Source of the DNA: Candidatus Methanoplasma porotermitis
GTDB lineage: Archaea > Thermoplasmatota > Thermoplasmata > Methanomassiliicoccales > Methanomethylophilaceae
NCBI GenBank assembly: GCA_031290095.1
Contig: JAITOF010000011.1
Location: 1 to 32,335 of the forward strand
Direction: 5' to 3'
Length of the DNA stretch: 32,335 nt
In this document: positions 1 to 32,335 of the stretch, in pieces
Position numbering within the stretch: the first letter of the stretch is position 1
Layout of the letters: every line of letters starts with the position of its first letter
Notes under the pieces: model-generated
Databases searched by the model: none
Told to the model about the DNA's origin: nothing
The model's input: the letters and a program-made list of their open reading frames with translations, nothing else
Program-made: the position numbers and the translations under genes

Positions 1-219
1 TCCGCGCCGTCCGCCTCCTCGCCGGCAGGCTCCGGCAACAGCGACGGCAGCGGCTCCGGCTCTGGAAGCGGGAGCGACGGCGCGAACGACGGCGCAGGCG
101 ACTCTCGCGACGCGGGCGGCGACGACGACGGCGTGTCCGTCGCCGTCATCCTGGCCGTGGTCGTGATAGCCATAGCCGTCGGCTCCGCCGTCCTGTGGGT
201 CGTGCTCGGGCGCCGCTGA
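1..219 (+). CDS. C-terminal end of a BspA-like surface protein (5' truncated by window)
   Basis: Reading frame 1 is open from the first base to a TGA at 217-219 and gives 72 residues. They form a Gly/Ser/Asp-rich linker, then a hydrophobic helix (VSVAVILAVVVIAIAVG and onward), then a short GRR tail. This is a cell-surface stalk plus membrane anchor with the positive residues inside. The segment is nearly identical to the end of the complete gene at 827-2494, apart from a few linker codons, so the two genes are tandem paralogues. The missing N-terminal part probably carried leucine-rich repeats, but that lies outside the window and is inferred only from the paralogue. Confidence 0.85.
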   Translation, partial: SAPSASSPAGSGNSDGSGSGSGSGSDGANDGAGDSRDAGGDDDGVSVAVILAVVVIAIAVGSAVLWVVLGRR

Positions 220-513
220 CCAGGCGGCCGAGCCGGAAACTCTTTTCAAACCTCTTCCGAACCCTCTTCCCCAAACGTATTCGAAGCATGGACCAAACAT
301 TGCCGGCCGCAAGTCGCGGCGCCTTGCCCCCACAAGTGCGCGCTCGCCCGTTGCGTGCCGGCAGTGACCTCTTCTCCGACGGCGCGTCGTCATGCAAGCT
401 TCGTTCTACGTGCGACATCGGGGCCGTCGCATGCCGATCGGACGACGGCGTTCGACGAGGGTTACGCGTCACCTTCACCTCGCCCCGCTCACACCCCTCC
501 CACGAAACACGCA
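1..513 (+). repeat. Long direct repeat, copy 1 (gene 3' end plus downstream non-coding DNA)
   Basis: By eye this aligns with 2303-2780. The similarity starts in the linker codons, runs through the transmembrane anchor and the stop codon, and continues for about 290 bases of non-coding DNA with scattered substitutions and short indels. It ends near the shared CACGAAACACGCA. Confidence 0.85.
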
Positions 514-826
514 AAGTGCGATAGAACCTTCGGGAAAGCGCAGTTCGTACAGACGCGTTAAATATGGATGACCGCCCTAGCCAAGGTGCCTGCATGCACG
601 CATGAGCGTCGGCGCGGCGCAGGAATGCGCCTGTGCAAGGACGTCCTGTGTGCAACGGGAGGAAACACGATCATGACATCATCACGAGGGGGGGGGGGGG
701 GAGGCAGCGAGGCCCCGGCGCCCTGTCGCACCTCGCGCCCGCGCTGGGCGCGGCAGAGGGAGCATCGTTCGAACTTTTGAATTGCGCCTTCCGCCCGTGC
801 GGGAGTGTTCATATGGGCGTGGGCGC
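220..826. other. Intergenic region upstream of the surface-protein gene
   Basis: Positions 220-513 belong to the conserved downstream block shared with 2495-2780. After it comes a TATA-like stretch GTTAAATATGG around 558-568, whose expected start point has no convincing gene. Next is the G14 homopolymer at 688-701 and then ordinary GC-rich sequence up to the ATG at 827. The short ORFs here look like by-products of GC-rich composition. Minus-strand ORFs in both copies of the conserved block share a residue string, but this is expected from DNA homology alone. Confidence 0.6.
688..701 (+). repeat. Homopolymeric G tract, 14 residues
   Basis: Fourteen consecutive G residues lie about 125 bases before the start codon of the BspA-like gene. 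Tracts of this length are prone to slippage, and its position upstream of a surface protein gene suggests possible phase-variable expression. Confidence 0.9.
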
Positions 827-2494
827 ATGAGGGCGAGTGCGTGCGCGACCGTCCTGGCCGTCTTGGCTTTGGCCGTCGCGGGCGCGTTCCTCGCGTCCGA
901 CGGGAGCTCGCCCTACGTCGACGCGACAGACATCGACGACCGCGTCGAAGGAGGCATCGTCTGGAGCCTGCACGGAGGTGTCCTCACGCTGAGCCCGATC
1001 GCCGACAGCGCGACCATGAACCACTACGCGTACGGCGCTGCGCCGTGGTACGAATACAGATCAGAGATTACCTCCGCCACCATAGGACCCGGCATAAAGA
1101 ACATAGGAGACTGGGCGTTCTACAACTGCAACTACCTCTCCTCCGTCTCCATCCCCGGCAGCGTGACGGCCATAGGCATCGGGGCGTTCTCTCAGACATC
1201 CCTCTCCTCCGTCTCCATCCCCGGAAGCGTGATGTCCATAAGCGGATGGGCGTTCTACAACTGCCACTACCTCTCCTCCGTCTCCATCCCCGGCAGCGTG
1301 ACGGCCATAGGCACCGGGGCGTTCGGCTACTGCGTCGCCCTCTCCTCCGTCGTCATCTCCCAAGGCGTGACTGCCATAGGCGAAGGGGCGTTCTCCTACT
1401 GCCGCTCCCTCTCCTCCGTCTCCATCCCCGGCAGTGTGACGGCCATAGGCATCGGGGCGTTCGCGTACTGTTCCGGCCTGACCTCGGCGACAGTGATGGG
1501 TTCCAACGTCTCCTGGAACGACAGCAACGTGTTCCAAGGCTCCTCCTCGCTCGCCGCCATATCGATACACAACCCCCACGCCTTGGACAACGTGCCGTCA
1601 GGCACCCTGTACCACATCTCGTACTCCCCGTCTCCCGGCATGATAGTCGTGTACTACAACACGGCCCAGCCCCTCTATGCGACGCAGACGGCGGGTGCCG
1701 TGACCCTATCCGGGTTCGACTATGCGGTGAAGATAGGCACGTCGGCGTGGGACGACGGAGTCGCGACGGTCCTAAGCGGCGAGTCGTTCGCCGCCGCGGA
1801 CCTCGGGGCCGGCAGAACCGCGTACGCCTCGCTGGTGTCGCATACTGTGGCCGCGTCGGCGGACTTCAACGGGGCCATAACCCCGTCCGGCGACGTCCTC
1901 GTGGCGGAAGGCGGGGACCTGACGTTCGCGTTCTCCGCGAACGCGGGCTACGCCATTAAGAGCGTGAGCATAAACGGCTCCAAGACCTCGGACGAGGCCT
2001 TGGCCGCCCTCGCGGCGGGGGCGCACACGTTCGAGGACGTGCAGGAGGACGGCTACACCATAGCCGTGGAGACGACCCGCCTGCAGTTCTCCGTGACGGC
2101 GTCGGCGGACTCGAACTCGGCGATAACCCCGGCAGGATCCGTGGGCGTCGCTAGAGGGGCGAGCGCCTCGTTCACGTTCTCGGCGAGCGCGGGCTACGCC
2201 ATATCAGACGTGGTCGTGGACGGGGCGAGCGTCCCGTCCGCCGCCGCGGCGGGCAAGTACACGTTCTCCGGCGTGGACTCTAACCACACGATAAGCGTGA
2301 AGTCCGCGCCGTCCGCCTCCTCGCCGGCAGGCTCCGGCAGCGGGTCCGGGTCCGGCGACGGCGCGAGCGACTCTCGCGACGCGGGCGGCGGCGGCGACGA
2401 CGACGGCGTGTCCGTCGCCGTCATCCTGGCCGTGGTCGTGATAGCCATAGCCGTCGGCTCCGCCGTCCTGTGGGTCGTGCTCGGGCGCCGCTGA
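827..2494 (+). CDS. BspA-like leucine-rich-repeat surface protein with C-terminal membrane anchor
   Basis: The protein is 555 aa from ATG 827. An in-frame TTG at 782 is possible, but starting at 827 puts a signal peptide (MRASACATVLAVLALAVAGA) at the N-terminus. Residues 80-225 hold about six BspA-type LRR_5 repeats of roughly 23 aa with the pattern SSVSIPGSVTAIGxGAF. Residues about 335-505 hold two beta-rich modules of the bacterial-repeat type, each with ITPxGxVxVxxGxxxxFxFSAxxGY. A Gly/Ser/Asp linker and a transmembrane helix at about 528-552 followed by GRR end the protein. It should be exported and membrane-anchored. BspA-type repeats in gut microbes are associated with adhesion to host or to other cells; the ligand is unknown. 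The 3' end is duplicated from the gene ending at 219. Confidence 0.88.
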   Translation: MRASACATVLAVLALAVAGAFLASDGSSPYVDATDIDDRVEGGIVWSLHGGVLTLSPIADSATMNHYAYGAAPWYEYRSEITSATIGPGIKNIGDWAFYNCNYLSSVSIPGSVTAIGIGAFSQTSLSSVSIPGSVMSISGWAFYNCHYLSSVSIPGSVTAIGTGAFGYCVALSSVVISQGVTAIGEGAFSYCRSLSSVSIPGSVTAIGIGAFAYCSGLTSATVMGSNVSWNDSNVFQGSSSLAAISIHNPHALDNVPSGTLYHISYSPSPGMIVVYYNTAQPLYATQTAGAVTLSGFDYAVKIGTSAWDDGVATVLSGESFAAADLGAGRTAYASLVSHTVAASADFNGAITPSGDVLVAEGGDLTFAFSANAGYAIKSVSINGSKTSDEALAALAAGAHTFEDVQEDGYTIAVETTRLQFSVTASADSNSAITPAGSVGVARGASASFTFSASAGYAISDVVVDGASVPSAAAAGKYTFSGVDSNHTISVKSAPSASSPAGSGSGSGSGDGASDSRDAGGGGDDDGVSVAVILAVVVIAIAVGSAVLWVVLGRR

Positions 2495-2780
2495 CCCGGC
2501 GGCCGAGCTGGAAACTCATTCCAAACCTCTTCCCCAAACCTCTTCGAAGCATGGACCAAACATTGCCGGCCGCGGGACGCGGCGCCTTGCCCCCACACGG
2601 CGCACGCTCTTCCGCCTGCGACGCCGGCAGTGACCTCTTCTCCGACGGCGCGTCGTCATGCAAGCTTCGTTCTACGCGCGACTGTCTGGGCCGTCGCTTG
2701 CCGATCGGGCGACGGCGTTCGACGAGGGTTACGCGTCGCCTTCACCTCGTCCCGCTCACACCCCTCCCACGAAACACGCA
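2303..2780 (+). repeat. Long direct repeat, copy 2
   Basis: This is the partner of 1-513. It covers the last 190 coding bases of the BspA-like gene and about 286 bases downstream. Conservation continues past the stop codon, including GGACCAAACATTGCCGGCCG and GTCATGCAAGCTTCGTTCTA, so the duplication unit is larger than the gene, or the 3' flank is itself under selection. Confidence 0.85.
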
Positions 2781-2856
2781 GAATTCCGAAAAGAACGGGG
2801 AAACACGGCTCCGAAGGACGGCATGATTAATATCTATCGGAACCAGTACGCCTGAC
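2495..2856. other. Intergenic region between surface protein and tRNA-Leu
   Basis: The first 286 bases are the conserved 3' flank shared with 220-513. The remaining 76 bases lead into the tRNA and include an AT-rich patch (GATTAATATCTATCGG, about 2824-2839) that could carry the tRNA promoter. No protein-coding gene is supported. Confidence 0.6.
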
Positions 2857-2956
2857 GCAGAGGTGGCCGAGTCGGTCAAAGGCGCAGGACTTAAGACTCC
2901 GAAGGGAAGAAATTCTGTCCCGCAGGGGTTCAGGGGTTCGAATCCCCTCCTCTGCA
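2857..2956 (+). tRNA. tRNA-Leu(TAA) with a predicted 16-nt intron; CCA encoded at 2957-2959
   Basis: Acceptor strands GCAGAGG (2857-2863) and CCTCTGC (2949-2955) pair fully, followed by discriminator A2956 and genomic CCA. The D-stem is GCC/GGC (2866-2868 and 2881-2883). The T-arm is AGGGG-TTCGAAT-CCCCT. The long variable arm with a CCC/GGG stem marks a class II tRNA. The 5' anticodon stem CAGGA (2885-2889) does not pair with the bases right after a 7-nt loop, but it does pair with TTCTG at 2913-2917. This places a short intron at about 2896-2911, after position 37, the usual archaeal site. The anticodon is TAA at 2892-2894. The mature length would be 84 nt. Confidence 0.9.
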
Positions 2957-3011
2957 CCAGTCACCTTGGCCGCACATCAATGGCAAGCCTTTGAACACGA
3001 GCTGATAACAA

Positions 3012-4517
3012 ATGACGCCTGAACACCTGAGACAACTGCTCGCCAAAGGCGAAGGATTGACGATCGAATACAAAGAATGCATGAACGAGCTCAACAACAG
3101 CGTATGGGAAACAGTCTGCTCGTTCTCCAACCGCTATGGCGGGCACATCGTCATCGGCGCAGATGACGACGGCACGGTATTGGGTGTGAACCGCAAAGCG
3201 GCGCCGTCGATGAAGAAGAACTTTGTCAACATGCTGAACAATCCGCAGAAGATATCCCCGTCGCTGTTCCTCAGCCTTGAAGAGGTCGAGGTGGACGACA
3301 GGTTGCTTCTGTATGTCTACGTCCCCGTCAGCGCGCAGGTCGAGCTATGTTCCGGTAAGATATACGATCGCATCGAAGATGCCGACATCGACGTCACCAA
3401 ATCGACGGATTTGTCGGCGCAACTGTTCGGACGCAAAGCAACGGCATATACCGAGCGCGAGATATTCCCATACGTCACCGAGAACGAGTTGCGTCTTGAC
3501 CTTGTGGAGCGGGCGCAGAAGATGGCCGTCGCGTTGAACGCCGACCACCCTTGGAAAGGCATGGCGCCAATGGAGCTGCTCCGCAGCTCGGGGCTTTATG
3601 AGGATGACTGGAGAACAGGCAAGAAAGGGTTCAATCTCGCCGCTGTGCTGCTCTTCGGGCGAGACGACGTGATACGATCATGCGCGCCAGGCTACCTGAC
3701 AGATGCCCTGCTTCGCGTCAAGGATGTTGACCGCTACGATGACCGCTTGCTCGTGGGCACGAACCTGATAGAGGCTTACGACCAACTGATCGATTTCATC
3801 TCAAAGCATACGCTAGACAAGTTTTTCCTCGTAGAAAACCATCGTGTGAGCGTCCGCTCGTGGATTGCACGCGAGGTGGTGAGCAACATATTGGTCCATC
3901 GCGAGTTCTCAAAGGGATTCATGGCGAAGCTCGTCATAGAAAAGGACAGGCTCTACGCCGAGAACTGGAACCGTTCGAACCGCCATGGGCGCATTGACCC
4001 TGACAACTTCACGCCCGACGCGAAGAACCCGCTCTTGGCATGGTTCTTCGTCAACATTGGCCGGGCGGACTGGATGGGATCCGGCATTCGCAACCTTTAC
4101 AAGTACACAAAGATCTACTCGGGCGGCGAGCCTGAGCTGATAGAGGGCGACATTTTCAAGACGATAATCCCGCTCGCAAAAACATCTACGCCAAGTGGCG
4201 ATGATGTTGGCGTAGATAATGGCGTAGATAATGGCGTAGATAATTTGGATGATGGCTATGTACAAAATGGCGATGATGTTGGCGTAGATAATGGCTATGA
4301 TGTTGGCATCGAAATCAACATCGCTAAAATCATAAACGCCATTTTGACAGAGCCGAAAGCCACACAAATCAGAATTGCAGAAGTCACCGGCTTATCAATA
4401 CGCACCGTGTCGAGAGAGATCAAGAGTCTGCGCGATTCGGGCGCATTGCATCGCATAGGCTCCGACAGAAAAGGCCGTTGGGAGATAGTCAAAAGGCGAC
4501 GCGATGACGAAGATTGA
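3012..4517 (+). CDS. AlbA_2 (Schlafen-type) / HATPase / winged-helix putative regulator
   Basis: The protein is 501 aa. Residues about 10-125 match the AlbA_2 divergent DNA-binding domain, with IEYKE and the GGHIVIGADDDGTVLGV core. Residues about 280-390 resemble the RecG-C/HATPase_c_4 module, with REVVSNILVHREF and GRIDPDNF followed by GSGIRNL. A linker rich in GVDN repeats (about 400-435) joins these to a C-terminal winged helix with RIAEVTGLSIRTVSREI. The family is usually annotated as a transcriptional regulator or ATP-dependent helicase-like protein, and its molecular role is poorly defined. The gene starts 52 bases after the tRNA CCA and is paralogous to the gene at 4656. It has no obvious Shine-Dalgarno site. 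The organisation suggests an accessory cargo gene inserted beside a tRNA. Confidence 0.85.
   Translation: MTPEHLRQLLAKGEGLTIEYKECMNELNNSVWETVCSFSNRYGGHIVIGADDDGTVLGVNRKAAPSMKKNFVNMLNNPQKISPSLFLSLEEVEVDDRLLLYVYVPVSAQVELCSGKIYDRIEDADIDVTKSTDLSAQLFGRKATAYTEREIFPYVTENELRLDLVERAQKMAVALNADHPWKGMAPMELLRSSGLYEDDWRTGKKGFNLAAVLLFGRDDVIRSCAPGYLTDALLRVKDVDRYDDRLLVGTNLIEAYDQLIDFISKHTLDKFFLVENHRVSVRSWIAREVVSNILVHREFSKGFMAKLVIEKDRLYAENWNRSNRHGRIDPDNFTPDAKNPLLAWFFVNIGRADWMGSGIRNLYKYTKIYSGGEPELIEGDIFKTIIPLAKTSTPSGDDVGVDNGVDNGVDNLDDGYVQNGDDVGVDNGYDVGIEINIAKIINAILTEPKATQIRIAEVTGLSIRTVSREIKSLRDSGALHRIGSDRKGRWEIVKRRRDDED
4209..4244 (+). repeat. 12-bp tandem repeat, three exact units, inside a coding linker
   Basis: Three exact copies of GGCGTAGATAAT encode GVDN repeats in the linker before the winged-helix domain. 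Partial copies recur at about 4279-4292. The unit is a multiple of three, so slippage would change linker length without a frameshift. Confidence 0.92.
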
Positions 4518-4530
4518 TTACATAGAACCT

Positions 4531-4620
4531 GCATGTAGGCAGACAGAGAACACTGGCGCAGGACTCAGGGCCCAAGGGGACAAATCCTTCCCGCATGGGT
4601 TCGAATCCCCTCCCTATGCA
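4531..4620 (+). pseudogene. Decayed tRNA-Leu (CAG-type anticodon)
   Basis: The 3' half is clearly tRNA-like: GGGTTCGAATCCCC, then CCTATGC and A4620. Further upstream GCGCAGGACTCAGG resembles a leucine tRNA anticodon arm with anticodon CAG, and TCCTT could be its 3' stem after an intron-like insert. The 5' acceptor would be GCATGTAGG, with two extra bases against CCTATGC. The D-arm is not recognisable, the variable arm is shortened and the T-stem has a mismatch. The acceptor sequence differs from the tRNA at 2857, so it derives from another leucine isoacceptor and is not a simple copy of that gene. Confidence 0.65.
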
Positions 4621-4655
4621 TCACAAGACATGGCTGTTAACTGGAAGACGAGGAC

Positions 4656-6059
4656 ATGATATTCGGGCAAGAATCTGAAACGCTGGCATTCAAAAAAACC
4701 ACAGGCGAGGCAAAGGAGGCGGTCGTCGATGTCGTAGCCATCCTGAACAAGCACAATCGCGGCGAGGCATACTTCGGCATAAGAAACGACGGCCAAGTGC
4801 TTGGACAGGCAGTATCTGAATCCACGCTTCGAGACGTGAGCCGAGCGATGACCGACAACATAAAGCCGCAGATCTACCCAACTATCGGGACAGTGAGCAT
4901 CGACAACAAAAAGTGCGTTCGCGTTCAATTCGAGGGCGAGAACGTTCCATACTTCGCATACGGCAAAGCCTACATCCGCGTTGCCGACGAGTGCAAGCAA
5001 TTGTCCCCGGCAGAGCTTGAGTGCTACTTCAAGAAGAAGCAGGGGCAAGTCTCGACATGGGACTCTGACGATTCTGGCAAGGCCGTCGAAGATGTCAACA
5101 CCAACTTTCTCCGCTCATACATGAAAAAGGCCAAGGAAAGCGGGAGGCTCGACTACACGTTCACGAACCGGGAAGACGTCCTCAGCCGCTTGGAGCTGCT
5201 CGAAGACGACAAGGTCGCCAATGCCGCCATAGCCATGTTCGGCAAGAGGCCGCAGACGGAGATACAGATGGCAATCTTCGCAACAAACGTGAAACACACC
5301 TTCATCGACATAGACAGGCAGAAGGGGACCATCTCTGACCTGGTGGATATCGGCGAGAAGTACATCAGGCGCAACATGAGGTGGCGCGTGGTAGTGGACG
5401 GCTCGCCGGAGCGCATGGAGATACCGGAAGTGCCTATCGTCGCCATGAGGGAGGCGCTTTTGAACTCCTACGTCCACAGGGACTTCCGCGTGTCTCTGAC
5501 GAACGAGATCGCCATCTACAGCGACCGCATCGAGATATACAACCCTGGCACATTTCCTGAAGGGTTCACGCCGGGGGACTTTATCGGAGGCTCGGGGAAA
5601 TCAGTCAGGCGCAACCCGTTGCTTGCACAGATCATGTATTACTCCAAGGACATCGAGAGCTTTGGCACAGGGTTGCAGAAAATCGCCAGGGAATGCGATG
5701 CGGCAGGCGTGCGTTACGGATTCGACCTTGGAAAACTCGGCTTCTCAGTCATATTCTACCGTTCAGACATTGCGCCTGCGGACATCAGCGCCGCAGAGAA
5801 TGGCACCGATAATGGCACCGATAATGGCACCGACGGCATCGCCGTCAATGTTGCGGCACGCCTCGTGCTTGACGCCATCAAAGCGGACAGTCAGATATCG
5901 GTAGATGAGATCATAGCGAAAGTTTCCAAGAGCAGAAGAACGGTGCTGAGGGCGATCGCCACGCTTAAAGATGTGGGGTTGCTGAGAAGGATCGGCTCCG
6001 AGAGGAGCGGAAGCTGGGAGACGGTCAAAGACGGCCGCGACGGCGACCGATCGCATTGA
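4656..6059 (+). CDS. AlbA_2 / HATPase / winged-helix putative regulator, paralogue
   Basis: The protein is 467 aa, with a GAGG ribosome-binding site just before ATG 4656. N-terminal AlbA_2 features are TLAFKKTTGEAKEAVVDVVA and GEAYFGIRNDGQVLGQAV. The middle and C-terminal part carries REALLNSYVHRDF and RIEIYNPGTFPEG, then FGTGLQKI, matching the HATPase_c_4 module. A GTDNGTDNGTD linker precedes a winged helix (VDEIIAKVSKSRRTVLRAI) ending in RRIGSERSGSWETVK, which is close to the end of the 3012 protein (RIGSDRKGRWEIVK). It begins 36 bases after the decayed tRNA-Leu, repeating the tRNA-plus-AlbA_2 arrangement. Function is inferred to be DNA- or RNA-binding regulation; the target is unknown. Confidence 0.85.
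   Translation: MIFGQESETLAFKKTTGEAKEAVVDVVAILNKHNRGEAYFGIRNDGQVLGQAVSESTLRDVSRAMTDNIKPQIYPTIGTVSIDNKKCVRVQFEGENVPYFAYGKAYIRVADECKQLSPAELECYFKKKQGQVSTWDSDDSGKAVEDVNTNFLRSYMKKAKESGRLDYTFTNREDVLSRLELLEDDKVANAAIAMFGKRPQTEIQMAIFATNVKHTFIDIDRQKGTISDLVDIGEKYIRRNMRWRVVVDGSPERMEIPEVPIVAMREALLNSYVHRDFRVSLTNEIAIYSDRIEIYNPGTFPEGFTPGDFIGGSGKSVRRNPLLAQIMYYSKDIESFGTGLQKIARECDAAGVRYGFDLGKLGFSVIFYRSDIAPADISAAENGTDNGTDNGTDGIAVNVAARLVLDAIKADSQISVDEIIAKVSKSRRTVLRAIATLKDVGLLRRIGSERSGSWETVKDGRDGDRSH
5799..5834 (+). repeat. 12-bp tandem repeat in the linker of the second AlbA_2 gene
   Basis: Three units of AATGGCACCGAT (the last ends in GAC) encode NGTD repeats. The DNA differs from the 4209-4244 array, yet the encoded hinge is similar in composition and position. 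Confidence 0.9.
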
Positions 6060-6125
6060 ACTTGTGCGGACCGTAAGAGATAACGCGAGCTTCCTGTCGG
6101 TCTTGGCGCTGGGCGCGTTCTCGCC

Positions 6126-7289
6126 TCATGAATTGGGCCGCCGGGACTGTTTCCTCACCCATAACTTCTTGAAATGGTCGTGGGAATAGTTCAACAGCTC
6201 CTTGTCCGTGAGGCAGACGGACGACGGGCCGACCCTGGCATAAAACTTCTCTTCCCTGCCTTCCCTGAGGAACACCGGCCGGTTGCTTTTCAGACACATC
6301 ACGCGGAGAACCAGCTTGCCGTCGATGTCTGCCATCCTGATGGAGATAAAATGGATGAACTCCTTGCCGATGCACTTGGTCACCAGGCTGGTGAGGTGCA
6401 GCTCCATGTCGTCGGGGCTGGAGAACTGTTCCGTGTCTGCGCCATCCACAGTGCCGTCGTTGCTCACCCCTATCAGCAAGTTTCCTCCTTCGCTGTTCAT
6501 GAACGCGACTATCGTCTTCAACACCACCATCTCCATGCGCGAGTCCTGTTCGCCGGTCTTGATGTTCGTGGAGAGCGTGGATTTGAACTCGACTGTCTCA
6601 CACTCGCCTAGGCTTACAATCTTCCAGATCTCCCTGTAGGCGATGTCCTTCGGGCTGTCGATCCACAGATTGTTGCTGTCGTATTCCATGATGATGAATT
6701 TGAACACGAGGGCGTCTGGGCCTATGTAGAACAGAAAACATAAGATTGCCGACGTGACGAACGTGATTATCAGCTCGCGCATAACCTTTGCGTACTCGGG
6801 CATCAAGGGATTCTGATATCCGTTTATGGTGTCGCCGAAGGAGAACAGCACATACTGGATGATCATTAACATGGAGAACAGCGACAGAGAACACACGAAC
6901 GACAGGAACAGCGAGAATATCGGCCTGTCGTTATCCGTGCCGGGTTTAGCGTTAAGGCTCACATACGCTAGAATCAGCCCGGATATTCCGATGACCAATC
7001 CTGCCAGCATCTCGATTATAATCTGGGCATAGGGGCTGTCCTTGAGGTCGATTATAGCGACGAAATATGCAATGATCCCCAGTGTCAGATATATCGACAG
7101 AGGGGGGATGCGTGCGGTGTCGCGATTGAATATGATTGCGGCGGTGGCGGAGAACAAGGCGGGAATGGTGGAGGCCGCCTCCACAAAATGACCGTATGCA
7201 AGAGTTATGAGGAAGACCGTGGCCGCAATCGCATCCGCGACGATGAACATCCCGTAAAGGACTTTGCTGATACGTCTTCCCGTGAACAC
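6126..7289 (-). CDS. Membrane-anchored AlbA_2 (Schlafen-type) domain protein
   Basis: The protein is 387 aa from GTG 7289; an internal Met14 (codon at 7250) is an alternative start. The first 200 residues contain about six hydrophobic helices, for example GMFIVADAIAATVFLITLAY, IIIEMLAGLVIGISGLILAY and ELIITFVTSAILCFLFYIG. A cytoplasmic AlbA_2 domain follows at roughly residues 225-375, with ETVEFKSTL, FMNSEGGNLLIGVSNDGTVDGAD and a late ARVGPSSVCLTDKEL. There is no HATPase or winged helix. Fusion of a polytopic membrane domain to AlbA_2 suggests a membrane-tethered nucleic-acid-binding or nuclease-like sensor, possibly in defence; this is inference. It is convergent with the gene ending at 6059. 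A run of 11 G lies about 26 bases upstream of its start. Confidence 0.8.
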   Translation of the reverse strand: MFTGRRISKVLYGMFIVADAIAATVFLITLAYGHFVEAASTIPALFSATAAIIFNRDTARIPPLSIYLTLGIIAYFVAIIDLKDSPYAQIIIEMLAGLVIGISGLILAYVSLNAKPGTDNDRPIFSLFLSFVCSLSLFSMLMIIQYVLFSFGDTINGYQNPLMPEYAKVMRELIITFVTSAILCFLFYIGPDALVFKFIIMEYDSNNLWIDSPKDIAYREIWKIVSLGECETVEFKSTLSTNIKTGEQDSRMEMVVLKTIVAFMNSEGGNLLIGVSNDGTVDGADTEQFSSPDDMELHLTSLVTKCIGKEFIHFISIRMADIDGKLVLRVMCLKSNRPVFLREGREEKFYARVGPSSVCLTDKELLNYSHDHFKKLWVRKQSRRPNS

Positions 7290-7314
7290 GTTATGTCTCT
7301 GTCTAATTAGAACT

Positions 7315-7325
7315 CCCCCCCCCCC
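7315..7325 (-). repeat. Homopolymeric tract, C11 on + strand (G11 on coding strand)
   Basis: Eleven consecutive residues lie just upstream of a TATA-like CTAATTAG (about 7303-7310), in the promoter region of the minus-strand membrane AlbA_2 gene. This is the second long poly-G tract in the window found just upstream of a membrane or surface protein gene. Confidence 0.9.
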
Positions 7326-7454
7326 TCCTCGATACGTTTGCCGGGAGTGTCTTTAATTTCGCCAGCCATTAGAACTGGTCTTTGTATGTGTTTTACATAT
7401 ATATTACGAGAGGTTTAAATAATATAATAAGGTCACAGTGGTGGAGTTATAGTT

Positions 7455-7814
7455 TTGACGATAAGGGTAAGCCAGCCTTCGAAAGCACAGCCGCCGGGCA
7501 GTAAGTCGTCTTCGGGCAGACCTGCGCCCAAAAGGCCGCGCCCGAGGCCCAAGGAGACCGCCAAGAGACAGTCGATGCTCAACACGCACAGGTTGCAGCC
7601 CTTCAAATATGACATGAACGAGATACTTTCTGCCTCTTCAATGGACCCCGCGAAGGCATCGTCGTTTCTGGCCTCGGTGATTGCAAAGGCCTCCCGTTTG
7701 TCCACCAGGGACGCAAGAGAATTCGTCAAGACGTTTTTGGACAGCGGGGACCTCACCAAGGACGAGTACGATCGCATAGCTAGACTAATGGATAAATACA
7801 GCAAATACCGTTGA
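7455..7814 (+). CDS. Small basic protein of unknown function
   Basis: The protein is 119 aa from TTG 7455, with GGAG about 10 bases upstream and an AT-rich promoter (TTTAAATAATATAATAAGG, about 7413-7431). The first 45 residues are disordered and rich in Pro, Arg, Lys and Ser. The remainder looks helical (MDPAKASSFLASVIAKASRL, then AREFVKTFLDSGDLTKDEYDRIARLMDKY). I do not recognise the family. It ends 6 bases before the PPC-domain gene, so the two are probably co-transcribed. Confidence 0.7.
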   Translation: MTIRVSQPSKAQPPGSKSSSGRPAPKRPRPRPKETAKRQSMLNTHRLQPFKYDMNEILSASSMDPAKASSFLASVIAKASRLSTRDAREFVKTFLDSGDLTKDEYDRIARLMDKYSKYR

Positions 7815-7820
7815 TATCCA

Positions 7821-8267
7821 ATGAGATTCGCGGAGATGGCCGTTGGCCGCATATTCGTTCTGAAGTTGGAGACTGGGGAGTCGCTTCACGAGACCGTGGA
7901 AGAGTTCGCACGAGACAACGGCATCAGGAACGCGACGCTCGCCGCCGTAGGCGGAGTAGACAAAGGGTCTGTGATGACCGTCGGGCCGGAGTATCCCAAC
8001 GACGGGAGGATAGTGCCGATGTTGCATGTTTTGGACGCGCCTTGCGAGCTCACGGCGACCGGCACTCTGTTCTCAGACGAGGACGGGAACCCGATAATGC
8101 ATATGCACGGGTCGGCAGGCCGCGAAGGCAAATCAGTCACGGGTTGCCTCCGCAGCGGGATGGTCGCATGGCTGGTGCTCGAGGTGACCGTGACCGAGTT
8201 CATAGGCGATGGAGCGACGCGGAAAAAAGACCCGAGATCAGGGATGAAAATCCTGCAGATCGGATGA
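7821..8267 (+). CDS. PPC (DUF296) domain protein
   Basis: The protein is 148 aa and is essentially one PPC/DUF296 domain. It shows the opening pattern GRIFVLKLETGESLHETV, the glycine-rich turn AAVGGVDKGSV, and the conserved HMHGSAGREGKSVTGCL histidine and glycine segment that binds metal in this family. Stand-alone PPC proteins occur in archaea and bacteria; plant versions are fused to AT-hooks. The physiological role is not established, and DNA binding is not implied for the stand-alone form. It is the second gene of a probable two-gene unit after 7455 and is convergent with the zinc-ribbon gene, whose stop codon begins at the next base. Confidence 0.85.
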   Translation: MRFAEMAVGRIFVLKLETGESLHETVEEFARDNGIRNATLAAVGGVDKGSVMTVGPEYPNDGRIVPMLHVLDAPCELTATGTLFSDEDGNPIMHMHGSAGREGKSVTGCLRSGMVAWLVLEVTVTEFIGDGATRKKDPRSGMKILQIG

Positions 8268-8609
8268 TCATCTTCTGTTGTACGTGTCGTCGAAGTTGTT
8301 GAAGACGTTGTCCGTGTAGTTGTTTATGCGGACCGAGTCCTGCTTGTCCGGGACGATGAACCCTTTTATAGGGAACTCCGAGTCGCAATGAGGGCATCGC
8401 ACGTTAGGGCAGTTCTGGTTGGCCTGCGGGCAGAACTTGCAGGCTACGGCCCTGGACTGGAAGAGGCTGAACTCCCTGCCGCAGGCGGGACATAGGAACC
8501 TCCGGGCCGCGACCTTCAAATCTTTAGTGATGTTGGCAGACCGCTCTTCCGGAGTGATCCACATGGGCTCTTTCAACGATATCGGGCGGCTGTATGCGGG
8601 GTCGACCAT
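8268..8609 (-). CDS. Seven-cysteine zinc-ribbon protein
   Basis: The protein is 113 aa. The core holds CPAC, then ACKFC, then NCPNVRCPHC, so the cysteines form a CxxC / CxxC / Cx4CxxC pattern likely to bind zinc. The following DSEFPIKG is also found in the protein at 21375-21689, which has the same spacing and the same FSL..AR.xAC block. The two are clearly paralogues. The N-terminus (LKEPMWITPEERSANI) differs. It lies 4 bases after GGGP synthase and ends the lipid operon. Possible roles are a nucleic-acid or protein adaptor; nothing more specific can be supported. Confidence 0.75.
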   Translation of the reverse strand: MVDPAYSRPISLKEPMWITPEERSANITKDLKVAARRFLCPACGREFSLFQSRAVACKFCPQANQNCPNVRCPHCDSEFPIKGFIVPDKQDSVRINNYTDNVFNNFDDTYNRR

Positions 8610-8613
8610 GAGC

Positions 8614-9351
8614 TCAAGACCCCTTGGATGCGTCGACGACGGCTTTCAACATGTTGTTGTCGGCGCAGCTCTCGATGAACGTCCCGGTGACGATCGCGTC
8701 TGCGCCAGCCAGCCTGGCCGCGGCCGCGGCCGCAGGGGTCTTAATCCCCCCGCCGATTATCAACGGCACGGTTATTGCTTTTTTCACGGCAGAGATCATG
8801 TCGGGAGGCACGGGGGCGTCGGCGCCGCTTCCTGCTTCCAGATATATGAAGTCCATTCCCAGGAGCTCGCATGCCAACGCATATCCTGCCGCCTTGTCGT
8901 TCTGGCCGTGCTTTATCGGCTCGGCCTTGCCGACCTCGCCCACCTTCATCCCCGGCTCCACGATTATGTATCCCAGGGAGATCGTCTCGATCTTGAGTTT
9001 TTTGACATATAGGGAAGCCGTCGCCTGGGCGCCTATTATCCAGAACGGGTCTCTGCTGTTGGCCATGCTCATGAAGAACATGGAGTCCACCTCGCCAGAC
9101 AGCTCCGCCGGGCCGCCTGGGAAGTGTATGGTCGGAAGCCCTGACATCTCTTTGATGGCGCGTGCGGTGGCGCCGAGGTTCGCGCTGTTCACGCCGGTGG
9201 ACCCGCCGATCATTATGGCGTCGGTCCCGGCCTCTTTGACTTTTCTTGCTATGATCCCGGCCTCGGCGCTGTCCTGCTTGTCAGGATCCAGAAGGGCCAG
9301 ATGTATCGTCCCCTGTCTTATCCTCTCCGTAAGATACTCCTTCACACTCAT
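8614..9351 (-). CDS. Geranylgeranylglyceryl phosphate synthase (GGGPS)
   Basis: This TIM-barrel prenyltransferase joins geranylgeranyl diphosphate to sn-glycerol-1-phosphate, the first ether bond of archaeal lipids. It is 245 aa, normal for the family. Visible markers are LALLDPDKQDS near the N-terminus, IMIGGSTGV, THFPG-type segment TIHFPGGPAELS, YLEAGSGADAPV, and the phosphate-binding VPLIIGGGIKTPAAAA followed by AGADAIVTGTFIE. The start is ATG 9351; the reading frame is open further upstream, but that part is the shadow of the overlapping UbiA-type gene. ATG overlaps the upstream TGA as ATGA, so translation is coupled to DGGGP synthase, the next pathway enzyme. Confidence 0.95.
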   Translation of the reverse strand: MSVKEYLTERIRQGTIHLALLDPDKQDSAEAGIIARKVKEAGTDAIMIGGSTGVNSANLGATARAIKEMSGLPTIHFPGGPAELSGEVDSMFFMSMANSRDPFWIIGAQATASLYVKKLKIETISLGYIIVEPGMKVGEVGKAEPIKHGQNDKAAGYALACELLGMDFIYLEAGSGADAPVPPDMISAVKKAITVPLIIGGGIKTPAAAAAARLAGADAIVTGTFIESCADNNMLKAVVDASKGS

Positions 9352-10163
9352 AAGACGACACCCAATACGAACGCGGCCAGCGCTACCAGCATGGCAATCT
9401 TCGCCAGCTTCTGGGCCTTGTGCGCGTTGCGGAAAATGATGAAGGCCGTATAAATAAAGATTGCGTCTGCGACGAACACCAGGCAATAAAGGGGCCCGAA
9501 GGTATGGTCGACAAGGGGCCAGACGCTCAGGGCGGGCCCCGCTATGAAGAACACCGCTCCGACAGCGGCGGCATTCCTCGCCCCCAGCGCCATAGGCAGG
9601 GTCTGCCTTCCTTCGTCGGAGCCCATGTCCTCTATATCCTTGGCTATCTCCCGTCCGACGTTGACGAGAGCAGACATCGCGCCCATCACGGCAACGCTCC
9701 AGACGTCGCCGACTATCGACCCTCCGAAAAGAAAGACCATGCCTGTGAGCGCCGCGACAACAATGTTGCCTACAAAACCCCTTTGTTTCAGGAGAGCCTC
9801 GTAGGCTACCATGAGGGCGACGGCGGCGATCACCATGCCGGTCACCTGCACAGACTGCAGGAGCGACGAGACGGCGATCGCAACGGCGAGGCATACGATG
9901 CCAAGGCATAGCGCCGTGGCCGGCTCGATCTCCCCCTTGGGCAAAGGCCGGTCCGGATGTCCGGCCTTGTCTATCTCCCTGTCCACGTAGTCGTTCAAGG
10001 AGTTGCCTCCTGCGATAGACGCTACGACGACGGCGCATCCGACCAGGACCTCGAACAGGTAGTCAACGATGTCGGCGTCTACGGCTATGACCGCGCCTAT
10101 GACCACGCCAACTATCCCGATCGCCCCGTTGCCGAGCCTGAAAAGTCGGAGATACTCCTTCAT
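9348..10163 (-). CDS. Digeranylgeranylglyceryl phosphate synthase (UbiA family)
   Basis: This membrane prenyltransferase adds the second geranylgeranyl chain to GGGP to form the diether precursor of archaeal membranes. It is 271 aa with many hydrophobic helices. The two Asp-rich motifs of the UbiA superfamily are present: NSLNDYVDREIDKAGHPDRP near residue 55, and REIAKDIEDMGSDEGRQTLP near residue 170. The stop overlaps the start of GGGPS by four bases. The pairing with GGGPS strongly supports the assignment over menaquinone or heme prenyltransferases, which share the fold. Confidence 0.94.
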   Translation of the reverse strand: MKEYLRLFRLGNGAIGIVGVVIGAVIAVDADIVDYLFEVLVGCAVVVASIAGGNSLNDYVDREIDKAGHPDRPLPKGEIEPATALCLGIVCLAVAIAVSSLLQSVQVTGMVIAAVALMVAYEALLKQRGFVGNIVVAALTGMVFLFGGSIVGDVWSVAVMGAMSALVNVGREIAKDIEDMGSDEGRQTLPMALGARNAAAVGAVFFIAGPALSVWPLVDHTFGPLYCLVFVADAIFIYTAFIIFRNAHKAQKLAKIAMLVALAAFVLGVVL

Positions 10164-10193
10164 AGGGCCTCATTATGCGACACGTTAAAATAG

Positions 10194-11192
10194 TTAATCG
10201 CGGCGCCTGAACACATGATAGTACCTGTTGAGGGAGCCATGAACCTTCTGACAATAGACGCCCTCCAACTTCATGGTCTCTGAATCATTCTCATGCGGGA
10301 AGATTATGCCCGCCCTGGAGCCGGGCGCCAGGACTTCCGGGATGGCGTCCATCGCCCTCTGGTAGATTGCGGCGACGTCCTCGCCGCCGGTTTTTGTGGA
10401 CCTTCCGTACGGCGGGTCGGTGGCGACGGCGTCGATATCCGAAAACCTGCTGGGTATGTCCCTTATGTCGAGGACGTCATGGTCGTGCAGAGTCAGGCCG
10501 TAGAAGTCCATGTTCTCCCTGCATCCGATCACCATGTCCTCGTCGAAATCAGACACGATCGCCTTCATGCCCATCTCCGCGGCTTCGATGGCCACGCCTC
10601 CTGTGCCGCAAAACGGGTCTAGGACAGTCCCTCCCTGCCTGACGCCCGTGAGGTTTATGAGGGTCCTTGCATATTTCGGATGAAGCGATATGGGAGAGAA
10701 GAACGGCCTCTCGCCGACCTTCCTTTTTTCCAACAGATCCTTCTCCGTCACCCTCTCCTCGACGAACAGGTGCACCTTGTCGCACATCTGCATCCTGATG
10801 ACGACGTCAGGGTCGCGGAGATCGACGTCGTTGTTCTTCGAGAGCAGCGCCCCTGCCTCTCTGATGAGCTTCTGGGAGTCCACGTCCTTCATCATCCCCT
10901 CGAACCTCTTCGCCTTGATGGAGAACGTGCTGCCCTCGGGCAAGACCGCGCCGGAAAGCGACGGGCGGTCGTCTGGGTCGTAACATCCGACATAGCGGCC
11001 GATCCTGTGCGTCAGCGCGATGCGCGAGGCTATGCCGTCCAGAGCCTCGCATGGAAAAGAGGCTGTGAGGTATCCCGGGCCGCTTGAATTCACGCGACAT
11101 CCTGGAGCCTCGGCCTCGATGCATCTGACAGCCTCTGCGTACGGGAGGTCCTTCGACTCGCCCGAGAGCTCGAAAAAGAAAACAGGGTCCAA
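10194..11192 (-). CDS. tRNA (guanine(10)-N2)-methyltransferase, Trm-G10/Trm11 type
   Basis: The protein is 332 aa starting at TTG 11192, 15 bases after radA. The N-terminal half (up to about 150) fits a THUMP RNA-binding domain. The C-terminal Rossmann domain carries the SAM motif TVLDPFCGTGGVAIEAAEMG and the catalytic TDPPYGRS, the N2-guanine methyltransferase signature (DPPY). Archaeal members methylate G10 of tRNAs to m2G or m22G. The link between SAM motif and DPPY has the usual acidic SDFDEDM. It is probably co-transcribed with radA. Confidence 0.92.
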   Translation of the reverse strand: MDPVFFFELSGESKDLPYAEAVRCIEAEAPGCRVNSSGPGYLTASFPCEALDGIASRIALTHRIGRYVGCYDPDDRPSLSGAVLPEGSTFSIKAKRFEGMMKDVDSQKLIREAGALLSKNNDVDLRDPDVVIRMQMCDKVHLFVEERVTEKDLLEKRKVGERPFFSPISLHPKYARTLINLTGVRQGGTVLDPFCGTGGVAIEAAEMGMKAIVSDFDEDMVIGCRENMDFYGLTLHDHDVLDIRDIPSRFSDIDAVATDPPYGRSTKTGGEDVAAIYQRAMDAIPEVLAPGSRAGIIFPHENDSETMKLEGVYCQKVHGSLNRYYHVFRRRD

Positions 11193-11207
11193 CGGACCCG
11201 TTAGGCG

Positions 11208-12149
11208 TCAGTCCTTAATACCGTCTTCGGTGACCATGAACACCGCCTCTCCTTCTGGAAGGTTGGGGGAATCGATAAGCCTGGCGATCCTCTTTCCCGC
11301 CTTGCCCTTCCTCAGGTACAGGCGGAACGTGGCCGTGTGCCCGACGATGTGGCCGCCGATCGGGCGCGTCGGGTCCCCGAAGAACGCGTCAGGCTTCGCG
11401 GCGACCTGGTTGGTAACGGCTATGACCGCGTTGTTGAGGGTGGCGAAGTTCAGGAGGTCGTGCATGTGGCGGTTCAGGATCTGCTGCCTCTCTGCCAAAG
11501 CGCCTCTTCCGAGGTATTCTGCTCTGAAATGCGACGTGAGGGAGTCGACAATCATCAGCCGGACCTTCTTGTCCTTTGCAAGCTCGATGGCTTTGTCCAC
11601 CAGAAGCACCTGGTGTTGTGAATTGAACGCCCTGGCGACATGGATGCGCTTCAGGGTCTCGTCAGGGTCCACCCCGAGGTAAGTCGCCATCTGGATTATC
11701 CTCTCGGGCCTGAACGTGTTCTCGGTGTCCAAGATTATAACGTCAGAGTCCAGGCCGCCCTTCTCCTCCGGAAGGGTGGCGTTCACTGCGAGCTGGAAGC
11801 AGACCTGGGTCTTGCAGCTTCCGAACTCCCCGAAGAACTCCACTATCGCTTGGCTCTCCAATCCCCCGTTCAGAAGTTCGTCGAAAGCCTTCGACCCGGT
11901 GGTGAGCTTCGTCACCGCTTTGCGGCGCTCCAGTATGGCGTCTCCGGTCTCGAACCCGCCTATGTCGGCGCAGAGCTTCGCCCCTTCTATGATGTCCATC
12001 GCTTTCTTCTCGCCGATCTCGCAAGTCTCCGCGAGGTCCTTGGGGGAAGCGACCGCGATGGTCATCAGTTCCGTGTACCCTGCTTCGCGGAGCTTCTCTG
12101 CTATGGCCGGCCCCACTCCGGGTATATCTTCTAGGGTCTTTGTGGACAT
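11208..12149 (-). CDS. radA: DNA repair and recombination protein RadA
   Basis: RadA is the archaeal RecA/Rad51 recombinase that forms filaments on single-stranded DNA and drives strand exchange. It is 313 aa. Residues 1-60 form a helix-hairpin-helix domain ([20 protein letters not shown]), and the core follows with [17 protein letters not shown], the P-loop region GEFGSCKTQ, the Walker B strand [14 protein letters not shown], and [11 protein letters not shown] (L2 region). The P-loop reads GSCKT instead of the canonical GSGKT, with Cys for the last glycine. A Shine-Dalgarno GGAGG (12157-12161, reverse strand) precedes ATG 12149, and a TATA box lies at 12183-12192. Confidence 0.96.
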
Positions 12150-12182
12150 CGTTTTTCCTCCAACGCCTTCACATTGGTTTCA

Positions 12183-12192
12183 GTATTTAAGG
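12183..12192 (-). promoter_or_regulatory. radA promoter (TATA box)
   Basis: The reverse strand reads CCTTAAATAC. The expected start point about 25 bases downstream falls near 12162, giving a leader of about 13 nt that just contains the GGAGG ribosome-binding site. Confidence 0.65.
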
Positions 12193-12276
12193 GCGTAAGG
12201 GGGGGTCCCCGAATACCCCGAAAGTGACGACGCGACCTTGACGGGCGCCCGTCCGACCTCTCTGCCATGGTAAACG

Positions 12277-12284
12277 TTTATATG
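12277..12284 (+). promoter_or_regulatory. TATA box of the small membrane-protein gene
   Basis: TTTATATG is centred about 26 bases before ATG 12307, the spacing expected for a leaderless archaeal transcript. It favours ATG 12307 over ATG 12301. Confidence 0.7.
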
Positions 12285-12306
12285 GCTGTTCAAGAATCCG
12301 ATGCTG

Positions 12307-12684
12307 ATGGCCAAGAAGAAAAGACTTATCACGGAGGAGCCCCCAGAGGAGTATGAGTTCGTTCCCGCCGAGTTCAACGAGCGCGAGTTCATACTCAAGG
12401 ATCTGTATGGCACCAAGATTCTCCTGTTGGTGACAGTTTTGGCTATCGTAGTGGGAATCGTCGCGTCGCTGATATACAGGGCCGACGACGGCCTCTGGTA
12501 TGTCGGCATGGTTATTTCGTTTGCCACAGTGGCGCTCATGGACAAGATGTTCGTCAAAGCAGGGCTCAGGGTCGATATGCTCGACGTGAAGACCCGCCTT
12601 GGAAACTATCTTCTCTTCCTGATGCTGGCGCTCGGAGTGTGCATCGTGTTCGTCAACGCGCCGTTCCTCAGCCCGCCGCTGTGA
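12307..12684 (+). CDS. Small membrane protein of unknown function
   Basis: The protein is 125 aa from ATG 12307, chosen because the TATA box predicts transcription to start there; ATG 12301 would add two residues. The N-terminal 35 residues are charged and cytosolic (MAKKKRLITEEPPEEYEF). Three hydrophobic helices follow: ILLLVTVLAIVVGIVASLIY, LWYVGMVISFATVALMDKMF and LLFLMLALGVCIVFVNAPFL. I do not recognise the family. Its TGA is immediately followed by the stop codon of the convergent CCA-adding enzyme gene. Confidence 0.75.
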   Translation: MAKKKRLITEEPPEEYEFVPAEFNEREFILKDLYGTKILLLVTVLAIVVGIVASLIYRADDGLWYVGMVISFATVALMDKMFVKAGLRVDMLDVKTRLGNYLLFLMLALGVCIVFVNAPFLSPPL

Positions 12685-14007
12685 TTACACGTCCCAGCTC
12701 TGACGGGGGTCCATGAGCTCGGTGAGCAACAAGGGGTCCGTGTCCTCCAGGGACGTTTTGTGGTCCCTGATCTTCATCGAGTTGGGGTCCATCTCCCTTC
12801 CTATGCCGGCAATGGCCGCCTCGTCCTCCAGCATCTCCTTCGCTGTGAAATACATGCGTTCCGCCACCACGTTCCAGCACCCGTCCTCAATGAACGGCGC
12901 GCCGTATTCGTTGCCCCTCCACTTGTAGAGGAAGGAGTCTGTCGCCTTTACCCATACTGGGGGGCCTATGTGCCTGTACGTCTTCGACAGGACGTCCCGC
13001 TCCAATTCGAAGGCGATCTCCATAGTCCTGTCGTACATGTTATGCACCGCTCTGAGCACGTTGTAGTCGTACTCGTTGAGCTTGCGCATGAGCGCATAAC
13101 GCGTTTTCCATAGTTGAGAGTACAGATTGTCTTCGATAACGTCCGGACGTTTGAACACCACGGTGATTATCCGGGAGCCGTTCCTCTCCGCCAGGCGTTC
13201 CAGGTCGTCCCTCGAGATGGGATCTCTTTCAGCGGGGAAGAAGAACTTCATCGACGGGGACGCAAGGTACGAGCGTGCGGCGACCATGAACAGGGCCAGC
13301 GTGTCCATGTGGACGGCGGAGGCGACGTTCCTCTTGTTGTCTACGGGGTCGTAGACGACCAGAGGGCCGATTATGGGGGGTCCCTTCCCTTCGATGACGA
13401 TAGTGGAGCCCTCCTTCCATTCTTTGGCGGCTTCCAGCACTTTCAGGAACCCTCCGTAATGGGCCACCAGGATCTCGCACAGGTAGCCGGAGAACCCTCG
13501 GGTGTTGGGCTCGGCGCCGTACGTTCCGATGCCCTTCATGAAGCTCTTCAGAAGGCGAACGTCGTCCACAAGGGCGGAGTCCATGCGCCTCAGCACGTAC
13601 TCGGTGTGGAACGGGGTGCGGTCCACGGCAGACCTTAGCCGGTCTGTGGAAGCTATGCCGTAGCTGGGAACCAGGTCCACATCCAAGCCGTTGAACCTCC
13701 CTCTGGTGTACGGATGCTCCGAGAACAGCCTGTCTCCATGGAGTATGTCGTCCCCCATCCTCAGACCGACCTCCTCCATCTCGGCTCTGGGGACGCCTTC
13801 GGGGAAAAGGATGAAGAGGTCCAGGTCTGGGTCGGACAGATACGTGTTCTTCGCGAACGACCCCACGTATCTTGCGACAGCCTCGATGTTGTTGTCTGCG
13901 ATGTATCTGTTGACGACGCCCAAAAGCTCCTCGGCGGTCCTCTCGATAGACTCGACCTCCGCCTTCGAAGGCCGTATGACGTCCAAGACTTCGGACTCGA
14001 TGCTCAC
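12685..14007 (-). CDS. cca: CCA-adding enzyme (archaeal class I tRNA nucleotidyltransferase)
   Basis: This enzyme adds or repairs the 3' CCA of tRNAs without a template. From GTG 14007 it is 440 aa, the usual archaeal length. The nucleotidyltransferase motif GSFAKNTYLSDPDLDLFILF (residues about 49-68) includes the GS pair and the two metal-binding aspartates D61 and D63. HPYTRGRFNGLDVDLVPSY supplies the third acidic strand, and TRGFSGYLCEILVAHYGGF is the conserved tRNA-binding and head segment. The reading frame continues upstream to an ATG at 14076, but a TATA box at 14027-14035 sits 24-25 bases before GTG 14007 and the extra residues overlap an insertion-sequence end. GTG 14007 is therefore preferred. 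Confidence 0.95.
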   Translation of the reverse strand: MSIESEVLDVIRPSKAEVESIERTAEELLGVVNRYIADNNIEAVARYVGSFAKNTYLSDPDLDLFILFPEGVPRAEMEEVGLRMGDDILHGDRLFSEHPYTRGRFNGLDVDLVPSYGIASTDRLRSAVDRTPFHTEYVLRRMDSALVDDVRLLKSFMKGIGTYGAEPNTRGFSGYLCEILVAHYGGFLKVLEAAKEWKEGSTIVIEGKGPPIIGPLVVYDPVDNKRNVASAVHMDTLALFMVAARSYLASPSMKFFFPAERDPISRDDLERLAERNGSRIITVVFKRPDVIEDNLYSQLWKTRYALMRKLNEYDYNVLRAVHNMYDRTMEIAFELERDVLSKTYRHIGPPVWVKATDSFLYKWRGNEYGAPFIEDGCWNVVAERMYFTAKEMLEDEAAIAGIGREMDPNSMKIRDHKTSLEDTDPLLLTELMDPRQSWDV

Positions 14008-14026
14008 GTCGCCAAATGGGGTTCGA

Positions 14027-14035
14027 GATTTAAGC
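14027..14035 (-). promoter_or_regulatory. cca promoter (TATA box)
   Basis: The reverse strand reads GCTTAAATC. Its distance to GTG 14007 predicts a leaderless mRNA and decides the start codon. Confidence 0.7.
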
Positions 14036-14073
14036 GTTGTTGCATGGCCGAACTGCGTCCAATAGGTTCTGCG

Positions 14074-14719
14074 CACTTTGTGTGGATTCGGGGGAATACT
14101 CGGGAATACACGTTTTTTGTCGCAGTGAAACAGCTGTGGGAAGCGGGGGGCTGGGACGGCGGACCGGAGGTACAGGACGGCAATCAGGCTCTCCGCCCTC
14201 GGCGGCGAAGAGCGTGTGCCAGGTGCCCATGTCCACGAAAATCGTGATGCAGTCGTGTCCCCGCTTGGACGAGGCCTCGCCTGCGCCGACCCTCGTCACG
14301 CTGGACATGTCCACGCCCACCATGGCCGCGTCGACGTAGCACCCCGAGTGCCCCGCGCCCAGTCGGGGACGACCTGCCTCACGCCGCACTCGGGGCAGTC
14401 CATGCGAGGGAGCCCGGCGTGGACGACGCGCCTGTACGCCCTGGATTCCTCCGCCCCCTCTTGATGAAGTCGTGGGCGGAGCGGTCCTTCCCGCAGCCCG
14501 GGCAGGGGAACCTCTGCCCCCTGTCCGAGCCGACGCGCACGACGACCGTCTCGGCGGCATGGTCCGTGTCCGCTGACAGGACCTTCCACACCTCGCCGAG
14601 CCTCAGGACCGCCCTGAAGTCATCCTCTTTGAACGACATGGCGCGGTATCCGCGGGGATGCATATAATGTCGGTGGGAGGCCGTTTTTCGATTATTCCGA
14701 TAAGAATCCACACAAAGTG
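14074..14719 (-). mobile_element. Degenerate ISL3-family insertion sequence
   Basis: The ends are a perfect 16-bp inverted repeat: CACTTTGTGTGGATTC at 14074-14089 and GAATCCACACAAAGTG at 14704-14719. Between them lies a frameshifted and shortened transposase on the minus strand. The total of about 650 bases is well below the 1.2-1.5 kb expected for ISL3 elements, so much of the transposase has been deleted. The element sits between the cca promoter and the Fic module, at the border between housekeeping and accessory DNA. I see no clear target duplication. Confidence 0.75.
14180..14639 (-). pseudogene. ISL3-type transposase remnant, frameshifted
   Basis: Fragments can be read in successive frames. 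From ATG 14639 the first reads MSFKEDDFRAVLRLG, then VVRVGSDRGQRFPCPGCGKD and HDFIKRG, the N-terminal zinc-finger region. Next comes VVHAGLPRMDCPECGVRQVV in another frame. Finally VGVDMSSVTR and SSKRGHDCITIFVDMGTW match the start of the catalytic domain, where ISL3 transposases typically read GxDExSxxKGHxYxTxxxD. At the first acidic position it has VDM where VDE is expected. The rest of the catalytic domain is missing. Confidence 0.75.
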
Positions 14720-14844
14720 GGAAGGGGTCCGTTGAAACGCTTTGATGGAAAGAACATAGCATATAGGGGCAAGTTCATTCAAGACACGCGCCCGAGGCCT
14801 GCAAAAGGCCCGCTTGAAGAAGCGGAAGCGGCGAGGACAAGAAG

Positions 14845-15069
14845 ATGCCATACCAACCGATCACAATCGATCGCGACGCGCTTACCCTCATGGGCGTCCA
14901 GTTCCCCGACCTGCGGACGCTTGAAGACACGGCGGACGCGATAGGCTCCAACATGTTCGAGGGATATCGGCCGACCAGACGGGGCATCGAGATCATTCGC
15001 GACTACTGCCAGGGGAAGCTGACGTTCGCGGATCTGGCCCGCCTGGCGCAGGAGAAGTCGTATGAGTGA
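14845..15069 (+). CDS. Fic antitoxin (VbhA-like, inhibitory S-x-x-x-E-G helix)
   Basis: The protein is 74 aa with GAGGAC as ribosome-binding site. Residues 35-40 read SNMFEG, which fits the (S/T)xxxE(G/N) motif of the inhibitory helix that blocks ATP positioning in class I Fic proteins. The rest (GYRPTRRGIEIIRDYCQGKLTFADLARLAQ) is helical, as in VbhA. It overlaps the Fic gene by 8 bases, the classic order of antitoxin then toxin. A possible TATA box (CATATAGG, about 14759-14766) lies upstream. The identification rests on the motif plus the context. Confidence 0.82.
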   Translation: MPYQPITIDRDALTLMGVQFPDLRTLEDTADAIGSNMFEGYRPTRRGIEIIRDYCQGKLTFADLARLAQEKSYE

Positions 15070-15664
15070 CGACTATCGATACATCGATCCGGATTACACC
15101 TACACGGATCCGAGAACCGGCGTATTGCGCAATATTGCGGGCGCGACCGATCATGACGCGTTGACGTTCATAGAAGTCGTTTCGACGACGAAGCGGACGA
15201 ACGAACTGAAGGCGAACCCGATCAAGGCCGAGGGCTCCAGCACCTTGTTCGCAATCCACAGACACCTGTTTCAGGACGTTTACGAATGGGCGGGCGAACG
15301 AAGGACGGTCGAAATCAGCAAAGGCGGCAAGCAGTTCTTCCCGATCAGTCACTTCGACACCGCTCTGGCATACGTTGACGGGCTGATTGCCGAATACAGG
15401 CGCATCGACGACGCTGACAAACGCAGATTGTCCCGCAGGCTTGCCGAAATACTGGACTCTGTAAACTTCTTGCACCCTTTCAGGGAAGGCAACGGGCGCA
15501 CGCAACGCGAGTTCCTGCGCCTGTTGGCATTAGAAAAAGGCTGGAAACTCAACCTGAACCCGATAGACGATGCCGAGGCGTACAAACGGTATATGGACGG
15601 GACCATCGACGGCGACATAGATTTGTTGGCGGCGACTATATGTGAGTTCATGGACAAGGTGTAA
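15062..15664 (+). CDS. Fic family AMP-transferase toxin
   Basis: The protein is 200 aa. The catalytic signature HPFREGNGRTQREF (residues 138-151) matches HxFx(D/E)GNGRxxR exactly, so it should be an active AMPylator that transfers AMP from ATP onto a hydroxyl side chain of a target protein. The flap is around KGGKQFFPISHF (residues 87-98), and the N-terminal part matches the usual Fic/DOC fold (LFAIHRHLFQDVYEWAGERR). The inhibitory glutamate is not in this chain but in the overlapping antitoxin, making this a class I system. Known bacterial relatives target gyrase and topoisomerase IV; the archaeal target is unknown. Confidence 0.93.
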   Translation: MSDDYRYIDPDYTYTDPRTGVLRNIAGATDHDALTFIEVVSTTKRTNELKANPIKAEGSSTLFAIHRHLFQDVYEWAGERRTVEISKGGKQFFPISHFDTALAYVDGLIAEYRRIDDADKRRLSRRLAEILDSVNFLHPFREGNGRTQREFLRLLALEKGWKLNLNPIDDAEAYKRYMDGTIDGDIDLLAATICEFMDKV

Positions 15665-15751
15665 GGCGGGACAACGCGGTCACGAACCCGCCAGTCAAAA
15701 GAATGCAAAGTTCAGCCATATTTAGATTATTGAAGCGAGCTCAGAGGATTC

Positions 15752-15819
15752 TTGAGTGGATTCATGGACATCGAGTAAAAATATTGAGTAAATCTGAGCA
15801 ATGATTGCGATCCACTCAA
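15752..15819. repeat. Inverted repeat TTGAGTGGAT / ATCCACTCAA
   Basis: Perfect 10-bp arms at 15752-15761 and 15810-15819 flank 48 bases. It lies about 90 bases after the Fic stop codon and could be a transcript-end structure or the scar of a mobile element. Confidence 0.7.
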
Positions 15820-16033
15820 TCAGATCAGTCAATGGACATAGGAAAAATCATGGACATGCTACGCATGTCGCCATCGTCGGGCACCCTCCAAACCACTATT
15901 ATGTTAACGGCAACTTTGACCGAAACGAGCCGATGCTCGGACTTCACGAACCCTCGTCTGCCGAGTAAAACGGCGCATTAACATCAGCCGTTGTTCAAGA
16001 AAGGAACAAAATCACATGAAACCGTGGTAAATG

Positions 16034-16074
16034 AATTATTGTAAAATTTTACATTGTATTTTTTTACAATAATT
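16034..16074. promoter_or_regulatory. 13-bp inverted repeat, probable operator of the ATPase gene
   Basis: Arms AATTATTGTAAAA (16034-16046) and TTTTACAATAATT (16062-16074) are perfect. A second palindrome GTAAAATTTTAC (16041-16052) overlaps the left arm. The set lies directly upstream of the TATA-like TTAAAATAT (16082-16090), which is about 25 bases before ATG 16111. Confidence 0.7.
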
Positions 16075-16110
16075 GAAAACATTAAAATATACGCTATGCG
16101 ATGGCTTTTC

Positions 16111-17478
16111 ATGGTCTTCATAGGGCGGAACAAGGAGTTGAAGGTCCTGAACGACCTGTACGCCGAAGACGGGTTCAAGACGTTCGCCATGTACGGCAGG
16201 AGGCGCGTGGGCAAAAGCTCCATACTGAGGAAGTTCTGCACCGGGAAGAAAAGCCTGTTCTTCGTTCCGGGGCCGTACAGCGAATCGATAAACCTGGAGC
16301 TGTTCAGGGACTGCATCCTTTCCTTGACGGGGACTCTTCCCCGCCCTTACGGCAACTTCATAGAGGCCTTCAAGGACATGGCCGAAGCTTGTGGGAACGA
16401 GAGGATAGTCGTCGTGATAGACGAGTACCCCTTCCTCGTGAAGTCGGCCCCGTATGTGTCGTCGCTGCTGCAGGCCTACATCGACCACGATCTGAAGGAA
16501 ACCAACATGCTCCTGATACTGTGCGGGTCGTCCATGCATGCGATGGCGAACGAGCTCTTGTCAGGAGACGCCCCCCTGTTCGGGCGCTTCGCCAACCGCC
16601 TCGAGGTCAAGCCGTTGTCCTATGGGGAGTGCGCGGAGTTCCATCCCGGGCTCTCCTTCGACGACAACCTGAGGATATACGGCGCGGTTGGAGGCATGCC
16701 CCTGTATCACACGATGCTCGGCGGCGACAACCACAGAGAAAACATAATGAAGAACTTCGTCGCCGCCGGCGCGGAGATGAGCGAGGAGGCGAGGAACGTC
16801 GTCCTGACGGAGCTCATGCCTGCAAAGACGTACGGATCCATCGTCTCCGCGATGAGCGGCGGCTCCACCCGAGTCAGCGTCATCGCCGACAAGGCGGGCG
16901 TGGACCCCCCGCTCTGCTCCAAGTGTCTGAACGACATGATCTTCCTGGGGCTTGTGAAGAAGAAGGTCCTGCTTGGCAACTCTAAGAAGACGCCCGCGTA
17001 CGTGCTCAGCGACAACCTCCTCAGATTCTACGGCAGGATCGTGGAGAGGTGCATGCCTCTAATCTCGTCAGGACGGAGCGAGGAGGCATGCGACCTGATT
17101 CTAGACATGTTCTCTACCCACATGGGGCTTGTTTTCGAGGACGCATGCGCAGAGTTCGTGGGAAGGCGGTTCCCCTGCGTCTCCGTGGGCACGTGGATAG
17201 GCTCCGACCCCAAGACGAAGACTGCGACGGACATCGACATCGCCGCAGAGGTCTTTGACGGAAGGGGGAACTATTGCCTGCTGGCAGAATGCAAGTACTC
17301 TGCGAGCAAGGTCGGGTTCGACGTTTTGAAGTCCCTCGAGTCGAGGGCGGAGTCGGTAGGCGGGTTCGACGACAAGAGGCTGGCCCTGTTCTCCCGGTCC
17401 GGGTTCGAGGAGAGGCTCGTCGAGCATGCGAAGAACAACGGCATACTTCTTTTCACATTGGACGACCTGTACGGCTGA
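16111..17478 (+). CDS. Archaeal AAA ATPase with C-terminal DUF234/PD-(D/E)XK-like domain
   Basis: The protein is 455 aa from ATG 16111; in-frame ATG 16096 is possible, but the TATA spacing favours 16111. The N-terminal P-loop domain starts FIGRNKELKVL and has Walker A GRRRVGKSS and Walker B IVVVIDEYPFL, then LCGSSMHAM as sensor. A winged-helix linker (RVSVIADKAGVDPPLCSKCLNDM) precedes a C-terminal domain with TATDIDIAAEVFDGRGNYCLLAECKYS. That D...ECK arrangement is typical of the PD-(D/E)XK nuclease fold. Such ATPases are abundant in archaea, and defence or element-maintenance roles have been proposed without clear proof. The inverted repeats upstream suggest tight control. Confidence 0.88.
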   Translation: MVFIGRNKELKVLNDLYAEDGFKTFAMYGRRRVGKSSILRKFCTGKKSLFFVPGPYSESINLELFRDCILSLTGTLPRPYGNFIEAFKDMAEACGNERIVVVIDEYPFLVKSAPYVSSLLQAYIDHDLKETNMLLILCGSSMHAMANELLSGDAPLFGRFANRLEVKPLSYGECAEFHPGLSFDDNLRIYGAVGGMPLYHTMLGGDNHRENIMKNFVAAGAEMSEEARNVVLTELMPAKTYGSIVSAMSGGSTRVSVIADKAGVDPPLCSKCLNDMIFLGLVKKKVLLGNSKKTPAYVLSDNLLRFYGRIVERCMPLISSGRSEEACDLILDMFSTHMGLVFEDACAEFVGRRFPCVSVGTWIGSDPKTKTATDIDIAAEVFDGRGNYCLLAECKYSASKVGFDVLKSLESRAESVGGFDDKRLALFSRSGFEERLVEHAKNNGILLFTLDDLYG

Positions 17479-17862
17479 CACAAGCATATTGTTTTCAGAT
17501 TTGGCAGAATGTCTGCCGAATCGACGGTCGTTGCACCCTCTTGGTCGACTCGGCTGTCGACATAGTGTATGACGTCGTGAAGGCCCTAGTGGATGCCGTC
17601 TGCGACGGATGTAAGATCAGGAACAGGCTGACGGAGTGCGGGATAGAGCTGGTGATCAACATGAGGTAGAGCGCATCCACGCCAACGGCCGCCTGCGCAA
17701 AGGCGAGAGGAACAGGATAGGAGCCGCCGAATGGAAGCGAAATCACGGGTACAGAGCCAGGTGGAGGGCGAACGTGCCCTCACCCTCCAAGCGGCCTCTA
17801 TAAGTCCGCGAGGCACGTTCGTCTTCCACCCGATTCCATAACCATGCTGAAACAGGATGGTT
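17479..17862. other. Region without a convincing gene
   Basis: Short ORFs occur on both strands (for example minus strand 17495-17746, 83 aa), but none shows a recognisable domain. The plus-strand reading frame at 17520-17669 (DSAVDIVYDVVKALVDAVCDG and onward) has protein-like composition but no start or family match, and could be a gene remnant. Confidence 0.5.
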
Positions 17863-18696
17863 TCAAATCGACGACGGAGGCACCCAGTCGTCGTTGTAAG
17901 TCATGGCATCGCCGAACACGACTTCATTTCCTAGGTCCAATGTCATCAGGTCGCGGGCCGCCACTGCACGCAGGCCCGTGCGCTCCTCCGCCAAGGCGGC
18001 CTCGGTCTCCGGGCCACGCTTGATCATCACGATGCCGAAATGGATCATGACTGTAAGCTCAGGCTTCACGACGGACATGAACTTCGCCGCGTCCTCCGTG
18101 CACAAGTGGTAGTGGATGCGGAGGTCCCACGGCGTCGTCACGGGGAGGATCAGAACCCTGGAGCCCCTGTACTGCACCGCGATCTCCGGGCTGAACGAGG
18201 TGTCGCTCACGTATGACACGACTCCTGCGTCGGTGTGGAACCTGAACCCGACGTTCGTGGGGTCGCTGTGCTCCGCACGGCAGACCTCCGTGCGCAGGCC
18301 GTCGATGTCCAGCACGTCGCCCGGCCTGAACACGCGCGTTCCCGAGACGATGCTCTGATGGTACCTGGAAACACATGGGCCGAGGCCACCCTCCCCGTCT
18401 ATGACAGTGGGGCTTCCGTAAAGGCACCCTCTTTTCTTCCATCCGCCGCATGTCATCCCTTCGAGGACGCATTCGGCGTCAGAATAGTGGTCTGGATGGG
18501 CGTGGGACACGATGACCGACGAGGTCCTTGCAGGGTCGTAATGTATCTTTCTCATCTGCACGAGGGCGCTCGGCCCCGGGTCCACATGTATGGTCCCGCC
18601 GGGGTGCTCCATCAGCATCCCTCCGGTGGAGCGGGCCTGGTACATTGTGGTGTGCCTCCCGCCGCCGGTCCCGAGGAACGTGATCTTGAATCCCAT
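17863..18696 (-). CDS. Metallo-beta-lactamase-fold hydrolase
   Basis: The protein is 277 aa. The family motif HAHPDH (SSVIVSHAHPDHYSDAECV) gives the metal-binding histidines and aspartate. Further ligands are likely in CRAEHSDPTN, VSYVSDTSF and VMIHFG. The N-terminus KITFLGTGGGRHTTMYQARSTGG, with its GTGGGR loop, resembles the PhnP and RNase Z-like branch that cleaves phosphodiesters, but the substrate cannot be named. It lies downstream of the DUF1638 gene on the same strand, with its own TATA box that predicts a leaderless mRNA starting at ATG 18696. It may therefore be linked to the corrinoid operon by function or only by position. Confidence 0.88.
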   Translation of the reverse strand: MGFKITFLGTGGGRHTTMYQARSTGGMLMEHPGGTIHVDPGPSALVQMRKIHYDPARTSSVIVSHAHPDHYSDAECVLEGMTCGGWKKRGCLYGSPTVIDGEGGLGPCVSRYHQSIVSGTRVFRPGDVLDIDGLRTEVCRAEHSDPTNVGFRFHTDAGVVSYVSDTSFSPEIAVQYRGSRVLILPVTTPWDLRIHYHLCTEDAAKFMSVVKPELTVMIHFGIVMIKRGPETEAALAEERTGLRAVAARDLMTLDLGNEVVFGDAMTYNDDWVPPSSI

Positions 18697-18716
18697 GCAC
18701 GCCTCATGCCGTTCAG

Positions 18717-18727
18717 GATATATCCAT
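18717..18727 (-). promoter_or_regulatory. TATA box of the metallo-hydrolase gene
   Basis: The reverse strand reads ATGGATATATCC around here. The centre is about 25 bases before ATG 18696, which predicts a leaderless transcript. Confidence 0.7.
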
Positions 18728-18735
18728 TTTTTGAA

Positions 18736-19356
18736 TCAATTCGAAGAGCCGGCGCCAAGCTTCTTCGCCCTGGCTACGGCCTCCTCTATCCTTTCCAGGC
18801 CGCATATGCAGCGCTCATGCCTGAGCTTCAGGGTCTTGGCGAAGTCTTCGGACTTGGCGTGGAACTCTTTCTCGCTCCCGATGCCGGGGTCTATGAAGAG
18901 GCACCTTTCGTAGGACCCGAACAACATGTCGAGGAAATAGGACGGGTCGTACCCCTCAACCGAGTCCAGATGGAACTCCCTGATAAGGCCGTTGACGCCT
19001 TCTTTCGCCCATCCAGGGGAGGAGAACCACGTCCCGGTGCAGCTGCGCTTCTCCTCTTCGTACCTTTCCGTCCCGAGGAGCGCCTCTATGCAGTCGGACC
19101 CCTCGAGCATCGCGGCAGGGACGTCGAGCTTGTCGGTTATCCCGCCCAGCGACATGCACGTGGCATATCCGAGGAGAACGGCGTCCACCTTGCCTTCGAG
19201 CGCGTTCACCTTCTCGATTATGACGGCCCTCATGTTCTCGGGAATTATGTGCAACGCGAACTCCAGGTATTCCCTGTGAACGAAGTCCGGGTCTTTCCCG
19301 GTGACGAACTCGATCTCGTTCTTCAGTATGTCGCATGCAACGATTCCAAGTCTCAT
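18736..19356 (-). CDS. DUF1638 domain protein
   Basis: The protein is 206 aa. The opening MRLGIVACDILKNEIE, the DAVLLGYATCMSLGG segment, the EGSDCIEALLGTERY segment and a late SYERCLFIDPG match the DUF1638 pattern as I know it. The protein has seven cysteines, several in the middle of conserved blocks, so metal or corrinoid-related chemistry is possible. Its start lies 9 bases after the stop of the HyuA-like gene, with a GGGGG ribosome-binding stretch overlapping that stop. DUF1638 genes are often found with corrinoid methyltransferases in methanogens and anaerobic bacteria; no reaction is assigned. Confidence 0.8.
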   Translation of the reverse strand: MRLGIVACDILKNEIEFVTGKDPDFVHREYLEFALHIIPENMRAVIIEKVNALEGKVDAVLLGYATCMSLGGITDKLDVPAAMLEGSDCIEALLGTERYEEEKRSCTGTWFSSPGWAKEGVNGLIREFHLDSVEGYDPSYFLDMLFGSYERCLFIDPGIGSEKEFHAKSEDFAKTLKLRHERCICGLERIEEAVARAKKLGAGSSN

Positions 19357-19365
19357 AATGCCCCC

Positions 19366-21369
19366 TCATGCCGCGGTGTGGAACTGCCGGGGCTTCCCGA
19401 CGGCGGTCAGGACGACCTCTATCTCAAGGAGGGCGTTCCCGGCGCCCAGGCCTCCGCCCACGTCATATCTCTTTTCTTTTATATCCGTCTTGACGTCCAC
19501 GTAGTCGGCCCCGGCTTTCCCCGCCTGTTCGACCACGAACGCACGGCCTTCCGTGTCCGCATACTCGAGAGCGGCGCTTATCGTGTCGAAATCCAGCTTG
19601 CCCAGAGCGGAGAACACGGTGCATGGCGGATTGTCGGACCCGGAGCCTCTGGGCCTTATCAAGAGTTCCAGCGTCTCGGCCACGCTCCCGGTTACAGCGC
19701 CTATCGCGTTGCCCACTTCCGAATGTTCTGGGAGCAGGAGCTCTGCACCGAATATCTCTGCCACTTGCGGGAAGTATGCCGCGACAGGGGCGCCGATGCC
19801 GATTATCGGCTTGTTGAGGCCGATCCGCACTCTGAAGTCCAGGCCGTCCTTCCTCGATATGGCTTTGTTCATGAGGTCCAAGCCCACGCTGTCGATCTCC
19901 AGTTTTCTTGTTTCTTCGAAGAACAGCTTTCTGAGAAGCTCCTGCGACAGCTTCTCGACGACCTTTTGCTTGGCCAAGGCTATGAACTCGACGGGAGGAA
20001 CTCCCAGCCTCTTTGCGGCATACGCCACTCCGAAGGACGAGGCTTCTGGGTCGTATTGGACGTACGAGCGCTCCGCATGGAGGAGGTCGGTGGGCGTGAG
20101 GCCGATGCGTTGGATCAGCCCGTTCTCTTCCATCTTCGCGACCGTAAAATCGAACGCATGTATGCCAAGGGCCGCGCTAGCCTCCCGTAGAGAAAAAGGC
20201 TCTTCGGACACAAGGTCCAGGAACCGCCTGTTGTCATCGGACAGGTTCTCCCCCCCGACGGTTTTTACTTTAACGAAGAATTCGGAATCCAGCACGACGT
20301 TGTCGATGCCCAGGCTTTCCGGGGTCTGTCGCGGGACGGTTTCGGAAACGGCTTTCAGCCGGTCTTTGAGGCGCGGCCATCTGCTTGCCGCGATGCACAA
20401 CGGGACGACGCGCGACGCGCTCAGCGTGAGCCTGCCGTTGTTGGCGACGATCCTGCTGTCCCCGCCTATCCCGGAGGTGGATATCTCGGCGGCAAGGACG
20501 CGCGTCCTCCTTCCGCCGATGACGGCGCCTTCCTTCTCGAGCCTAGGCTGTCCGTTGCGGAGGATCCCGATGTCAGTCGTGGTGCCTCCCATGTCCATCA
20601 CGATGGCATCCTCCTTTCCCGTGAGGCTCTTGGCGCCTATCATGCTCGCCGCAGGGCCCGAAAGGATGGTCTCGATGGGCCTGGACGAGGCAACCTCCTC
20701 CCCCATTATCGTCCCGTTCCCTTTGACTATGAGGAGCGGGGCCTTTATGTCGACGTCCCTCATCACCGCCTTCACGGATGTGATGAGCTCTTTTATTATG
20801 GGGATCAGACGGGCGTTCATTATCGAAGTGACGGCGCGCTCGTTGAATCCCAGGCTCGACGACAGCTCGTGCCCGCACACGACTGGCACGTCGAGGCGGT
20901 TTTCGACGATCTTCTTCACGCGCACCTCGTGGTCGGGATTTCTGACGCTGAGGTACGATGTGACGGCAACTCCGTCCACCCTGCCCACGAACGATTCGAC
21001 GGCGGCTTCGACTGCATCCTCGTCTAGAGGGGATGCCTCCTTTCCCTTGAGGTCATGGCCTCCGTCGACGAAGGCGTACGCATCGACGGGGATGGACCCG
21101 TCGAACTCGCGCCCCACGGAGACGAGGCCTACGCGGCAACCCTTCCCCTCGACCACGGAGTTGGTGGCGAGAGTGGACGAGAGGGACACCATCACCACAT
21201 CCTTGAACAGGCTTTTGTCGAAGTTCTTCACGGCGTTGCCTATCCCTATCGAGAGGTCGTCCCTCGTCGTGAGGGCCTTCGCTTTTCTGACGACCTTCCC
21301 GTTGGACAGGTCCATCAGCACGGCGTCAGTGTACGTTCCTCCGGTGTCGAATCCCAGCCCGATGCCCAT
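19366..21369 (-). CDS. Hydantoinase/oxoprolinase (HyuA-like) ASKHA-fold ATPase
   Basis: The protein is 667 aa from ATG 21369, with GGTGA 5-6 bases upstream; GTG 21378 would add three residues. The N-terminus GLGFDTGGTYTDAVLMD (D8 to D15) and a second phosphate motif VMDMGGTTTDIGIL (259-270) are the nucleotide-binding signatures of the ASKHA superfamily, and ETILSGPAASMIGA is typical of HyuA. Classical N-methylhydantoinase and oxoprolinase enzymes need a HyuB partner, which is absent here. It lies between a zinc-ribbon gene and DUF1638 in a corrinoid operon. Corrinoid reductive activators also use an ASKHA-like domain, so a role as ATP-driven activator is as plausible as amide-ring opening. 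Both are inference. Confidence 0.88.
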   Translation of the reverse strand: MGIGLGFDTGGTYTDAVLMDLSNGKVVRKAKALTTRDDLSIGIGNAVKNFDKSLFKDVVMVSLSSTLATNSVVEGKGCRVGLVSVGREFDGSIPVDAYAFVDGGHDLKGKEASPLDEDAVEAAVESFVGRVDGVAVTSYLSVRNPDHEVRVKKIVENRLDVPVVCGHELSSSLGFNERAVTSIMNARLIPIIKELITSVKAVMRDVDIKAPLLIVKGNGTIMGEEVASSRPIETILSGPAASMIGAKSLTGKEDAIVMDMGGTTTDIGILRNGQPRLEKEGAVIGGRRTRVLAAEISTSGIGGDSRIVANNGRLTLSASRVVPLCIAASRWPRLKDRLKAVSETVPRQTPESLGIDNVVLDSEFFVKVKTVGGENLSDDNRRFLDLVSEEPFSLREASAALGIHAFDFTVAKMEENGLIQRIGLTPTDLLHAERSYVQYDPEASSFGVAYAAKRLGVPPVEFIALAKQKVVEKLSQELLRKLFFEETRKLEIDSVGLDLMNKAISRKDGLDFRVRIGLNKPIIGIGAPVAAYFPQVAEIFGAELLLPEHSEVGNAIGAVTGSVAETLELLIRPRGSGSDNPPCTVFSALGKLDFDTISAALEYADTEGRAFVVEQAGKAGADYVDVKTDIKEKRYDVGGGLGAGNALLEIEVVLTAVGKPRQFHTAA

Positions 21370-21374
21370 TCGTA

Positions 21375-21689
21375 TCACCTGTTGTGCTCGAGCCCCATGT
21401 CATGGTTGTATTCGTTGACGACGTTGCAGATGTGGTCCGCAATCGTCCTCTCCTGCACATTCCCATGGACATGGCCAAGATCTTGGATCGGGAACTCGGC
21501 GTCGCATTTGTCGCACCTGACTTTGGGACAGCCGCGGCTTGCCTCGGAACATCCCCTGCAGGCGAACGCCCTGGCATACACCAGAGAGAACATGAACCCG
21601 CAATGAGGGCAGGCGTACTTCTTGACTGAAGCCGTGGTCTCGTAAGAGAAGCCGCTGTTCTTCATAGCATCATAGAACGCGTTGCTCAT
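21375..21689 (-). CDS. Seven-cysteine zinc-ribbon protein of the corrinoid operon
   Basis: The protein is 104 aa, with AGGAAGGGG just before ATG 21689. The core reads CPHCGFMFSL, ARAFACRGC, GCPKVRCDKCDAEFPI, with the same seven-Cys spacing as the protein at 8268-8609. The C-terminus (HICNVVNEYNHDMG) ends in a short helix with Cys and His. Its TGA is followed one base later by the extended frame of the HyuA-like gene, so they are translationally close. As a small cytosolic zinc protein inside the operon it could be an adaptor or metal-delivery subunit; there is no direct evidence. Confidence 0.75.
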   Translation of the reverse strand: MSNAFYDAMKNSGFSYETTASVKKYACPHCGFMFSLVYARAFACRGCSEASRGCPKVRCDKCDAEFPIQDLGHVHGNVQERTIADHICNVVNEYNHDMGLEHNR

Positions 21690-21698
21690 TCCCCTTCC

Positions 21699-22787
21699 TC
21701 AGTACTGTATCGACCCTTCTTTCTTCACGACATCGACCACGGCTCCGATGTTCTCCAGCCTCGTGGCCACGTCAGGAGGTATCTCGCATCCGCTCGCGAT
21801 GCAGTATCTGGATTTGAGCCCGCGCTTGCAAAGGGCGGTCTTGACTTCCTGGGTCACTTCGGACGTCGCCTTCCTTATCTGCGCCTCGGTGCCGCTGAGG
21901 AACAGCTGTGGATCTATGTTCCCGCCGATCAGAGCGTCGTCAGCGTATCCGTCCGCGATGACTTTGGACGCAGACGGGGAGTCAGGGTTGAACGGATAGT
22001 ACGCCATGGAGTAGATCGCAGGCTTGTACTCCTTGATCTGAGTGTCCAGATGGGGCATGTCTGCGCAGTTGTGGATGCAGACTGCGAGGCCTTTGTCGCG
22101 CGTCAGCTTGTTCAGCTTATGGGCGTATTGCGCCTCGAACTCGTGGTATTCCGCGTCCCCCAGGCAAGAATAGTTGCCCCAGAGGTAGTCCCAGCAAAGC
22201 CCTGCGGCCCCCGTTTCGGCAAAGCCTTCGACGAGACGGGAGTCGTACTCGGTCAGGGTCTCGAGGGCGCCGTGCACGGCGCTCGGGTTGAGGGCGAGGT
22301 CTAGGAACAGCCTCTCTGCGCCCGCGCTCTGAGAAAGAGCGAGCAGAGGCCCCTCTACGAACCCGGCGGTTATCACGTCGTTCTTCAGAGCCTGCGCGAA
22401 CAGCTTCGTCCCTTCCAGAAGGACGGCGGACCTCCCTTTGGTTATGTCCGGGACTTCAAGCTTCTCGTAGTCCTCGGGGTCATGGATTATGTGCTTGTCG
22501 ACGAAGGGCGTGTTCTCCTGGTCGAACCTCACGTGCGCGCCAAGGTCCCCGGCCATGACCGAGAGGTCCATCAGGCCGATCGCGAAGTCGAAGTCGTATT
22601 TCTTCTGGCCTTCTATGAAGGACTGGGCGTACAGCTTGGGGTCGTGCGCCCACTCCCTGTAGGTGACGCCTCCGTTGACAAGCCTTCTGTTGACGCCCAT
22701 CGCGAGAGGATACGTCGTCAGCCTGTCGACAGGCTCGTTCTGAAGGGCCGCAAGGCCTCTCTCGATGTGCGTGAGCGGCTTCGTCAT
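21699..22787 (-). CDS. UroD-family corrinoid methyltransferase (MtaA/MtbA/CmuA-like)
   Basis: The protein is 362 aa from ATG 22787, preceded by AGGAGGTG inside the end of the corrinoid gene (TGATG overlap). The UroD fold is evident from NEPVDRLTTYPLAMG, PDITKGRS and a GGNIDPQLFLSG strand. The zinc site expected for MtaA and MtbA, HxC plus a distant Cys, is present as H239-N-C241 and C334 in CIASGCEIPP. In methanogens this family moves the methyl group from a corrinoid protein to coenzyme M; other branches (CmuA, MtsA and O-demethylases) act directly on methylated substrates. With no other methyltransferase in the operon, either role is possible. True uroporphyrinogen decarboxylase is unlikely because it lacks this zinc site. 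Confidence 0.88.
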   Translation of the reverse strand: MTKPLTHIERGLAALQNEPVDRLTTYPLAMGVNRRLVNGGVTYREWAHDPKLYAQSFIEGQKKYDFDFAIGLMDLSVMAGDLGAHVRFDQENTPFVDKHIIHDPEDYEKLEVPDITKGRSAVLLEGTKLFAQALKNDVITAGFVEGPLLALSQSAGAERLFLDLALNPSAVHGALETLTEYDSRLVEGFAETGAAGLCWDYLWGNYSCLGDAEYHEFEAQYAHKLNKLTRDKGLAVCIHNCADMPHLDTQIKEYKPAIYSMAYYPFNPDSPSASKVIADGYADDALIGGNIDPQLFLSGTEAQIRKATSEVTQEVKTALCKRGLKSRYCIASGCEIPPDVATRLENIGAVVDVVKKEGSIQY

Positions 22788-23425
22788 CACAGCACCTCCT
22801 TGAGCCACGCGACGTGGTGTATCGCGTCGTTGTCCTTGTGGTCCGCGCCGATCTCGTCGGAGAACGTTTGGGATACTGGCGCGCCGCCTACCGCGACGAG
22901 GACCTTCGAGCGGTATCCGCTCTCTTTGAGGCCGTCCACGGCGTCTCTTATCGAAAGCATCGTGGGCGTCATCAGGGTGCTGAGGGCCAGCACGTCCGGC
23001 TTCTTGGACTCGGTCGCCGCCAGCACTTCCTCCGTCGGGACGTCCCTGCCGAGGTCGATGACCTGATACCCTCCCGCGATGATCAGGGTTTTTAGGATGT
23101 TCTTCCCGATGTCGTGGACGTCGCCTTCTACGACCGCCACCGCCACCGTCTTCTTGGCGACGGACTCGCCCTTGGGTATCGCGGGGAGGAGGACGTCGAG
23201 CCCCGCGTACAGCGCCTGCGACGATATCAGCACCTGAGGCAGGTATGCCTGGTGTTGCGCGAACCTGTCGCCCACGATCGCCATCCCTCTCACGAGGCCG
23301 TCGTTGATGGCCTCAATAGGCCTGACGCCGTTCTTCAGCGCCTCTTCGGAGCCCTCTTTGGCGACGGCGGGCTTCCCGTTAACCACCGCGTCGCTTATTT
23401 TTTTTAAAATCTCTTCCTTGCTCAT
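22787..23425 (-). CDS. Methyltransferase corrinoid (cobalamin-binding) protein
   Basis: The protein is 212 aa. The N-terminal four-helix cap is at residues 1-85 and the cobalamin-binding Rossmann domain follows. VEGDVHDIGKN holds the DxHxxG signature, with H104 as the lower cobalt ligand; STLMTP and VAVGGAPVS complete the cofactor pocket. It belongs to the MtaC/MtbC/MttC/MtmC group, and the exact subgroup cannot be told by eye. A GGTGA ribosome-binding site lies 7 bases before ATG 23425. It is first in the operon and would carry the methyl group between the substrate and the UroD-type protein. Confidence 0.93.
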   Translation of the reverse strand: MSKEEILKKISDAVVNGKPAVAKEGSEEALKNGVRPIEAINDGLVRGMAIVGDRFAQHQAYLPQVLISSQALYAGLDVLLPAIPKGESVAKKTVAVAVVEGDVHDIGKNILKTLIIAGGYQVIDLGRDVPTEEVLAATESKKPDVLALSTLMTPTMLSIRDAVDGLKESGYRSKVLVAVGGAPVSQTFSDEIGADHKDNDAIHHVAWLKEVL

Positions 23426-23755
23426 ATTGTTTCACCGCCGTTTATGGTCATATTGATTGATACCGAGACAGGTAATATTCCAATGATATTTAATTATCTT
23501 TATTGTTGTGCGAATAATACCATTATATAAATATAATATGAATATATTATTCCTATAAACTATAATTAAGTCATATAATATCTTAAATTGACATATTTAA
23601 AACAATAATTGAAATTTATTCAATATAATCATGTAATATGTTGATGTTATTGACCATATTAGGAATAATAATCCATAAAATATGTTCAGAAATGAAGACT
23701 AGCCTCATTCCCAATTCTTATAAACGCGGCACCCCATCCGCAAAGAGGTAGGAAA
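23426..23755. other. Very AT-rich divergent promoter region
   Basis: It separates the corrinoid operon (leftward) from the amidohydrolase (rightward) and differs sharply in base composition from everything around it. Many TATA-like stretches occur. Perfect inverted repeats include TATTATTCCT (23545-23554) with AGGAATAATA (23661-23670), and TATGGTCA (23443-23450) with TGACCATA (about 23651-23658). No ORF is supported. The length suggests regulator sites or a long untranslated leader for the corrinoid operon. Confidence 0.65.
23715..23726 (+). promoter_or_regulatory. TATA box of the amidohydrolase gene
   Basis: TTCTTATAAACG lies about 36 bases before the TTG start. Transcription would begin near 23746, leaving a short leader that still contains part of the GAGGTAGGA ribosome-binding site. 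Confidence 0.65.
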
Positions 23756-25051
23756 TTGTCAAAGACAACCGTCATCAGGGACGCATGGATCGTGACTCAG
23801 GACCCTCTGAGGAGAGTGCTCAGGGGCGACGTCGTGATCGACGGAGAGAAGATCGCATCGGTTGGAACGAGATATGAAGGCTCTGTCGACACGGAGATCG
23901 ACGCGTCCGGGGACATTGTGATCCCCGGGCTTGTCAACACGCACACTCACATCGCCATGTCCGTGATGAAAGGCGTCGTCGACGACCTCCTGTTCCCCGA
24001 CTTTCTCGACAAGGTGTTCAAAATAGACTCCGACAGGACCGACGAAGACATCTCGACAGGAACAAAACTGGGTTGCATGGAGATGATGCGCAGCGGGACC
24101 ACGACTTTCGTGGACATGTACTATTCCGAGGACGTAATCGCAAAAGCGGTGAAAGAGGCGGGGCTCAGAGGAGTGCTGTGCTGGTGCGTCCTGGACCAGC
24201 AGTTCACCACCCAGAAGGGAAGCCCCCTGAAAAACTGCAAGAGCTTCTGCGACCGGTTCAAAAACGAACGGAAGATAATCCCGGGCGTCGCGCTCCAGGG
24301 CGTCTACGTTTGCAACGAGGAGACCTGTGTCAGCGCGAAAGAGCTCTCCGACGAGGCGAAGGCGCCGATCACATACCACCTTTCAGAGACGAGGGGGGAG
24401 GTCAACGAGCATAAGAGGAAGACCGGGAGGAGGCCGGCGGAATGGCTGTCAGACATAGGCGTCCTCGGCGAAAGGGGAATAGCCGCGCACTCCGCATGGC
24501 TGACGATGAACGAGGTCAGGCTGATGGCTAATGCCAGGATGTCTGTCGCGACGTGCCCCGTATCCAACATGAAGCTGGCCACCGGCGGGGTCGCGCCCGT
24601 GCCAGAGTTTCAAAAATACGGCGTGAACGTCTCCATCGGAACAGACGGAAGCACCACCAACAACAGCCTGGACATGATATCGGAGATGAAGATTCTGGGC
24701 CTTCTCCAGAAGTCGAGCAGATGGGACCCCACGGTCACTCCGGCGCAGGACCTCTTGGACTTCGCGACGATCAACGGCGCCAAGGCGATAGGGATGCAGG
24801 ACGCCCTCGGCTCAATAGAGCCAGGGAAGTATGCGGACATAGTGATCCTCGACGGGAAGGCGCCTAACCTGAGACCGCTCCTGTACGAGAACGTCATAGC
24901 CAACCTGGCGTACTCGTCGTCGTCGGCCAACGTCAAGACGGTCATATGCCAGGGGGACACGGTCCTTCTGGACGGGAAATATACTACGTTGGATGCCGGG
25001 GGCGTCCTCGCCGATTCTGAAGACATGTGGAGGTCGCTGTGCTTAAGGTGA
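23756..25051 (+). CDS. dadD: Amidohydrolase, MTA/SAH/5'-deoxyadenosine deaminase type
   Basis: The protein is 431 aa from TTG 23756, preceded by GAGGTAGGA. It shows the amidohydrolase metal site NTHTHIAMSVMKG (H63, H65), the later ITYHLSETRGEVNEH and AAHSAWLT histidines, and the aspartate in IGTDGSTTNNSLDM. This set matches the MtaD/DadD branch, which deaminates 5'-methylthioadenosine, S-adenosylhomocysteine and 5'-deoxyadenosine. In methanogens the main role is salvage of radical-SAM and methylation by-products. Cytosine or guanine deaminases share the fold but fit less well. Location opposite the corrinoid operon suggests a link to methyl-group metabolism. The symbol is offered from family resemblance only. 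Confidence 0.87.
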   Translation: MSKTTVIRDAWIVTQDPLRRVLRGDVVIDGEKIASVGTRYEGSVDTEIDASGDIVIPGLVNTHTHIAMSVMKGVVDDLLFPDFLDKVFKIDSDRTDEDISTGTKLGCMEMMRSGTTTFVDMYYSEDVIAKAVKEAGLRGVLCWCVLDQQFTTQKGSPLKNCKSFCDRFKNERKIIPGVALQGVYVCNEETCVSAKELSDEAKAPITYHLSETRGEVNEHKRKTGRRPAEWLSDIGVLGERGIAAHSAWLTMNEVRLMANARMSVATCPVSNMKLATGGVAPVPEFQKYGVNVSIGTDGSTTNNSLDMISEMKILGLLQKSSRWDPTVTPAQDLLDFATINGAKAIGMQDALGSIEPGKYADIVILDGKAPNLRPLLYENVIANLAYSSSSANVKTVICQGDTVLLDGKYTTLDAGGVLADSEDMWRSLCLR

Positions 25052-25168
25052 CTGCGATGTTCGTCGGCAACGCGATGCGGCGATATGCCAGCCCCGCCTC
25101 CAGATAAACAACCTGACTGCCAAACAAGGGGAGAGACTCGTTGAGAGCGATTCGCAGAGAGGGACGCC

Positions 25169-25549
25169 ATGGAATCCGGCGATAGAAGTGCAGACACGTA
25201 CCACAAGCCCGAAATTGACTCTTCAGACATCAAAGTCGATGGCTCGTTGAACATACAGCATAGCTTGGGGGACGCGCTCGGCCACCACTCCAAGTGGAAG
25301 CCGTCAAGGGTTCGCACTGCAGATGCTGGATGTGGCTTTTTCAGGAAGAACACGCATCTTACGGAAAGAACCGTATATGACATTATCGTCAACGGAGACG
25401 GTCTGACTACAAAGGAGATATCCCACCTGTCGTCTATTCCGATAAGAACCACATACTGTGCGACAGACATACTGGTAGAGCGGGGTCTAATCAGAGAGGT
25501 CAACAAGTGGGGTGGAAAATGGGTTGCAAATAAAAATCATAATGACTAA
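25169..25549 (+). CDS. Putative winged-helix DNA-binding protein
   Basis: The protein is 126 aa from ATG 25169 with AGAGAGGG before it. The C-terminal 65 residues look like a helix-turn-helix: HLTERTVYDIIVNGDGLTTK, then EISHLSSIPIRTTYCATDIL, then VERGLIREVNKWGGKWV as the wing. The N-terminal half is polar and has no recognisable domain. It could be a local transcription regulator. It lies 117 bases after the amidohydrolase. Confidence 0.7.
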   Translation: MESGDRSADTYHKPEIDSSDIKVDGSLNIQHSLGDALGHHSKWKPSRVRTADAGCGFFRKNTHLTERTVYDIIVNGDGLTTKEISHLSSIPIRTTYCATDILVERGLIREVNKWGGKWVANKNHND

Positions 25550-25560
25550 GTTTACCACTT

Positions 25561-25806
25561 TTGCCACTAAGTGAGGCTGTTCAGCATGGACCTCAACGAG
25601 TGGAAGCACCGGCTGTATATTCAACCACAAAGAACGACGTCGTCTTGGTGCACGTCTGTAAGAAGGGCGTCAACGACAACGAAGACAAGGAGTACATAAA
25701 AAAGGCGTTGAAAGGAATCTGGCCGGAAACACCGTATCTGGACGAACCGTTCTACGAGGTCCGTTGCTCATATTGTCGCAACCGTTATGTGAACGACAGA
25801 GATTGA
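25561..25806 (+). CDS. Doubtful small ORF, possibly frameshifted
   Basis: An 81-aa frame (TTG 25561) ends in DVVLVHVCKKGVNDNEDKEYIKKALKGIW and YEVRCSYCRNRYVND, which has protein-like composition and a CxxC pair. A separate frame starting at ATG 25591 begins MDLNEWKHRLYIQP and then runs into the end of the same segment out of frame. This suggests that an ancestral gene started at that ATG and was split by one frameshift around 25622-25640. I cannot name a family. Confidence 0.4.
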   Translation: MPLSEAVQHGPQRVEAPAVYSTTKNDVVLVHVCKKGVNDNEDKEYIKKALKGIWPETPYLDEPFYEVRCSYCRNRYVNDRD

Positions 25807-25997
25807 CGGCAACGTCCCCGTCGGCGCAGGACATTGCGGCTTTGCGCCAGACTGCGTCGACGCACATCTGAGTCGGATCGAGGATATGAGATTGAAAAGT
25901 CTGGAATACACATCAGAAAAGGCCCCGTTGCCGTTTCCCTTGCAACGTCAGCATGTTCAAGGTTCAATTCAAGGACCAATAATGTAATTCATGATAA

Positions 25998-26018
25998 ATT
26001 TAATGATAATCATTAAAT
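25998..26018. promoter_or_regulatory. 21-bp perfect palindrome, probable operator
   Basis: Ten-base arms around a central A at 26008 are exact complements (ATTTAATGAT on the left). It overlaps the TATA-like TTAAATATT (26014-26022) and lies 17 bases before ATG 26035. Such a site is well placed for autoregulation by the XRE repressor encoded second in the operon. Confidence 0.75.
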
Positions 26019-26034
26019 ATTACTCGATTAATGT

Positions 26035-26586
26035 ATGTCTGGAGATGAGAAGGCCGTGGAAGGCAGGACTATAAGAAGGATACAGCGCATCTGCAAAGTG
26101 ATATCTGCCACGTCTGTCGTCGCGATGATACTGGCAGTCGCGCTCGCCGCAATAATGGTCGTGATGGCAGTCGTCCTCACGGTCTCGCCCGACCTTTTCA
26201 GCAAGGCGGACTGGTGGGAAGACCCTGGCCTGTCGCCGTCCTTGCTGGCATCCGCCTGCGCGTTCGGGGCTATCTCATGTTCGATGCTCTTTCCTATAGC
26301 GTACCTGATACACCGGATATCGTCGGACATGAAGACGTCGCACACTCCGTTCAGGCCAGAGTATGCGCGAGACATAAGGTACATATCGATCCTGCTGGCG
26401 GCGTACGCGGCGCTCTCCATAGCGACGAACATAGCGTTCTCGCTCGTGTGGTCGGCCGACGAGATAGCGGTGTTGGGCTTGGGGGAGCACTTGCCCATCC
26501 TTGTTAGCGCGGCCATAGTGTACTTCATGTCGCTGGTGTTCGCGCACGGCACGGAGCTGCAGAGGACGTCGGACGAGCTGTTGTGA
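26035..26586 (+). CDS. DUF2975-type membrane protein
   Basis: The protein is 183 aa with four hydrophobic helices: ATSVVAMILAVALAAIMVVM, LASACAFGAISCSMLFPIAY, ISILLAAYAALSIATNIAF and LPILVSAAIVYFMSLVF. The last helix is followed by HGTELQRTSDELL, a typical DUF2975 ending, and the gene is followed by a small Cro-type regulator, the usual DUF2975/YozG pairing. It probably acts as a membrane partner or sensor for that regulator. It is the first gene of a five-gene unit that continues to an ABC exporter. Confidence 0.78.
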   Translation: MSGDEKAVEGRTIRRIQRICKVISATSVVAMILAVALAAIMVVMAVVLTVSPDLFSKADWWEDPGLSPSLLASACAFGAISCSMLFPIAYLIHRISSDMKTSHTPFRPEYARDIRYISILLAAYAALSIATNIAFSLVWSADEIAVLGLGEHLPILVSAAIVYFMSLVFAHGTELQRTSDELL

Positions 26587-26590
26587 TACC

Positions 26591-26797
26591 ATGGCCATAA
26601 TACTCAGGCTGGACAGGGTGATGGCGGACCGTAAGGTCTCTCTCAACGAGGTGGCCGAGAAAGTGGGGATATCCAACGTGAACCTGTCCAACATCAAGAC
26701 GGGGAAGGTCAGCGCGATAAGGTTCTCCACGTTGAACTCCATATGCAAGACGTTGAAGTGCCAGCCAGGAGACATCCTCGAATACGAGGAGGATTAA
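26591..26797 (+). CDS. Cro/C1-type (YozG-like) transcriptional regulator
   Basis: The protein is 68 aa and consists almost entirely of one HTH. The pattern ILRLDRVMADRKVSLNEVAE, KVGISNVNLSNIKTGKVSAI, then RFSTLNSICKTLKCQPGDIL and EYEED matches the HTH_26 Cro/C1 family. It starts 4 bases after the DUF2975 gene, so the two are probably translated together. The palindrome at 25998-26018 is the natural candidate for its binding site. Related bacterial pairs regulate their own operon in response to unknown membrane signals. Confidence 0.88.
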   Translation: MAIILRLDRVMADRKVSLNEVAEKVGISNVNLSNIKTGKVSAIRFSTLNSICKTLKCQPGDILEYEED

Positions 26798-26830
26798 GTT
26801 CGAGCGAAGCACGCTCAAAAGGTGAAATAG

Positions 26831-26920
26831 ATGAATGCAAGAAACAAGAACAGCGGCAACGGGGACGGCGTCCCCCGCGACAAATCCGCAGAGACGCCTG
26901 AAGAGGGGGCGGGACGCTGA
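26831..26920 (+). CDS. 29-aa hydrophilic peptide
   Basis: A strong GGTGA lies 5 bases before ATG 26831, making translation likely. The peptide is charged and rich in Asn, Gly, Lys and Glu, with no hydrophobic stretch and no Cys, so it does not look like a leader or a bacteriocin. Its stop (CGCTGA) overlaps the CTG proposed as start of the ABC ATPase gene. It could mainly serve translational coupling, or be an operon-specific micropeptide. Confidence 0.55.
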   Translation: MNARNKNSGNGDGVPRDKSAETPEEGAGR

Positions 26921-27852
26921 GCGACCCGATAGAGCTCGCCTGCCTCAGGCGGGAGTATGGCCAGTTCGTGGCTGTGAACAACCTGGACCTGAGCATAAAG
27001 AAGAACAGCTTCACTGGATTCCTAGGACCTAACGGGGCGGGAAAAAGCACCACGTTGAAGATACTGACCCATCTGATATCCGCGACGTCCGGGAAGGCGT
27101 ACTTGAACGGCATAGACGTGACGGAGGACCCGAAGAGGGCCCTGGAAGGAGTGGGCGCCGTGGTCGAGACTCCTGAGTTCTACACCTACCTCACGCCGAG
27201 GGAGACGATGAAGTACATCGGCGAGATCATGGGGATGAGCCGCGAGTCCATCGCCGCCGACACGGACGCCATCCTCGAGAAGGTCAAGATGGTCGAATGG
27301 ACAGACAAGCGCCTGGGGACGTTCTCGAAAGGAATGAGGCAGAGGATAGCCATCGGCCAGGCGTTGATGAACGACCCGAACGTCATCATCTTGGACGAGC
27401 CGACGTCCGGCCTCGACCCGAGGGGGATGGCCGAGACGAGGGAGATCCTCAAGAACCTTAGGAGGGACAGCAACAACCTCACGATAGTTATGAGCTCCCA
27501 CCTTCTGCATGAGGTCAGCGATTTGTGCGACAGGGTCGCCCTGATCAACCACGGGACCCTGCTGGTGCACGACGAGATAGGCAAGCTTGCGAAAGCGGGC
27601 GGGGAGAGGAGGCTGACCGCGAAACTGACGGGCATACCGACTCCGGAGGTCATAAAACGAATCTCGGACCTCGGCAACGTCAAGTCTGCCGAGCGCTTCG
27701 GCAACGACATCGAGATATACATCGAGGGGGAGGGCGCCGCCGTGGCAGGCCTGTTCAGCGACCTGGCGTCTCTGAACGCGGGCATATGCGGCCTCACAGA
27801 GGAGGACGCTCTTGAAGCGACATATCTGAGCCTGATAAAGGAGTCGAGATGA
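26917..27852 (+). CDS. ABC transporter ATP-binding protein
   Basis: The ATPase is 311 aa if it starts at CTG 26917. GTG 26968 would cut off the conserved A-loop segment IELACLRREYGQFVAVNNLDL, which is clearly coding. No ATG, GTG or TTG lies in frame upstream of 26968 before the stop at 26899. Walker A is GPNGAGKST, the signature is FSKGMRQRIAIGQALM, Walker B is VIILDEPTSGLDPRG and the H-loop is VMSSHLLHEV. The layout (NatA or CcmA-like, C-terminal regulatory part) and the adjacent permease indicate an export system. The stop overlaps the permease ATG as ATGA. Confidence 0.88.
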   Translation: MSDPIELACLRREYGQFVAVNNLDLSIKKNSFTGFLGPNGAGKSTTLKILTHLISATSGKAYLNGIDVTEDPKRALEGVGAVVETPEFYTYLTPRETMKYIGEIMGMSRESIAADTDAILEKVKMVEWTDKRLGTFSKGMRQRIAIGQALMNDPNVIILDEPTSGLDPRGMAETREILKNLRRDSNNLTIVMSSHLLHEVSDLCDRVALINHGTLLVHDEIGKLAKAGGERRLTAKLTGIPTPEVIKRISDLGNVKSAERFGNDIEIYIEGEGAAVAGLFSDLASLNAGICGLTEEDALEATYLSLIKESR

Positions 27853-28643
27853 TGTACATAGAGAAAGACGATTTCAGACAGATGCTCATAATAGCGAAGA
27901 ACGAGGTGCGCAAGTTCGTCCGCGGGAAGAAGTTCCTGATATACGTCCTTCTGACGACGGCGGTGTTCGCGCTCATCACGCTCCTGCCGTACGTGCTGGG
28001 AGGGGACATAGGCGACACGCCGGGCCAGGTCATAGCGGTCTACATAAGCTTCGCCAGCTTCCTCGCCGTGCTGGCGGCGGCGCTGTTCGCGTCCGTGGTG
28101 TACGTATCGGAGTTCGAGGAGAGGACTGCGCTGATACTGTTCACCAGGCCGGTGAAGAAGACGACGATCTTCCTTGGGAAGTTCATAGGATGCCTGGCTC
28201 TGGAGCTGGTGGTCATAATAGGGTACTATGCGGCGTCCGGGGCGGCAACGTTCGCGGCGACCGGCGGGTTCCCGAGCATATTCGGGACGTCCCTAGGATA
28301 CATGGCCCTGTACACCTTCGCGGCCACGGGCGTGGCCGCAGTGTTCAGCACCATGATGAGGAAGTCCGGGACCTCCACGGTCATGACCTTCCTGACCCTG
28401 TTGCTGTTCATGTCGATAATAACGCAGATCATCAGCATGGCGACCGACATCGACCCGTGGTTCATGCTGGACAAGGCGGGGGACGCCATCCTGACCTGCA
28501 TCCCGGAATATGCCGACATGTTCGGCGGCCTCATGTCCAGCGTCCAGGTCCCGAACGTGGCCAAGACGGTCGGCACGATGGTGGGATGGGGCGTGGCGTC
28601 CACGGTGCTGTCCTGGTTCCTGTTCACCAGGAAGGAGCTGTGA
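27849..28643 (+). CDS. ABC-2 type permease
   Basis: The protein is 264 aa with six or so hydrophobic helices: FLIYVLLTTAVFALITLLPY, FASFLAVLAAALFASVVYV, LALELVVIIGYYAASGAA, YMALYTFAATGVAAVFS, MTFLTLLLFMSIITQIIS and VGWGVASTVLSWFLF. The N-terminal KNEVRKFVRGKKF and the EERTALILFTRPVKKTTIFLGKF cytosolic loop are typical of NatB-like ABC-2 permeases. It forms a transporter with the overlapping ATPase. The substrate is not recognisable; such pairs often export peptides, lipids, sodium or toxic compounds. Confidence 0.85.
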   Translation: MMYIEKDDFRQMLIIAKNEVRKFVRGKKFLIYVLLTTAVFALITLLPYVLGGDIGDTPGQVIAVYISFASFLAVLAAALFASVVYVSEFEERTALILFTRPVKKTTIFLGKFIGCLALELVVIIGYYAASGAATFAATGGFPSIFGTSLGYMALYTFAATGVAAVFSTMMRKSGTSTVMTFLTLLLFMSIITQIISMATDIDPWFMLDKAGDAILTCIPEYADMFGGLMSSVQVPNVAKTVGTMVGWGVASTVLSWFLFTRKEL

Positions 28644-29213
28644 TCAAAGCTTCCTGATGACATTCGCAGGGCTCCCGGCCGCCACGGCGTCCGGGCAAAC
28701 GTCTTTAACGACCACGGAGCCCGCGCCTATGACGGCGCGGTCTCCGACGGTCACTCCGGATTTTATCACCGCTCCGGCGCCGATCCACACGTCGTCGCCG
28801 ATCGTCACTGGAAGGCTGCTGGTGACCCAGTCCCGCCTCTTCACATGATCCAAGGGGTGATCAGCCGTCACGATGTTGACGTTCGGCCCTATGAGAACGT
28901 GGTCTCCTATGCGGATCTCCGCGCAGTCGAGCAGGACGCAGTTGTAGTTGACGAGCACGCCCCTTCCAAGAATGATGTTGGTCCCGAGGTCGCAGAAGAA
29001 CGGCGGCACGACCTTGGTCGACGGGTCCACAGGCTTTTTCGTTATCTGTGCCAGCAGGTCTCGCCTGTCCTCGGGGGGCATCGGGACCGTGTTGTAGCGC
29101 ATCAGAAGTTCGGAGCATTCTCGATTGACACGCTCGAACTCGTCCATGCCGGGCGTGCCCGGCCCCCATTCCTCTCCTGTGCCCATGAGTTCGAAGACGG
29201 TCTTCCTGCGCAT
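28644..29213 (-). CDS. Hexapeptide-repeat O-acetyltransferase (maltose/galactoside acetyltransferase type)
   Basis: The protein is 189 aa from ATG 29213, chosen because a TATA box at 29233-29242 is 25 bases upstream and the family normally starts MxxKTxxExM (here MRRKTVFELMGTGEEW). The N-terminal helical cap precedes left-handed beta-helix repeats: FFCDLGTNIILGRGVLVNYNC, IRIGDHVLIGPNVNIVTADH, VTIGDDVWIGAGAVIKSGVTV and IGAGSVVVKDV, ending in PANVIRKL. The catalytic His (TADHPLD) is present. It acetylates a sugar or similar hydroxyl using acetyl-CoA; the substrate is unknown. The gene is convergent with the ABC permease. Confidence 0.9.
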   Translation of the reverse strand: MRRKTVFELMGTGEEWGPGTPGMDEFERVNRECSELLMRYNTVPMPPEDRRDLLAQITKKPVDPSTKVVPPFFCDLGTNIILGRGVLVNYNCVLLDCAEIRIGDHVLIGPNVNIVTADHPLDHVKRRDWVTSSLPVTIGDDVWIGAGAVIKSGVTVGDRAVIGAGSVVVKDVCPDAVAAGSPANVIRKL

Positions 29214-29232
29214 AGGCGTCGATGGCGTCTCG

Positions 29233-29242
29233 GATAAATATA
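29233..29242 (-). promoter_or_regulatory. TATA box of the acetyltransferase gene
   Basis: The reverse strand reads TATATTTATC. Its position implies a leaderless start at ATG 29213 and argues against the upstream in-frame start at 29246. Confidence 0.7.
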
Positions 29243-29276
29243 CCATCGCAGGCGACAGGCAGGAGGCCGAGCAGGA

Positions 29277-30530
29277 TCAAATCGCGGTCACGGGCAACGC
29301 GTAAACGTTCTTGCTTATCGGATACGGCTTCTCGGTCAGGCAGATTATGCAGGACGGGCCTATCGTATAGTCTGACTTGTCCATCCTGCCGAAAGCCTTC
29401 ACGTCCGAGGCGCCGAAGGTCATCCCGGACCTGCACTCGACGAGAGACAGCGTGCCGTTTCGAAGCATCACCAGGTCGATCTCGTTCATGGACGAGTCCC
29501 TGTAGTAGTAGAATCCCGCTTGCTCCCTGTTGTTACTGTACGACTTCAGTATCTCGTTCACTATGAACGTCTCGACCATCGGGCCTTTCAAATACCCTGC
29601 TCTCAGCGTCTCGGCGTCCGTCGCCTTGGCAAGATGGCATGCAAGCCCCGTGTCGCAGAAATACACCTTCGGGCGCTTCACGATCCTCTTGACCGTGGAC
29701 CTCGCCGAATAAGGCTGCAGGAGATGTATTATGTCGCCGGCCGCAAGCACGCTGATCCAGGACTGGACCGTTTTTATGTCCACGCCCAACGTGTTGGCGA
29801 TCCTGCCGTACACCAGCTCCTGCCCGGTGAGCGACGCGACAAGCTGCATGAACTCGTGGAACCGGTTCTGGTCCTTCAGGTTGATTATCTGCGACGCGTC
29901 CTTATTGATGTACGAGTCGACGTAGTCGGAATAGAACTCGCTCGTCCTCACATCTGGATTGTCGTACAGCTCGGGATACGCCCCGCGCACTATCATGCGG
30001 AACAGAGAATCCGCATCAACCACATATTCTGAAGATCTGGCTATGTTCTTTTCGAAGTCGACGGTGAACGGTGGCGCGGGGCGCGACAAGATCTCGCTCT
30101 GGCTCAGAGGCGACATGCGTATTATGGAGATCCGCCCGGCCATGGATTGGGTCACGTTCTCCATCAAATTGTATGCTTGGCTTCCAGTCAGAACATACAT
30201 GCCTTCGTTCCTACCGGTGTCGAACTTCGCTTTATCGACGACGGATTCCAGGCTGTCGAACAGCCCCGGGGCGTACTGCGCCTCGTCGATTATAAGCGGC
30301 GTCCTGTGAGAGCGAAGGAACATGTCCGGGTCGTCAGCGGCTAGCGCCCTCTCCGACCTGTCTGCCAACGTGACGTACCCGAACCCATGGTCCTTGGAGA
30401 GCTTGCGGCACAGCGTGGTCTTTCCAACCTGCCTTGCGCCGGTTATCAGCGTCACAGGTCGTTGGGATATGCTACGCTCTATGGCCTCATAGACGGTCCT
30501 GGCAATCATGTCATATGGAACGCGGATCAT
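29277..30530 (-). CDS. AAA_14/DUF4143 ATPase
   Basis: The protein is 417 aa from ATG 30530 (MIRVPYDMIARTVYEAI); ATG 30560 and ATG 30506 are alternatives. Walker A is GARQVGKTTL, Walker B is LIIDEAQYAP, and LTGSQAYNLM is the sensor. The C-terminal DUF4143 part includes KVYFCDTGLACHL and MNEIDLVMLRNGTLSLVECRSG, a nuclease-like D...E-C-R set. The reverse strand has a TATA-like TAAAATAT near 30557-30565 before the gene. DUF4143 ATPases are widespread and strain-specific in archaea; roles in defence or DNA handling have been suggested, not shown. The gene is probably monocistronic, with a separate relative just upstream. Confidence 0.88.
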   Translation of the reverse strand: MIRVPYDMIARTVYEAIERSISQRPVTLITGARQVGKTTLCRKLSKDHGFGYVTLADRSERALAADDPDMFLRSHRTPLIIDEAQYAPGLFDSLESVVDKAKFDTGRNEGMYVLTGSQAYNLMENVTQSMAGRISIIRMSPLSQSEILSRPAPPFTVDFEKNIARSSEYVVDADSLFRMIVRGAYPELYDNPDVRTSEFYSDYVDSYINKDASQIINLKDQNRFHEFMQLVASLTGQELVYGRIANTLGVDIKTVQSWISVLAAGDIIHLLQPYSARSTVKRIVKRPKVYFCDTGLACHLAKATDAETLRAGYLKGPMVETFIVNEILKSYSNNREQAGFYYYRDSSMNEIDLVMLRNGTLSLVECRSGMTFGASDVKAFGRMDKSDYTIGPSCIICLTEKPYPISKNVYALPVTAI

Positions 30531-30728
30531 GTTAATATAGTTTATGGATTTGAACTCCATATTTTACAAACATACAAACGTCGGCTGGAAGACGACGCGG
30601 CCCGAATCGTTCGGCATCTCGGATTGCGCAAGACCTGGCACGGGCGGCGTCGAACTATGCCAGCGTACCTATGCACCTGTGCAAGACCGTCCGTAAGCCC
30701 CCTCCAAGGCCTTTGCATTGTCGGCGTG

Positions 30729-31976
30729 TCATAGATTTAGGCTGTCCTCGTTCAGGAGGAACTCTCTGACCCCGATCGTGACCACTCCGTTCTCGTCCCT
30801 TTTCAGACGGATGTCATCGCCCACGATCATGATCTTCTTGAACGAATCCCCAACCTTGAGGAACGGCCTCAGCTCCTGTTCCTCTTTTTCCCCTTCAGGC
30901 AACCTGTAGGCGGATTGGACGTAGTACCTCTGGCTTCCGTTGTTGGCCACAAAGTCTATTTCCAGTTGCATGTATTCGGAGACGCCGTTCTGCGTCCTCC
31001 TGCTCTCCACGACCCCCACGTCTACCGAGAAGCCTCTGGACCGGAGCTCGTTGTAGATGATGTTCTCCATTATGTGTGTCTCCTCCTGTTGCCTGAAATT
31101 GAGCCAGGCGTTCCGGAGGCCCACGTCCACTGCATAATACTTAGACGGAGTATCCAAGTACTTTCTCCCTTTTATGTCGTATCTCTTGGCCCTCTGGAAC
31201 AGGAACGACTCCTCCAGAAAGCCCAGATATCGGCACACGGTCTCATCGTCTATGTTGAAATGTTTAGATGCTTTCAACGTGTTGGAAATCTTCAGAGGGT
31301 TTGTCAGCGACCCTACGGAGGAGCAGAGGAGGTCCACTATGCCGTCGAGCCCGCTTGCCGATCGGACGTCGTTCCTCTCCACGATGTCCTTCAGATACAC
31401 ATTCTTCATCAGGTTCTGCAGGTATGCGGTCTTCTGCTCCTCATCGACCCGGGCAAGCAGCTCGGGCAGGCCTCCAAAAGTGCGGTACAGCCTCCATGCC
31501 TCGTCCTCCCTTCCGGGATATGCGGTCGCAAACTCCGAGAAGGAGAGAGGGAACACCCTGACCTCGTCGCCTCTGCCTCTGAACTCCGTAAGCACGTCCT
31601 TGGACAGCATCCTCGAATTGCTTCCGGTCACATAGACATCGAGGCCCGGGATGCGACAGAGTCCGTTCACGACATCCTCAAAACCGTCCACGAACTGGAT
31701 CTCGTCCAACAGCACGTAGTACTCGCCTTCGCCGACGGATTCAACAATCTTCTCGTACAATGCGGCCGGGTCTCGAAGCGGCTTGTTGCGGATGTCGTCC
31801 AAAGCAACAGGTATGATGTGTTCGGGATCTACGCCGTCAGATATCAGGCGGCCCCTGAACAGGTTGAACAGCAGATACGACTTGCCGCATCTTCTCACCC
31901 CGGTGACGACCTTCACAGAGCCGTTCCACTTTCTCTTCAGGAGCCTGTCCAGATACCTGTCTCTTTTAATCTCCAT
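30729..31976 (-). CDS. AAA_14/DUF4143 ATPase with altered nuclease-like site
   Basis: The protein is 415 aa from ATG 31976 (MEIKRDRYLDRLLKRK); in-frame ATG 31988 adds four residues. Walker A reads GVRRCGKSYLL and Walker B YYVLLDEIQFV, followed by VTGSNSRML and the FRGRGDEVRVFPLSFSEF arginine-containing loop. DUF4143 follows, with KYYAVDVGLRNAW and LEIDFVANNGSQRYYVQSAY. Where active PD-(D/E)XK folds have ExK, this protein has QSA, so cleavage is unlikely. A TATA box (GATTATATGG on the reverse strand, about 31991-32000) lies upstream, with the TGCAAATTGCA element just beyond it. Confidence 0.9.
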   Translation of the reverse strand: MEIKRDRYLDRLLKRKWNGSVKVVTGVRRCGKSYLLFNLFRGRLISDGVDPEHIIPVALDDIRNKPLRDPAALYEKIVESVGEGEYYVLLDEIQFVDGFEDVVNGLCRIPGLDVYVTGSNSRMLSKDVLTEFRGRGDEVRVFPLSFSEFATAYPGREDEAWRLYRTFGGLPELLARVDEEQKTAYLQNLMKNVYLKDIVERNDVRSASGLDGIVDLLCSSVGSLTNPLKISNTLKASKHFNIDDETVCRYLGFLEESFLFQRAKRYDIKGRKYLDTPSKYYAVDVGLRNAWLNFRQQEETHIMENIIYNELRSRGFSVDVGVVESRRTQNGVSEYMQLEIDFVANNGSQRYYVQSAYRLPEGEKEEQELRPFLKVGDSFKKIMIVGDDIRLKRDENGVVTIGVREFLLNEDSLNL

Positions 31977-32007
31977 GTTCAGCCACATCCATATAATCGA
32001 ATTTTAC

Positions 32008-32018
32008 TGCAAATTGCA
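32008..32018. promoter_or_regulatory. TGCAAATTGCA element, copy 1
   Basis: This near-perfect palindrome (TGCAA, central A, TTGCA) sits upstream of the TATA box of the DUF4143 gene that starts at 31976. It is a candidate operator or activator site. Confidence 0.6.
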
Positions 32019-32273
32019 TTTTTTTTCGATTATATAACTTTAGCTGCATAAAATGGGGAGGCGGCGAGCGATGCGTCATCCTTTTTCAATCACATATTAA
32101 CCTCGACAGTCGGCGAGCAAAAACCATGATCTTGAAGAGGCCGGGGCGGGTGGGTCGCAGTCCTGCAAAACAGGCAACGCGCATATCGACGTTGTTTTCA
32201 AGGCGACAGAAGTCGTAAGGACGCCCGGCTCGCTTGATCGCCATTCCGTTCACATCATGCAATCGAAATTTAT

Positions 32274-32284
32274 TGCAAATTGCA
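32274..32284. promoter_or_regulatory. TGCAAATTGCA element, copy 2
   Basis: Same 11-mer as 32008-32018 in a similar AT-rich setting, 13 bases before ATG 32298. Confidence 0.6.
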
Positions 32285-32297
32285 TTTTTCCCGTCAT

Positions 32298-32335
32298 ATG
32301 GGATTCGACAGCCGAGTCGGCAGATTTGATATGCC
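32298..32335 (+). CDS. Possible start of a gene cut by the window end
   Basis: ATG 32298 opens MGFDSRVGRFDM and continues out of the window. A TATA-like GAAATTTATT (about 32265-32274) precedes it by about 25 bases, as expected for a leaderless archaeal gene. Too few residues are visible to name a family. Confidence 0.35.
   Translation, partial: MGFDSRVGRFDM

What the first reader, a model, noticed from the sequence alone, without database searches (positions are those of the whole stretch)
17863..23425. Candidate undescribed corrinoid methyl-transfer system: corrinoid protein, UroD-type enzyme, zinc ribbon, HyuA-like ATPase, DUF1638 (plus metallo-hydrolase)
Tightly coupled start and stop overlaps show one operon. 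No known substrate methyltransferase (MtaB, MtmB, MtbB, MttB, MtgB) and no RamA is present. The UroD-type protein keeps its zinc site, so methyl transfer is likely, but the methyl donor is unknown. The HyuA-like ATPase and DUF1638 protein are unassigned parts that may open an N-methylated ring compound, process a methoxy compound, or activate the corrinoid.
Basis: partly seen in the sequence, partly recalled or inferred. Interest (0 to 1): 0.8.

Follow-up and report, generated by a model that had tools for sequence, protein, structure and literature searches.

The report
Split Mts-type corrinoid methyltransferase operon
A methane-making gut archaeon carries a conserved set of genes that probably passes methyl groups from small sulfur compounds to its methane-forming cofactor, together with an ATP-using helper protein whose job is unknown and which recurs beside many different vitamin-B12 methyltransferases.

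Summary
The operon is real. It runs on the minus strand as corrinoid protein, UroD-family enzyme, zinc-ribbon protein, HyuA-like ATPase, DUF1638. The metallo-hydrolase was found beside no other copy examined. The genome (a Methanomassiliicoccales MAG) has a second paralogous operon. About half of 116 Methanomassiliicoccales genomes carry the module, often with a CobW-type GTPase and a His-rich protein, and the module's zinc ribbon was seen in no other order. The corrinoid and UroD proteins are a split sister group of the fused CoP-UroD proteins of Methanosarcina (MtsD/F/H architecture), not of MtaA, MtbA or MtpA. The zinc site is His-Cys-Cys, as in S-methyltransferases. So the "unknown donor" is most likely a methylated thiol or sulfide, and UroD probably does both half-reactions (inferred, untested). 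The genome has no HyuB, which argues against ring opening of N-methylhydantoins. RamA exists elsewhere in this genome and in all 116, so HyuA is not simply its replacement. HyuA recurs beside MttB-, UroD- and RamA-containing corrinoid systems in archaea and bacteria, which suggests a general ATP-dependent maturation or reactivation role together with DUF1638. Verdict: a new variant of a known kind, with a genuine open question about HyuA and DUF1638.

The parts
22787..23425 (-). corrinoid protein (B12-binding_2 cap + B12-binding; base-off motif GDVHDIGKN), cognate methyl carrier
   Evidence: Pfam/NCBIfam; tree groups it with CoP domains of fused Methanosarcina CoP-UroD proteins
21699..22787 (-). 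UroD-superfamily methyltransferase, split homologue of MtsD/F/H-architecture proteins; Zn site His-Cys-Cys (HNCAD ... GCEIPP); ATG at 22787 overlaps the CoP stop (TGATG)
   Evidence: PF01208; tree and AU test; site alignment
21375..21689 (-). 104-aa double zinc-knuckle protein (CPxC ... CxGC ... CP ... CxKC), specific to this module within the order
   Evidence: alignment A2 with invariant Cys; order and phylum surveys
19366..21378 (-). orphan HyuA-like ASKHA ATPase (DTGGTYTD and DMGGTTTD phosphate motifs), no HyuB partner, no Fe-S domain
   Evidence: PF05378/PF01968; AF2 pLDDT 89 and Foldseek to acetone carboxylase beta, caprolactamase and N-methylhydantoinase alpha; no PF02538 in genome
18736..19356 (-). 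DUF1638 protein; conserved Cys8, His36, Cys67, Asp88-Cys89 at the C-terminal ends of strands, possible metal site
   Evidence: PF07796; alignment A3; AF2 pLDDT 93, no PDB fold match at E<=1e-3
17863..18696 (-). MBL-fold metallo-hydrolase, downstream on the same strand with a 39-nt gap; probably NOT part of the conserved module
   Evidence: PF12706; no homologue near any related locus
23426..23755 (.). AT-rich divergent intergenic region, likely promoter of the operon (-) and of an SAH/MTA-type deaminase (+)
   Evidence: sequence; flanking genes

Best explanation
This is a catabolic corrinoid-dependent methyl-transfer operon of a Methanomassiliicoccales methanogen. The corrinoid protein and the zinc-dependent UroD protein form a split version of the MtsD/F/H-type methyl-sulfide:coenzyme M methyltransferase. 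The UroD enzyme demethylates a methylated thiol or sulfide (methanethiol, dimethyl sulfide, methylmercaptopropionate or similar) onto Co(I) of the corrinoid protein, then passes the methyl group to coenzyme M, which feeds H2-dependent methanogenesis. The HyuA-like ATPase, the zinc-ribbon protein and DUF1638 (in many relatives also a CobW-type GTPase and a His-rich protein) are accessory factors. They most likely mature, load with metal or reactivate the corrinoid or zinc enzyme, working beside RamA (encoded elsewhere) and not on the methyl donor. Shown here: gene content, conservation, kinship, zinc-ligand motif, absence of HyuB, presence of RamA. Inferred: substrate class, bifunctionality of UroD, role of the accessory proteins.
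For: (1) UroD tree: module UroDs plus fused CoP-UroD proteins form one clade (100/98; 100/96 after removing long branches); grouping the module with MtaA/MtbA is rejected (p-AU 3.5e-48). UroD identity is 34-36% to the fused proteins against 20-23% to MtaA, MtbA and MtpA-type. (2) The CoP lies in the same 98/92 group as the fused CoP domains. (3) Methanosarcina G001 has exactly three fused proteins, as described for MtsD/F/H (PMC7374477, PMC10762971). (4) Zn ligands are His-Cys-Cys in every module UroD, the S-methyltransferase signature (PMC10418091). (5) In Methanosarcinales the HyuA gene lies directly after the fused gene, with RamA in the same cluster. (6) The module is patchy: 58 of 116 genomes of the order, with ZnR beside HyuA in 30 of 30 loci and UroD in 29 of 30, as expected of a substrate-specific catabolic trait. 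(7) HyuA neighbours across phyla are MTTB, B12-binding, URO-D, pterin-binding methyltransferase, RACo and DUF1638. (8) DUF1638 mutants of Phaeobacter are methionine auxotrophs co-fit with split B12-dependent methionine synthase and the RamA-like protein (PMC5764234).
Against: No activity data. The His-Cys-Cys site is also what any UroD-type CoM methylase (MtaA, MtbA) needs, so by itself it does not prove a sulfur donor. M. alvi, which carries mtsAB homologues (not shown to be this module), does not grow on dimethyl sulfide (PMC10673518). HyuA could act on something other than the corrinoid system. DUF1638 as a family is nearly universal in the order (114 of 116 genomes), so its presence is not module-specific.
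Confidence: 0.55

Rival explanations
1. UroD is only a methyl-corrinoid:CoM methyltransferase (MT2), and the methyl donor is processed by an MT1 encoded elsewhere (for example an orphan MttB-family or MtaB protein).
For: MtaA and MtbA are MT2 only and share the fold and zinc site; the genome has MtaB and MttB on other contigs.
Against: MtaB and MttB each have their own adjacent corrinoid protein (L023, L024). The module UroD is outside the MtaA/MtbA clade and sister to proteins with a single UroD domain that serve DMS and MeSH. No MT1 gene recurs beside the module in the related loci.
Confidence: 0.22
2. HyuA acts on the methylated substrate: an N-methylhydantoin, creatinine-like ring or amide is opened or phosphorylated, then demethylated.
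For: HyuA fold closest to N-methylhydantoinase, caprolactamase and acetone carboxylase ATPase subunits, which phosphorylate small molecules.
Against: No HyuB (PF02538) in the genome, and HyuB not seen among the families listed for immediate HyuA neighbours in 62 related loci (only 25 of 73 families shown); the same subfamily sits with MttB-, UroD- and DUF1638-type systems with different donors.
Confidence: 0.08
3. HyuA plus DUF1638 plus ZnR is itself the ATP-dependent Co(II) to Co(I) reductase that replaces RamA for this corrinoid protein.
For: ASKHA ATPase fold shared with RACo and HgdC-type activators (weak); DUF1638 linked genetically to B12 reactivation (PMC5764234); conserved Cys and His in DUF1638 and Cys in ZnR.
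Against: RamA family in 116 of 116 genomes; RamA lies in the same cluster as HyuA in L043, L053, L067, L075, L082, L084, L091, L093; HyuA has no Fe-S or RACo domain.
Confidence: 0.12
4. Anabolic or housekeeping role: cobamide remodelling or cobalt/zinc delivery, or methyl-selenide or methionine salvage, rather than methanogenic catabolism.
For: The second operon abuts CobN-ChlI-ChlD and a CobW GTPase; type 1 mlp clusters use UroD enzymes for methyl-S/Se metabolism (PMC10418091).
Against: CobN linkage was seen only in this genome; the module lacks the multiple Mlps and the RACE that define mlp clusters; patchy distribution within an obligately methyl-reducing order.
Confidence: 0.1

Closest known systems
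MtsD/MtsF/MtsH of Methanosarcina acetivorans (fused corrinoid/methyltransferase proteins for DMS and methanethiol)
   Same: CoP and UroD domains in the same order, same clade for UroD and for CoP, same HNC(A/S)D...GCE(V/I)PP zinc motif, HyuA gene next door in Methanosarcinales
   Different: two separate genes instead of one fused protein; sister to, not within, the fused clade; own ZnR, CobW and P167 partners; no chaperonin-like gene seen
MtsA/MtsB and MtpC/MtpA (split methylthiol systems)
   Same: separate CoP plus one UroD enzyme; MtsA does both half-reactions
   Different: about 20% identity to the MtpA-type protein; MtsA belongs to the SCMT clade (PMC10418091), the module UroD does not group with the MtaA/MtbA part of it
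Glycine-betaine mtg clusters of Sporomusa, Desulfitobacterium and Formimonas with 'HydA'
   Same: contain the closest bacterial HyuA homologues (42-44% identity, L044, L046) beside corrinoid proteins, labelled hydantoinase in PMC9768040
   Different: MttB-superfamily MT1 and pterin-binding MT2 instead of a UroD enzyme
Split methionine synthase of Phaeobacter and MtgBCD of Ruegeria (DUF1638 + RamA-like)
   Same: DUF1638 encoded with a corrinoid protein; co-fitness with B12 reactivation
   Different: aerobic bacteria, no HyuA reported, methionine or betaine as substrates
Type 1 mlp gene clusters
   Same: UroD-family S/Se methyltransferases plus corrinoid protein
   Different: several Mlps and a RACE in one cluster; no HyuA or DUF1638 reported

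Membership tests
MtsD/F/H | corrinoid-binding domain fused to a UroD-type methyltransferase domain | tested here: not met
   two overlapping genes in the window and separate genes in the relatives examined
MtsD/F/H | UroD domain within the MtsD/F/H clade | tested here: inconclusive
   sister clade (100/96-98), not nested; reference proteins identified by architecture, not by name
MtsD/F/H | His-X-Cys ... Cys zinc site | tested here: met
   H-X-C ... C in all module UroDs
MtsD/F/H | methyl-sulfide:CoM methyl transfer | not testable with these tools
   needs enzymology or genetics
MtaA/MtbA/MtsA (SCMT) | falls in the SCMT clade and passes NCBIfam MtaA/MtbA cut-offs | tested here: not met
   34 bits (MtaA, cut-off 400) and 55 bits (MtbA, cut-off 600); AU p 3.5e-48; MtsA itself was not available as a reference
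HyuAB hydantoinase/oxoprolinase | HyuA ATPase fold | tested here: met
HyuAB hydantoinase/oxoprolinase | HyuB partner subunit | tested here: not met
   no PF02538 in a 93.6% complete genome
RamA/RACE | RACo C-terminal ASKHA domain plus Fe-S domain | tested here: not met
   no PF14574, Fer2 or Fer4 in the operon proteins; the genome's RamA is on C24
DUF1638 (PF07796) | Pfam gathering score | tested here: met
   104.9 against 27 bits
type 1 mlp gene cluster | multiple MtaA-like proteins plus RACE in one cluster | tested here: not met
   one UroD, no RACE

The most novel reading that the evidence does not exclude
The orphan HyuA ATPase with DUF1638 (and in this order a zinc-ribbon protein and a CobW GTPase) is an unrecognised ATP-dependent maturation or reactivation system for corrinoid methyltransferases, distinct from and complementary to RamA/RACE, shared by methanogens and anaerobic bacteria that use methyl sulfides, methylamines and betaines.
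Probability: 0.3. Interest if true: 0.8.

Novelty: new variant of a known kind. Interest (0 to 1): 0.55.

Why it matters
Methanomassiliicoccales are major methyl-reducing methanogens of guts and wetlands. Half of the sampled genomes carry this module, so it may be a substrate route missing from methane budgets and from gut-methane models. The recurrence of an orphan HyuA ATPase and DUF1638 beside unrelated corrinoid methyltransferases in archaea and bacteria points to a general step in B12-dependent methyl transfer that has no assigned function and can be tested directly.

Tried and rejected
MBL-fold gene as a module part: no homologue near related loci. SAH/MTA-type deaminase (23756-25051, +) as a methylthio-substrate supplier: strong homologue beside none of the other module loci. 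CobN/ChlID as a module part: adjacent only in this genome's second operon. HyuA as RamA substitute: RamA is universal in the order and clustered with HyuA elsewhere. HyuA as hydantoinase: no HyuB. DUF1638 by fold: confident model (pLDDT 93) but no PDB match at E<=1e-3. DUF1638 by sequence in PDB: only spurious short hits. ZnR in PDB: only generic zinc fingers. One key paper (Fu and Metcalf 2015) is not held.
Full report
OBSERVATION. The window is contig C36 of a 1.6-Mb, 93.6%-complete archaeal MAG of the order Methanomassiliicoccales (nearest named relatives are Candidatus Methanoplasma). CoP/UroD overlap as TGATG and ZnR/HyuA as GTGA; UroD/ZnR and HyuA/DUF1638 are 9 nt apart; DUF1638/MBL are 39 nt apart. 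UroD starts at the ATG at 22787. The operon itself has no MT1 of the known kinds and no RamA, but the genome has MtaB (two copies), an MttB and one RamA on other contigs.

CONSERVATION. A second copy lies on contig C26 in the order CobW-type GTPase, His-rich 167-aa protein (P167), DUF1638, CoP, UroD, ZnR, HyuA, followed by CobN, ChlI and ChlD. Of 80 related loci found through HyuA, those from Methanomassiliicoccales mostly show CoP-UroD-[CobW-P167]-ZnR-HyuA-DUF1638 in varying order. Surveying the order with the ZnR alignment gives two well-separated score groups: a module type (131-191 bits) and a nearly universal housekeeping paralogue (at most 96 bits; in the window at 8268-8609). By my count, 58 of 116 genomes carry the module type, patchily within genera. 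In the 30 loci fetched, ZnR stands with HyuA in 30 and with UroD in 29, the exception lying near a contig end. In an even draw of 390 genomes from the phylum every module-type match was in this order. A DUF1638 gene lies within 10 kb of ZnR in about 21 of these genomes (my count; a lower bound because the lists are cut).

WHAT THE METHYLTRANSFERASE IS. In the UroD tree the module enzymes are sister to the UroD domains of roughly 634-aa CoP-UroD fusion proteins of Methanosarcina and Methanolobus. The clade holds after long branches are removed (100/96), and a tree that groups the module with MtaA/MtbA instead is rejected (p-AU 3.5e-48). MtaA and MtbA references were named by NCBIfam; MtpC-MtpA was recognised by its neighbouring transporter (L129). 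One Methanosarcina genome has exactly three fused proteins, which matches the three fused corrinoid/methyltransferase proteins MtsD, MtsF and MtsH described for methyl sulfides (PMC7374477, PMC10762971). I could not fetch the named sequences, so this identification rests on architecture and copy number. The corrinoid protein falls in the same 98/92 group as the fused CoP domains. Every module UroD keeps His-X-Cys...Cys, the ligand set of UroD-family S-methyltransferases; UroD-family O-demethylases replace Cys ligands (PMC10418091). A methylated thiol or sulfide as donor is therefore the best reading. That UroD performs both half-reactions is inferred from MtsA and from there being only one UroD in the operon. 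A caution is that M. alvi with mtsAB homologues did not grow on DMS (PMC10673518).

THE ACCESSORY PROTEINS. HyuA has intact ASKHA phosphate motifs and the fold of acetone carboxylase, caprolactamase and N-methylhydantoinase ATPase subunits, but HyuB is absent from the genome. Its relatives stand beside MttB-family enzymes, corrinoid proteins, pterin-binding methyltransferases, RamA/RACo and DUF1638 in Bacillota, Chloroflexota, Thermodesulfobacteriota and methanogens. In Methanosarcinales HyuA directly follows the fused gene, and a thermosome-like protein and RamA are in the same cluster in several loci. In Sporomusa and Formimonas it sits in or near glycine-betaine clusters, where PMC9768040 labels a gene 'HydA'. 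Such indifference to the donor argues for a job on the corrinoid or zinc enzyme and not on the substrate, and the co-presence of RamA (116 of 116 genomes) argues against it being the sole reductive activase. DUF1638 is linked by fitness data to B12 reactivation in Phaeobacter (PMC5764234). Its conserved Cys8, His36, Cys67 and Asp88-Cys89 lie at strand ends in a confident model without PDB relatives, which suggests a metal site (inference). ZnR has seven invariant cysteines. CobW and P167, absent from the window operon but frequent in relatives, suggest metal delivery (inference).

VERDICT. It is best filed as a new variant of a known kind: a split MtsD/F/H-like S-methyl:CoM methyltransferase with an accessory set. 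It is not a member of MtsD/F/H in the strict sense, because the defining fusion is absent. The real novelty is the accessory set. Confidence is 0.55 for the whole reading, about 0.85 for corrinoid-dependent methyl transfer to CoM, about 0.55 for a methyl-sulfur donor, and about 0.5 for HyuA/DUF1638 as maturation or reactivation factors.

Noticed in passing
window 8268-8609 (-): Paralogue of the operon's zinc-ribbon protein, next to a PcrB-family gene (8614-10038); this type is nearly universal in the order (115 of 116 genomes match) and has no Pfam family over its cut-off.
   Followed up: partly
L053 11941-13548, L056 11953-13575, L067 2883-4487: A divergent thermosome-like chaperonin gene directly follows HyuA in Methanosarcinales mts loci, suggesting dedicated folding or assembly of the fused methyltransferase.
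   Followed up: partly
L017 365-9123: In the second operon HyuA is directly followed by CobN, ChlI and ChlD (cobaltochelatase-like), a link to corrinoid synthesis not seen in other genomes.
   Followed up: partly
L023 4167-5168: MttB reading frame stops after 333 of about 469 residues, probably at an in-frame amber (pyrrolysine) codon; not checked base by base.
   Followed up: no
window 3012-7289: Three genes with Schlafen AlbA_2 domains in a row, next to a BspA-type leucine-rich-repeat protein (782-2494).
   Followed up: no
window 23756-25051 (+): SAH/MTA/5'-deoxyadenosine-deaminase-type amidohydrolase divergent from the operon; the neighbourhood is not conserved.
   Followed up: partly
L033 8018-9915, L036 1972-7847, L039 7882-9900: Extra HyuA copies: two in tandem in L033 and L039, and in L036 each divergent from an MttB or a corrinoid-protein gene; HyuA appears to duplicate with methylamine systems too.
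   Followed up: partly
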